Below, piece after piece: positions 1 to 64,000 of a stretch of 64,000 nucleotides of DNA. Source of the DNA: Oehlia diaphana (taxonomy: Eukaryota > Glomeromycota > Glomeromycetes > Glomerales > Glomeraceae); contig QZLH01000445.1 of NCBI GenBank assembly GCA_003833135.1, positions 17,624-81,623 on the forward strand, read 5' to 3'. The notes under the pieces are model-generated. The model saw only the letters and a program-made list of their open reading frames with translations, ran no database searches and was not told where the DNA came from. Position 1 is the first letter of the stretch. Each line of letters opens with the position of its first letter. Position numbers and translations under genes: made by a program.

Positions 1-439
1 GTACAATGTTGAGGATACCATATGTGCTAATGTACGTGGTTCAATTTCGCGTTCTTCACTTAATTTATACATATTGATTTTAAAACGAAACCTTTCTGAT
101 CTATTAAAAGTAAAAAAAAATGTGTTTATATAAATATATTACTAAGAAATTGAACTGAAATGTGAATATTATTTACAATGTTCGAATATCAGTAGCTAGA
201 CCAGGAAGTCCTATAAAAGTTTTATCTGTTGCGGGAAATACTTTTGGAAATTCAGTTGACACAGTCATCAATTGAACACCAAGGCGTTTATCAGATCCAA
301 TAGCAACACAATTCTTTCCGGCCATTGCGACTATCGCCCCACCATTATATTCCATAATCGACTATAATATACAAAATAGTACATTTCGTTAAAAAGAAAG
401 TCCAGCTTATATTTAAAGTTTAATAGAATCATTTACCAT
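1..439 (-). CDS. PUP3: 20S proteasome subunit beta-3 (5' part, truncated by window edge)
   Basis: Structural, non-catalytic beta subunit of the 20S core particle. Exons read 439-437, 361-177 and 100-1 and continue off the left edge. The first coding exon is just ATG, followed at once by a GTAAAT donor; the next exon starts after TATAG with TCG ATT ATG, giving MSIMEYNGG, which matches the MSIM.YNGG start of PSMB3 family members. The body shows GKNCVAIGSDKRLG and GLATDIRTL, and exon 3 continues in phase (SERFRFKINMYKL, then EREIEPRTLAHMV), all typical of beta-3. There is no propeptide with a catalytic Thr, as expected for this subunit. It is divergent from PDRG1, with about 130 bp between the two start codons. 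Identity is secure; only the C-terminal half is missing. Confidence 0.93.
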
Positions 440-569
440 GGTGTCTAAAATATTTCAAAAAGAACAAGTTAATAGGTTAAGTTGCAAATGTCAAAAAAAA
501 AAATCTTTGATATGCATATCAGTACTACGTTTATGATTACGTTTTTTTTTCAGATAGCAATTTTATCCA

Positions 570-1199
570 ATGGAATATATTCCAAGTATTTATATAATTG
601 TTATTCAATTTCTTTTTATTTTATTATTAAACGTTATGGTTAAATAGATTTGTTACAATTTAGTTCTTACTGAGCGCGAGCGCCTAGCTGAAGATATTTT
701 AACAAACAAGCAATTGGTAATTAAAAATGTGCTTCATTTTAAACTTAGTTACACTTGCCTAATTACAAATTTTTTGTTCAAGGCTATAGATTATGATAGA
801 ACAAGAAACACTAATAGAGAAGCGTTAGCTAAACTTAAAAAAGAACCTTTAAATTCTCAAAAAAATGTATGGGTAAATCTGGGAGACTTCTTTGTTAAGC
901 TGGAAAAAGATAATGTAAAAACATATATAGAAAAAGGTAAAAGGTTATTATGCTCTTTTTTTACAATTCTTTCGTAACATGGTCTGAATATAACGAATAA
1001 TTCTGTATAAATAGATCAAAAGAACCTTGAAAAAGAAATTTCTTCATTAAGAGATACAATAAAACAAAAAACTATGGAATTAGAAAAATTAGAAACTGGC
1101 GAAATTAAAAAAATGAAAGGATTCGAATTACGTGGAATTACTGCTAATGATTTATATAATATCACTGGTGTTAATAAAGAATTTGGATTTGATGAATAA
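570..1199 (+). CDS. PDRG1: PDRG1-like prefoldin-like subunit
   Basis: Small coiled-coil protein of the PDRG1 family, which in animals is part of the prefoldin-like module of the R2TP/PAQosome co-chaperone. Exons 570-585, 664-716, 783-936 and 1015-1199 join in phase. Diagnostic segments are RLAEDILTNKQ, DYDRTRNTNREAL, a middle GDFFVKL segment, IEKDQKNLEKEI and a C-terminal KGFELRGI, which align along the whole human protein. The start is the least certain part: ATG 570 gives a short N-terminus (MEYIP then ILTERERL). An upstream ATG at 438 could add an exon (438-467) joined to an acceptor at 558. The gene is convergent with BUB1, with about 220 bp of AT-rich sequence between the stop codons. 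Confidence 0.85.
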
Positions 1200-1421
1200 T
1201 TACTTTAATTACTTGTTACTGTATCATATTTCATCGGCAATCAAGGGGGAATTTATCATGCTTTAATCAAAGACTATAATTTTAATCCACTGATTTATCA
1301 TTTTTTTGTTTTTGTTGTTGGATTAATTAAATTTATTAATAATTTAGTGAATAAACTCTCATTTGATATTTGACAATATTCAAAAATGAAACATACATTA
1401 TGTGCATTACTAAAATTCATT

Positions 1422-4400
1422 TTACCGATTCCTTTCTAATTTCTTCAACATTCCAATTAAACTTTTTCCATTTTTTTCGCAATTCTGTATTAGATACTGT
1501 TCAAATTCCTCACGAATATTTTTTAATTGCTGTGTAATTGGCATTTGACCATCTTTCGTCACCAATAAAGGATTCAACAACAAATCAAATAATTTTTGCC
1601 AAAGCTCTCCTTGCCAATATCGTTTAAATGAAAGTATTGGTTTATATTTCTTCACTGCCATTGTCGCTGGTCCAGACATAAAAGTATTTGTTTCTACTAA
1701 TACTGGAGTAATTTGCATATATCGATTATGCAGCATGCAGTGTACTATACCAGCCAATCCATAATAATCAGCCTGCCATTTCCAAGGCCTACCTTCACGC
1801 ATTTCAACGCAATCTTGATCATCAGTCACCCACTCAGCGATAAATTTCATATCGTCTGGAAATAAAGTCACATCAATAGAACGCCCAAAATCAATTATTT
1901 TGATTCCTTTCTTTGACCATCCATTCGCACCGGATGGGTCATATTGTATATCCCACTCTTCTACCGGTTCTAATCTCAAAAGGCAGTTATCAGCTTTGAT
2001 ATCACCGTGTATTATTCCGGCTTCGTGAATCGACTCAATTGTTTTCAATAGTTCTATTGTAAAGAAAAATACCAAAAGTTCGTCTAACTGTGTATTCTCC
2101 CTTTTAGCTCGATTAACGGCATCCAAAATCGTTCCTTGATGAACAAATTCCATCACCATATAACTTTCATTCTTGTAATAATACAATGAATGTACAGAAA
2201 TAATTGAATCAATAGTTGGGGAGTTGATTCTTTCTTGCAGTTTACGTATAATGTAAAACTCCAAGGCACTTGAAGGTGTTTCACTCTTTAATGCACGTGA
2301 TGATTTCTTTTCGTTTTGGTTAACTGCATAATCTTCTGTGTCCAAAACGAGATAGACTTTGCCAAATCCGCCTTCTCCGATTTTTTGGCGTATAAGAAAT
2401 GAATCATTAAAGAATGTAACGGGTTCTTCAATGTTTACTAAAACATTTGTACATCGTCGGCCTTGTGTGTCCCAGCAACGTGCAAGTTTCTCTATTTTTG
2501 ATCCATTATTGCAAGTCTGTTTTCGAGCGTCATAAAATCCTTTATAATGATTTAATGGAGGTTGTAAAGCGGCTAAAATTTGTTCTATAACTTTGGGATC
2601 AATTGGATTACATGGATTCGAAAGCTTTGGAAAAGCAGGAGGTTCTAGCATGTTCGATTCGTGATCTACTGCTGTTAATTTCATTGGAGATGCCAAATCA
2701 AGCTTAATATCATCGACTCTGGGTGTATTTATAAAAGATCTTACATTCATAATATTAAATTCTTCGGAAGTATAAAATGGAGTAGTCTTATACTCATGAC
2801 TTGTTTCTTGTATTGGCGTCATAGGGTCAAAGAACTTCGCTTTATTTTCACGGTTAATTAAATCTAGTGATGTACTGTTCACATCATTTTCTTGATCATT
2901 TACCTTACATCCGTTCGTTCTTGAAGGGGTTTGATGGTAACCAGATTGTGTTGTTTGATATACAGTGGAATTTGAAGTCGTCTTTTCATCATCATCATCA
3001 TTATTATTTTGAAGGTCTTTTAATGGTTGAGTAAAAGTAAACATTTCTATTATGTCTGATAAAGCAGCCCTTGTACATATCGTGGGAGATGGCTTTTTCT
3101 CAATTTTTTCTACATATGAAGCTAGGATTTGCCGTAAGAAATTGGATTAGAAACATATCAATTGCAAAGAGTAAATAATTTAAAACCTACGTGTTGGACT
3201 TGTCTCGTGAATTGGTACACTGAATTCTGTAACCTTACTTTCTCTTTTTCCTAACTTCTCTTCGACCTTTTCACTGTAATTACTTTCAAGATACCCCAAA
3301 GTTTTAGCTCTCTTTTCTTCAAAGGAAATTTCTTCGCCATTTTCATCATAAAAATTATCGATTTTTACATAACATTTTTCTTTCGGCCCTAATTCGTATC
3401 GTTTAGCTTGTTTTTTCTCTTGAGAAACCGAAGATGTAGGCTGTGGTTTGTTACTATTTTCATTCTGCGAAAACTGACTTGACTTTGTTTGAGCTATATC
3501 CGAAGTTATTTCATGTTTATTCTGTATATCCACTAACTTTTTAAGAGCTTCCGTCAAACAATTGTTTTTATTATTCAATGACTGTATTTCAACTTGTTCA
3601 GTAGCTTGACGAATATTTGTTGACGAATTTGAACTACATTCAATTGACTAAAAAAAAACCAGTATAAACGTAAAATTAACAGATCAAGGCATTGACGTAT
3701 GATTTTTCTGTATACCTTATCGTGATAAATTTCAAGCTTGGCCGCCATCGGGGCGTGAAACTTTTTATTTTGAGGCAAAGTTACGCCTTTCCATTGTTCT
3801 GCTTCTTGAATATCTTCTTTTTTCCTAGACAAATAAGTTCCGTAACTATTCCATATTGAAGTTTTATTATTTGTGGATGACAAAGCAGAATTCCCTATTT
3901 CGCCATTAGGATCGTAGAAGATGTTTAATTTTTCATTGTTGTCGGAAGTGCTAATTTGTGAACTTGCACTCTCAATGTCGGAGACAGTATATGAAGTAGG
4001 ATTCCTTTGATGGAAAACATTCATTGGCTGTGATCGGGTAGAAGATGAGGAAGATTTAGAACCAAGAATTGTTCGTGAATTTAGATTCAATTGTTGCGGT
4101 ATTGGTGGTGTTGGTATTGCTACAGTATTGGTGTTAAGGTTTACATCCATTAACGTCATACGCGTTAAAAATTGTTTGTAGCGTTTATTCAGACGTTCAA
4201 GCGGTTGTGCTCCACGGCTTATTCCCGTTTCATAGATTTCGTTTGCTTCTTTATAGCTTTCATTTTTATTAATATTTTTAGTCTTTATCAATTTTTAAAT
4301 TATAAAGAACAATATCTTACCATTTCATCGTTTCCATTATCTCAGCATATTCTTCATAAAAAGTGGCCAGGTCTAAGCCAATTCCATTAGATTTCAAGAA

Positions 4401-4865
4401 TGCGAAAAGTTCTTTATGTTTTCCAACATGTTTCGAATATTGTAGCCAGCATCTTAAATATCTAGGATCGTTTTTATATCGAGCATCATTTACAAACTTA
4501 TTTGATGCGATCTCCAGAAGTTGACATACTCTTGAATGAGGACCAAATGCTTGCGGATAATTCTCCATTGTCCATTTTATGTAACGATCATACACGTCAA
4601 AGGGATCATCAAGTTCATCAAGATTTTCAAGCTCTGCATTAAACTTATTATTGCCAACTTGAAGTTCTGCATTACGCGTGGAAGGTTCACTTGAAAATAT
4701 CTGAGATAAGGTAGCGGCACTTCTACCTTGCTTTATTGGTAATATATTCTCTTTTTGATGTTCAAATGAAGAGAACTCTGGTATAAGTTTTTGTTCATTT
4801 GATAAATATTCTTTACTATTAACCGGCTCGGGTTGGGCTGTGCTAACAATTTGTTTTCGGTCCAT
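1422..4865 (-). CDS. BUB1: Mitotic checkpoint serine/threonine kinase BUB1
   Basis: Spindle-assembly-checkpoint kinase acting at kinetochores with BUB3. Four exons (4865-4321, 4256-3716, 3647-3191, 3121-1422) join in phase to about 1080 residues, close to human BUB1. Domains in order: the Mad3/BUB1 TPR region at about 60-200 (DPFDVYDRYIKW, LRCWLQYSKHVGKHKELF, then NEIYETGISRGAQPLERL); a BUB3-binding GLEBS-like motif near 466-476 (GEEISFEEKRA); a conserved KPSPTICTRAALSDI segment; and a C-terminal kinase domain. The kinase has a glycine loop IGEGGFGKV (about 762-770), a catalytic HGDIKADN (HGD rather than HRD, as usual in BUB1) and DFG in IIDFGRS. A simple Asp run follows the third intron. It is divergent from WBP4 over about 245 bp. 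Confidence 0.95.
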
Positions 4866-5110
4866 TCTGTACTATTCAAAGAAGGGTTTTGACAAAGATA
4901 TTAGACATTAATGTATTTAAATATGTGAATATGAGAATATTTAGTATTTCTGGTTGTATATTACGTCACGCGTTGTTTAAGCCAAGCCACACCGATGACA
5001 AAATAGTGACGTGACGAATATGAATCAGCTGTACCACATTAATTAGTTAATCAAAAGGAAGAGACATAAGTCGTTCTAATTGTTTAATTCCTGAAAATTT
5101 AATTTAAAAA
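4866..5110. promoter_or_regulatory. BUB1/WBP4 shared divergent promoter
   Basis: This 245 bp lies between the BUB1 and WBP4 start codons. It contains ACGCGT (4968-4973), the MluI cell-cycle-box core, inside TTACGTCACGCGTT, and TGACGTGACG about 35 bp later. Promoter function is inferred only from the head-to-head arrangement. ACGCGT also occurs in coding sequence of this window, so the site alone proves little. Confidence 0.4.
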
Positions 5111-6061
5111 ATGTAAGTTGAGTTTATGAGTTTACAACTGTATGATACACACTTGAGCTTGATTTTATTATTGATAATTTAATGCTTTTCTTTACAGGTC
5201 AGAGTACTGGGTATCACAACAAAAGCATTGGTGCCAATATTGCCGCATTTATATTGCGGACAATAAGCCCGTAAGAATTGTTTCGATGTAAGATTTATTC
5301 TATAACATTTAAATTACTTATATATTCCATATTTTTTAGAGCCGCACAATGCATGAACAAGGCAAAAAACATAAAGAAAATGTTGAAAAATTTTTACGTA
5401 ATATTCGTCGTAAAGATCATGAAAATCGCAAAGAAGAAGAAAAAACTAGACGAGAATTAGAAAGAATTGAAAGGGTAGTAATTTTTCAATTTTTGTCTTT
5501 TCTCGAGAATAATATATTAACATTATTAATTTTTTCGATGATTAGGCAGCAATGAAACAATATAAAAAAGATATCATACTTGAAGTTCCGGGAGCTTCAA
5601 TTGCTTCATTAAAGTCTACTAGTAATACAAATGCTCCGCCCGTTATAAGTTCATTCAGTGAACATGATGTTATATATGCAGATTCAACGACAAATTATAC
5701 CGAGTTAGCAGAATTAAGTAAAAGTAGTAAAAGTGCTGATGGGACTGAAGCTGTTATAGGGGAGTGGAGACCCGTAACTCCCCCACCTGCTCCTCCAGCT
5801 GCTCCTTCAGTAAACAATGCATTAGAGACCGATCAAGGCAACAATACATCAACATCTCAAGAAGCAATTCTTCAAGACGATGAGGAAGATGAAGATCCAG
5901 ATGATTTGAGGAATTTTAAAGTAGTCGAAAAAACATTTCCATTGGATGATCAAATACCTGAAGACATTTTAAAGGATAATAATTCGGGTAAAGTTACTTT
6001 TAAGAAAAGAAAGCTTGCAAGCCAATCTAATACAAGAAATATTAGGAAAAAAAAATGTTGA
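5111..6061 (+). CDS. WBP4: WBP4/FBP21-like spliceosome-associated zinc-finger protein
   Basis: U1-type zinc-finger protein of early spliceosomal complexes. Exons 5111-5112, 5198-5270, 5340-5474 and 5546-6061 give about 241 residues. The start codon itself is split: AT before a GTAAGTT donor and G after the CAG acceptor, giving MSEYWVSQQKHWCQYC, which aligns with the MADYW...FCDYC start of WBP4. The matrin/U1-type finger reads C-x2-C-x12-H-x5-H (CQYC...MHEQGKKHKENV), followed by a basic/acidic coiled coil (RRKDHENRKEEEKTRREL) and AAMKQYKKDI. The C-terminus has a Pro-rich GEWRPVTPPPAPP stretch and an acidic run. The tandem WW domains of the longer human protein are absent, so this is a short, WW-less form. 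Confidence 0.88.
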
Positions 6062-6156
6062 TTATAGTGTAATTTATTATTTACTATTTACATGATTAAC
6101 AAAATTTAATTAAATTTTCATAATTTTTTTTAAGATAATATATTAAATTTAATAAA

Positions 6157-6612
6157 TCATGAAAAGAATCCCTTTATTATAGCAAGAACTTTCTTTTCAA
6201 CAAAAGAAAGCATCATTTGATCTGTGCTTGGTGGTAAATTGATGCTGACAAAGAATTGTTTATTAAACTTAGTAGCTAAACGAAAAATAGTTTAGTATCT
6301 CAAAATCTCAAAAATATAAATAATAAATAATATTTAATTTTTCTTACCAAGTCTTTGTCCAAGCTGCTTTGAAGTTTCATCCACATCATTTGAAAGTACA
6401 GTTGTTCCCGATGACGACGAAGTAGAACTATTATTCCGTAAAGGTGAAGGCATAGCAATCGCCAAATTTCCTAGTATTTCGTTTCCTTCGGAACCAATCC
6501 ATATAAACACGGAATCTTGAAGGATTGTAAGTTGAAAATGTATTTGTTGTGAAAGAAATAAATGACTAAAAGTATGAACTTGAAAACGTGGAGTAGTAGC
6601 TTCAGATAGCAT
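6157..6612 (-). CDS. PSMG4: Proteasome assembly chaperone 4
   Basis: Assembly chaperone that, paired with PSMG3, helps build the alpha ring of the 20S proteasome. Two exons, 6612-6348 and 6275-6157, give 127 residues, the usual size. Recognisable family segments are IHFQLTILQDSVFIWIG, GNLAIAM and, across the splice junction, LGQRLG joined to ATKFNKQFFVSINLP, which correspond to VHFHV..DSLFLWVG, NLAVAM and LAQRLARKTNKQVFVSYNL in human PSMG4. It is divergent from the condensin gene, with about 190 bp between start codons. Confidence 0.9.
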
Positions 6613-6804
6613 TTCTTAAATCTAGATAAAGAAATGAGGAAAGTTTAATTGAATCATCTTTCACTCCACGTGATTTGACGAAATAATTTAGTCACGTGAA
6701 CTCGCCTTTTACATAGGTAATTGCGTCACAACACAAACGCGTTTTTTATACAAAATACGAAATATTCAGAACGTATCATTCCTTATATTATAAACGATTG
6801 AAAC
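6613..6804. promoter_or_regulatory. PSMG4/NCAPH shared divergent promoter
   Basis: This 192 bp lies between divergent start codons. It carries ACGCGT at 6737-6742 inside AAACGCGTTTTTT, plus CACGTGA and TCACGTGA motifs near 6667-6698. Function is inferred from position only. Confidence 0.35.
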
Positions 6805-9467
6805 ATGCCTATTACATCTTTTGATACACCAAAACGTCGTCATTCATTCGGATCTTCGTTAAAAAATGCCAAAGATACGAATATTCCCTTGAATGACGAC
6901 GCTTCTGAAATCCGGTCTCGTAGAAAATCTGCTGCAAACTCAATGCGGAGCCCAACAAATTTTTTGGGAAGTAATGTTTCTCCTGTTAGAACCTTCGAAA
7001 GAAACGCGCCTAGACCTTTGGAAGTCGTCGCTCCCATGCCTATAATACCCACCGAACAAATGTATATCAATTTTGAGGAATGGATGAAACTGGCAACGGA
7101 TAATGTATGTTATCTTTATATCATTTCGCGTAAATTTATCTGACACAGAAATTTTTTTACTAGAAAATTAATGCTAGCAATAGCTGGAAGCTTGCTTTAA
7201 TTGACTACTTTCATGAAATGTCATTATTAAAAGAGGGAGATTCAATAAATTTTCAAAAGGCTTCATGTACTTTGGATGGATGCGTAAAGATCTATACGTT
7301 ACGTGTTGATTCTGTCGCAACTGAAACAGGGAAACTTTTGAGTGGATTAGCCAGTAACTCCAGTTAGTCATTTTTTTTGCATCTTTAATTTAAATCTTAA
7401 AATTTCTTAATTGCTCATATAATTTTGAAGGGGATAACAATGAAGACGACGATAGAGATAGTGAAGATGCTGATCCGGAAAGGCATACTCGTAAAAGGGT
7501 TAATAATAATATAATATAAGTAGTTATAAAAATTAAATATAACATACTAATAATTTGAAATATTTTTATCTGTAGAATACAAGATCGGAAACGACACTGG
7601 TCAAAGATTATAATTCATTAACTATAAAGAAATTTGACTTGGAATTTTCAATTGATCCCCTTTTTAAAAAGACTTCTGCAGATTTTGATGAAGGTGGTGC
7701 TCAGGGTTTATTGTTAAATCATTTGTCAGTTGATACAGATGGTAAAATAATATTTGATTCAAGCGATGCTATACCGGATGAGGATAACGACAGTAGAATA
7801 GATACAGAAGACAATGAACCAAAAATTGAAATTTTCAAACTTCGCTGTAAGTATATATTTAATTATTCGAGCAATAAGTCTTAATTAGGTAATATTATTA
7901 ACGAATTATACTTTATAGCAACAAGGTATAACTTTGGACTTCATCAAATATTTAATAAGGAGATTTGTCCTTCATTGAGAAATTTCAAATTTTCAGGAGA
8001 TAATGTACTGGACTTTGCTTATGCTTCGACTGAATCGACTGAAACTGAAGGCGTTAATTATCCTGACTTATTTGTAAATGACAATGACAACGACTATGAC
8101 GATGCCAATATTAATATTAATGATATCTTAGGTGATAACTTAGATACAAACAATGATGTCTCGGAAGTATTCGATGAAGAAAACATAAATCCAAATGTAC
8201 GATTAACGGAAAAGGATTATGTTATGGCCATGATCAGTAACGAAAACGAATTGTTTTCTTACTTCGACTCTGCATTTTTGCGTAATTGGGCAGGTCCTGA
8301 ACACTGGAAGTTAAAGAAAGTTAATAAAAGTAATTAAATTTCCTAAGTTACTATTCTTTTTTTAGTGAGACTAAAATAACTTTGTTTCTTTTAAAGGGCC
8401 TACAGAAATGGGAGGAGGGACAAGAGAAAAGAAGAAGAAAGAACCAGTTTCTATTAATTTTATTGATTCGGAAGATTTGGATGAGCGAGTCATTTTTTCT
8501 TCTGGGGGAAGTATAATAAATGCGCCTAAATTAGCAGAGAGAGTATCACATAGTCATTTACTTCCTGAGGACATGCATTTTTCGTCTAAAAATTTACTTA
8601 ACTTATTCTTAAAACCTCAATTCATGGTAATTATTAATCTACTTAATTATTATGTTTCCCAATAATTTTAAGATATGATATACGCTTTGCTCTTTATCGT
8701 AGTTAAACCCAAAACGTCGATATGAAGCGCAACTTGACGATAGTAAGCACTTTTTGTATAAATTATTTAGTATAAATTTAATAAATTAAATAAAATTTTT
8801 ACGTTTATTATGTAGGGAATTTCTGGGCTGACAAAACTAATTATTCTAATGATCCAGTAGAAACGTCTTTTCCAGATTTTAGTAAGTACTATTATGAGTT
8901 TAAAAAAAATAAAAAAATAAAAAAAGATAATTTCCTAATCATTTAACTGATAAAATTTAGCGAATTATATGGGCGGAGACACCTTTTATAATGATGAATA
9001 TGACGACCAATTAGAAGAAGGTGAATTTGGAGATAATTTGGTAGCTCAGACAAAGAGGAATAAACCTGAGTTTGTCAAATACGCCAAGACAGCGAAAAGG
9101 ATCGATGTTAAAAAATTGAAAGAAAACATATGGAAAACATTAACCGACTGTACTGACTGTACTGACTGTGTAAGTAGATTTCTAATTATAATTATTAATG
9201 TGATTGGATTTAACAAACCTCCAAATTTTATAGCCCCAAGAAAATGAAATGAGATTATCAAAAAGACTTTCAATCGAAAATAAATCAAAAGAACTGAAAT
9301 TTACAAGAGTAATTAACAATCTTAAAAAGATCTACCCTCAAAAAAAAATGAAAGATATTTCAGTGTCGTTTTGTTTTATATGTTTATTACATCTAGCAAA
9401 CGAGAAGGGTCTTAATATAACAAGTAATGATCAATTATCGGAGCTATGTATTGATTTGATTGTGTAA
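6805..9467 (+). CDS. NCAPH: Condensin complex subunit 2 (Barren/CAP-H kleisin)
   Basis: Kleisin subunit of condensin I, needed for mitotic chromosome compaction. Ten exons (6805-7104, 7164-7362, 7431-7498, 7576-7846, 7919-8329, 8397-8626, 8703-8742, 8816-8881, 8961-9169, 9234-9467) all join in phase to about 675 residues. The N-terminal hallmark is NFEEWMKLATDN then KINASNSW and SINFQKASCTLDGCVKIY, followed by VDSVATETGKLLSGLA. The C-terminal winged-helix part has SFCFICLLHLANEKGLNI. Exons 7 and 8 are only 40 and 66 nt. Exon 9 ends in three copies of the tripeptide TDC directly at the donor (see findings). The middle is Asp/Asn rich. Confidence 0.95.
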
Positions 9468-9568
9468 TATATCAATTACAAAAATAAACAAAATATAAAT
9501 CACATGATTTAAATATTATATATTGTGCATGGATTGTTAATAGTTCTTTACATTTAATAAGTAATGCG

Positions 9569-11624
9569 ATGGGAATTTTAAGTGGTTCTCGTAAGTTAGA
9601 AGAACTTTTTACTAACACTGATGCTCTTCCAACCGAGTCTTCAAAAGCTCAGGTATTTTCAACATAAAGGAATTTGTTTGACACTCGTGATTATAGTTTA
9701 AGTTTATTTAATAATTTATACGCGATATTAGACTGATACTGAGGTATCAGTATACGAATTGTACAAAGATGCAAGAGACAAGAATTCGATAAACACGTAA
9801 GTATTGTTAAAATATTTCATTTTGAATTTACGTTTAACCATACTTTTTAATTATTATATTGTAGAATTAAGCTTAACAGAGGATCTCATATTAAATATGT
9901 AAAAGACGGTTTAAAAGGATTGCCTAGTTATCTTGTGGCATTGGATGCTAGTAAACCTTGGTTATGTTTTTGGATGTTATATTCTCTGGATATACTTGGT
10001 GATGAATTATCTCAAGATTTAGTTAAAAAGTACCATATCTTAGTATTTACATTTTGATGACTTTGTTGAAGAGATAATTCGCGTCACGAATGTATTTTAT
10101 TTATTATTTTTGTTCCTGTAGAGGTATTTCGACTATTACTAAGTTACAAAATCCCACCGGTGGATTTGGAGGAGGTCCGGGTCAGATATCACATGCCGCT
10201 GCCACATATGCAGCTATAAACGCGTTGGCGACTATAGGAACCAAAGAAGCTTATGATTTAATCGACAGGTCGACAATTTTGAAAATCAAAAATAAGTTTA
10301 CATTTATTTTATGATTTGAAATTTATTATTTATTATGTATATAGGGAAACCCTATATAATTGGTTTCTTAAATTGAAAAGGGAAGATGGATCGTTCGTTA
10401 TGCATGAGGGAGGTGAAGTTGATGTGCGGTAAGAAATTAGCATTTTATATATTTAAAAACGTTGGTTTATTATTAATTTATAGTATTTACTAGTGGGGCA
10501 TATTGTGTCTTATCTGCGGCCACGCTAACAAACTTGGTTACGCCAGAGCTGACGGCAGGAACTGCTGAATGGATTAAACGGTATCACAGTTTAAAGATGT
10601 CTAAAGGTTATTGAAGTGATCCTCTAATCCTTTAATTTTCGATTAGATGTCAAAATTATGATGGAGGAATTGGAGGTGAACCAGGAATCGAAGGACATGG
10701 CGGATACACGTTTTGTGGCCTTGCTGCCATGGAAATCATGGGAAAAACTGATTTACTTGATATTCCGCTGCTTTTGGTGATGTATTTCTTATTGTAAAAG
10801 GTTAAAGAATTCACACAAAAAAAATATTAAAGTATTTACTCAATTTAGCGTTGGGCAACCTCTCTTCAAATGCAATTGGAAGGTGGTTTTCAAGGGCGAC
10901 CGAATAAATTAGTTGATGGTTGTTATTCGTTCTGGGTTGGTGGCTTGTTTCCTTTATTGGAAGCGATAATGACAAGGAATCTTCTTGAGAAAGATGTGGA
11001 ACAAAGTAACTCCGAAGTTTCGAAGTATATTGGTACATGCTTATTAATCCTCATTGAAAACTTATTTAAAAATTTATTAACAATCTTTTCATTGATTTAA
11101 TTTCAGCTCAATCATTATTTGACAGAGGTAATTTTAATTACGTTTTCAATTTTTTTTTTATTTGTTTTGGCAAGAGCGATAATAACCAGTGATTAAATAA
11201 TATAGAAGCACTTCAAGAATACATCTTAATCGCTTGTCAAAGTCCTAAGGGCGGATTGATTGACAAGCCAAAGCGTGGTGCAGATCATTATCATACTTGC
11301 TATTGTCTTAGTGGACTTTCTACTGCTCAACATCATGTAATTTATGATTTTGAAAGAGCGAAAGGAAAAGATTTAGATTCAGGAGCCAGATCATTACTAT
11401 GGAAAGATGATGTTACAAATCGAATTGTACTAGGAGATCCAAATAATTTAATTGTAAATATTAAAACTTTATTACATAAAATTCTCTGGGTGTTATTTAC
11501 TAAGTTACTAATGTGTTTTATATACTTTGATTCCTGCTAGAATTCCACGCATCCAATTCATAATGTTGCTTTGCCTAATGTTCGAAAAATGATTGAACAT
11601 TTTTATGGGGAGAGAAACTTTTAA
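9569..11624 (+). CDS. RAM1: Protein farnesyltransferase subunit beta
   Basis: Catalytic beta subunit that attaches farnesyl to CaaX proteins such as Ras, with zinc bound in the active site. Eleven exons (9569-9652, 9732-9796, 9865-10029, 10122-10268, 10345-10428, 10494-10580, 10647-10776, 10849-11032, 11107-11127, 11206-11453, 11541-11624) give about 432 residues, near the human 437. The prenyltransferase barrel repeats are clear: GGFGGGPGQISHAAATYAA, DGSFVMHEGGEVDVR, GGIGGEPG..HGGYTFCGLA, EGGFQGRPNKLVDGCYSFW and GGLIDKPKRGADHYHTCYCLSGL. The zinc ligands (Asp and Cys of VDGCYSFW and His of DHYHTCYCLSGL) are present. Exon 9 is a 21-nt micro-exon. ATG 9564 runs into a stop at once, so 9569 is the start. 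Confidence 0.95.
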
Positions 11625-12021
11625 GAATGACCTATTATAATATACCATTTAATTCATTTAATTTAACCATGTAATCTTTTTATGTACATTATGTACAATA
11701 AATATGTTTTATTAAGAGTTTCATTTAAAGGTGTAAGTTTTTCCCTCAATTTACAATGCTCTATTTAATCCATAATATATATTTTATATATTTATATTAT
11801 ATATATTAGTCATTAAAATTTGATTTAAAAAAAACCATTTCAAAAACAATATAAATGAAAAAAAAAAAATCCACAATTTTTTCTTTCTACATAAATTTCT
11901 ACATAGTTTTATGCACTAATGATGCTAATTATATTTATATTTCATCATAAAAACCGACCGCTCAACCCATCCTGAAAATAACATTATTATATATATATAT
12001 ATAACTTTTTTTAACATGACT

Positions 12022-12746
12022 TTAATCAACCTCCTCAACATTTTTATCTTCGGTTTTTTCAGTAGTGGTGGCATCAGCAGTTCCACCGGTACCACTTCCA
12101 CTAGCAGATGCTGCCGCAGGTACTTCGTCCTCTTTTTTCTGTTCACTAGCGGCTTCAAAATTTTCAACTAATTCAGGAATATCATCATCATCGCCAGTAT
12201 TTTCGGATTGTACACGTTGAGAATCTAAATTTAATTGTTGATAGGATTCGGCTAATTTACGAAGTGAAGCAAGTGAATCAGGTCCTAATTGATTCAAAAT
12301 ACCCGGTACAAGTTCAGTAAGTTCTTTATCTTCTCCTTGACCGTAGATAGCAAAAGTATTTGCATGAATAGATGCTTGAACTTTTTATCGAAATAATAAA
12401 TATGTATAAGTGTTCAATCTTTAATTAATAAAGAATCAATAAATTAATATATACACCTTTTGGAGCAGTAAAATGAATGACATTTCCATCTTCTTTAAAC
12501 ATGTTAACTTCTTCAATTGACGGAATAGATTGAACATTAAGTTTTTTCAGTGTAGTTTGAAGTTTTTTATCATCATTTGTAGCGGTTTTATAAACTTTTT
12601 TAACTTTGCGTCTTGGTGTTCCCTTACCACCTATATTAATTAATTAATTAAATTACCGATTGATTTAAAAATTATAATTAATCATATTAATTTAACTTAC
12701 CAATACGAACTTGAGACTGCAATTTTGCAAGTTTTTCCGGATTCAT
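12022..12746 (-). CDS. EGD1: Nascent polypeptide-associated complex subunit beta (NAC-beta/BTF3)
   Basis: Ribosome-associated chaperone subunit that pairs with NAC-alpha at the exit tunnel. Three exons (12746-12701, 12630-12457, 12380-12022) give 192 residues. The sequence begins [19 protein letters not shown] and continues [12 protein letters not shown], holding the ribosome-binding basic RRKVKK motif; the NAC domain continues through [20 protein letters not shown] and ANTFAIYG. The C-terminus is acidic with an Ala/Ser/Gly-rich linker, as in fungal homologues. The 5' leader has TAAATAAA repeats (about 12768-12787). A CACGTG lies at 12983-12990 upstream. Confidence 0.94.
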
Positions 12747-13178
12747 TATTATATATACTATAACAATAAATAAATAAATAAATAAATAATTTCAAGCAAA
12801 AAAAGCAAAAAAAAATAACAATAAAACTCTAGATTTTGAATACCCTTTAATTTTTTTTAAAAGATAAATGCTTCACTTTTTTTTTTTTTTAAAAAAAAAA
12901 AACCACTTATTGCAACCGATGATAAGAACAACTGATTTAGTCTTTTTTTCTTTAAAAAAAAAAAATAATAATCAAATTAGATGTCACGTGTACATCTATA
13001 TATTTTCACGGACCGCAGTATTCGCTCAAAAAGATTGCAAAGATTCTAAATTTTTACTGCTATGTATTTATTATTAATTTTAAAATTTCTCTATAGTAAG
13101 CAACATATAATATATTTGCAAATTTAAGCATTAAGATTATTTTTATCAATATCAATAAATATGTTAACAAATAAGGAA

Positions 13179-14378
13179 TTATTTCTTAGATTGTATATTT
13201 CCTAAAGTAGAAGCAACTTGTGTAGCCTCTTGTATAGTTCTAGCAAGTGTAGAACGTATTTTACCATCTTCCATTGTAAGTAAGCCAGCAATTGTACACC
13301 CACCCGGTGTAGTCACACTATCTTTAATTTCGGCTGGATGCTTACCAGTTTTAAGTACCATACGAGCTGCTCCTTGAAGTGCTAAATAATACAAATAGAA
13401 AGTTACAAAATTGTGCCGTGTAAGATGTAAAACGTTGAAAGGATAATAAATTACCTTGAGCTGCTAATTCTAATCCAACTTCACGTGGAAGGCCCATCAT
13501 AACTCCTCCATCTGCAAGTGCTTCAAGTACAACACTTAAAAATAAATTAAATTAGTAAAATATACCCGATATTAAAATATTAAAATATATAAGGAACACT
13601 AATAAATGACTAACCATGCAAATGCAGGACCACTTCCCGAAAGACCGGTAACAGCATCTAGATGTTTTTCGTCTAGGATTCTAGCTCTACCCAATGTAGA
13701 AAATACCCAAATACTAAATGATCTATCATCTTTACTACAATCTGTAGGACAACTCAATACTGTCATACCTTCTCTAATCTGTATAATAGTTTAAGGGAAG
13801 AACGAAAAGAAATTAACAAAGGGTCACATATCATTTATATAGTAAAATAAGATAAAATAAAATAATTTTAACATAAAATTACCATGCATGGAGTATTTGG
13901 CATTGCTCTAATAATACGAGTTGAAGAAGGAGCCCATTCTTTTAATTGATCTATTGTTACCCCAGCTAAAATACTAATTATTAATTTATTCTCAAGCGAT
14001 TTTTGCATTCCTTCCTCTGTTAAGATAGTTTTTACAACTTGAGGTTTAGTACTATCCATAAATTTTGCAATAAATTAGTTGAATTATATTTACTGTCAAT
14101 TCACTTGATAAAAACAATTACCATAATAATATAATATCAGCTTCTCTGACACCTTCAACATTATTTCCAACTAATAATGTAATTTTATCATTAAATTCTT
14201 CTTTAATTATCTGTGCTGACAACTCTCCTGATACGCAAGCAATAAATTTTTTTGGAATTAAAGTTGGTGTCTCGTTAGCTGGCGCTACATTTAAACTATC
14301 TAAAATTCCGGATAAGATAGCTCTACCCATAGTTCCACAGCCAAGAACACATAATGTTGGATTAGTAGGAAGTGACAT
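13179..14378 (-). CDS. PRO3: Pyrroline-5-carboxylate reductase
   Basis: Last enzyme of proline biosynthesis, reducing P5C to L-proline with NAD(P)H. Five exons (14378-14122, 14051-13883, 13778-13615, 13534-13455, 13381-13179) give 290 residues, typical for P5CR. The N-terminal Rossmann motif is CVLGCGTMGRAI; the junction of exons 1 and 2 yields the expected IILLC-TKPQ motif; then SILAGVTIDQL and RAMPNTPCM. The C-terminal dimerisation domain carries TGLSGSGPAFA, EALADGGVMMGLPR and the signature KDSVTTPGGCTIAGL. Adjacent NAC-beta is co-directional. Confidence 0.95.
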
Positions 14379-14599
14379 GATTATTCCAAATAATTTATTT
14401 TAAGACGTTGAAATAATGAAAAAAAAAAAATTTCAGATCTATTGCATTGACTTTTAGTTGGTGTAACGATACATAAATTTAATTTATTATATAATTTGAA
14501 TAGAGTCTTGAGTAATATATCATATTTAATATTAAAAAATTATTTGATTCTATAATCACACAAATAGTAATTATACAAATGAATCAGTTCATCGTAATG

Positions 14600-17500
14600 C
14601 TAATGAATATCATGTGATTTTGCAATATTATTTCTTGATCTTGAAGCAGATTTCTAACAAATTTATAATTGCATTTAATTAATTATTACTAAGCTCAAAT
14701 GGAAATAGTACATATACACACACACATACCTTCGAAGGTGAAAGGGCTGATTTTGTAGGAGTTGATAAATGAGTCTTTTTGGTTAAGGTAACTACAAAAC
14801 ATATGTTAAGTATGAATATAATCAAAATGTAAAATAATGACTAAATAATTCACTTACCATCATGCGGTAATGTAACGACGATTGATTTATCTTGTCCGAA
14901 CCTAAAGTTGTCTGCGACTATATCATCATCGTAACGCTTGATTTGATAATCAAACAATTTCCCTTGTTTCACGCGTCGGAAATTCCAAGCGATAACATAT
15001 GGTCCAGTACTAATAAGTGACAGCTTATAAATGCCTACATTATATTATTTATATGGAAATCAACGAATTTTTAGAATATATTTTACCTTGTAACAATAGT
15101 TTTTTCCATCGCCTGTTCTCCAGTATTAAATCTTGCAGGTGTGAAATTGACCTTAAAATTTTTCAAAGTAAATATGAGTAAAAGAACTCATAATTCATTA
15201 TAGAACAAGCCACACAAGATCGAATGCTTACATCATGTCCCATAATAGTTAAATGTTCTGGCTTCAATTGAAGTGTTTTCGCCTTTGGCTAATACAGAAT
15301 GAATAAATAATTATATAAAATTTACATTATTATTTGAATATTGAATTAACAAAATAAAATACCTTTTCGTCTTTCGCAAAGCTTTTTTTAAATCCTGTTC
15401 TGCCCTCAGGATCAGATTTAATTTCTGTGTTTATCAGCAGTAAATATTTATCGGTAGTGGCAATCAACCATTTACCATCAGAAGTCACGTCGATTCCTTT
15501 AATGGCACTTCCCATGGCAGGCAAATTGGTTTTTGCAATCTTTCCCAGTGAATCAAATAGTTTGATATCACCTTTTTCAGTCCCCACGGCAATATGACCA
15601 CTCGCGTCAGTAGCTCCACTGATAAAATCATTTTTTGTAACATATTGCCGACGTTTCTCATTTACCAATTTAAAATTTGGCAATCGAGGATCGATGCTAT
15701 ATATCGAATTAAATGATAAACCAAGAATCGATTTTTCCCCCGTTGTTTGGGCGAATTTATTTATAGGAAAAATATTCTCAACGGGTATTATGTCGTGAAC
15801 TTTCCATTCTTCTACTACTTTGCCATATTCTAGGTCCATCTTGAAAAGGCTATGTTCGTCATTTTCATCCATCAGGATCATATTGGAATCTCCTTCATGC
15901 AACATCATCTACAACAAAAGAAGTAATACGTAAATATCTTCATGAATATACAATTTCAAACAATCAATTGAAATATAACCTTAGAAGGATTGAATTTCTT
16001 CCCCTGAGGTTTAGAAATATTGTCTATATTGTTAGTGAATTCTATCTTATCATCATCGGTGTGTTTGAATACACCAATTTTATTGCCCTTAAGAATAAAG
16101 GATCTGTCAAGCTTTTGCCCAACAGAAAGTTGTGTATTAACATTGTCTCCTTTACTTTCAGTGTTAATAATATCGTTATCGTCGTCTTCATCTGAGGAAC
16201 CTGTTTCTATTTTGTTTTGAAGTATAGATATAAAAACCGAAAAAAAGAATGATATATTGTAATTATTCATAGTACCTTCTTCCGAGTCCTCTTCATCAGC
16301 ATCGACCATTTCAACATCTTCATCTAGATATGCATTCATAAGATACTCTTGTTCTTCTTCCTAATATAAGTAAGACGTCAATAACATTAAATAACATCAA
16401 TAAATTACGTAGATTTGAAGATATACAAACTTTGGCTTTCGTTTCATTTAAAGTTTCATACATTGCTAAAGTAAATTTTTTTTTGAAGTTGGTTTCGTTG
16501 TCTAAGTTCTGAAATTTAATTAAAAAGGAATAGACCAGATCCAATCCTACAGAATAATATCCTTAGAGTTTAATTTTATTATATTCTGACATTAACCTGT
16601 GCAATATAATTGAAACGATAGACATTTACCATCGAAGTAAACCCATATAAGACAATGTTGTGTCTAGATAAAGAAAAAATGTTAATGTTCAATCCAAACT
16701 ACGAAATCTTCGAATAGCTCCAAAGATGCTTACTGAATTGAACACAGGATTCATTCTTGGTTCTATTTTCTGTGTTACATGCCTTTGATTATCATCCTCG
16801 ATATTAAGCCAATCTGTGAATAAATTTTATCGTCAAGAATCATGTATAGAAAAAAAAATTTTTTCTCTAACAAAGATGGTAAGGATACATTCGTAATTAT
16901 TCCCTTTCAAAATACTCGCTGTTGCTAGAGGTGATTGCGTTAAGAACGTAGCAGTATTCGGATCGAAAACATGTAATTCAACATCAACATCTATAATTGA
17001 AGTCATTTTCGATGAACTACCACCAGGAAGTTCTAATTTGATGCTAGTCTTTGTGGGAGTAGATGGACTTTCTATGTTTCGCGCTTTCATTGGAGTAGTA
17101 CTAGCAGATGTCGGTGTAGTAAATGATTTATTAAAACTAGACCTATTCTTCGGAGTTGACGGGGGCGATTTGTCATTTTGATCTATTTTTAGTTCTGTGC
17201 TATAATGGAGAAATTAATAATTAATTGGCGATATTTATATTTTGCTATATAAGCTACAAAAATAAATAAAAAATAAAAAATAAAACCCACTCGAAAATAA
17301 AACTTTGAATATCCTGTTCCGTCGCTTCATCTCTAGATTTTCGATATTTACGCTCAAACATACAATTATATACCGTGTATTCAAAAGCATTGACAGTATG
17401 CGCGGTAACGCTTATGTCACAAACAAATTCGAATAAGTCATCTGGTTCCTATTTTATTAGATTGACATATAGATCAATAGGCATTATATTTCTACATAAA

Positions 17501-18092
17501 TATAGTATTAGTATCTGTCATACTTACGCCGGATAAGTCACTCCAAGAAAATGTGGTCAATCCTTCAATTTGTCCTTTACGAAACTTCAAAGATTCATCA
17601 ATAAGAAACACCTTTTCTTCTTCGACTAATGAATCATAAAAGAATTAGTCATTCTTTTCAACTAAAATGAAATATTAAAATGATCACGTACGTTCTTCTT
17701 CTTCATCTTGCAACTCTTCTTCACCTTCATCAAATACCCTACTGATCACTATATGATACTGCCATTCTGTTCCGGTACGTCGAACAGTAGCTTGAGCGGT
17801 ATGAAAACTAAGAAATCATTGAATTCATATTATAAATATAAGGATTTATTCCATGATAAACGCGTAACGTTATATTAGACCACGTACATGCACTCTCGGG
17901 TTCCCTTTATACTAAAATTTGGTCTAACAAGATAAAGTTCTCCATTTGTTATCTTTATGAGTTCGGGGTTATCAGGGTTTCCTATATAAAATGTTTATTT
18001 ATTTATAATTAATGGTTCAATGGCTATAACAAACACTAAATTCCCCCATAATTACCCCAAATTAATTTGCCTAAAGATTTTAAGACGTTCAT
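14600..18092 (-). CDS. VID27: VID27 family protein (vacuolar import and degradation)
   Basis: Cytosolic protein family named for yeast Vid27, with PH-like domains and a C-terminal beta-propeller-like domain; its biochemical role is poorly known. I resolve 17 exons in phase, about 763 residues (yeast 782). Start MNVLKSLGKLIWG joins NPDNPELIKITNGELYLVRPN, then TVRRTGTEWQYHIVISRVFD, YEYWLNIEDD, RMNPVFN, IWVYFDG (34-nt exon 16663-16630), VYSFLIKFQNL, LGLSFNSIYSIDPR, VGTEKGDIKLFD, STGPYVIAWNFRRVKQGK and ADNFRFGQDKSIVVTLP. The last exon (14653-14600) adds a basic SASRSRNNIAK tail; if its intron is retained, the stop comes a few codons later near 14683. The intron at 16275-16207 is 69 nt with no in-frame stop and may be retained at times. 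Confidence 0.92.
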
Positions 18093-18997
18093 AACATAAA
18101 GGTTTTAAAACTTTTTCAAATAAGTAGTAAGCATTAAGTAGTTGAAATTCAACAAAAGAACGGAGGAGAACACGTACTTGAGCATCCAAAAAAATTATGT
18201 AAACAATTGATGAAGGTTTCACAAAATTTCACTATAAATATCAATCTACGGCCTTTGGCGCCATGAAATTTTGAATCGGCGTAAGTGAAATCACAACGAG
18301 ATCACAACTATGTAAACTCCCTAATTTTTATTTATGGCGCTAATCTACAATTAATGGAAGAAATCAAATAAATTATACCGATTTTACCTAAATCTAAAAT
18401 GATTGTTGCCCACCTGAAACGTGATAAAAAACTTATTACATTAATAGAAACAATAACTGATAAGACTTCTGCGTCTAAATCTGTTTAACAGTACATTTGG
18501 GAATTGGGAATGATGAACCGAGAGAATATATTATAAACATAAACCGCTTACAATTTACAAAACTAAAAAGTAAATTATTTTTAACAGGCGAAAAACGATA
18601 AACGATTCTATTATTCTATTCGATTAATATTATTTAAATATTATTTAAATAATTAATTACTTCTATACTATACTATGTACACAATATGATACTCACTTAT
18701 CGATACTTCGATATTTAATGAACATGATTTTGATTAAACATCGTTCTTACATTCAGTCGTTAAGTCGTTAAACCAGTTACTATGGTCTATGGCAATTCTC
18801 ATCACGTGTATTTATAATTTACCTTAATGAAAATAGTTTAGGAAAATTGAACGGAAACCTTGGCGGTAATTATCTCAATTTATTTACAGCCAATAAGAAA
18901 TCAATAATGTAGTTTTTTTTGAAAGCCACTCAAATTGTCTTTTACAATCTATAAAGTAACATTTCTTTACATAATTTTTTAATAACTCATAATTAAA
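18093..18997. other. Intergenic, divergent promoter region VID27/RSC7-like
   Basis: About 900 bp between two divergent start codons. I see no conserved coding sequence. A short minus-strand ATG reading (MFIKYRSIDK, near 18735) followed by GTGAGT is possible but was set aside, because VID27 has a better-supported start at 18092. The region presumably holds both promoters and leaders. Confidence 0.5.
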
Positions 18998-21900
18998 ATG
19001 CCACAAGGAGGTTTGTATTCACTATATTTACAAATTATTAATTACTACTTTACTTTTACGAACCGAATCCATGAAATAATTCTTTTAAGATCGTGCTGCC
19101 TTTTTTCGCGTTATAGTCGATCTATATTCCTAAATAACCTCATTAACATAGCTTTTCATTTTACATAATGTAGTAAGAGAAGCTAGACCAAAGCGCAATG
19201 CACGTTCTAAGCCTGTTCCTATTCCAAGGCAAACACGTTCTGCTGCACGTAAGGGCAACAAATTAGCCCTTTTGACACCACTTACAGTCCCTCTTGAAAC
19301 TGAGCAAGTAGAAACTCCACAAACTATTACAGATACAACTGCTACAGATTCAAATATGGATATGGACATTGATCAGACTTCTCAAGAAAAGCAGCCAACA
19401 CCGCAACCGAGATTAAGAATACGTTATACTGTTAATCCCGAGCCTTCACAGCCAACGGCTACAGTTATAACTCCGATAAAACGTAAACCAGGTCGACCGC
19501 GTAAACATCCTGAATCTGTTAACAATATTATTAACACACCTACTAGCACAAAACGTAAAAAAAAGGCAGATGATGGTGGTGTCACAAAACGTAGAAAGAA
19601 AACGAAAGATGACGCTGATACGAAACGTCGAAAGAAATTAGAAGTGTCGAGCAAGCAAGTTAATGGCGATGCTACAGTACGTAATAAGCCAACAGACGAA
19701 AATAATGTTGAAATTCAACAAATGATAACGACACAACCAATGGAGGCTGATGAAGCTGAAGGAGGAAACAATAACGATGAAGATGATGGTAAACTTGATG
19801 AAAAGGGGGAACAAAAAATTACGAAAGACGGGGAGTTGTTAGGTGGTCGTAAATTTAAAGTACAGGTTTTTCAATTACCATCTCGAGGAAACATCTGGTA
19901 CATGTTATCTATGGATCCTGCAAAACTATTAGGTTTTCGGGACAGTTATTTGTTCTTTTTACGGAACCCAACTTTGAAACGAATACATGCGACAGATCAA
20001 GAACGTGATTACCTTATCACGCATGGATTTTTGCCATCAAATTTCAGAAGCAGAGCGATTACACTTGTTTCAGCTAGAGCTACATACAAACTGTTTGGGT
20101 CGAAAATTATTGTAGGGGGGAAAAGAAGGAAAGATGATTATTATGAATCATCAATTAGATTTAATGATGATGATCTGAGTGATAAAGGGGAGGCATCAGG
20201 AGCGGATAATGCAAGTAATATTCTTTCAAGACGAGTATATTTGGGTTCAAAACCACGTAAAGTTGTCAATAAGACAAATTGGATGTATCAAACAGCTTTA
20301 TCGACAAGAGATTATAATACTAGATTAAAGATTCATAGGAAAGAAAAACCAAGATTTTATGATCCTCATACTAATATCGATCAAGTACCTCAGGCAACTC
20401 AGCCTACGTGCATAAGGGTTGAAGCCTTATCACAGCCGAGAGTATTACCACTATCAAGTGATATTACGATAGCAACAAAGGATCCAGATATTCATTTTGA
20501 AACGGTCCCTCACAATCCTTTTGGCACGCTAAGTCCAGAAGTTTTGGAGGTTTTACCTCATGAGATCCGACAGATTATTGACAGTATGAAAACGGAGGAG
20601 GGGACACGACAAACTCATGAGGAAAAATATCCTATGACATTAATGGATGGCCAATTTCAACATCGGTATCCAATGTAAGTAATTATTTTTTAATTGTAAC
20701 ATGTTTTCCTTTATAAATTAATTTTAATACTCTGATTTATAAAATGGATATAGTCACCGTACAAGATTTGGTCAAGATCTTCCCAGAGTTTTAAACCACC
20801 CTTCGGCCGTTGCCTCTCACCAAGAAATTGCTCCGCATCCATCATCTGTTATGTCACATGATGCTAATGAGACTCCATATGAACAGCGTTACTATTATAC
20901 TCCTGATCCGGTACGTCAAGGCTTTTCAAGTATATTAATGATAATTTCTCAAACAATTTATATTCTATTTTTTTTTTTAGACAAGTAATATTATGAATAG
21001 GTTTCAGTATACGACTGGAAAAGCACCTCCCCAGTATATTTGTGGTGTATTGACCGCAACAACTGGACAACCTTGCAAACGCGGGGTGTCTTTCGAGGGG
21101 GACAGGTGCATGTATCATAAGGGACACCCGCGTGATCCTATAAATGTTGAAGCAACCTCGGATAGAAATACCTTAGAAAGAACTAAACCTGTTGTAATAG
21201 GTTCCAGTATAGTTCCGGTAAGAAAATATATTATATTTGTGGAATCAAAATTTATCGTTTTATCATTAATTAATTAGTATATGCAATTATTGTAGTTATC
21301 AAATGACATTGCTACATCAAATTACGCGGTTGTGGCACCTCCTCCAAATGTAGCTCAACCTTTACCCGTTCTCCCTGAGAATTCTTGCGCGATATGTTTT
21401 TCAATTACTGCTCCTGACGCCACCGTACCACGTAGTGGTGCATCATGTTCAAAAGAATATAAGAGCAAATGTGCAAATTGCTTAAGAAAGTATCATCCGC
21501 TTTGCATAGGCCTTACAACCCCACGACCTATCATTGCAATGGAAGGATATTCTTGGCTATGTAATGATTGCAAAAGTTGTGTTAAATGTCATTCTTCTGA
21601 AGACGAATCAACACTTCTAATCTGCGACGACTGTGACCGTGGCTGGCATCTTGATTGTAGTGATCCCAAAGTTACCGAAGTTCCCCAAGGTAAAGAAATT
21701 TATTGGATTTTTTTAAGTCACTTTAGTCTTTATCATAACATTTTTTTTTTTTTTTTTTAATATAGGCCCATGGTTGTGTTCACTTTGTGCCCAATGCAAT
21801 TCATGCGGAGAAAAAGCTATCTCGCTGAATGATGCTGCTAACAACTATCATCATGCAGAGGCAACATCTGAATCAACAAAATATCCAATATACTTGGCAA

Positions 21901-22307
21901 CGATATGTAACAAATGCAATTTCAACTTCTCCGAAGATAGGTTCTGTCCAATGTGCTTGAAAACTTATTCCGAAGATGGAGAAGAAAATGAAGATGATAA
22001 AGAAATGATTTGCTGTGATGTATGTGATAGGTGGATCCATATAAGGTGTGATGAAGACATCACATCAGAAAAATATCAAGAATTAGTTGAGAATACCGAT
22101 GCCAATTATAAATGTCCCTTATGCGACGAAAGAATTATGCCAATGGATCAAGGGAATGAAAAACAGAAAGCGGCTTTGACCACCGGTCAACCAAGTGCTG
22201 TGCCGGTTGCTATAATCGCTGGTGGTAGGAGGATCCGAGGGATAGCAGAATTTAAGGGGAAGAAAGTGGCTGTCCCCGAAATTCAGGGATGGAACAGTCA
22301 AATGTAA
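18998..22307 (+). CDS. RSC7/Swp82-SAY domain chromatin-remodelling subunit with C-terminal PHD fingers
   Basis: Likely subunit of a SWI/SNF-class remodeller. Six exons (18998-19010, 19174-20674, 20754-20910, 20981-21217, 21296-21689, 21766-22307) give about 947 residues; the first coding exon is only 13 nt. The N-terminus is basic with an AT-hook-like KRKPGRPRKHP. The RSC7/Swp82 (CRC subunit) domain includes GRKFKVQVFQLPSRGNIWYM, MDPAKLLGFRDSYLFF, FLPSNFRSRAITLVSAR and IIVGGKRRKDDYYES. A small Cys/His knuckle follows (YICGVLTATTGQPCKRG...RCMYHKGH). The C-terminus has PHD-type fingers: CAICFSI...CANCLRKYHPLC, CVKCHSSEDESTLLICDDCDRGWHLDC, and CCDVCDRWIHIRC. Fungal RSC7 lacks PHDs; the combination resembles animal PHF10/SAYP. 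Placement in the complex is inferred. Confidence 0.88.
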
Positions 22308-22543
22308 ATCATAACTTTTTTTGCTAATTTGCAGTGTATATAATTTTACATTTAAAAAAAAATTTTTTTTATTAAATTTTAAAATACATTTAAAAACTAT
22401 GAATCCAAAGAAAATAATAGTCTTTAATTGGATTAATAATGAATAGTAAAAACAAATATATTATTAATGTAACGAAATAAACGGTTTAATAATTATAAGA
22501 TTGATTAAGTTAATCACTTAATAATCATCGACCCACTTCAATT

Positions 22544-22988
22544 TTAATCTCTTGTACTTGGTCCTTCATTATATGATGAAGTTGATGTGATGAAATTTTT
22601 ATTTTCAGGTTGTGGCAAACCTGTTAAATAACGCAACATACGTAATCTAGTTTTAGCAGGCGACTAAATAAAGTAAAAATGTATGATTTAAGATTTTTTT
22701 TTTTTCTATCGTAAAATTATTTAAGTGATTTACCTCACCACTTGCAATTACATGCATAGCTAATATAGAATTTTGATGTAAAGCATTTACAGCAGTCTGT
22801 TTAATTTCTTCTTGTTCACTATCAATCTTTTGTAAACGAGTAGAATTATCATCAGAAATAGGTTGAGATATATTTGGATCCGGCGAAAATGTTGCCGTAA
22901 CAGGTGAAGTAGGTGAAGTTGGTGAAAATGGTGGCGGGATAGGAGAAGTTATTGATCCATAATTTTGTGATTCTGCCGATTCTGCCAT
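22544..22988 (-). CDS. Small Ser/Pro-rich protein, unknown function
   Basis: Two exons (22988-22734 and 22663-22544) join in phase to 124 residues; the intron has a GTAAAT donor and TTTAG acceptor. The N-terminal half is low complexity (PIPPPFSPTSPTSPVTATFSP). The second half looks helical (LQKIDSEQEEIKQTAVNAL, then NSILAMHVIASGE) and ends with KTRLRMLRYLTGLPQPE. I do not recognise the family. Coding is supported by the clean splice phase across the junction and by amino-acid use unlike the surrounding AT-rich noncoding DNA. It is convergent with the RSC7-like gene, about 235 bp away. Confidence 0.65.
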
Positions 22989-23879
22989 ATTATAGAAAAG
23001 GAACGTTAAAATATATCTTTCAGGTAACAAAAAAGGGTTCCTCGACCTATACCCTTTTTCTTTTGTGACACATTTGTAGATCTTTAGGGTTTTAACAGAT
23101 TACGTAAAGTTTTAGTACTATATATATAGTACTTATTTTAAAAAATAACAAAACAATATACATAATACTAGTCTAGTAATTGTATAAAATTTATACTATT
23201 CAATTTGTTTTATTAAAACAATACCTTTAATATAAATATTGATTTAATAAATATTATAAAATTTTGTTTAATAATAATCAATTTAATAAAATTTATATCA
23301 TTCAATTCCATTTTTTTAAGTTATATGCAATTTACCTTACTTTTCACTCATTCAAAATAATACTATTTGAAATTTATTAAGGTAAAATAAATTAATATTA
23401 ACAGAAAATCATTATATTTAAAATTTTCATAAATTTCTATATTTATATTTTGATTTTTATAATTATAAATCTTATTTAGTAATCAGATTTTAAAAGATTG
23501 TTATATTTAAAATTAATATCAACAAACTATTAATAAATATCTAACTTTTAAATTGCCAATTGGTTACTATATAAATAATCAAACTTTGAATTATTAAACC
23601 AGTTTTATTATATAAATCAGATTCCAGTTTTATATATTTTTTAGAATTCTGTACTTAAGTAAAAAATCAAATAAAGCAATTAGATTATTTAATTTATATT
23701 ATAAATATAATATAAAATTAAAAATATATTTTAAATGAAATTAATTAGCAAATTTACACAATTATTTAATTTTATTTATAATAAAAATAATAAAACAAAA
23801 AAATATTACATTTAACTTTTAAGAAACTTAAAGTTCATTATTTAAACTAAATAAAATTCCTATGTCTGTAATAATTTAT
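22989..23879. other. AT-rich intergenic region
   Basis: About 900 bp of very AT-rich sequence with no recognisable gene. A TATATATATAGTACT run lies near 23120-23135, upstream of the small Ser/Pro-rich gene. Confidence 0.6.
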
Positions 23880-24242
23880 AATCATGTATTTTTCCTAAAA
23901 AAATTTCCTAATTCTTAGGAATTTTACACAATCCTAAATTAAATTTTTTACCCCTGAGAATCACCCTTTTTGGATTAAACTGTGGCTTGTATGTAAAAAT
24001 TCAATAAATAAAATCATGTGTGATTAACAATTTCTTTTATTTTAAATGTCAATAATGATGATTCAATGGTTATTATTATTTATAGATATCATTGTTTTTT
24101 TTTTATAAAAAGAAAGTACTGCTTCCAATATTCAACGTGTTGCTTAATTTGAAAATAACAAGCCACAGTTTTCATTCCCAAAAAGGGTGATTCTCAGGGG
24201 TAATTAGGATTAGGAAATTTGTTTAGGAAAAATACATGATTA
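23880..24242. mobile_element. MITE-like element with long terminal inverted repeats
   Basis: The left arm (about 23880-23995) reads inward AATCATGTATTTTTCCTAAA, then ACCCCTGAGAATCACCCTTT and AAACTGTGGCTTG. The right arm (about 24163-24242) is its reverse complement, from CAAGCCACAGTTTT to AATACATGATT. The arms run about 85-115 bp and the left one carries a roughly 25-bp extra segment. The loop of about 165 bp has no ORF. Outer flanks suggest a TA target. No transposase is encoded, so it would be non-autonomous. Confidence 0.7.
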
Positions 24243-24684
24243 CTAATAAATCACCTAATAAATTAGTGAATTCAATATTTTTTCTGCAAAGAATCTATTG
24301 TATAAATATAATTAATAATGGATAATTTAAAAAAAGCGTGATTTTATACGAAAATTTTTGTATCGGTATATAGTGTATTTGGATTTATGGTTAAAAACTC
24401 CCTATTTGTTAAATTTTATCCGTTCCTTTTTTTTGTTAACTATAAAAGCTTAAAATTAAAAATTGATAAGCAACCTGTGAAAAAAGGTTATGACGTTACA
24501 TACAGTCTACTAATTCTTCAAACTGTATTATAAGAATATTGATAAATTTAAAATCATGAGGTATATAATTAACGCATTATAATACCAATTTAATTATTAG
24601 ACTTTGAAAACTACTATGTAATGATTTTTATAATCTTATATTTCTTATTTTTGTTAATTATATCATTTTGGAATATCGCCAAAA

Positions 24685-26731
24685 TCAAGAAAATTTTTCT
24701 TTCTTCTTTATATCGGAAACTCTCTCAACAACAATTTTTTCACAAAATTCTAACAGTTCTTTTTCTAATTTTTCATCTTTGACTTGGGTATGCAACCAAG
24801 AGCGGGCTTTTTCATTTTGAGCTTTAAATTTTTGTTGATATTTACATAATACTTTATTGCAATAAGCTAATGTTAAGAATGTGATCAATACTTTAGTATC
24901 CAATTCTTTGACACGTTCATCAGCAATACAAATTATTGATGAAATATCTTCGTTTGTAGTTATGCCAAGATCATCAGCGATTTGTTTGGAAATGTCAAAT
25001 GAACCATCTTCATTTTGAGTTTTAATAACCTTAATGTACTCTTCCTCAGTTACAGATTCTTGAATTTTTTTGATAAGCACTTGATCTGCTTTTTCTTTGA
25101 TTACTTTTTTCGTTGTATGTTCAACAACGACTGTGTTGGTGCTTTTCACTGGTAAAGTGTCAGTCATTTCAATAATAGTAGCTGTGGTGGATGTAGCTGT
25201 GGTGGGTGTAGTGGATGGAGAACCTACTTTATAAATGATATCAGTAAGTTCCACTTTATTGGTTTTGGTGACAGTAGTCATGGCTTTCTTTTTCACATTT
25301 TTTTCTTTTTTCTTCTGTTTCCTAACAATTATAGTAGGTTTCTCTTCATTTTCGATCATCTTCGATTGTTCTCCGTTATTCTGAGTTTCAGGTACAGTAA
25401 TTTCAATTTCTTCACCACATTGATTAATGGGAGCGACCTTGACTTCTTGATCTGAAACAGTAGTTTTTTTGAAAGTGGACTTATGTCGAGGTATAAGCGC
25501 AAGGAGTTTTCCAGTAAGATTATTAGTAGTTTCTATAAGAATATTTTCAATAAATTCTTTAGTAGCTTCGAATTTGCTTTTAGTTTTTGTTGTCGATTGA
25601 GATACGTCTATTGCAGATTTTATGGCTTCACCAATCCAACTGGCCCAAGAAAGTTCTAATACTTCCTCTTCATTGATTTTAAAATGATCATTTGCAAAAT
25701 TTTCGGCCAAATCATATAATTGTTTTGTATCTGTAACGATTTTCTTCAAGTAAACTTCAGCTTCCTTAAATGAATTCGTCCACATCACGTGATTCGTATA
25801 TAAAATTTTAAGGAGTACTTTAGGTAAAGAAATATGTGACAATTTAATATGCAAGTAAAATATTTTATGTAATTTTAATAAAATTATAATTATCGCAAGT
25901 TAATAATAATGAGAAAGAAATGAAATTACCTGTAGTTAATACGGTGCCCCAGATATCATTGTGGAGAGATTTTACTTTTTCATCATCCTTTATAGTAGCA
26001 GTGAATGCTTTTTCCAATTCATTTTTGGAATCAAAATTAAATAATTTTGCTAATTTGTCTGTTAGTTCGAAATTACCATCTGTACATTGGTAATTTATCA
26101 AATTACATAAATTATAAAGAGTAATAGTAGTTTTAAAAAATTTTGTGGTTTTTGGATATTTAGAAAAGGAATAGAAGTTGGCAACAAAACGAAGTTTTCC
26201 TTTTTTAGGTCTGGGTGGTATGTGTAAAAATCTATTTTTTGGTTTTATTAAATCGCGTTCAAGATCCAATTTCTTTCCTTTAATTAGGTCTTTAGGATCA
26301 AGGATATAAAATCCCAAACTTACATGATTAAAGAAAGCATTATTATTATAAACTCGAATCTTGAATTTTTTATCAATATCGTAAATTGGAATATAAAATT
26401 CTTGATTCCATTCTGGGTTGATGTCATTGCAGATATGAGTTTTGCAAAATTCAAAACCACTAGATGAACAAGTAATTTTTACATAAAAATTCAAAGAATC
26501 GCCATCAAGCCAACTATTTAGATTTTTGGCACTGACAATATTAATCCGAACAACACCAACTGAAATATAAATAAAATGTTAACAAATGATTTAATTAAAT
26601 AAAATTCTAAAATTTATTTTTCGCGGACCTGGTTTTGAGACATCTTCCTTTGTATGTTTTACAGGATTAGGTTGAGGCGGTGATTCTATAACTATAGAAT
26701 CGTTTTCATTTGTTATAGACATTGAACTCAT
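24685..26731 (-). CDS. C2-domain protein, unknown function
   Basis: Three exons (26731-26629, 26559-25930, 25817-24685) give about 621 residues in phase. Residues about 34-150 form a C2-type beta sandwich: GVVRINIVSAKNLNSWLDGDS, FYVKITC, NDINPEWNQEFYIPIYD, KFKIRVYNNN. Such domains usually bind lipid, often with Ca2+; the Asp loops are only partly conserved, so Ca2+ binding is uncertain. A helical region follows, then a Lys/Thr-rich low-complexity linker. The C-terminal segment TQNEDGSFDISKQIADDLGI...FLTLAYCNKVL...KARSWL resembles the tail of VWA5A/PARP4-type proteins (inference). It is divergent from the channel gene, and a decayed copy of the pair lies at about 35.2-36.9 kb. Confidence 0.75.
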
Positions 26732-27368
26732 TGCACTCTAATCAAACTCTGACAAGAAAAAGAAGCTTTAAAAGTATCCTTTCACGTATATTTGCAACCG
26801 TTAACCATGATTGAAAATAACGGTTTAAAATTTAAACTTAGTCGACTTATACAGTGGCGTATTTGCATATTCGTGCATGTAAATTAAATTGACTTATTTA
26901 TCATGTACAATAATGAGCTGGCTATACTGCAGATCAAATGATCTCTTAATAATTACTTTATTTGTAAATACAGCGCTTCTATACTCTTTGATGAATTAAA
27001 AAATGGTTAGCGTAAAAACATTTTACTCTTAAATATGTTTTACAAATGAGGAACAATATCTAGAAAACTTCTTAAGTCATCAAGAATATTATCATTTCTC
27101 ACCACCTCCCAAACTTGTTTTGTCAAAGATTCGGCACGAAGGTAACGGTGGTTCTGCATTTGTATTTGCTTGGCATGATTTCAAATTATTATAGCTGCTC
27201 TAAAAAGTTAATTTATTATTTTATCTTTTGTTATCACTAAAATAGATTGATTAGATAATTTCGATATAATTTAATTACTGCAATAATTTTTTGTTGATCT
27301 GTTATAAAAAGAAAATTTTTCTACTAGAATTTGTCGCTTTTTCATATTTTTATATAAGAAAAAGAAAT
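26732..27368. other. Divergent intergenic region between C2 gene and channel gene
   Basis: About 640 bp without recognisable coding sequence. Part of it (around 27195-27240, CTAAAAAGTTAATTTATT) recurs near 35790 in the decayed second copy, so this spacer was included in the duplication. Confidence 0.5.
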
Positions 27369-30300
27369 ATGAGTGTTGCTGTAAATATGGAAGAAAAGCA
27401 AAATGATATGGGGAAGAATTATGTGGCCATCAGCCCAGATGGTTCGATAGTAGCAAAGTTTAATCCAAGTAAGGTTTATATTTAGACTTCTATTAATTAA
27501 AATAAAAAGATAAATTCATTTAACATATCTCTCATTTTTACAGATTATATAAATAAAGAAGACAATAAACCTTATTCCTGTTTATTGATCAAAAAAGTGG
27601 ATACAGATGACAAGGATATACCCTTAAAAATTGAAAAAGATAAATTTGGTGAAAATGTCCATGAATGGTCTTTAGCAGTTTCGGATGCCAATGAAAATAT
27701 TTGTTTTGTCGCGATCTCTTGCATAATTGGCAAAGATGTGTCTCACCAGCCTCAGCCTAATAACTTTGAAAGATCAAAGTTTTATACATATTTTAATAAA
27801 ATTTACAACTTTTTAGGACCTTCTATTTTCATTCTTTTCATAATCTTTTTTATCATTCCTTTTATCTGTATTCTCCCTTTCATTTTATATTCTCACTTTT
27901 ACGAACGTCTCTTTCCTTCTTATAATAAAAGAATATTCAATAATGAAGTATTTGAACAACTTCAATTAGCCATGAATTCTAAAAGTAAAGGAGAAATAAC
28001 AATTTTTAGATGTGACTTGACGCACTATAAGGCCAAAACCCTCCAATTTATCACGTATTCTTTTGATGGAGTAGTTGGTTTTCTACCTTCGAAGAATAGA
28101 ACGATACTTATTTGCATGAATCATATAAAAATACAAAAGCTTTACATACATTATATAAAGAATAAAAATAATAAAGGCCAAATTGAATTAGATGAAAAAG
28201 ATTGCTTTTTGTTACCTGAAAATTTATTTAAAGAATTAGAAAACAACAAGGATGCATGGAAATATCTTTTGAAGTCAAGATATCAGGAATATTTAATGAC
28301 TGATAGGAGTTATAATCAACAACTACAACATATTGAAATTTATAATGTTAATACTTCACAATTAGTGAACATTTTTTATAGAAATCGTGGGAAAAAAAAT
28401 AATGAACCAGGAATTTTCGCAATATCAACTGATTCAGATTTATTTGCTTATTCTAGTGGAGATAATACTATTACAATATATTTAATGGAAAGTGGACTTG
28501 AAGTTGTTTCAAAAAAGATTGATTGTGTTTCAAAAATTAAATTTTTAGAATTTATTGATGGGAATAATGAATTATTCATCATCAGTGAAGATAATAAATT
28601 TCATACTTGGCTGTTATCGGGATGCTTAGACGATCTTTTTAGCATCGAACATAATACATCTACTCTATTGAGTTATAACCATACTTTAACAAAAGCAAGT
28701 GGGATGGTAGTATTTCTTGACGAAAATAAAAATATTAAAATTTTACATGATTTAATTAATAAAGATACTAAGAAACCTGTAAAATCCGATTCCGAAAAAT
28801 TCTCGGATGAAAATTTTAATAAATTTAAGAAACTATATCACGAGATAAAGGTTAATAAATTACCTAAATGGGATGATAATATTACTACTATTATAAAAAC
28901 TGCATGTGGATTACTGGTTTACATGTATAATACTCGTAATGATGAGGAAAATAGTATTTATATTAATGCAATTGAAAAATTCATTAGAACTTTCATTGAA
29001 AATTGTCCTGATCATTGGAAACTTATGGAGATTCAATATCCCTTAATGGCATTTCTAATTTGTGCACGATCATTTTCATTGATCAAATTTATTCTTTTTG
29101 AAAAAGACTCAAAAGAGAAGAACTCAAAAGAGAAAGACTCAAAAGAGAAAGTCTCAAAAGTCAAAAACTTACATAGACCTCGAAGTCAGTATAGTTCTTA
29201 TCCAAATTATCATGAGGAATGGAAATTATCAAAATCAGATAATGATTTGAAATTAGCTTTAAGTTTTTGTAAAGGTTAGCACTTTAAATTCATTATCATT
29301 TTTATTTTTTAATTTTTCTTTAAAAAAAAAAAAATTTATTTATTTAATAGATCGAGATGCTGTTATGTTAGCATATTTATTAGAATATTATTCAGAAAAT
29401 TCTCTATCTCATATTGGTTGGATGATTAATGTTACAAAAATTCTTCCAGAATTATCTAAACATAAATACGGTATGATCGTTTTCGCTATTTTAATTTAAT
29501 AATATTTTTAATAAGAAATTCATATTATTATCATTTTTCATATATATAGCTAATTATGTGGATTTATTGTATTTTAAATCTTGTTTTGGAGAAATGAAAT
29601 ATAATTTTTCAAATAAAAGATTTAAAACCGTATCATTTAAACAAGATTTATTAGAAGTATATTTACCACTTACCCAACTTATACCAACAAATTTTGTTTC
29701 TTTGGTTACTTATTCTAATTATAGAAAGTTAAGGTAAATGCAATTTTAAATATCGTTTAAAATCAAGTCATATTTTAAATCTATTATTTTAATATAGATG
29801 TGATATGTCATCGGATATTTGTATGGTTCCACTTCCGAATTTTACAACTTGTCCAAATGAAGAACTTGATGAAGAACCTGAAGAAACTGAAAAATTTGAA
29901 AAATTTTGGACATTTTTGAAAATATGTGCAAAATTATTTAGAAAAATTTTTATTCCTATTGATCCGCTTAGGTTGAATTTGAAAGATGACCAATTCAGTC
30001 CATTTCTTCAAATTGAAAAATACGACAGTCCATTTTTTTATATTCCGGCTATGGAAGCAGTTATAAATTCAAGATGGAAACAAGCAAAAACTAATTGGAT
30101 GATTTTTTTAATTAAATATCTTATATTTTTAATTCTATTTTCTTATCTTTCTCAAATTTTTTTAAAAAATAATGAAAATTATAGCAAAACGGCAAATATA
30201 GTTATGATCGTAATATTTTATTACCTTGGAATTGATTTATTTATTGTTCAGTTTTTGCGGATGAAAAATATTTTATCAATATTACACACATTTGATCTAT

Positions 30301-31279
30301 GTAGTACCATTCTTGGTATAATTAATCTAACATTAATAATTTCTGGAATTGAAAGTGAATGGATTATTCTTTTAACATCGGTAACTACCTTAATACTTTG
30401 GTTTGAAATGGTATGTTTAACGCTTTTTTATATATAAGTTTTTACGTAATTATATTAAAATATTGTTATTTATTTCTCAAGCTCTTATGGCTACGATTAT
30501 ATTCGGGAATAGCGATTAGCATCTACATATTCGGAAATATTTTAAAAATCATTATCCCGTTTTTTGCATTCATGATTGTTTTAACAGTTGGATTTGGTCA
30601 TTCAATGTAAATATTTTTATTTTATTTATTATTGTATTAAGTTATTACTAAGAAATAATTTTTATTTCTATATTTATAAATAGGTTTATTCTTTTCGGAT
30701 ATCCATCACTTGTTAATTTACATCCTTCAATTTCAACTTATACATTAAATAATGGATCTGAAAATTTCACTTTGACAGGAACTGAACCAGATAACCCGTT
30801 TGATACACTTTTTGATGCTATTCTTTCTGCATATTATTGGAATACGCTTAGCTTTAGTGATTATAATTATTGGCCACTAAAACTATTAACTTTTTTGGCA
30901 AACGTCATTCTGGTTCTTGTTTTATTAAATATGATTATTGCATTGATGAAGTAAGTAATATTATTATATGTATTTATTAAAGAGATATATTATTCATAAA
31001 TATTTATTTAACCTTTAAATAATATATATTTATATATATAGTGATGCGTTTAATAAAGCTAAAGAAGATGGTAAACACGGACTTTTAATATTCAGATCAG
31101 AACTTATTAATGATTATGAAAGACTTTATGGTGCGGATTTATATAAATCATTACAATCATCAAAATATATTTGTTTTCGTCGAGATCAAAATTTAATGAA
31201 AGAATGGTTAGAAAAATCTAAAGAAATTCGAGAAGAAAAATTGTATTCGTGGTTTGATGAAGATACATCTAACGAATGA
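27369..31279 (+). CDS. WD40-like/TRP-like ion-channel fusion protein
   Basis: Eight exons (27369-27468, 27544-29274, 29351-29470, 29550-29733, 29798-30410, 30482-30606, 30684-30950, 31042-31279) give about 1125 residues. The N-terminal part has propeller-like strands (YVAISPDGSIVAKF, AISTDSDLFAYSSGDNTITIY, NELFIISEDNKFHTW) and an unexpected hydrophobic segment at about 123-150. The C-terminal third is an ion-transport domain: hydrophobic segments at about 811-834, 844-866, 878-919 and 930-955, a pore-like stretch (NPFDTLFDAILSAYYWNTL) and a last helix ending VLLNMIIALMNDAF, as in TRP-type cation channels. Exon 2 ends with a short tandem KEKDS/KEKNS repeat (29101-29170). Ion selectivity cannot be read from sequence. 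Confidence 0.82.
29101..29170 (+). repeat. Tandem 15-bp repeat in channel coding sequence
   Basis: About four imperfect copies of a unit like GACTCAAAAGAGAAA encode KDSKE-type charged pentapeptides within the cytosolic linker of the channel protein. Confidence 0.8.
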
Positions 31280-32189
31280 TTACCAATCTTTGACAGACTA
31301 TATGACAGCTATATGACACTTGTATTAAAGAAATGAACTTTATATCCATTTATTCTTTTTCTTTGATATTTTTTTAAATTGCTAAAAACCATGTAACCAT
31401 GTGACACATTGTTTCTTATTAATAAAACGTATTTGAATAACTGAACTAGTTATACTTTTTATATATCTTGTGTGACTGACGCAATAACTCTTATTTGATT
31501 TGAGTAATAAATAGATTGTTCCATAGCTATTTTCATAACACAATGTCATTTTTAATTTAATTATACATAAAATTTCGACATATTATACGTCATATATACG
31601 TCATACGTCCTTGCAATTGTGAAATTGTTAATGCTATAATGTTGATTGTGATTAAACTCACTTTAGAGCTTAGACATTTTCTATATTAATCCAAGTAATA
31701 AATTGGTGAATCAAAAACAATAGGATAATATACGAGCTTTTTTATGTAAATATCAAGCCATATTTATATTTCTAATTTGATAATTTACAATTTAATTACT
31801 TTAATTTAATTACTAGACTTTAGTTATTTATTTATTATCACATCCCAAACGTTTGAGATACTTTAGAGCGAAAATTAAAGGTTGTAGGTACGCTAGAGCT
31901 CCCGTAAGTAGCTGCAGATGATTTCCTCATAGCTCTCCTGAGCTATTGTTATTACAGTATACAGTATATTATCTTAGAGTTATTGCATAAAGTACAAAAT
32001 ATCGTATTTGACACCTTTTTTTCTGATATCTTATGGTCTCAGGAAAATAAAATTTAGTTTATAACAGATAAATTATAAAGATGCGATAAAATTTTTCTAA
32101 GATATTACGCAAATTAATAAATATTAATTTGGACCAACGATACAAATAATCAAAAATAAAGTATATTGTACAGCTAACTTCTATAATTA
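31280..32189. other. Intergenic, no gene seen
   Basis: About 900 bp following the channel gene. Near 31590 the ACGTCATATATACGTCATACGTC run is a short direct/inverted repeat. No coding sequence is recognised. Confidence 0.5.
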
Positions 32190-33395
32190 TCTTAGGCCAC
32201 ACAAATTCGATTTTTCGGTTCACTTCACCCGGCCGGGTCACTTTTTCAAATTTCAACAAAAAAAAGTTTATATGTAAAAAGTTTATCACGTGATCAGGAC
32301 TTAATTTTATTGGCGGGTAAGTTTATCACGTGGCTGAGAACTTTTGGGGCGAAAATAGGCCAGTTCATTTCTGATTGTTCGGAATTTTGATCGGGTTTTG
32401 AGTCAATAAACATTGGCTGATAGAACTGTGTAACCCGATCAGTGACCCGNNNNNNNNNNNNNNNNNNNNNNNNNNNNNNNNNNNNNNNNNNNNNNNNNNN
32501 NNNNNNNNNNNNNNNNNNNNNNNNNNNNNNNNNNNNNNNNNNNNNNNNNNNNNNNNNNNNNNNNNNNNNNNNNNNNNNNNNNNNNNNNNNNNNNNNNNNN
32601 NNNNNNNNNNNNNNNNNNNNNNNNNNNNNNNNNNNNNNNNNNNNNNNNNNNNNNNNNNNNNNNNNNNNNNNNNNNNNNNNNNNNNNNNNNNNNNNNNNNN
32701 NNNNNNNNNNNNNNNNNNNNNNNNNNNNNNNNNNNNNNNNNNNNNNNNNNNNNNNNNNNNNNNNNNNNNNNNNNNNNNNNNNNNNNNNNNNNNNNNNNNN
32801 NNNNNNNNNNNNNNNNNNNNNNNNNNNNNNNNNNNNNNNNNNNNNNNNNNNNNNNNNNNNNNNNNNNNNNNNNNNNNNNNNNNNNNNNNNNNNNNNNNNN
32901 NNNNNNNNNNNNNNNNNNNNNNNNNNNNNNNNNNNNNNNNNNNNNNNNNNNNNNNNNNNNNNNNNNNNNNNNNNNNNNNNNNNNNNNNNNNNNNNNTGAC
33001 CCGATTTTTGCGAACTAAAAAATAGTGGTTTTTTTTTGACTGTGTTTTTTTTCAACGTGTCCGTTGCCTAGTAATATGGCTTAATTTGTATATTATGTTA
33101 TTGTTTATTGCTTATTCGCAATTTTGTAAAAAAAGTATTTTATTAATATAAAAAAATAAGATGATCAAAATAACCGGTCAATACGTACTCAATTCTGATG
33201 TTGATCACATGTTGTGATCAAAAATCCGAACAATCAGAAATGAACTGGCCTAATAAATTCCTCCCCTTTAAAAGCCAACCAATCAGATGTCACGATTTTA
33301 TATATATTAATAAACAATAAACCCCGGGTCCCCGGGTCGATTTTAAATTTCAATGTTACGTGAACCGAATAATTGAATTTGTGTAGCCTTATTAA
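32190..33395. mobile_element. Gapped DNA element with nested terminal inverted repeats
   Basis: Outer inverted repeats: left GGCCACACAAATTCG..TTTCGGTTCAC (about 32194-32223) against right GTGAACCGAATAATTGAATTTGTGTAGCC (about 33360-33388). Inner inverted repeats: left GGCCAGTTCATTTCTGATTGTTCGG (about 32359-32383) against right CCGAACAATCAGAAATGAACTGGCC (about 33226-33250). The middle, 32450-32996, is an assembly gap of N. TGACCCG abuts both gap edges, and palindromic CCCGG motifs sit outside (CACCCGGCCGGGTC, CCCGGGTCCCCGGG). I infer a transposon or complex repeat whose core could not be assembled. Confidence 0.6.
32450..32996. other. Assembly gap (run of N)
   Basis: 547 unresolved bases. Any reading frame crossing this run is an artefact. 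The flanking TGACCCG copies suggest that a repeat caused the break. Confidence 0.98.
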
Positions 33396-33528
33396 TCAAA
33401 ACGATATATTTGCTAAACAATTAATTATGTTTGATATTGTGATTATTACCAAATCTGTGCGACAATCGTTCATAAATATCCCTATTTTAAAGAAATATCT
33501 TAACAATCGCTCTTAAAATATATAAATT

Positions 33529-34543
33529 ATGGCCCCAAGTTCTCGCAACGATACAGATGGTAAGATTATAGAAATTTACCAGTTTTCTCATTATATAGTC
33601 TATTAACTAGTGCTGTAATTTCAGACTCAGGAGTTCGTTATTTTCCTTATCGCATCACGCGTTCCCAGTCTCGACAGTCTAGTCAACTTACCTCTCAGTC
33701 TCAGCTTAGTGACTCTAGTCAACTTCCTCTCCAGCCTACACAAGAGAAAAGGCTTCACTTATCCTCCGTGGCTATTAATTCAGCAAGAGAAAAATTGCTC
33801 ACATTTCAAAAAGCCCGAGAAGAAGGGGAAGAAGTGGAAGAAAGTACCTTTCCTTTGTTCGTTCAACAGTAATACGACGTACCACAGTATTGAATGATCA
33901 GGATTTGGATTATGGTACTGATGCAACCGCAGTTCTGAGTCAAAACATTGCAAAGGAATCTGATTTTTGGGTTCGACCAAGACATCGTCCCGATCCACCA
34001 GCTGTATCTAGATGGAAAGGATAAGCATATCCAATAAAGATGATTGAGGTTGATTTTTCTCAGAGTCTCCCTGATCTTCATCAAACAACCGCTCTCTACT
34101 TTAATCAACGAACCACAATCCAGATTGTGTTAACTTGGAAAACGCATAAACACTTATACAAAACTAGTACTATACACTAATTGCTGCATTGTACCTTCGT
34201 ACAAACACAACCCACTGATTCCAACTATGTCATTTCTTTTGGGACAACAAATCCTGATACAAATACTGTAAACTATTGTTATTAATCAAATGGGTGTTCC
34301 TTCTGGTAGCATTATTGTGTTGGGCATCCTGATCCTAATAATAATAAATTTCCTCCTTGCAATGTGGTAAATCTTCCAGATTACCAAATGAATATTCCTG
34401 GACCAGAAATATTTGATGGAGTTCAAGCACATTTACTTCCCGCAGGGTTCCTATTGTACCAAATACACCTCCTGCAGGATTTGCTGCCGGATTTAATTTG
34501 GATCTCTGGGAAGTTCAAGATATAATACGACGACACATATAAT
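33529..34543 (+). pseudogene. Broken gene of an uncharacterised, probably lineage-expanded family
   Basis: The 5' part is well formed: ATG 33529, donor GTAAGA after CAGATG, acceptor TTTCAG near 33624, then ITRSQSRQSSQ, SAINSAREKLL-like helix (VAINSAREKLLTFQKAREEG), a 28-nt possible intron near 33847-33870, and VLNDQDLDYGTDATAV...FWVRPRHRPDPPAVSRWKG. A stop follows at 34022-34024. Downstream, the same family sequence continues in pieces separated by stops and frameshifts: IEVDFSQSLPDLHQTTALYF, then a PGPEIFDGV-like piece and finally AAGFNLDLWEVQDIIRRHI. I recall similar proteins being repeated in Rhizophagus genomes; a PD-(D/E)XK/Uma2-like fold is only a guess. Confidence 0.55.
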
Positions 34544-35214
34544 TTTATAGGTGTGAACTTGGTTGGCTGAAAAGGCATTAATAAACAAAGTCTATTGCAT
34601 TTAATTTGTATTACATATTAGTGTAAAAATGCAATGTTATTTTATTTTTTTGCGAGACAACTTAATCATCATCATTTGTAGAATATTTTTCTCAAAGTAA
34701 ATTTTTTAGCTAACACTAATTTTAATAAAAAAGATTATCTGTTAAACTTTCACTTCAAAAAAATTTGATGCATACTAAAGTTATACAAATCAATCCCTTC
34801 TCCATACGAAGTAATCACTTCCTTAAATAATATTCCTGATCACGTTTCTGATAATGCATTGACAGACCTAGTTAAATTGCTTTCCTTTGGTAAAGCTAGT
34901 CCAGAGGATGTGAAACCCGTGACAAAATATCATGATCAATTAATTAGCTGAGGTCAAATTTTCATATATACTTAGAAGGGTTTCATTAGGAAAAATACAG
35001 TGGTATGTGCTTTTGTAAAAGATGCTACTCTCAATTTATTTGTTGTGTCCTTTATTTCGATTGCATTTTTTTTCGAGAGGATAACTCTGATTAACGTTAC
35101 AAAAATATATGTGCTTAGAATATTCGTGAAATGCCTTGCACGCCCTTGCTAAGTAGATATTTATAATAATTCTTCGAATAAAAGTTGCCCTTTGTAAAAT
35201 AAAAAATATGTATC
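34544..35214. other. Intergenic with a short decayed coding relic
   Basis: One open stretch on the plus strand at about 34791-34950 reads SIPSPYEVITSLNNIPDHV and ends DVKPVTKYHDQLIS before a stop. It lacks a start and exon partners; I take it for a gene or transposon fragment. The rest is AT-rich. Confidence 0.4.
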
Positions 35215-35395
35215 ACATTCATCGAGTAATACGAATACTGATGAAATATTTCGTTTGTAGTCATGCTAAGGTCATCAGTGATTTATTTGGACATAACAAA
35301 AGAAACATCTTCATTTTGAGTTTACCTTAATGCACTTCTTCCTTATTTTTTTGATAAGCATTTTTACTTCTACATTTTTTCGTTGTATGATTACC
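35215..35395 (-). pseudogene. Relic of the C2-domain gene (C-terminal part)
   Basis: On the plus strand, GATGAAATATTTCGTTTGTA, CATCTTCATTTTGAGTTT and TTTTTTGATAAGCA follow each other as they do inside the C2 gene at about 24930-25115 (minus coding), with small deletions and substitutions that destroy the frame. This shows a degraded partial copy of the last exon. Confidence 0.75.
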
Positions 35396-36073
35396 AATAT
35401 TTATGTATGGAAAAAAATTATAAAATATTTCTCTGCTTTTTTAAATTCTGGTGAAGTATCAATAAACGGTGTTTTTCTGAGAAAGGATAAAGTTTATTGC
35501 AGTATCTATTAATTTTTATTTTCGAGTAATTTATTGGCAAAATAAGTTACAATAGATGATATCAACGAATCATTTAATGATCTAAAGACCTCATAATTTT
35601 AAATTATAAATATTTTTAATAATTGTAATAAATAACTGAATTTATTAAAAGTTTGAATAAATTATACGGATTGAAAATTTACAAAATAATTTGAATTCGA
35701 GACGCAATTCACGAATATATACTATTTTAGGTAGTTAATTATTCCTGCATTTGTGTAATTTTGTATATACTGTATATATACACACACTTCTAAAAAGTTA
35801 ATTCATTGTTTATCTTTAAGTTGTGCATATCATTGTGTGTCACTTTTTTTTTATATACTTTAAAATATATACAATATCAAGCATTTACTAATTTGGATGA
35901 TTTATGTTAGTACAACCAGTTTACTAAGTTGTATTAAGTTGTATAAAAAATACCTATTACGTAAGCCTGATAAAACAGTTACTCGGCACAACGTGACCTC
36001 GTAACTGCGGCACTGTCGTACCAGTGAAATTTACTGAGCTGCGCTCAGTAAATCCCACCAATCATATTGCTTA

Positions 36074-36925
36074 TTGCAAATACAACAGTTACTGTTTTTA
36101 TTTTTTTTGTCGGGTTTTCATATAATTATACAAGAAGAAAAGAATGACATTAACCGATCTTTAGCGGTCTCAGATATCAATAAAAATATGTGTTTTGTCG
36201 CGATCTTTTACGTAATTGACAAAGTTGCGCCTCAGCCTAAAAACAAAAGACCGAAACTAATAAATATATATATTTTTATTTTAGGACCTTCTATTTTCAT
36301 TCTTCTCATCACAATCTTTTTTATTATTCCTTTTATATGCATCCTCTCTTTAATTTCATATTCTCAATTATTACAAACGTCTATTTCCTTCCTATAATAA
36401 AAGAATATTCATTAATGAAGTATTTGACAATTTCAATTATTCATGAAATCTGAAAGCAAAGGAAAGATAAAGATTTTCGGGTCCACGTACGAAGAACTGT
36501 ACGATATTTGTCTGTATGAATTACAGAATATTATTATAAACATACAAATTTCTATATAAATAATAGAAATAATAAAGACTCATCTATATTTGCTGGAAAA
36601 GATTGCTTTTTGTTCTCAAGAATTTATTTAAAGGAATAGAAAGCAGAAAGGATGCAAAACGAAACTGGAAATATCTTGAGAAATTTTAATGACTGATTGA
36701 AATATATAATTTTTTACAGATGTCGCGAAAAAAAAGCTTAAATAATGGCAATTTACCGTAATTGCTTATTCTTATGGAGATAATATTATTACAATACATT
36801 GTATTTTAAATTATTTAAATTTTTGATTTATTGATAGAATAAAATTTAAAGAATTTATATTTTTAAAAAATTCGCAATGTGCCGTAAAAATTTGTTTACA
36901 AATGGTCACTGGTTATTACCCAAAA
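36074..36925 (+). pseudogene. Relic of the WD40-like/channel gene (N-terminal part)
   Basis: Sequence from about 36120 follows the channel gene from about 27640: RSLAVSDINKNMCFVAIFYVI-like reading, a GGACCTTCTATTTTCATTCT segment encoding the GPSIF hydrophobic helix, CCTATAATAAAAGAATATTC, and AAAGATTGCTTTTTGTT near 36598. Frameshifts, stops and deletions are numerous, and the ion-transport end is missing. The order and orientation relative to the C2 relic match the intact pair, so both came from one duplication. Confidence 0.75.
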
Positions 36926-37592
36926 TTTCACGCCTAGAATGTATTCTTCAAATTCAGAACAGGTAAATTTTTTTCATGAAAATATATATAATATATTTGT
37001 ATTTTATCTGAAAAAAAAAAACTCTGAGAATTCGTTCAATCCTTATTTAAGAATAATAAAAAGTTTTTAAAAATTAATTTAAATTTAAGAAAAAGTAAAA
37101 ATTACTCGGTTCTTTTGCTTTTTCCATCTGATTTAATTGAAATCTTCTATTTGTTATATAAGTTCATCCTATGTTTCCTTTCTTCGCTTTGTATATTTTT
37201 TGGATAATATGATGGATCTGAATTTTTCTTTTGTTTCGTGTCGATTATAAATATCAAAATTATTATAATGAAATTGACACGATTGATCATTAAATTTAAG
37301 TTCAAAAGTAATTTGTTGTGCAGCAGAACTTTTTATCGTTCTGGCAAGTTTTCCTATATATTTCTTCGGGAATTTGATGAGAATTTACCCTTACTATTAC
37401 ACGAAGTTTAAAGTTTAAACTGGAATGGGATCAGGAAAAGTTTTTATTTTGTAATATAATTGCCGATCATTTATGATTTATAATTGATTACATAATACAT
37501 ATAATGCACTTTTAGAATAGAATTAACTATTTAAAATCATGATCTTAATTGGTTAAATATAACAATAATTTATCTAATATTCCGTTCATACG

Positions 37593-37820
37593 CTAGCAAG
37601 AGAAACACCAGAAGCGTATAACTGTATAAGGGCCAAAATAATACTTACATTCGTTCAAATGAAGTGAAAGATGAAGATTAAGAGTGATTTTATCCTGTCC
37701 ATGATGTTTCTCAATTAATTCTATTAGTTCAATCAATTCCCATTGCAATTCTCTCACAGCATCAACTTCTAAAATCTGACTTACCAAAATTCTGCAAATT
37801 CTTACAAATTTTTCGATCAT
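37593..37820 (-). pseudogene. Transposase fragment (Tnp2/DUF4218-type)
   Basis: A 75-codon open stretch contains KITLNLHLSLHLNECKYYFG followed by a FWCFSC ending. This resembles the conserved HLSLHL...YGP..SFWCF segment found next to Tnp2-type (CACTA/EnSpm) transposases. Neighbouring minus-strand sequence (about 38000-38100) reads PLEEFQDVLNCYNSPPHENE in another short frame. Only scraps remain. Confidence 0.5.
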
Positions 37821-38473
37821 ATTCTGAAAGATGGAACGCCCTAAGTGTACTAAAGTATATGAGAAAGTATCATATTATAGGTGTTAAAGAGATTGAGTCA
37901 ATTGAATTTAAACAAAAATTAAAGACTTACTTGCAATCAATATCATCCGAAGATGAATTATAAATTTATAATATTATTTCTAAGGTCGCTAAACGGCTTC
38001 TTTGTGCCCCTCGCTTTCATTTTCATGCGGTGGCGAATTGTAACAATTTAACACATCCTGGAATTCTTCCAGTGGCATTATTAAGAGATCCTTAAGTTTC
38101 AGGGGATAATGCATTGGCAATATTCCAGCATCTGTATATAATAATAATTTGACCTTTTAGTCTTTTCCACGAAGAAGTGAATTTTTTGTTCTCGCTATTG
38201 AACGTAGTTCCTCTAAAAAAAATTAAAATTTCTTTTTTTTTTAGTTCATTTTTCTTTTTCGTGGACAACTCAGTAATATTGAATAGTTTTCTTTCTTTGC
38301 TTTTACAAACATTATTTTCTATTTCTATCTATATTTTTTCCCCTTATCTAAAAATCTTTTATTTCATTATTATAGAGTTTACAATAATTTGTATCCTTTG
38401 ATGAAAAACTAATATTTATGCTACTTACAAGTATTTCCTTTTAATTTATACTATGTAGCACATAAATCACAAG

Positions 38474-39018
38474 TATGGTCGGTTCGTTAGTCACCAAGAG
38501 TAATGTGGTCGCTTTTGGAGATTTAGATAACGAGAATAAAATCTGGTTCGTATCTTTTTTATTGTTGCAAAAAATGGATGTATATGAATGTATATATACT
38601 GTATGACTCTAAGGAATACTTGAATTAGGGGAGCGAACATTATCGTACTCTCGAGGGTCATATATTAGCTTTTACCGGTTTAGACAGATATTATTATGGT
38701 TACTTAATTTTGTCTTTTCTACCATTTAATTTTATATTATTTCTAATCTTTTTTGCATATAATTTTCATACCAAGTTCGTTCGATAATACTATTGGAGGA
38801 TGGGACGTATTAGAAGGCAACCTGATAAACGATATAAAGGCCAAACTAGGCAATACTATAACTTATATTATAAATTTTATTTATTAGCAAAAAAATTAAA
38901 CAATTTTTTACATTATAGAAGTTTGTTGGATAATGGAAATTACTTTGCTACTGTTTCACAGCATGGAACTATTGATCTCAGAAAGATTTACAAACTTAAT
39001 TACTTTACCTCTTCCTAG
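38474..39018 (+). pseudogene. Possible WD40-repeat gene relic
   Basis: Short plus-strand pieces in different frames look like propeller repeats: VVAFGDLDNENKIW (about 38510), HYRTLEGHILAFTGLDRYYYG (about 38640-38700), SFDNTIGGWDVLEGNL (about 38775-38830) and DNGNYFATVSQHGTIDL (about 38930-38980). Stops and frameshifts separate them. Introns might explain part of this, but I could not build a consistent model. Confidence 0.4.
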
Positions 39019-39273
39019 AAAATGACCACGCTTCCAACGTCGCATTCGTGTCATTCTTTACCGGTGCAAGACAATAATGAGAAGATAAATATCTGCCACT
39101 GTAACATTACGGAATATGATCAATTCATAAAGTTTTCAAGGCTCGGCATTATGCATGCAAAAATTCACTGATAACAGTTTTTTAAGACGACACAAGTTTT
39201 TTTAAAACATCTTACAACTATAATAAAAAAAAAAATTATAAATTGGACTATAAAAAATTTACGTGTTATGTTA

Positions 39274-40167
39274 CTAATCTATTTCATTTTCTTCAAGGTT
39301 TTTGAGTCGATCTTGAGTTGTCAACTTCTCAAATATACCACAAATAATTCTACAAACTACAATAAATGCTCTTAACAAATCTAACACAGACAATACCATA
39401 GCTAATATTTGACCAAATCCCCAGTCCCAGATTCCTGATATCGGATTTCTTTGCACTGTTAATTCAGTTGAAACTATTTCAATTGCCATTGGTATTATAA
39501 AAAACATTCTACCTTTTTTTTTCTCTGGTTTTTCTCGGGTTAATACTTCTGACTCTTCTGACCCTGAATCTGGTGCAACTTTTCGAATAAAGTTAATTTC
39601 CTTTCTGTATACGAATCCCGCGATAATGAAGCTTATTAACCATATTGATAAATATATCGATGTTATATAGCTTATTACTAACATGAAGATTCGAAATTCG
39701 CCAATTGGGTTAACAGGAACAGCATAAAAATAAAATTTCACTTGGTCTCCACACTCTTCTTTGGGCAACTTCCATTTAAGCACTGTAAATAACCATACGT
39801 TATAATTTAAAGCTGATAAATTGGCTATCAAGCATAACAGAATTGTAGAATACGTATTTTTAAAATTTTTAATATTTTCAAAGTTCTTTATTATGAATAA
39901 TGGACTTTGTAATGTCATTATTATTGGTTTTAGTGTCAATATCGATACAAATTTAGATACTTTTAATAATAATACATATTTTAAGTCACTGATTAGAGCG
40001 GATAATATCAAGGAGAAGGATGTTAATGCTCCAAGTTTTACTGATTCTAAAATCTCATCTTCATCCGCTAGTATTTTAATAAGTATTGTTATACATTGAA
40101 GGTAAACTGAAAATCTTACTCCTGGTTCTACTATATCAGAATCATCTATAATGGTGCAGTTTTCCAT
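39274..40167 (-). CDS. Multi-pass membrane protein, unknown function
   Basis: Single-exon frame of 297 residues. It opens with an acidic N-terminus and VEPGVRFSVYLQCITILIKIL, then hydrophobic stretches at about 45-65, 105-125, 155-185, and near the C-terminus (GIWDWGFGQILAMVLSVLDL, RAFIVVCRIICGIF). A charged linker (EESEVLTREKPEKKKGR) splits the two halves. The GVRFSVYLQ start recalls a loosely defined fungal family of multi-pass proteins with no known function. Length, hydrophobicity pattern and lack of stops support a real gene. It stands alone between decayed sequence and a long intergenic stretch. Confidence 0.7.
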   Translation of the reverse strand: MENCTIIDDSDIVEPGVRFSVYLQCITILIKILADEDEILESVKLGALTSFSLILSALISDLKYVLLLKVSKFVSILTLKPIIMTLQSPLFIIKNFENIKNFKNTYSTILLCLIANLSALNYNVWLFTVLKWKLPKEECGDQVKFYFYAVPVNPIGEFRIFMLVISYITSIYLSIWLISFIIAGFVYRKEINFIRKVAPDSGSEESEVLTREKPEKKKGRMFFIIPMAIEIVSTELTVQRNPISGIWDWGFGQILAMVLSVLDLLRAFIVVCRIICGIFEKLTTQDRLKNLEENEID

Positions 40168-42568
40168 TGGAAATAATGTCTTATAAAATAGGGTAATATA
40201 TAAATAATATTTGGGAAGAAATCTTTTTATTGACGTGTTTTAGGAATTTAAGAGGTATTTATATTTAGTATATTATTTATTTTTTTTTTTTTTTTTCATA
40301 AAAAATTTTATTTTAATCTCAAAAATTGAAGAAGCCCCTGTCGATCCGTTTTGTCTTTTTTCCGTAAAAAGCTAATTAATAACCTTATATCCCGGAATCT
40401 ATCGACTTATTTACATTTTCCGTGAATAAAGCTCATTTGTAACGGATAAAATTTTTATAGGAAGCATTTTGCACATATAACACGCATATTTAATTGGTAC
40501 AGGTACGATGCAGATGTGGTTACAGGTACAAAAGGGTATATTTGAATTTGATATATAGTATAGTACGGTGCGAGATGATATACTATATAAGAAGAACCAT
40601 ATACAGGTACGATGCCAATCGTACTGAAACATAAAGGAATCATAATATCACATAAATAACCCTTTGGGTGTGATTATAGTGTGAAGGTACAGTACTATTA
40701 ACGTACGAATGGCCGGAATGGGTATGATTTAATAAATGTTATTATTGAGTTAATATTGATGTTACGATTGATTTATCTGATTCAATTTAGTTGAATTCGA
40801 TTAAACGAACCATTAGAATTTGATCCATTTGTAAGAAAAATTTAAAAAATTATGAAGAATGACTTTATTATTGTAATGATAAAAGAGTTCTATAATTATA
40901 TAAATATAGATAGCAATTTTTTGCATGTTTAAGTAAAAAAAATATATAAATTCATAATATCAAATAAATTGTATATAGTAAATAAAGAAAGTAGGGTTGA
41001 CAATTTTACTATATACTAGTACGAAATGTATAAATGAAATTATTATTTTTTAAAGTTTCAATCAATTGCTTCATCACAAATATAAAAATTTTTTAGAGCG
41101 GGATTTTTTACTACATAAAATTTTAGTAAAATTTATGCTTATTTTTGCTTTTAGTTGGTTAATTTCAGCTTCTTTGTCTTTAATTGTCAGCTGGACACAA
41201 TTTGAACACCTTTTAATAATCAGACTTGTGTTAACAGTACCTAATAGTCCGTATAATATAATTTTTGTACTTAATGTAGCTATCAATAATTGTGTAATAA
41301 ATAGTCACGAGGGTGCCGTTTTCTAGACTTTTTGGGCTGCTTTCCGAGCTAGACTTTTTCATTTATATGATTTGTAATTTCCTATACTAAATTTGGATTG
41401 TTTTAAAGCAGGCTATAAACTTTTTAAATTAATTTTGATTCCAGGATAACAAAGTTACGTTGCTAAATTTGAAATATTTACTAAGTTTTTATAGGGCATT
41501 AATTTGAAAATTGATCAGAAATACAGTATGTGTGAGAATGGATGCATATAAAAAAAGTAATAAAGTTATCGAAAAATTTTCAAATTCAAGATTATACAAA
41601 CAAAAATCAGTTTATTTTCGTTTATTAGAAATCAAAAGAAGGTCTTAATTTGTAAGATTGCATATTTTTTGTTAAAATCACGTGATTTGCGACTATCTAG
41701 AGGGAAGAAAAATGCGTACTTCTAATAGTAAATTTTTGATCTAACTTCATTGACTTGTATTAGTATTTTTCTTCTTGAAACACTATTCCGTTATCTTTCA
41801 TTATATTTATTTTATATCGAAGCAGACCTTCCTACTGAAAGTAAAAAATAACTGATAAAGTTATATCATTTTATATTTGATTATTAAATGTGTTCGCTAT
41901 AAAAGTGTATTAGATTTTTCAGATCTAAATCGTATCAAATCTAAATTTTACTTAGAATTACCAAATAAGTAGATTATTTTATCTTATAAACAAAGTTTTA
42001 GCCGTTTATATTTTATAGTACTTAGAAGGTCGTTATACTGTCGTTATATTATAATCCAACTAATGAAATATATTTTAATTCTAAGCTAATATAATTATCT
42101 CCTATTCCTTTTAAAATAAAAATATCTGAATAACCAAATCGATCTGATCCTTTGGCTATTTTTATTATACCGATTTATATAAAAAATTCAAAAATATATA
42201 TTATAAGGTCATGTTTTATCGTTTCAAAATACGTTTATAGAACTTTTAAAATTGAGATGTAGTACCGGGTTAATTTCGGCCGGAATTGGGATAGTATCGG
42301 TTTGTCGCAAATACATGCAATATCGCGAAATTTATAATAAAGTCGTATATAGTAATAAAATAATTATAGACGAGTTTGGTTTAAGGAAAAAGTTCGGTAT
42401 GAGCCAAAATTGGTTTATCCCGAATCGTTATGACTGTATATAATTTTTTATCACCGCAACTTTTTCTTAACGCATTATATGTTCATTATATACGCTACTC
42501 TTATTTATTCATTCTTATTTTTATAGAATTTCTTGTAACTTCAGTTAAATTACCTATATAAATTATTA
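40168..42568. other. Long intergenic region
   Basis: About 2.4 kb with no recognisable gene. It holds poly-T/A runs (40268-40290) and a repeated CAGGTACGATGC motif (about 40500 and 40604). A few short frames (for example near 41070-41330 and 42250-42440) have no family resemblance. Confidence 0.5.
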
Positions 42569-45500
42569 TTATTTTTCAGTTGCTTTTCTTTTCTTATATT
42601 CATTAATTAATTCTTCCTGTACATGTGGTAAAACCGCTTGATGAGTTTTATATTCCATAGTAAATTCACCTTTACCCTATTATTATTAAGGTAAAAAAAT
42701 TATTAATTACAAAATACAATTAAATAAATATAAAATAATTAATTAAAAAAAAACCTGTGTAGCACTTCTTAAATCACTAGAATAGCCAAACATGCTGTTT
42801 AAGGAAACTTCAACAGTAACTATAAAATGATCTTCATGTACGTCAGTATCTATAATAGTTCCCTTACGCTTATTTAAATTTCCAATGACAGTTCCTTGGA
42901 ATTCTATTGGTGCTATTACTGATACATTCATTATAGGTTCTAATACAACAGGATTAGCTTTAAAAAATGCTTCTCGAAACGCGTATTGTGCTGCTAGGCG
43001 AAAAGCGAGTTCTGAAGAATCTACTGCATGATATTGACCATCCAAAAGAACAAACCGAACATCTTTTACTGGATGTCCGATTAATCCGCCCTTTTCTATT
43101 GCATCACGAAATCCCTAAAAAAATGATTTTTTTTTTTTTCTTTTTTTTTCTTTTACTTATAATGCAATCATTTCTTAAACATAAATAATTTACCTTTTCA
43201 ACAGCTGGAATAAATTGAGATGGAATATGTCCACCAACAACACGACTTTCAAAGCTGGGTATTTGTTGTTTATCATCTTCAACATTGGGTAAAGGTTCAA
43301 TATAACCAATGATTTTACCATATTGTCCTGCACCACCAGTCTGTTTCTTGTGGGTATAATCAAATTTAGCCTTTGATGTTATAGTTTCTCGAAAAGCCAC
43401 TCGTGGCTTACCAGTTATACAATCAACGTTATATTCTCTTCTCATACGTTCAACATAAATGTCTAAATGTAACTCTCCCATTCCCGATATAATAGTTTCT
43501 TTACTCTCCACATCATATGTTACACAAAATGTTGGATCTTCACGTTGAAATTTGGTTAATGCTTTTGAAAAATTTGGAGCATCTTTAACTTTAGGTGAAA
43601 TTGCCAATGAAATTACAGGGTCCGGAACAAACATTGATGTCTAATATAGTATTATAGTAAAATTAATAAAATTAGCACTAAGGAGATTATGTTTTGACAT
43701 TTCTTACCATAGAGTAGGCAACAGTGCCATCAGTAAATGTATCACCAGAGGAACATTCAACTCCAAACATTGCGCATATTTCTCCAGCTCCAACTTCATC
43801 TACATCCTATTTATAATTAAAATTTCAATCAATATCATAAAAAGTAATTTCGATTTATTATAGTATAAATATTACCTCCATTTCATTGGAATGCATACGA
43901 ACAAGCCTTGGAACTTTAACTTTCTTTGAAGTCTTTGTATTGGTAACTACAGCCCCTTTTTTTAAAGCTCCTTGGTAAACTCTTATATATGTTAACTGGC
44001 CAAATTTCCCATCTTCTAACTTAAAGGCTAAACCAACAAAAGGTTTTTTCACATAAGGAACAAGAGGAACAACAGCTTCTTTTTGATTTATATCTAAAGT
44101 ATTATTCTCCACTTCGGAAGGATTAGGAAGATAAGCACATACAGCATTCAGCACAAGTTGTACTCCAGTATTCTTAAATGCCGATCCCATTAATACAGGT
44201 GTAAACTTATTTGCAATTGTTGCACGTCTTATTGCATCCTAAATCTCGATTTACAAAATAAAAAATTTATATATAGTACATAAATTCCAGTCATAACTGA
44301 AAAGAGAAAAATTTATCACACCATTAGCTGTTGTGAGGTTGGATTTTCCTCATTCAAATAAATTTCTGCAAGTTGGTCATCAACATCTACGAGAGTTTCA
44401 ATTAATTCTTGACGTTTTTCTGTAGCAAACTTAATTAAATTCTCTGGAATATCTTTTTCAATAACTTTTTCACTATATAGTTGATAGTAACAAATGTATT
44501 AAAAAATTAAAGTCTTGCTAAAGATTTTCATTAAATTACTTTTTTTTTTACCCGCGATTTCCTTCATTATAAACGGATTTCCATTTCACTAAATCGACAA
44601 CACCTTTTAGGTTGTCTTCAAGCCCGATTGGAATTTGTATAGCAGCAGCATTTATTTTCAATTTTTGCCGGACTTGATCAATTATGTTGAATGGATTTGC
44701 CCCAACACTAAAGTTAAATTTAAAGCTTAATCATTGTATGAAACAAAATTATATCATATGACATAGACCTACCGATCCAATTTATTAATGAATGATATGC
44801 GAGGAACATTGTAACGGCGCATCTGACGGTCAACTGTGATGGTTTGACTCTTTAATTTGAAGTATAATTGTAAGTTTTGTTTTTGTTGAATTTTATATAT
44901 ATTAATGATACTCACTTGAACACCAGCGACACCACATAAAACTAAAATAGCGCCATCAAGAATTCTTAATGCACGTTCAACTTCGATAGTGAAATCAACA
45001 TGCCCTATTATAATTTATTCAATTGATTAAAAAAAACTGAATACTACCACAACAATTTATTTCATTCTTAACCTGGAGTATCAATAATATTGATATTATA
45101 ATCCCCATGATCTTGCCATTTCCAATTACAGTAAGTGGCAGCAGATTGGATAGTGATACCACGTTCCCTTTCCAATTCCATACTATCCATTTTAGCTCCT
45201 TCACCATCCTTTCCTCGAACTTCATGTATTGCTCTTATTAAATGTTGGTAATTAATTCGCGTATATTAACAATAGTTAATGAAATATGAAAATATTTTAC
45301 TTTATTCTTCCGGTATAATATAGAATTCGTTCTGTCAAAGTAGTTTTCCCTGAATCAATATGCGCACTGATACCAATATTGCGAAGTTTTTGAAGACGTT
45401 TCTAAAAAATTTTTTTTTTATTTTTTTAGAGATACAATTAAATTATAAATGAAACTAGTTATTTAATTAACTGAATTGTTAATAATACCAATTCGGCAGG

Positions 45501-45641
45501 GTCTATATCCTTTAGAGTATCATTTGAGCTCACACTAGCCTTAGCATATTGTCTTATACAAAATACAGTTTTTTTATTCAATGACTTTGTCAATGAGACA
45601 AATTTTCTATCGAATGGTTTAAAAGCCCTTATACGTATCAT
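42569..45641 (-). CDS. MEF1: Mitochondrial elongation factor G
   Basis: Translational GTPase driving translocation on mitochondrial ribosomes (GFM1/MEF1). Twelve exons (45641-45489, 45401-45301, 45233-45073, 45004-44916, 44849-44773, 44707-44552, 44472-44322, 44238-43876, 43806-43708, 43640-43194, 43114-42755, 42676-42569) join in phase to about 754 residues, matching the human 751. The N-terminus ([17 protein letters not shown], then Arg/Lys-rich) fits a mitochondrial presequence. G motifs: AHIDSGKTT (G1), [10 protein letters not shown] (G2), DTPGHVDF (G3), NKLDR (G4). Later marks are [39 protein letters not shown] and, at the end, [17 protein letters not shown]. Nearly all introns are 55-100 nt. 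Confidence 0.96.
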
Positions 45642-45958
45642 CTTTTTAAGGGCAGACCGTTTTTCTTAAAAAAAAAACAAAAAAGATCACAATATAATAA
45701 TTGATAATCTAATTAGGTAACACAAAAAGGAATATCAAATTTCAAATTTTTATTTATTTATTGCACTACAAATTGATTAGGATCTATCAAGCACGAGACT
45801 TCCTAAACACGGCTTTTTTATAAATACGTTCACAATAAATAGTCATCGGATTGTTCTTACTACGAAATCATCAATTCGAGAATTTTAAAAGAAAAATAAA
45901 ATGACAACTTCTAGTAGAGAAAAAAATAAAAATAATTTACTTACTTATAGATACTCGA

Positions 45959-49364
<3,406 letters not shown>

Positions 49365-49664
49365 TTATACTCTTCGGTTGATTTTTCTTCGTATCTTCGT
49401 ATCTTCGTATTTGCATGGCAGTGATGTCACGCAATGTACATAGTTACCCAAAATTCGTATGACGTAAATAAGAGTTACTTGACATGAGAATTTCTGCAAC
49501 CAGATGATCGATGCCTATAATTGTCTTCAATTTTTCAATCTTTATTTGACAATGATCTAATAAATACGTAATGATATAATGATAGAAAAACGGTAAAATC
49601 GTGATAGCCGTATTTTCGTAGTTATTCCTTCTCACAAAAAAACTCTCTCTTGGAATCAATAGCC
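49365..49664. promoter_or_regulatory. TRM4/UGP1 shared divergent promoter
   Basis: About 300 bp between divergent start codons. It contains three tandem copies of CTTCGTAT (about 49388-49411) and a TGATGTCACGCAATGTAC segment. Promoter function is inferred from arrangement. Confidence 0.45.
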
Positions 49665-51632
<1,968 letters not shown>

Positions 51633-52814
51633 CTGGTCAATTTTCCTGAAAGCAAATTCTTTAGTATAATTAGTGTTTACATGATCATGCATGTAATCTA
51701 ATTAAAAGCAGTATTTATTTGCTTTCTAATTTATTTTTAAAAATTTTTTTTTTCTTTTAAAAAAATAAATAGGCAAATTGCCTCAAGAAGTATGGAATAA
51801 TAGATAAAATCTTTTGGTTTAACAAAATTAAGTTTGAGTAATTGTATTATTTAATTTGATTGGCGCAGCACTAGATATCAGAGTTGTTAATATGCGACTA
51901 AACATGTTGCCAAATTCCAAATTAATTATAGCATTCCAATCAAAATTTATTTACTATATAATTATATAATTCTAGCTTTATAGTGATTTTTCCAACCTAA
52001 TTATAATATACATTCTATCTGAAATGGCACATTCTTATTGATCAATTCATATCACATGATATTATACAAATCCTGAAATTTACAATTTTTAAAAAGTAAA
52101 TTTTTTTGCAGATTATTTGATAATTATAACATTTAAAACCACCTTAAGGAAGGCAATAATACATTTATTGTATTGTTTTTTTAATATTATATGTTGATGC
52201 ATTATAATTTTTTTTTTTGTTATTTTATTTTTAGAAGATATTATAAATAAAAGAATATTATATATACATTTATAAATAATATCAGTATTCAGTAATTTAA
52301 TTAAGATAGAAAAGAGATGTGATAATTAAAGTATAATAATTAAAATGTTATATTCAAAATGTTATTTCTTTTGTACCTATGAAAATTATCTTATATATTA
52401 TATTCTTAATATATAATTACTATATAACCAAAATAATTAGTAACAAAAAAATTGTAAAATATATATAGAGATTAGCTAATATTATTCCAATTTACTAGCT
52501 AGTATTCATAATATTTTAGAATTAATTTGGTAGTAATTTTATAGTAATATTCATTAATTCTAATTCATTCATTTATCTAATTATTTTTTTTAAATTATCC
52601 AAATTATTTTGGACTGCCATAATTATAAGTAAAATTCCAAATTCAATTCAATTATGCCATCCCAAATTATTTTAGCACTTTACATAGTAAATTATATATA
52701 AACTGAATGAATTTTAGCATTCCAAATTATAATTATAGCATCCCAAAATAATTTGGACAGCATGTATAATTTATTTCATATAAATAAAATTAATTAGTAA
52801 TTAATCATATAATT
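51633..52814. other. AT-rich intergenic with small inverted repeats
   Basis: No gene recognised. A hairpin pair CCAAATTATTTTGG (52598-52611) and CCAAAATAATTTGG (about 52743-52757) brackets about 130 bp and may be a short MITE. Confidence 0.5.
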
Positions 52815-53050
52815 AAGGTTGCTTGCCAAAACCTAAGGATTTAGACAAGATGGCGTTTTGCCAAAAAGCAAAATTCTGCCGAAACTATATTATATTAAAA
52901 AACTGGCGAAACTCTGGAGAAAAGTGAAACTGCTGAAACTTATTATAAATGCTGAAACTGCTGAAACTCTGCCGAAACTATAATAAATCTATAGTAAAAT
53001 TTTGACAAAACTAATCGTAGGATTTTAAAGAGGTTTAGACAAGTAACCTT
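52815..53050. mobile_element. MITE-like element with ~20-bp TIRs and internal CTGAAACT repeats
   Basis: Left end AAGGTTGCTTGCCAAAACCT; right end, reverse complemented, AAGGTTACTTGTCTAAACCT. The interior repeats GCTGAAACT/GCCGAAACT about seven times. It is 236 bp, has no coding potential, and both flanks are compatible with a TA target. Confidence 0.6.
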
Positions 53051-54679
53051 ACATATAATAATAAAATGCAGTTAAAAATTATTTTTTTATTAAAATAATT
53101 TAACAGTTAAGATTTTATAAAAAAATGATATTAATTTATTTAGTTCAATTTAGTTTATGAAAATAGCGAACTGAACTAACTGTGACTAATGTAAACTACA
53201 GTTTAAATTGCAATTTATATATTTAATTATTAAATTATTATATTATTTATAATAATTAGAAATAGCATGCATAATTATTTATTTATTTTATAATATATTA
53301 ACATCAAAAATAAAATTTAAATCTATTCATTTTTTCATTTTTTTTCTCATCATTATCATTATTATTATTATCAGGTTGATTATTCTTATTATTATTTTTG
53401 CCAATTTTTTCAATAATCCAATTTTTTAAATATAATAATCAAAGAAAATCTTTTTTTGTAATGGTTTTTTATCTAAAAAAATAAAAAGATTAAATTATCA
53501 ATTTATCATTTTATAATTATTAAATTAATTTATATTTAATACTGAATTTTAATTAAAAGTTAATTTAGCTTGAATCATAATTTGAATCACAACTGAAGTT
53601 GAATTCAATTCAAATTAATTAAATCAAATTGTAGTTTAAAATATTTAAACCATCTCATATTAGTTTAGTTTTAAACTGCAGTTAAACTGGTTTTACTTAA
53701 ATTAATATTATCTCTAAAGAATTAAGTCAATCAATAATGCTTTAGACTTATATTATATCTTTTAATATTTGAATTTTTGTTTTTTTTGATACTTTATTTT
53801 AAATTATTTTATTTTATTTTGGAAATGATGTTAATGTTAAACTAAATAATAAATATGTTATATTTTATTTAGTTTTCATTTCTTTTATATTTTACTTATT
53901 CCTATATTTACTATTTCATTTTTTCTGATGCTATATCTATAATTCTTTAATTTCATTTTAGTTGATCAAATAAATTAGTCAACAATAATTAAATAAAATT
54001 TTATAAATACTTTTTTTAATTTTTTTTTTTATTAAGAGAAGTGTAGTTGTACCAATTAGCTTATATATTATAATAAAGCAAACCAAATTTTATAAGTGCT
54101 GCAAGTAGTTTTTAACCAATCAAATTTTATAAATTAATGATGTAACTAGAGTAATAAAAACATGATATCATTTTGAATGGTAGTTAGATAATTCCAAAAT
54201 ATATATAATTTCTTCTTTATATAAATATAAAATATTTGACAATTGCTTCTTGTTATTTACCACTATTTATTTATTTTTTTAGTCATTTTTTTATACTTTA
54301 GTTTTTTGTTTTTTATTATTTTATTATTCAAATGATAATATACTATATTGGCAACTGCTTAAAATATTTTATTAATAGAAAGTAAAAATTTTTTTTAATA
54401 TTATATTAAACTATTAAATGATACTAATATATATTAGTTTAAATTATTAAAAAATTTTTTTATAATGTAATTAAAATAATTTGTAATAATATTATTTTAT
54501 TATAATTATTTATTTTTATAATTTAATTTTTTTATATAAGTATAAAAAATTTCTGTTTTCAATGAAAAATATAAAAACTTCTTTTTTATTAAATATCAAA
54601 TATTTGATAATTGCTTTCTATTGTTTATTATTAGTTATTTATTTTTTTATTTTTTATCCAAATAATAATATGACAACTA
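53051..54679. other. AT-rich repeat-laden region
   Basis: About 1.6 kb with no recognisable gene. The stretch about 54240-54680 contains segments (ACTTAAAATATTTTATTA; TTTTCAATGAAAAATATA) that recur around 58700-59400, so a diffuse repeat family brackets the 0.86-kb tandem array. Confidence 0.5.
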
Positions 54680-54959
54680 TCATATATCGCAGGTCATAAT
54701 ACCCCAAGTAACTTGCAAAAATTGGGAGTTTGACCCTGTACCTCTGAATACTAAACAAAGCTTAAAAATTCTGTATTTTGCAAATATTTCATGATCTTTG
54801 AGTGATTTTTTTTTATTTTAAAGAGCTTAATGAGAGCACAAATCTGATCACTGGATTACAAGATAAATGTAAAATATCTTCTAAAGTACTATATAATTTT
54901 ATAAAATTTTTCAAGAAAGGTACTATGCATAGGGGGGTACTATAGCCCATGATATACAG
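54680..54959. mobile_element. MITE copy A (TA-target family)
   Basis: A 280-bp element with ends TCATATATCGCAGGTCATAA and, at the far side, TAGCCCATGATATACAG. Flanking TA dinucleotides lie at 54678-54679 and 54960-54961. It is homologous along its length, in inverted orientation, to the copy at 55617-55929 (shared TTTGACCCTGTACCTCTGAA and GGATTACAAGATAAATGTAA segments). Confidence 0.75.
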
Positions 54960-55016
54960 TACTTAAAAAAAAAATTAAAAAATTTTTATTTTACTAATAG
55001 AAAGTAAAATTTTTGA

Positions 55017-58000
55017 AATGACAATCTTTTATTAATTGAAAAATTTTTTAAAGTAAAAAGCACTACAGATTGCTATTTTTTATGCCAGTTCTCAAAATCA
55101 TTTCTAGGGTTCTAGTATATATATAGTGCAGCTTCATTTTATCTGCCATTCAGTTATCTTTTTTCTAATGAAATTTCAAAAAGCTTAAAAGCATTAATTT
55201 GAACACTCTATAAAAAAATGTGTTTTCATATTTCAAATAATATAGAAAGAAGTTTTGAAACGAGGTTATACAAGATTTAAGATGAGATAATCTCTTAAGT
55301 ATTCATCTTACCATATTATAATATTTTATTTTTGATATAATGGGTAAAATTTTATTGCATTTTTCAGATATGTAAAAGTCAGAAATAATGAAAAAAATAT
55401 AAAAAAGGAGAGAATATATGAATTACACTAATACTCTTTTTTTACACTAGATTTTAATTATTTTTTTTCTTATTTACTTATTCGCCTGTTTAACTCTCCA
55501 CATTTTACCAGAAATTTTTTCCTTTTTATAAAAAAATAATATGGTTAGTGATCATCAGAATTATTTAATAATAATATAACTATTAGTTGATATCTATAAG
55601 TATATTGGACATAATACCGTATATTGCAGGCCATAGTACCCCCCCTTTGCACAGTACTCCTCTTGAAAAATTTTATGGAATTGTATAGTACCCCAGGGGG
55701 GTATTTTACATTTATCTCATAATCTAGTGATTGATTTGAGCAATATTTTTTTTGTTTGATAGCTCTCATTGAGCTCTTCAAAATAAAAAAAATTGTTCAA
55801 ATTGAACCAGTAGATCACGTGATATTCACAAAAAATGGAATTTTTAAATTTTGTTTAGTACCCGAGGGTACAGGGTTAAACCCCTGATTTTTGCAAGATA
55901 CCCAGAGTACTGTAACCCGCAATATACAGTAGTTTATTAGTAACTTAACCTAGAACAGTCTATTTAAATTATTAAGTACTGTGATATGCTAATGAGAAAG
56001 ATGGCTAACATTGAACATGATAATTAATTAATGATTTAACTTAAAACTTCATATAATTTTATTCAGATTGTCAAACGTTATGATGTAGTATGATATAATA
56101 GTTAACTTAAAAATATTTAAGTTCACTTTTACTCTACAGAAATGACAATCTTTTATTAACTAAAAAATTTTTTAAAGCAAAAAGCACTACAGATTGCTGT
56201 TTTTTATGCCAATTTCTAAAATCATTTCTAGAGTCCTAGTATATGTATTGTACTTTTTCATTTTATCTGCTGTCCAGTTATCTTTCTTCTAATGAAATTT
56301 TAAAAACTTAAAAATGTTTAATTTAAACACTCTGTAAAAAAATATGTTTTCATATTTCAAATAATATGAAAAGAAGTTTTGAAATGAGATTATGCAAGAT
56401 TTAAGATGAGATGATCTCTTAAGTATTCATCCTACTGTATTATAATATATTATTTTTGATATAATAAGTAAAATTTTATTGATTTTTCAGATATGTAAAG
56501 TTAGAAATAATAAAAGAAATATATGAAGTTATTAAAGAAAAAAAGAGTATGTAGATTACACTAATACTCTTTTTCTATACTAAATTTTAATTATTTTTTT
56601 TTTATTATGTAAAAAAATAAAAATAATATTTATTCTTCTTCTTACTTATCTTATTTCGCCTGTTTAACTTCTCTACATCTTGCCAGAAGTTTTTTTCTTT
56701 TTTATAAAAAATAATATGGTTAGTGATCATCAGAATTATTTAATAATAATATAATTATTAGTTGATATTTATAAGCATATTGAACATGATAGCTTATCAG
56801 AAACTTAATCTAAAACAGTTTATTTAGATTATTAAATACTGTGATATGCTAATGAGAAAGATGGCTAACATTGAACATGATAGTTAATCAATAATTTGAC
56901 TTAGAACTTCATATAATTCTATTCAAATTGTCAAACATTATGATGTAGTATGATATGATAGTTAATTTAAAAATATCCAAATTCATTTTTACTTTACAGA
57001 AATGACAATCTTTTATTAACTAAAAAATTTTTTAAAGCAAAAAGTACTATAGATTGCTGTTTTTCGTACCAATTTCTAAAATCATTTCTAGAATCCTAGT
57101 ATATGTATTGTACTCCTTCATTTTATCTGCTATCCAGTTATTTTTCTTCTAATGAAATTTTAAAAAATTTAAAAGTATTTAATTTGAATACTTTGTAAAA
57201 AAATGTGTTTTCATATTTCAAATAATGTGAAAAGAAGTTTTGAAACAAGATTATGCAAGATTTAAAATGAGATGATCTCTTAAGTATTCATCCTACTGTA
57301 TTACAATATATTATTTTTGATATAATAGGCAAAATTTTATTGATTTTTCAGATATGTAAAGTTAGAAATAATAAAAGAAATATATGATGTTAACAAAGAG
57401 AAAGAGAGTATGTAGATTACACTAATACTCTTTTTCTATACTAGATTTTAATTATTTTTTTCCTGTTATGTAAAAAATAGAAATAATATTTATCTTCTTC
57501 TTATTTATCTTATTTCACCTATTTAACTTCTCTACATCTTGCCAGAAGTTTTTTTTTTTTTTATAAAAAAATAATATGGTTAGTGATCATCAGAATTATT
57601 TAATAATAATATAACTATCAGTTGATATCTATAAGCATATTGAACATGATAACTTATCAGTGACTTAACCTAAAACAGTCTATTTAGATTATTAAGTACT
57701 GTGATATATGAATAAGAAAGATGGCCAATATTGAACATGATAGTTAATCAATGATTTGACTTAGAACTTCATATAATTCTATTCAGATTGTCAAACATTA
57801 TAATGTAGTATGATATGATAGTTAACTTAAAAATATTCAAACCTACTTTTACTCTACAGAAATGATAATCTTTATTAACTAAAAAATTTTTTAAAGTGAA
57901 AAGCACTATGTATAGTCTACAGATTACTATTTTTTGTACCAGTTTCCAAAATCATTTCTAGGGTTCTAGTATATATATTGTGCAGCTTCATTTTATTTGC

Positions 58001-58660
58001 CATTCAGTTATTTTTCTTCTAATGAAGTTTCAAAAAGTTTAAAAGTGTTCAATTTGAACACTCTATAAAAAAATGTGTTTTTATATTTTAAATAATATGG
58101 AAAGAAGTTTTGAAACAAGGTTATGCAAGATTTAAAATGGGATAATCTTTTAAACATATATACTATTTTTGATGTAATGGATGAAATTTTATTGATTTTT
58201 CAGATATGTAAAAGTCAGAAATAATGAAAAAAATATATAACATTATCAAAGAGGAAGAGAGCACATGAATTATACTAATACTCTTTTTTTACACTAGATT
58301 TTAATTATTTTTTTTTTTATTTATTTTGTTTCACCTGTTTAACTTCTTTACAACTTATCAGAAGTTTTTTCCTTTTTTATAAAAAAAATAATATGGTTAA
58401 TGATCAAAATTATTTAATAATAATATAACTATCAGTTGATATCTATAAGTATATTGAACATGATAGTTTATTAGTGATCTAATTTAAAACAGTCTGTTCA
58501 GATTGTTAAGTACTGTGATGTACTAATGAGAAAGGTAGCCAACATCAAATATGATAGTTCATTAATGATTTGATCTAGAACTTCATATAATCCTGTTTAA
58601 ATTATGATGTGATATGATATAATAATTAACTTGAAAATATTCAAGTCCATCCTTATTCTA
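55017..58660. repeat. Four-copy tandem array, unit about 0.86 kb
   Basis: The marker AATGACAATCTTTTATTA (slightly changed in copy 4) starts copies near 55017, 56140, 57000 and 57861. Each then has AAAGCACTACAGATTGCT, TCTAGGGTTCTAGTATAT or variants, TTCAGATATGTAAA, ATAATATGGTTAGTGATCAT and TGTGATATGCTAATGAGAAA in the same order. Spacing is 860 bp for copies 2 to 3 and 3 to 4; copy 1 is longer because a MITE is inserted. Copies 1 and 4 share one variant (GTGCAGCTTCATTTTAT), copies 2 and 3 another (TGTACTTTTTCATTTTAT or TGTACTCC..) plus about 45 extra bp. No ORF of note. Confidence 0.85.
55617..55929. mobile_element. MITE copy B inserted in tandem unit 1
   Basis: A 313-bp element with ends CCGTATATTGCAGGCCATAG and GTAACCCGCAATATACAG, flanked by TA (55615-55616, 55930-55931). 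Units 2-4 of the array are empty at the same place (CATGATAGCTTATCAG or close), so the insertion and the TA target duplication can be read directly. Confidence 0.85.
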
Positions 58661-59840
58661 TTTAAATATTAAGTATTACTAATATATTAATTTTAAAATA
58701 TTAAAAGATTTTTTGTAATAATATTATTTTGCTATAATTATTTTAAAAATTTTTTATTAAATAACTATACTTTTGAAATATATATAAATAATATAATTTC
58801 TTTTTTATATAAATATAAAAATATTTAATAATAACTTATTATTGTTTATTACTATTTATTTATTTTTTAGAATTTTATTATCACTTTTTTATATTTTAAT
58901 TTCTTGTTTTTTTTCAAATAATAATATAATAACTACTTAAAAAAAAAAATTTTATTTTATTAAAAGAAACTAAAATTTTCTTTAATATTATATTTAATTA
59001 TTAAATATACTATATATATTAATAATAATTTGTAATAATATTATTTTTTTATAATTAATTTAAAAATTTCTTATTAAATAACTATATTTTTTGTTTTCAA
59101 TGAAAAATATATATAATTTCTTTTTTATATAAGTATAAAAATATTTAACAATTGCTTACTATTATTTATTACTTTTTTATATTTAATTTCTTGTTTTTTC
59201 ATTATCCAAATAATAATATAATAACTGTTTAAAAAAAAAAAATTAAAAAAATTTTATTTCACTAAAAGAAAGTAAAAATTTTCTTTAATCATACTATATT
59301 TAATTATAAAATAATTTGTAATAAAGGTTATTTTATTATGATTATTTATTTTTATAATTTAAAAATATCTTATTAATTAACTATACTTTTATTTTCAATA
59401 AAAAATATATATAATTTTTTTTATTGAGTGTTTCTAATTTGCTCTTCAGATGAAATTCCTTAGGTGATTTCACTTATATATAATATATATAATTTATTAA
59501 AAATCAGATGATTTTACCTGTATAAAAAAAATTGAAAATCTTATTATATGATTTTATATTTATTGATTTTTAAATTTTAAATGAAATAGTTAAAGTAGCC
59601 AATACTTATTATTTATTTATTTATTTGATATTTAAAGGATAGCTATATAACATTTTATTATTAAAGAAAAATTCACAAATCATTATCAGTTAGTTATTTG
59701 AATATTGTAAAATATAAATGATTAACTTGATTATATTTATTACAATATTTTTCTTTCTTATTACTGATTTGATTTATTACAACCTCTTTTTCATATTTCT
59801 TATTGGTGATATTAGTTATATTTCAAATATACTTTACTTT
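58661..59840. other. AT-rich repeats, no gene
   Basis: Loosely repeated blocks of about 250 bp (around 58680, 58960 and 59220) share TTTTTTATATAAATATAAAA and TCCAAATAATAATATAATAA-type segments with 54240-54680. No coding sequence is seen. Confidence 0.5.
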
Positions 59841-61700
59841 CTTTTTTTGGAGTTCATCACATAATTTGTATCTATTTAGTTGTCTACCTTTATATGTTAC
59901 TCTTAATGGATTACCAATATGCATAGAAACCAGTTCAGATAATTCTACTTTTGCATTTTCAATAAACTTTTAATTTGATTAACAAATTCATCAACTTTAT
60001 CAGCTTGAATAGCCAAATCAAGAGCCTTTTTTGCATATCCTATACCAAATCTAAATTTTTGTTTAGAATCCTCCAATATATAATATTAGGCATTTGCTTA
60101 AAATTTTTGAGGTGTTAAAATGATAATAATTGATGAGGTAAAGGTTGTTCTAACTCATTTAGTTCACTTTTTCCAATATAATATACTGATATCATATTTT
60201 TCTCTTGTTCAATACTATATTTATTATTGTTATATTACTGTTAAAGAATAATTAAAATATAAAATTATACATTAGCTAAATAAGACATAATTTGAAAAAA
60301 ATGCTTACACACAATTCTTCTATTGATAAGCCAAAGACAAATGTATAAATGTAAACTATCATTAAGAAGAACAATATGTTGGAGATCTGATTTTTGCCTA
60401 CGATGTCTAATCACTTTCCATACTTGTTAAATATTATTGTGAAATATATTTTCAATCAATAAAGAAAATAAAGATTAAGGTTGATTATAATCATTTTCTT
60501 TAGCTATTTCTTGTTGGTAAAAATCATCTTCTATCTAAAAATTTTTTTTAATTGTTAATAATTGTCTTAATTATCTTCATTAATAATAAAATTAGGACTT
60601 ACTTCTAAAAGTGGTACCCAATCTTCAATTAATATGGCATTATAATATAATAATTGAGCCATTTGATTATGTTGCTTTTGAAGAATTTGTGGTGTTAGAT
60701 ATTTTTGCAGAATCTTATCAAGGTTTGAAAAATATTCATCCATTATAGATGGTATTTCTTTTGTTAAAATTTTGTTTTTATATTCACTTAACATTACTTT
60801 TTTTGATTGTTAATCAAATATTTTTTGAATTTCTCTAACAACATCAGTCAAATGTGAAGATCTATTTAATTTATCTTTAACTATCTTATTAATTACTTCT
60901 ACCTATTGTGTACTCTGAATTCCTACAGTAAAATTTTGATTAATAGTATAATTTGCCCAACTATGCTTACAAGAATATAAAACTCTTATAAGATATTATT
61001 CATAGACTGGAAATTCATTGATAAGTGCTTTCCATTTTATTTCAAATTTTTTATAATATAAAGAGTTGCATATTATTAAGAATTTAGTACAAAAAAATTC
61101 AAATTGATCATATAGCTTTTCTTTGAGTTTTTTTCTTAGATTTAAACTTCAGTTATATAAAAAATATAATAAAAATGCCGAATTTTTGGATAATTATTCC
61201 TAATAGCTGATATTAAAGCCAGATCAGCATTAGAATATAAGACTATTGGCGTAATATCATATAAATTCTTTAATTCTTGTAAAACCTATGAAAAGGTTAC
61301 TTCAGTTTTATCTTCCAAATTTATGACTATTACTATTGAATTTCTAAAATTGTTGTCAATTACTATAATTAATAATAGCATTATATTAAACTGATTTATT
61401 TTAGATGTTATATCAATAATAACTATATCATGATATCTCTCATAAAAATTAACTTGATCAAAAGACATCTAGAATAACAAATACAATCTTCTTTCTTCAA
61501 AATCAAAGTGTGACTTTATAATCTATCTTAGATTATCATCCTTTTTCAAATATAATTCAGTAAACATCTGGCATACAATTTGCACCATAACGCCTGCCAC
61601 TTATTAACAAATTGATCAGTAGAAATTGGCAACAAATCGGTAAAATCAAATTGATGATTGTTAATAAACTAATAATTATTATTACCGATTTTTGTACATT
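59841..61700 (-). pseudogene. Decayed MULE/FAR1-type transposase
   Basis: Minus-strand pieces in order, interrupted by stops and frameshifts: SFDQVNFYERYHDIVIIDIT (61465 downward), VINLEDKTEVTFS, LQELKNLYDITPIVLYSNAD, PKIRHFYYIF, EYKNKILTKEIPSIMDEYF (60790 downward), a SWIM-like VLLNDSLHLYICLWLINRRI (about 60350) with its zinc ligands eroded, and RFGIGYAKKALDLAIQADKV (about 60050). This is the order of a MULE-class transposase followed by a SWIM zinc finger. It is not functional as read. Confidence 0.7.
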
Positions 61701-61830
61701 TAGCTGATTCTAATTTTATAATAATTTATTAATTAAATCTTATTAATTTGTTTTATTAAAAATTACATATTAAATTAATATATAGCTATCTATCATCTAT
61801 CTATATACACCATCCACCGTCCACCATCTA

Positions 61831-62967
61831 TCATCTACTATCCATCATCCACCCATCATCCTCACCTAACCTGATAAAAATTTGTGAAAATCTACAAAAA
61901 AAAGGAGAAAACGGTTAGTAACCTATTTTTTAAATAAAAAAATTGAAGTTTCAAAAGAAACTTACCTGATCTGATAAAATCTGAAAGGAAACCCTACAAA
62001 AAAAAGTAAAGAAACAGTTAGTTCGTTTCTTTAATAAAAAAAAAATGTTTCAAAATTTGAAACTTACCTACCCATCCAATAAAGTTCGAAGAGGAAATCT
62101 AAAAAAAAGAAGAAACAATCAGTTTAATGTTTCTTTGATAATAAAAATTAAAGTTTTGAAATATATTCAAAACTTACCTCCAAATCGATAATGAAAACTT
62201 ACAAAAAAAAAAAAGAAACGGTTAGTTCGTTTTTATAATAAAAAAAAATAAGTTTCAAAAATTTAAAACTTACCCACCCATCCAATAAAGTCCGAAGAGA
62301 AAATCTATAAAAAAAAAAGAAGAAACTATTAGTTTAATGTTTCTTCGATAAAAATAAATCAAAGTTTCAAAATATATTCAAAACTTACCCCTAAATCGAT
62401 AATGAAAACCTATAAAAAAAAAAGAAACGGTTAGTTCGTTTTTTTAATAATAATAAAAATAAAGTTTTGAAACACACATCAAAACTTACACGTCTATTTC
62501 TTAATAATAGTATGAAAAAGAACCTACAAAAAAAATAAAGAAACGGTTAGCAAACTGATTCTTTTATAAAAAAAAAACTCAAGTTTTGAAATATTTCAAA
62601 CCTTACCCGATCCATCAACCTGAAGTGAAAGTCTACAAAAAGAAGAAAGAAACAATTAGTAAATCGTTTCTTTTAAGTTTTAAAATTAAACCAACTTCGA
62701 AACTTACTATCAACCAATCTATATCCTAAACCTATATTATACTTCGAGAGCGTCTTGATCTTACAAAAAAAGAACAAAAACGTTAGCAAATGTTTCGTTA
62801 AGTAAATTAAAAAAAGTTTCTAACTCTCCTATTGAAGTTCCCATGTGTTTAAAAGCCGAAGAACTAAAAAAAAATAATTTTGAAATTAGTTTATTAAGAT
62901 GAAACAAGGGAAATCAAAAACATTAAAAACTTACCAAAATACCGTATCCAAAGGTCTGAGGCATCAC
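61831..62967 (-). CDS. Micro-exon gene with introner-like repeated introns (putative)
   Basis: Eleven exon-like islands: 62967-62935, 62863-62825, 62759-62708, 62632-62607, 62523-62490, 62409-62389, 62304-62274, 62197-62178, 62098-62068, 61993-61966 and 61891-61866. They are 20-52 nt, separated by ten introns of 65-84 nt, nearly all starting GTAAG and ending in a T-run plus GTAG, TTAG, TAAG or TATAG. Islands 6 to 11 form one open frame in correct phase, ending at a stop at 61831-61833 if the last donor is not used, and encode a duplicated motif, VFIIDLG-IFSSDFIGWV then VFIIDLE-ISSSNFIGWV. Island 1 has an ATG (62964) in frame with island 3 if island 2 is skipped; islands 4 and 5 need alternative choices (a 13-nt exon 4, or skipping 5). 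Best model about 106 residues, no known family. Coding status is inferred. Confidence 0.5.
61866..62934 (-). repeat. Array of ten look-alike short introns
   Basis: On the minus strand the better-preserved members share GTAAGTTT, a short inverted repeat right at the donor, an AT stretch, a second short inverted repeat around ACTAAC (branch-site-like), and a final T-run ending in AG. The two stems differ in sequence between introns but often stay paired, for example AAGTTTTGAA/TTCAAAACTT against AAGTTTC/GAAACTT. The first two and the last are the most divergent. Sequence similarity is much greater between these introns than between most of the exons they separate. Confidence 0.75.
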
Positions 62968-62969
62968 CT

Positions 62970-63125
62970 AAAAAGAAGGAAGAGTGAATGGATGAAAGAA
63001 AGGAGAAAGGGGAAGATGAAAAGTGAGAGGGAAAGGGAAACGAAAAAGTGAGTATAAAGGGGGAAGATGAAAGAGTGACGAAGGAGTGTGTGGAAAAATA
63101 AAGTGAATGGAAAGGGGAGACGAAA
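62970..63125 (-). promoter_or_regulatory. Pyrimidine-rich leader/promoter of the micro-exon gene
   Basis: The plus strand is almost pure purine (GAAAGGGGAAGATGAAAAG and similar), so the minus strand carries a C/T-rich tract of about 150 nt just upstream of the first exon island. C/T tracts are common near fungal transcription starts. Possible TATA-like sequence lies near 63155-63165. Confidence 0.4.
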
Positions 63126-63234
63126 GTGTGAGAAAAAAAAAAGTTTAAATAAGGTTAATATATAGTATCGCGTAATGCACGTAATACATAATTACAAAAT
63201 ATCGACCAAAAAGTTAATGGTCGATTTTTTTTCA

Positions 63235-63305
63235 TTGATTTTACCAATTTTTGCCATTGGTCAAAAAATGTGATGAATCACATGACCAATTGGCAAAAAT
63301 TATGC
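63235..63305. repeat. Imperfect palindrome
   Basis: CCAATTTTTGCCATTGGTC (63243-63261) pairs with GACCAATTGGCAAAAATT (about 63284-63301), and ATGTGAT pairs with ATCACAT in between. It would form a long hairpin and may be a small MITE core. Confidence 0.7.
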
Positions 63306-63756
63306 CGAAAGCTCTTAACGGTCAAAAGTTTTGATTTTGACCAGTGAAATTATGTAAGAGATCATAATATTCAAATATCAGGTTAAAGTAAAATTATATG
63401 AAGAATCAAATAATTCAAATGTTGGATTAGAAGAATTATGATAGGTATTAAATAATAGGTTAGAATCATTATATGAAGAATTATAATAAAAGTTGAATAG
63501 CAGATCAGAACCATTATATAAAAATTTATTACTATCCAGGATAATATTTTCCATTATAAGTAATTTTAAAGTTGTGTAAATGAAAATTGGTTAGATAAAA
63601 CAATCAAAAATAATATATAATATAATTTAATTCTTTAAAAAAATAAATTTGTGATAAAAAGTATAAAATACAAAAAATAGCTAATAAGTATGTAAAAGGA
63701 AGAGTTTCAGAATTTTTTTAAAATAGATGGCTTAGATTACATCATTTAGACTGTTC

Positions 63757-64000
63757 CAAATTAATTGTTTGTTTAACGTCCAGGCCTTTTGAAAAAATTA
63801 AGGGGGAGGGGGGCTTAAGTTAAACAAACCAAATAAATAAACATAGGAAAATTTGAAAATTTCAGGCAAAATTTAAAGGCACTATATGTTTATTAGCTTT
63901 TAAATTTTTTCAAAAATAGAGGGGGTATTTGTTAATATGTGTTTATTAAATCTCAAATTTTTTAAAAAATAGAGAGGGGGGAGGATGTTAAACAAATAAT
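63757..64000. mobile_element. MITE-like element at window edge
   Basis: Left end ATTGTTTGTTTAACGTCC (about 63759) and right end GGATGTTAAACAAATAAT are near-perfect inverted repeats, each followed inward by a G/C-run (AAGGGGGAGGGGGG; AGAGAGGGGGG) and a TTTTTTGAAAAAATT-type motif. Further internal copies (GTTAAACAAACC, TTTGTTAATATG) suggest nested ends. The window stops at the right end. Confidence 0.55.

Follow-up and report, generated by a model that had tools for sequence, protein, structure and literature searches.

The window (the whole stretch of 64,000 nucleotides that was analysed) carries on its minus strand what is likely a spliced micro-exon gene, lodged in a decayed, non-autonomous transposon of the CACTA type, and most introns of this gene are predicted to form two hairpins. 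The transposon ends and the repeated two-hairpin design are read directly from the sequence; from these we infer transcription, the role of the hairpins, and the course that the growth, spread, and decay of such arrays would take.

Organization of the micro-exon array

Eleven exon-like islands (E1–E11) and ten predicted GT...AG introns (I1–I10) were confirmed in the sequence between positions 61866 and 62965 of the minus strand, in agreement with the original prediction of ten introns of 65–84 nt alternating with exons of 20–52 nt. They are listed below together with the predicted upstream region; intron lengths are those after a 4-nt shift of two donors, and z is the score of the fold relative to dinucleotide shuffles.

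62985..63170, minus strand: TATATATTAACC and then a CT-rich tract, a predicted promoter with leader (by eye; kept in copy C1492)
62935..62965, minus strand: E1, 31 nt (5' limit uncertain)
62864..62934, minus strand: I1, 71 nt, weak family member without donor stem (z −0.26)
62825..62863, minus strand: E2, 39 nt
62760..62824, minus strand: I2, 65 nt, donor GTTAG, acceptor TAAG vs. TAGG in two copies (z 0.71)
62708..62759, minus strand: E3, 52 nt
62633..62707, minus strand: I3, 75 nt, donor and branch stems (z −3.2)
62607..62632, minus strand: E4, 26 nt
62524..62606, minus strand: I4, 83 nt (z −0.59)
62490..62523, minus strand: E5, 34 nt; in copy C521 it contains the stop codon of the annotated 52-aa product
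62410..62489, minus strand: I5, 80 nt, both stems (z −2.7)
62389..62409, minus strand: E6, 21 nt, duplicate of E8
62305..62388, minus strand: I6, 84 nt, both stems (z −3.2)
62274..62304, minus strand: E7, 31 nt, duplicate of E9
62198..62273, minus strand: I7, 76 nt, both stems (z −1.4)
62178..62197, minus strand: E8, 20 nt
62099..62177, minus strand: I8, 79 nt, both stems (z −3.2)
62068..62098, minus strand: E9, 31 nt
61994..62067, minus strand: I9, 74 nt, both stems (z −2.3)
61966..61993, minus strand: E10, 28 nt
61892..61965, minus strand: I10, 74 nt, donor stem (z −2.4)
61866..61891, minus strand: E11, 26 nt, followed by a (GATG)-like purine tract

The order of donor, branch motif, T tract, and AG is kept in all ten units; the intron finder itself requires these signals, so that only the succession of unit after unit lends weight to their order. 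In pairwise alignments, introns I2–I10 form the single hairpin-forming family that had been claimed (z of 3.4–17.9 for all pairs), to which I1 is marginal (z −0.6 to 3.7). The exons are more diverse. Most neighbouring exons had been considered unrelated, which is correct for E1, E2, E3, and E5, but not for E6 and E8 (z 8.9) or E7 and E9 (z 12.4), which are duplicates, nor for E4, E7, E9, E10, and E11, which are weakly related (best links z 2.5–4.8). The two pairs of duplicates bear out the proposal that a two-exon unit was duplicated to give part of the array, and multi-unit stretches align to shifted units.

Stops are present in every frame across all eleven joined exons. Islands 6–11 do join in one frame, as had been noted, but the observation is uninformative, since stops are lacking in two of the three frames and shuffling gave as good a result in 844 of 3000 trials; the open frame of E6–E11 was thus rejected as evidence of coding.

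Folding of the introns

The donor stem is present in the MFE folds of eight of the ten introns (absent in I1 and I2), and roughly seven (I3–I9, folds read by eye) have the branch motif within or beside the loop of a second stem. The main observation of the original description holds. When compared with dinucleotide shuffles, the window introns are better paired (mean z −1.85, median −2.34), with the exception of I1, I2, and I4, which fold no better than the shuffles. The statement that other introns of the window do not carry such stems is true of the 12 controls, predicted introns of this window with an open frame of at least 50 codons on either side, for which the median z is −0.07 (Mann-Whitney p = 0.003 against the array introns). 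In a MAFFT alignment of the array introns the stem arms were misplaced, which left RNAalifold without any pairs, and this test was replaced by the arm-wise contingency tests described below.

The same design is clearer in the CpG-intact array of C679, in which all 11 introns have a donor hairpin. Eight of these hairpins extend into the end of the exon, with the donor in or beside the loop, and three begin at the donor. A branch hairpin with a CTAAC/CTAAT motif is clear in ten introns and weak in the eighth. Folded with 12 nt of exon, the C679 introns have a mean z of −5.5, all 11 lying below −3; without the exon flank the mean is −2.5, with the eighth intron at +1.09. The letters of the stems vary from one intron to another (AACCAAGATTC/GAATCTTGGTT, GTTTCGCAACG/CGTTGCGAAAC, and GGAACGGTTA/TAACCGTTCC, among others).

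The transposon that carries the array

Elements of the CACTA (CMC-EnSpm) type are characterized by terminal inverted repeats (TIRs) starting with CACTA/G, a 3-bp target-site duplication (TSD), a Transposase_21, and subterminal repeats. The following features were located around the array.

61575..63346, minus strand: putative CACTA-like non-autonomous transposon copy with the array, its 3' end missing (truncated at ~61575)
63334..63346, minus strand: 5' terminal inverted repeat, CACTGGTCAAAAT
63228..63346, minus strand: terminal region common to CACTA elements with Transposase_21 (41 genome matches)

The copies compared, one region from each of 38 other contigs listed with array matches, lose their homology at 63345–63350 and, on the other side, at 61575–61578 in most of the copies reaching so far. 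The 3' part of the element is present in 13 of the 38 regions, eight of which have an inverted ATTTTGACCAGTG (0–2 mismatches) 110–130 nt past the breakpoint of the window copy. The ends, CACTGGTCAAAAT ... ATTTTGACCAGTG, start as CACTA-type TIRs do (CACTA/G), and the window copy keeps the 5' one only. The TIR 14-mer CACTGGTCRAAATY has 121 matches in the genome (56 + 65), against one for the reversed control. Both ends were read in eight other elements, of which five show an exact 3-bp TSD (C1492 ATA, C467 TCA, C1031 TTT, C330 TTT, and C20 TAA, the two ends of C20 flanking a run of N and their pairing being assumed), each with a probability of ~3% by chance, as calculated for an AT-rich genome. 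In C91 two of the three bases agree, and C344 and C117 have no TSD.

A 125-nt 5' end of the window type has 41 matches in the genome, some of them partial and that of C430 in two pieces. Nine have a related array no more than ~3.4 kb away (C443, C521, C1031, C1492, C266, C467, C117, C475, and C1225; C1031 and C1225 are nearly identical around the array and may be one locus). Four others are followed downstream by one of the 28 PF02992 matches of the genome, in each case on the strand that is antisense to the array orientation, within 3 kb and over the cut-off in C68, C207, and C1021, and ~7 kb off and below the cut-off in C1134. The three transposase-bearing elements that were read share their terminal ~119 bp with the window element at 91–92% identity; they contain broken Transposase_21 frames and no array, and PF02992 is over the cut-off in two of the five ORFs scanned. 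Motifs resembling TATATCGGGTACC are seen, by eye only, at both ends of the C330 element. On the grounds of the TIRs, the TSDs, and the ends shared with Transposase_21 elements, we conclude that the window holds a CACTA-like element of the non-autonomous kind, lacking its 3' end. The Plavaka transposase (PF18759, 24 matches) was discarded as a candidate, as it shares no contig with the 5' ends of the window type (compared by eye).

Three further observations concern the surroundings of such elements. The 3' breakpoint of the window element is adjoined by degenerate transposase-like coding sequence (59600–61575, minus strand), MULE-like by eye only. Positions 63754–64000 of the window belong to another repeat, which is also present in L021 (C657), at 90% identity, and in L042 (C330), where a part of it is 73% identical. 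Locus L048 (C20:43405-51246) consists of two facing TIRs with TSD taa and an interior that is mostly N.

Distribution of the intron design

The array is not confined to one locus, as had been supposed: the genome contains 57 matches to it, the window included, as well as 351 matches to the sequence pattern of the donor hairpin, against six for the reversed control. The pattern of a perfect branch hairpin matches 35 times, and the control not at all. The design with donor and branch hairpins recurs with other exon families, and the order of donor, branch motif, T tract, and AG is repeated in arrays at many other loci. Among the first 100 of the 351 donor matches listed, 18 are small palindromes matched on both strands, and 50 of the remaining 82 are in clusters of two or more. 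Most of the 12 regions around perfect branch hairpins (11 single matches and one cluster) hold, by eye, further arrays of short exons. The palindromes, such as GTAAGTTTCATTTTGAAACTT, are 21 nt long (30 nt in C22), matched at the same place on both strands, and located in C4, C12, C13, C22, C23, C84, C85, C99, and C157.

Only one of these 82 donor hairpins has an exact TIR less than 10 kb away, a test that misses decayed ends and scored C117 and C163, both loci of the window family, as misses. Most arrays of the same design may therefore lie outside transposons, and no general link to transposons is claimed for the other array families, for which transposon ends were seen in C330 and C91 only. 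The C330 element (4510 bp, full TIRs, TSD ttt) has 45-nt exons of a quite different kind arrayed on one strand and, on the opposite strand, a short array with exons of ~32 nt. Of the array introns in the C91 element (5.7 kb, TIRs, imperfect TSD, partly N), four lie on one strand and two on the opposite one. Two C679-type arrays adjoin PF02992 matches at a distance of ~0.6 kb in C1458 and ~1.4 kb in C23:

C1458:9468-11961: C679-type array beside a Transposase_21 match
C23:22896-25586: C679-type array beside a Transposase_21 match

C638, with an array at 10.9–15.8 kb and a Plavaka match at 19.4 kb, may resemble this arrangement. L064 (C457) is another CpG-intact array, with exons of ~40 nt and five perfect branch hairpins; by eye, it cannot keep a single frame because its unit holds TAG in one frame. 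The L062 array was dismissed as coding, having stops in all frames. The 100% identity of C679 and C821 was not accepted as proof of recent transposition; the two may be one locus represented twice, since C821 ends at the N gap of C679.

Predicted splicing and products

In silico splicing of the C521 copy at I1–I4 yields a 52-aa ORF, from ATG to stop, which is the Rhizophagus diaphanus gene model C1646_771720 (100% over 52 aa, the sole match); an independent gene model thus uses four of the predicted junctions. To judge from this one 52-aa identity, the window is probably from Rhizophagus (Oehlia) diaphanus. In C679, joining 12 exons of 24–47 nt (11 introns) yields a frame that is uninterrupted over 146 codons. 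By itself this is modest evidence, as an equal result was obtained in 67 of 3000 shuffles of the exons and in 159 of 5000 joins with jittered phase. All three frames are free of stops in four of the twelve exons, and the frame that is used varies between models. The C679 product matches nine proteins, all from R. irregularis (best E 9e-15). The five R. irregularis models that were read use or skip micro-exons in differing ways and frames, and they are consequently not proof of splicing. Two models from this species, P0002 and P0003 (C679; L056/L065), have a TLD-like start, below the cut-off (E 0.06 and 0.093), that runs into the same micro-exons. No Pfam family was found for the spliced products of 52 and 146 aa. 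Taken on sequence grounds, the window array is likely a spliced micro-exon gene.

Covariation and decay

Paired changes in the stems had been taken as a hint of selection on structure. At the CpG pairs this is not so: the two arms of the donor stem change independently (Fisher p 0.44 and 0.33 in 109 hairpin matches of the window and the loci retrieved for comparison), as do those of the branch stem (p 0.22 and 0.11 in 105 candidates), and CpG covariation was rejected as a sign of selection. A p value of 0.011 for an A/G–T/C pair of the branch stem was not relied on, resting on three G–C cases among 105. Covariation is present at two of the four inner positions, which were compared across subfamilies in 75 of 95 distinct hairpins, the 20 with short loops being left out. 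Inner pair 1 occurs as A–T (33), C–G (20), and T–A (9), so that 62 of 75 are Watson-Crick, compared with 27.5 ± 3.8 after permutation (0 of 5000), and inner pair 3 occurs in two Watson-Crick forms (53 vs. 37.5 permuted, 0 of 5000), the test being inflated by the kinship of the sequences. At pair 4 the covariation is not significant (398 of 5000 permutations), and pair 2 shows none because its 5' side hardly varies. These patterns can be read as dead copies losing their stems at random, with source lineages that would differ by paired changes.

The divergence at G/C sites is similar in exons and introns of two close copies, with 44/144 vs. 46/176 in C521 (p = 0.39) and 35/121 vs. 30/138 in C1492 (p = 0.20), and therefore gives no sign of selection on the window copy, which is probably dead. 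The higher G/C content of the exons accounts for at least part of the better match among introns.

Proposed mechanism and alternative explanations

If the array is a spliced gene, its transcription would begin at a promoter close to the 5' TIR, and the hairpins of each intron would mark its own donor and branch point, whatever the exon length, and would also stop near-identical neighbouring introns from pairing with each other. The 20–52-nt exons would be joined by intron definition across introns of 65–84 nt, a mode that suits the array because exon definition would need longer exons. Growth of the arrays would proceed by tandem duplication of exon-plus-intron units through unequal exchange between similar introns, which would explain the co-duplicated exons, and transposition would spread them. 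The resulting copies would lose G/C sites without detectable selection, wearing the exons faster than the AT-rich introns. More tentatively, we can speculate that Rhizophagus possesses a distinct class of spliceosomal introns, the hairpins of which would display the donor and the branch point and free the spliceosome from exon definition, and that genes may be built and reshuffled from 20–50-nt exons with CACTA transposons as vehicles.

An unspliced tandem repeat, in which palindrome-rich units of a transposon merely resemble introns, is an unlikely alternative to such a gene. Palindromes can arise by DNA-level template switching, the closely compared copies are decayed with independent CpG changes in their stems, and the CpG-intact L064 array cannot, by eye, keep a single frame; these points speak for such a repeat. 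It fits less well with the four junctions used by C1646_771720, with the C679 reading frame, with hairpins placed at the donor and the branch point, or with splicing signals ordered in ten units and at many other loci. One of the readings in the original prediction was that of introner elements amplified inside one locus; introns would have copied themselves into a continuous exon and cut it small. We consider this very unlikely: the array is not confined to one locus, it forms the inside of a CACTA-like transposon, and homologous exons duplicate together with their introns (E6/E8, E7/E9, and the shifted multi-unit alignments), unlike in the insertion of introners into existing exons. The introns are indeed far more alike than the exons, and fungal introner-like elements are described in PMC8469720 as structured or carrying inverted repeats. 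However, the excess divergence of exons between close copies is gone at G/C sites, and most of the 12 regions around perfect branch hairpins hold, by eye, further short-exon arrays. Single introns beside the unrelated exons E1, E2, E3, and E5 may nevertheless have been inserted in this way.

Equally improbable is a selected host family of micro-exon genes, effector-like and of the SP7-like or schistosome MEG type, to which transposons would be incidental. The CpG-intact C679 array and the joining of such exons to a TLD-like start in P0002 and P0003, if below the cut-off, would agree with it. In the window family, however, transposon ends are present and exons and introns decay alike, few exon lengths are multiples of three, and the 52- and 146-aa products have neither a Pfam family nor, by eye, the SP7 repeat motif.

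Comparison with known systems

Schistosome MEGs contain symmetric micro-exons, with lengths that are multiples of 3, and we know of no hairpin-intron feature in them. The window array is similar to MEGs in that such genes consist largely of very small exons, and different in that only two of its 11 exon lengths (39 and 21) are multiples of 3. The suggested reading as a micro-exon gene is supported by the gene model at one copy (C521), but the exon lengths do not follow the pattern of schistosome MEGs. CACTG terminal repeats, 3-bp TSDs, and transposase relatives sharing the terminal 119 bp are common to the window element and CACTA (CMC-EnSpm) transposons, whereas the window copy is unusual in having no transposase and in carrying a micro-exon array with hairpin introns. 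Fungal introner-like elements were reportedly described by van der Burgt in 2012.

According to PMC8469720, introner-like elements and stwintrons of fungi likewise form families of similar introns with inverted repeats and predicted stable folds. The introner-like elements treated there insert at new positions in other genes, and internally symmetrical stwintrons have terminal inverted repeats of 45–55 nt, unlike the two short separate hairpins of the window introns; in the window array, moreover, exon and intron duplicate together. DNA transposons with TIRs and TSDs are linked to introns also in PMC9860276, where the transposon is itself the intron, whereas here it contains a whole exon–intron array; the main text of that paper mentions neither 'Rhizophagus' nor 'Glomero'. 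SP7-like effectors of Rhizophagus are repeat proteins of the same fungi, with the repeat motif Y[KR]Rx[AP]x[AP] (PMC11333574). By eye, neither of the two spliced products (52 aa and 146 aa) contains this motif, which speaks against the repeat-exon effector that had also been envisaged; a signal peptide and a conserved first intron are further marks of SP7-like effectors. For R. irregularis, PMC11075540 reports a prevalence of the Plavaka group and states that two-thirds of transposable elements are unclassified; the words 'intron' and 'exon' have no occurrence in its main text. Among the matches listed in the literature search, with subscription papers mostly outside reach, there was no description of these arrays, and those listed for microexons in Rhizophagus included only work on Rhizoctonia.

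If spliced as predicted, the arrays would represent a natural system in which RNA hairpins, and not exon signals, mark the splice sites, with a donor pattern that occurs 351 times in one genome and could easily be tested by stem swaps. They would also show concretely how transposons can generate new micro-exon genes and spread them in obligate plant symbionts.

Elsewhere in the window, an intact frame of a checkpoint Ser/Thr kinase, which by inference is BUB1-like, is located at 1422–3044 on the minus strand. Its matches are from Glomeromycotina, with none named Rhizophagus among the 120 of 399 matches listed, and its identity to proteins of Dentiscutata, Racocetra, Gigaspora, and Scutellospora is 59–66%.
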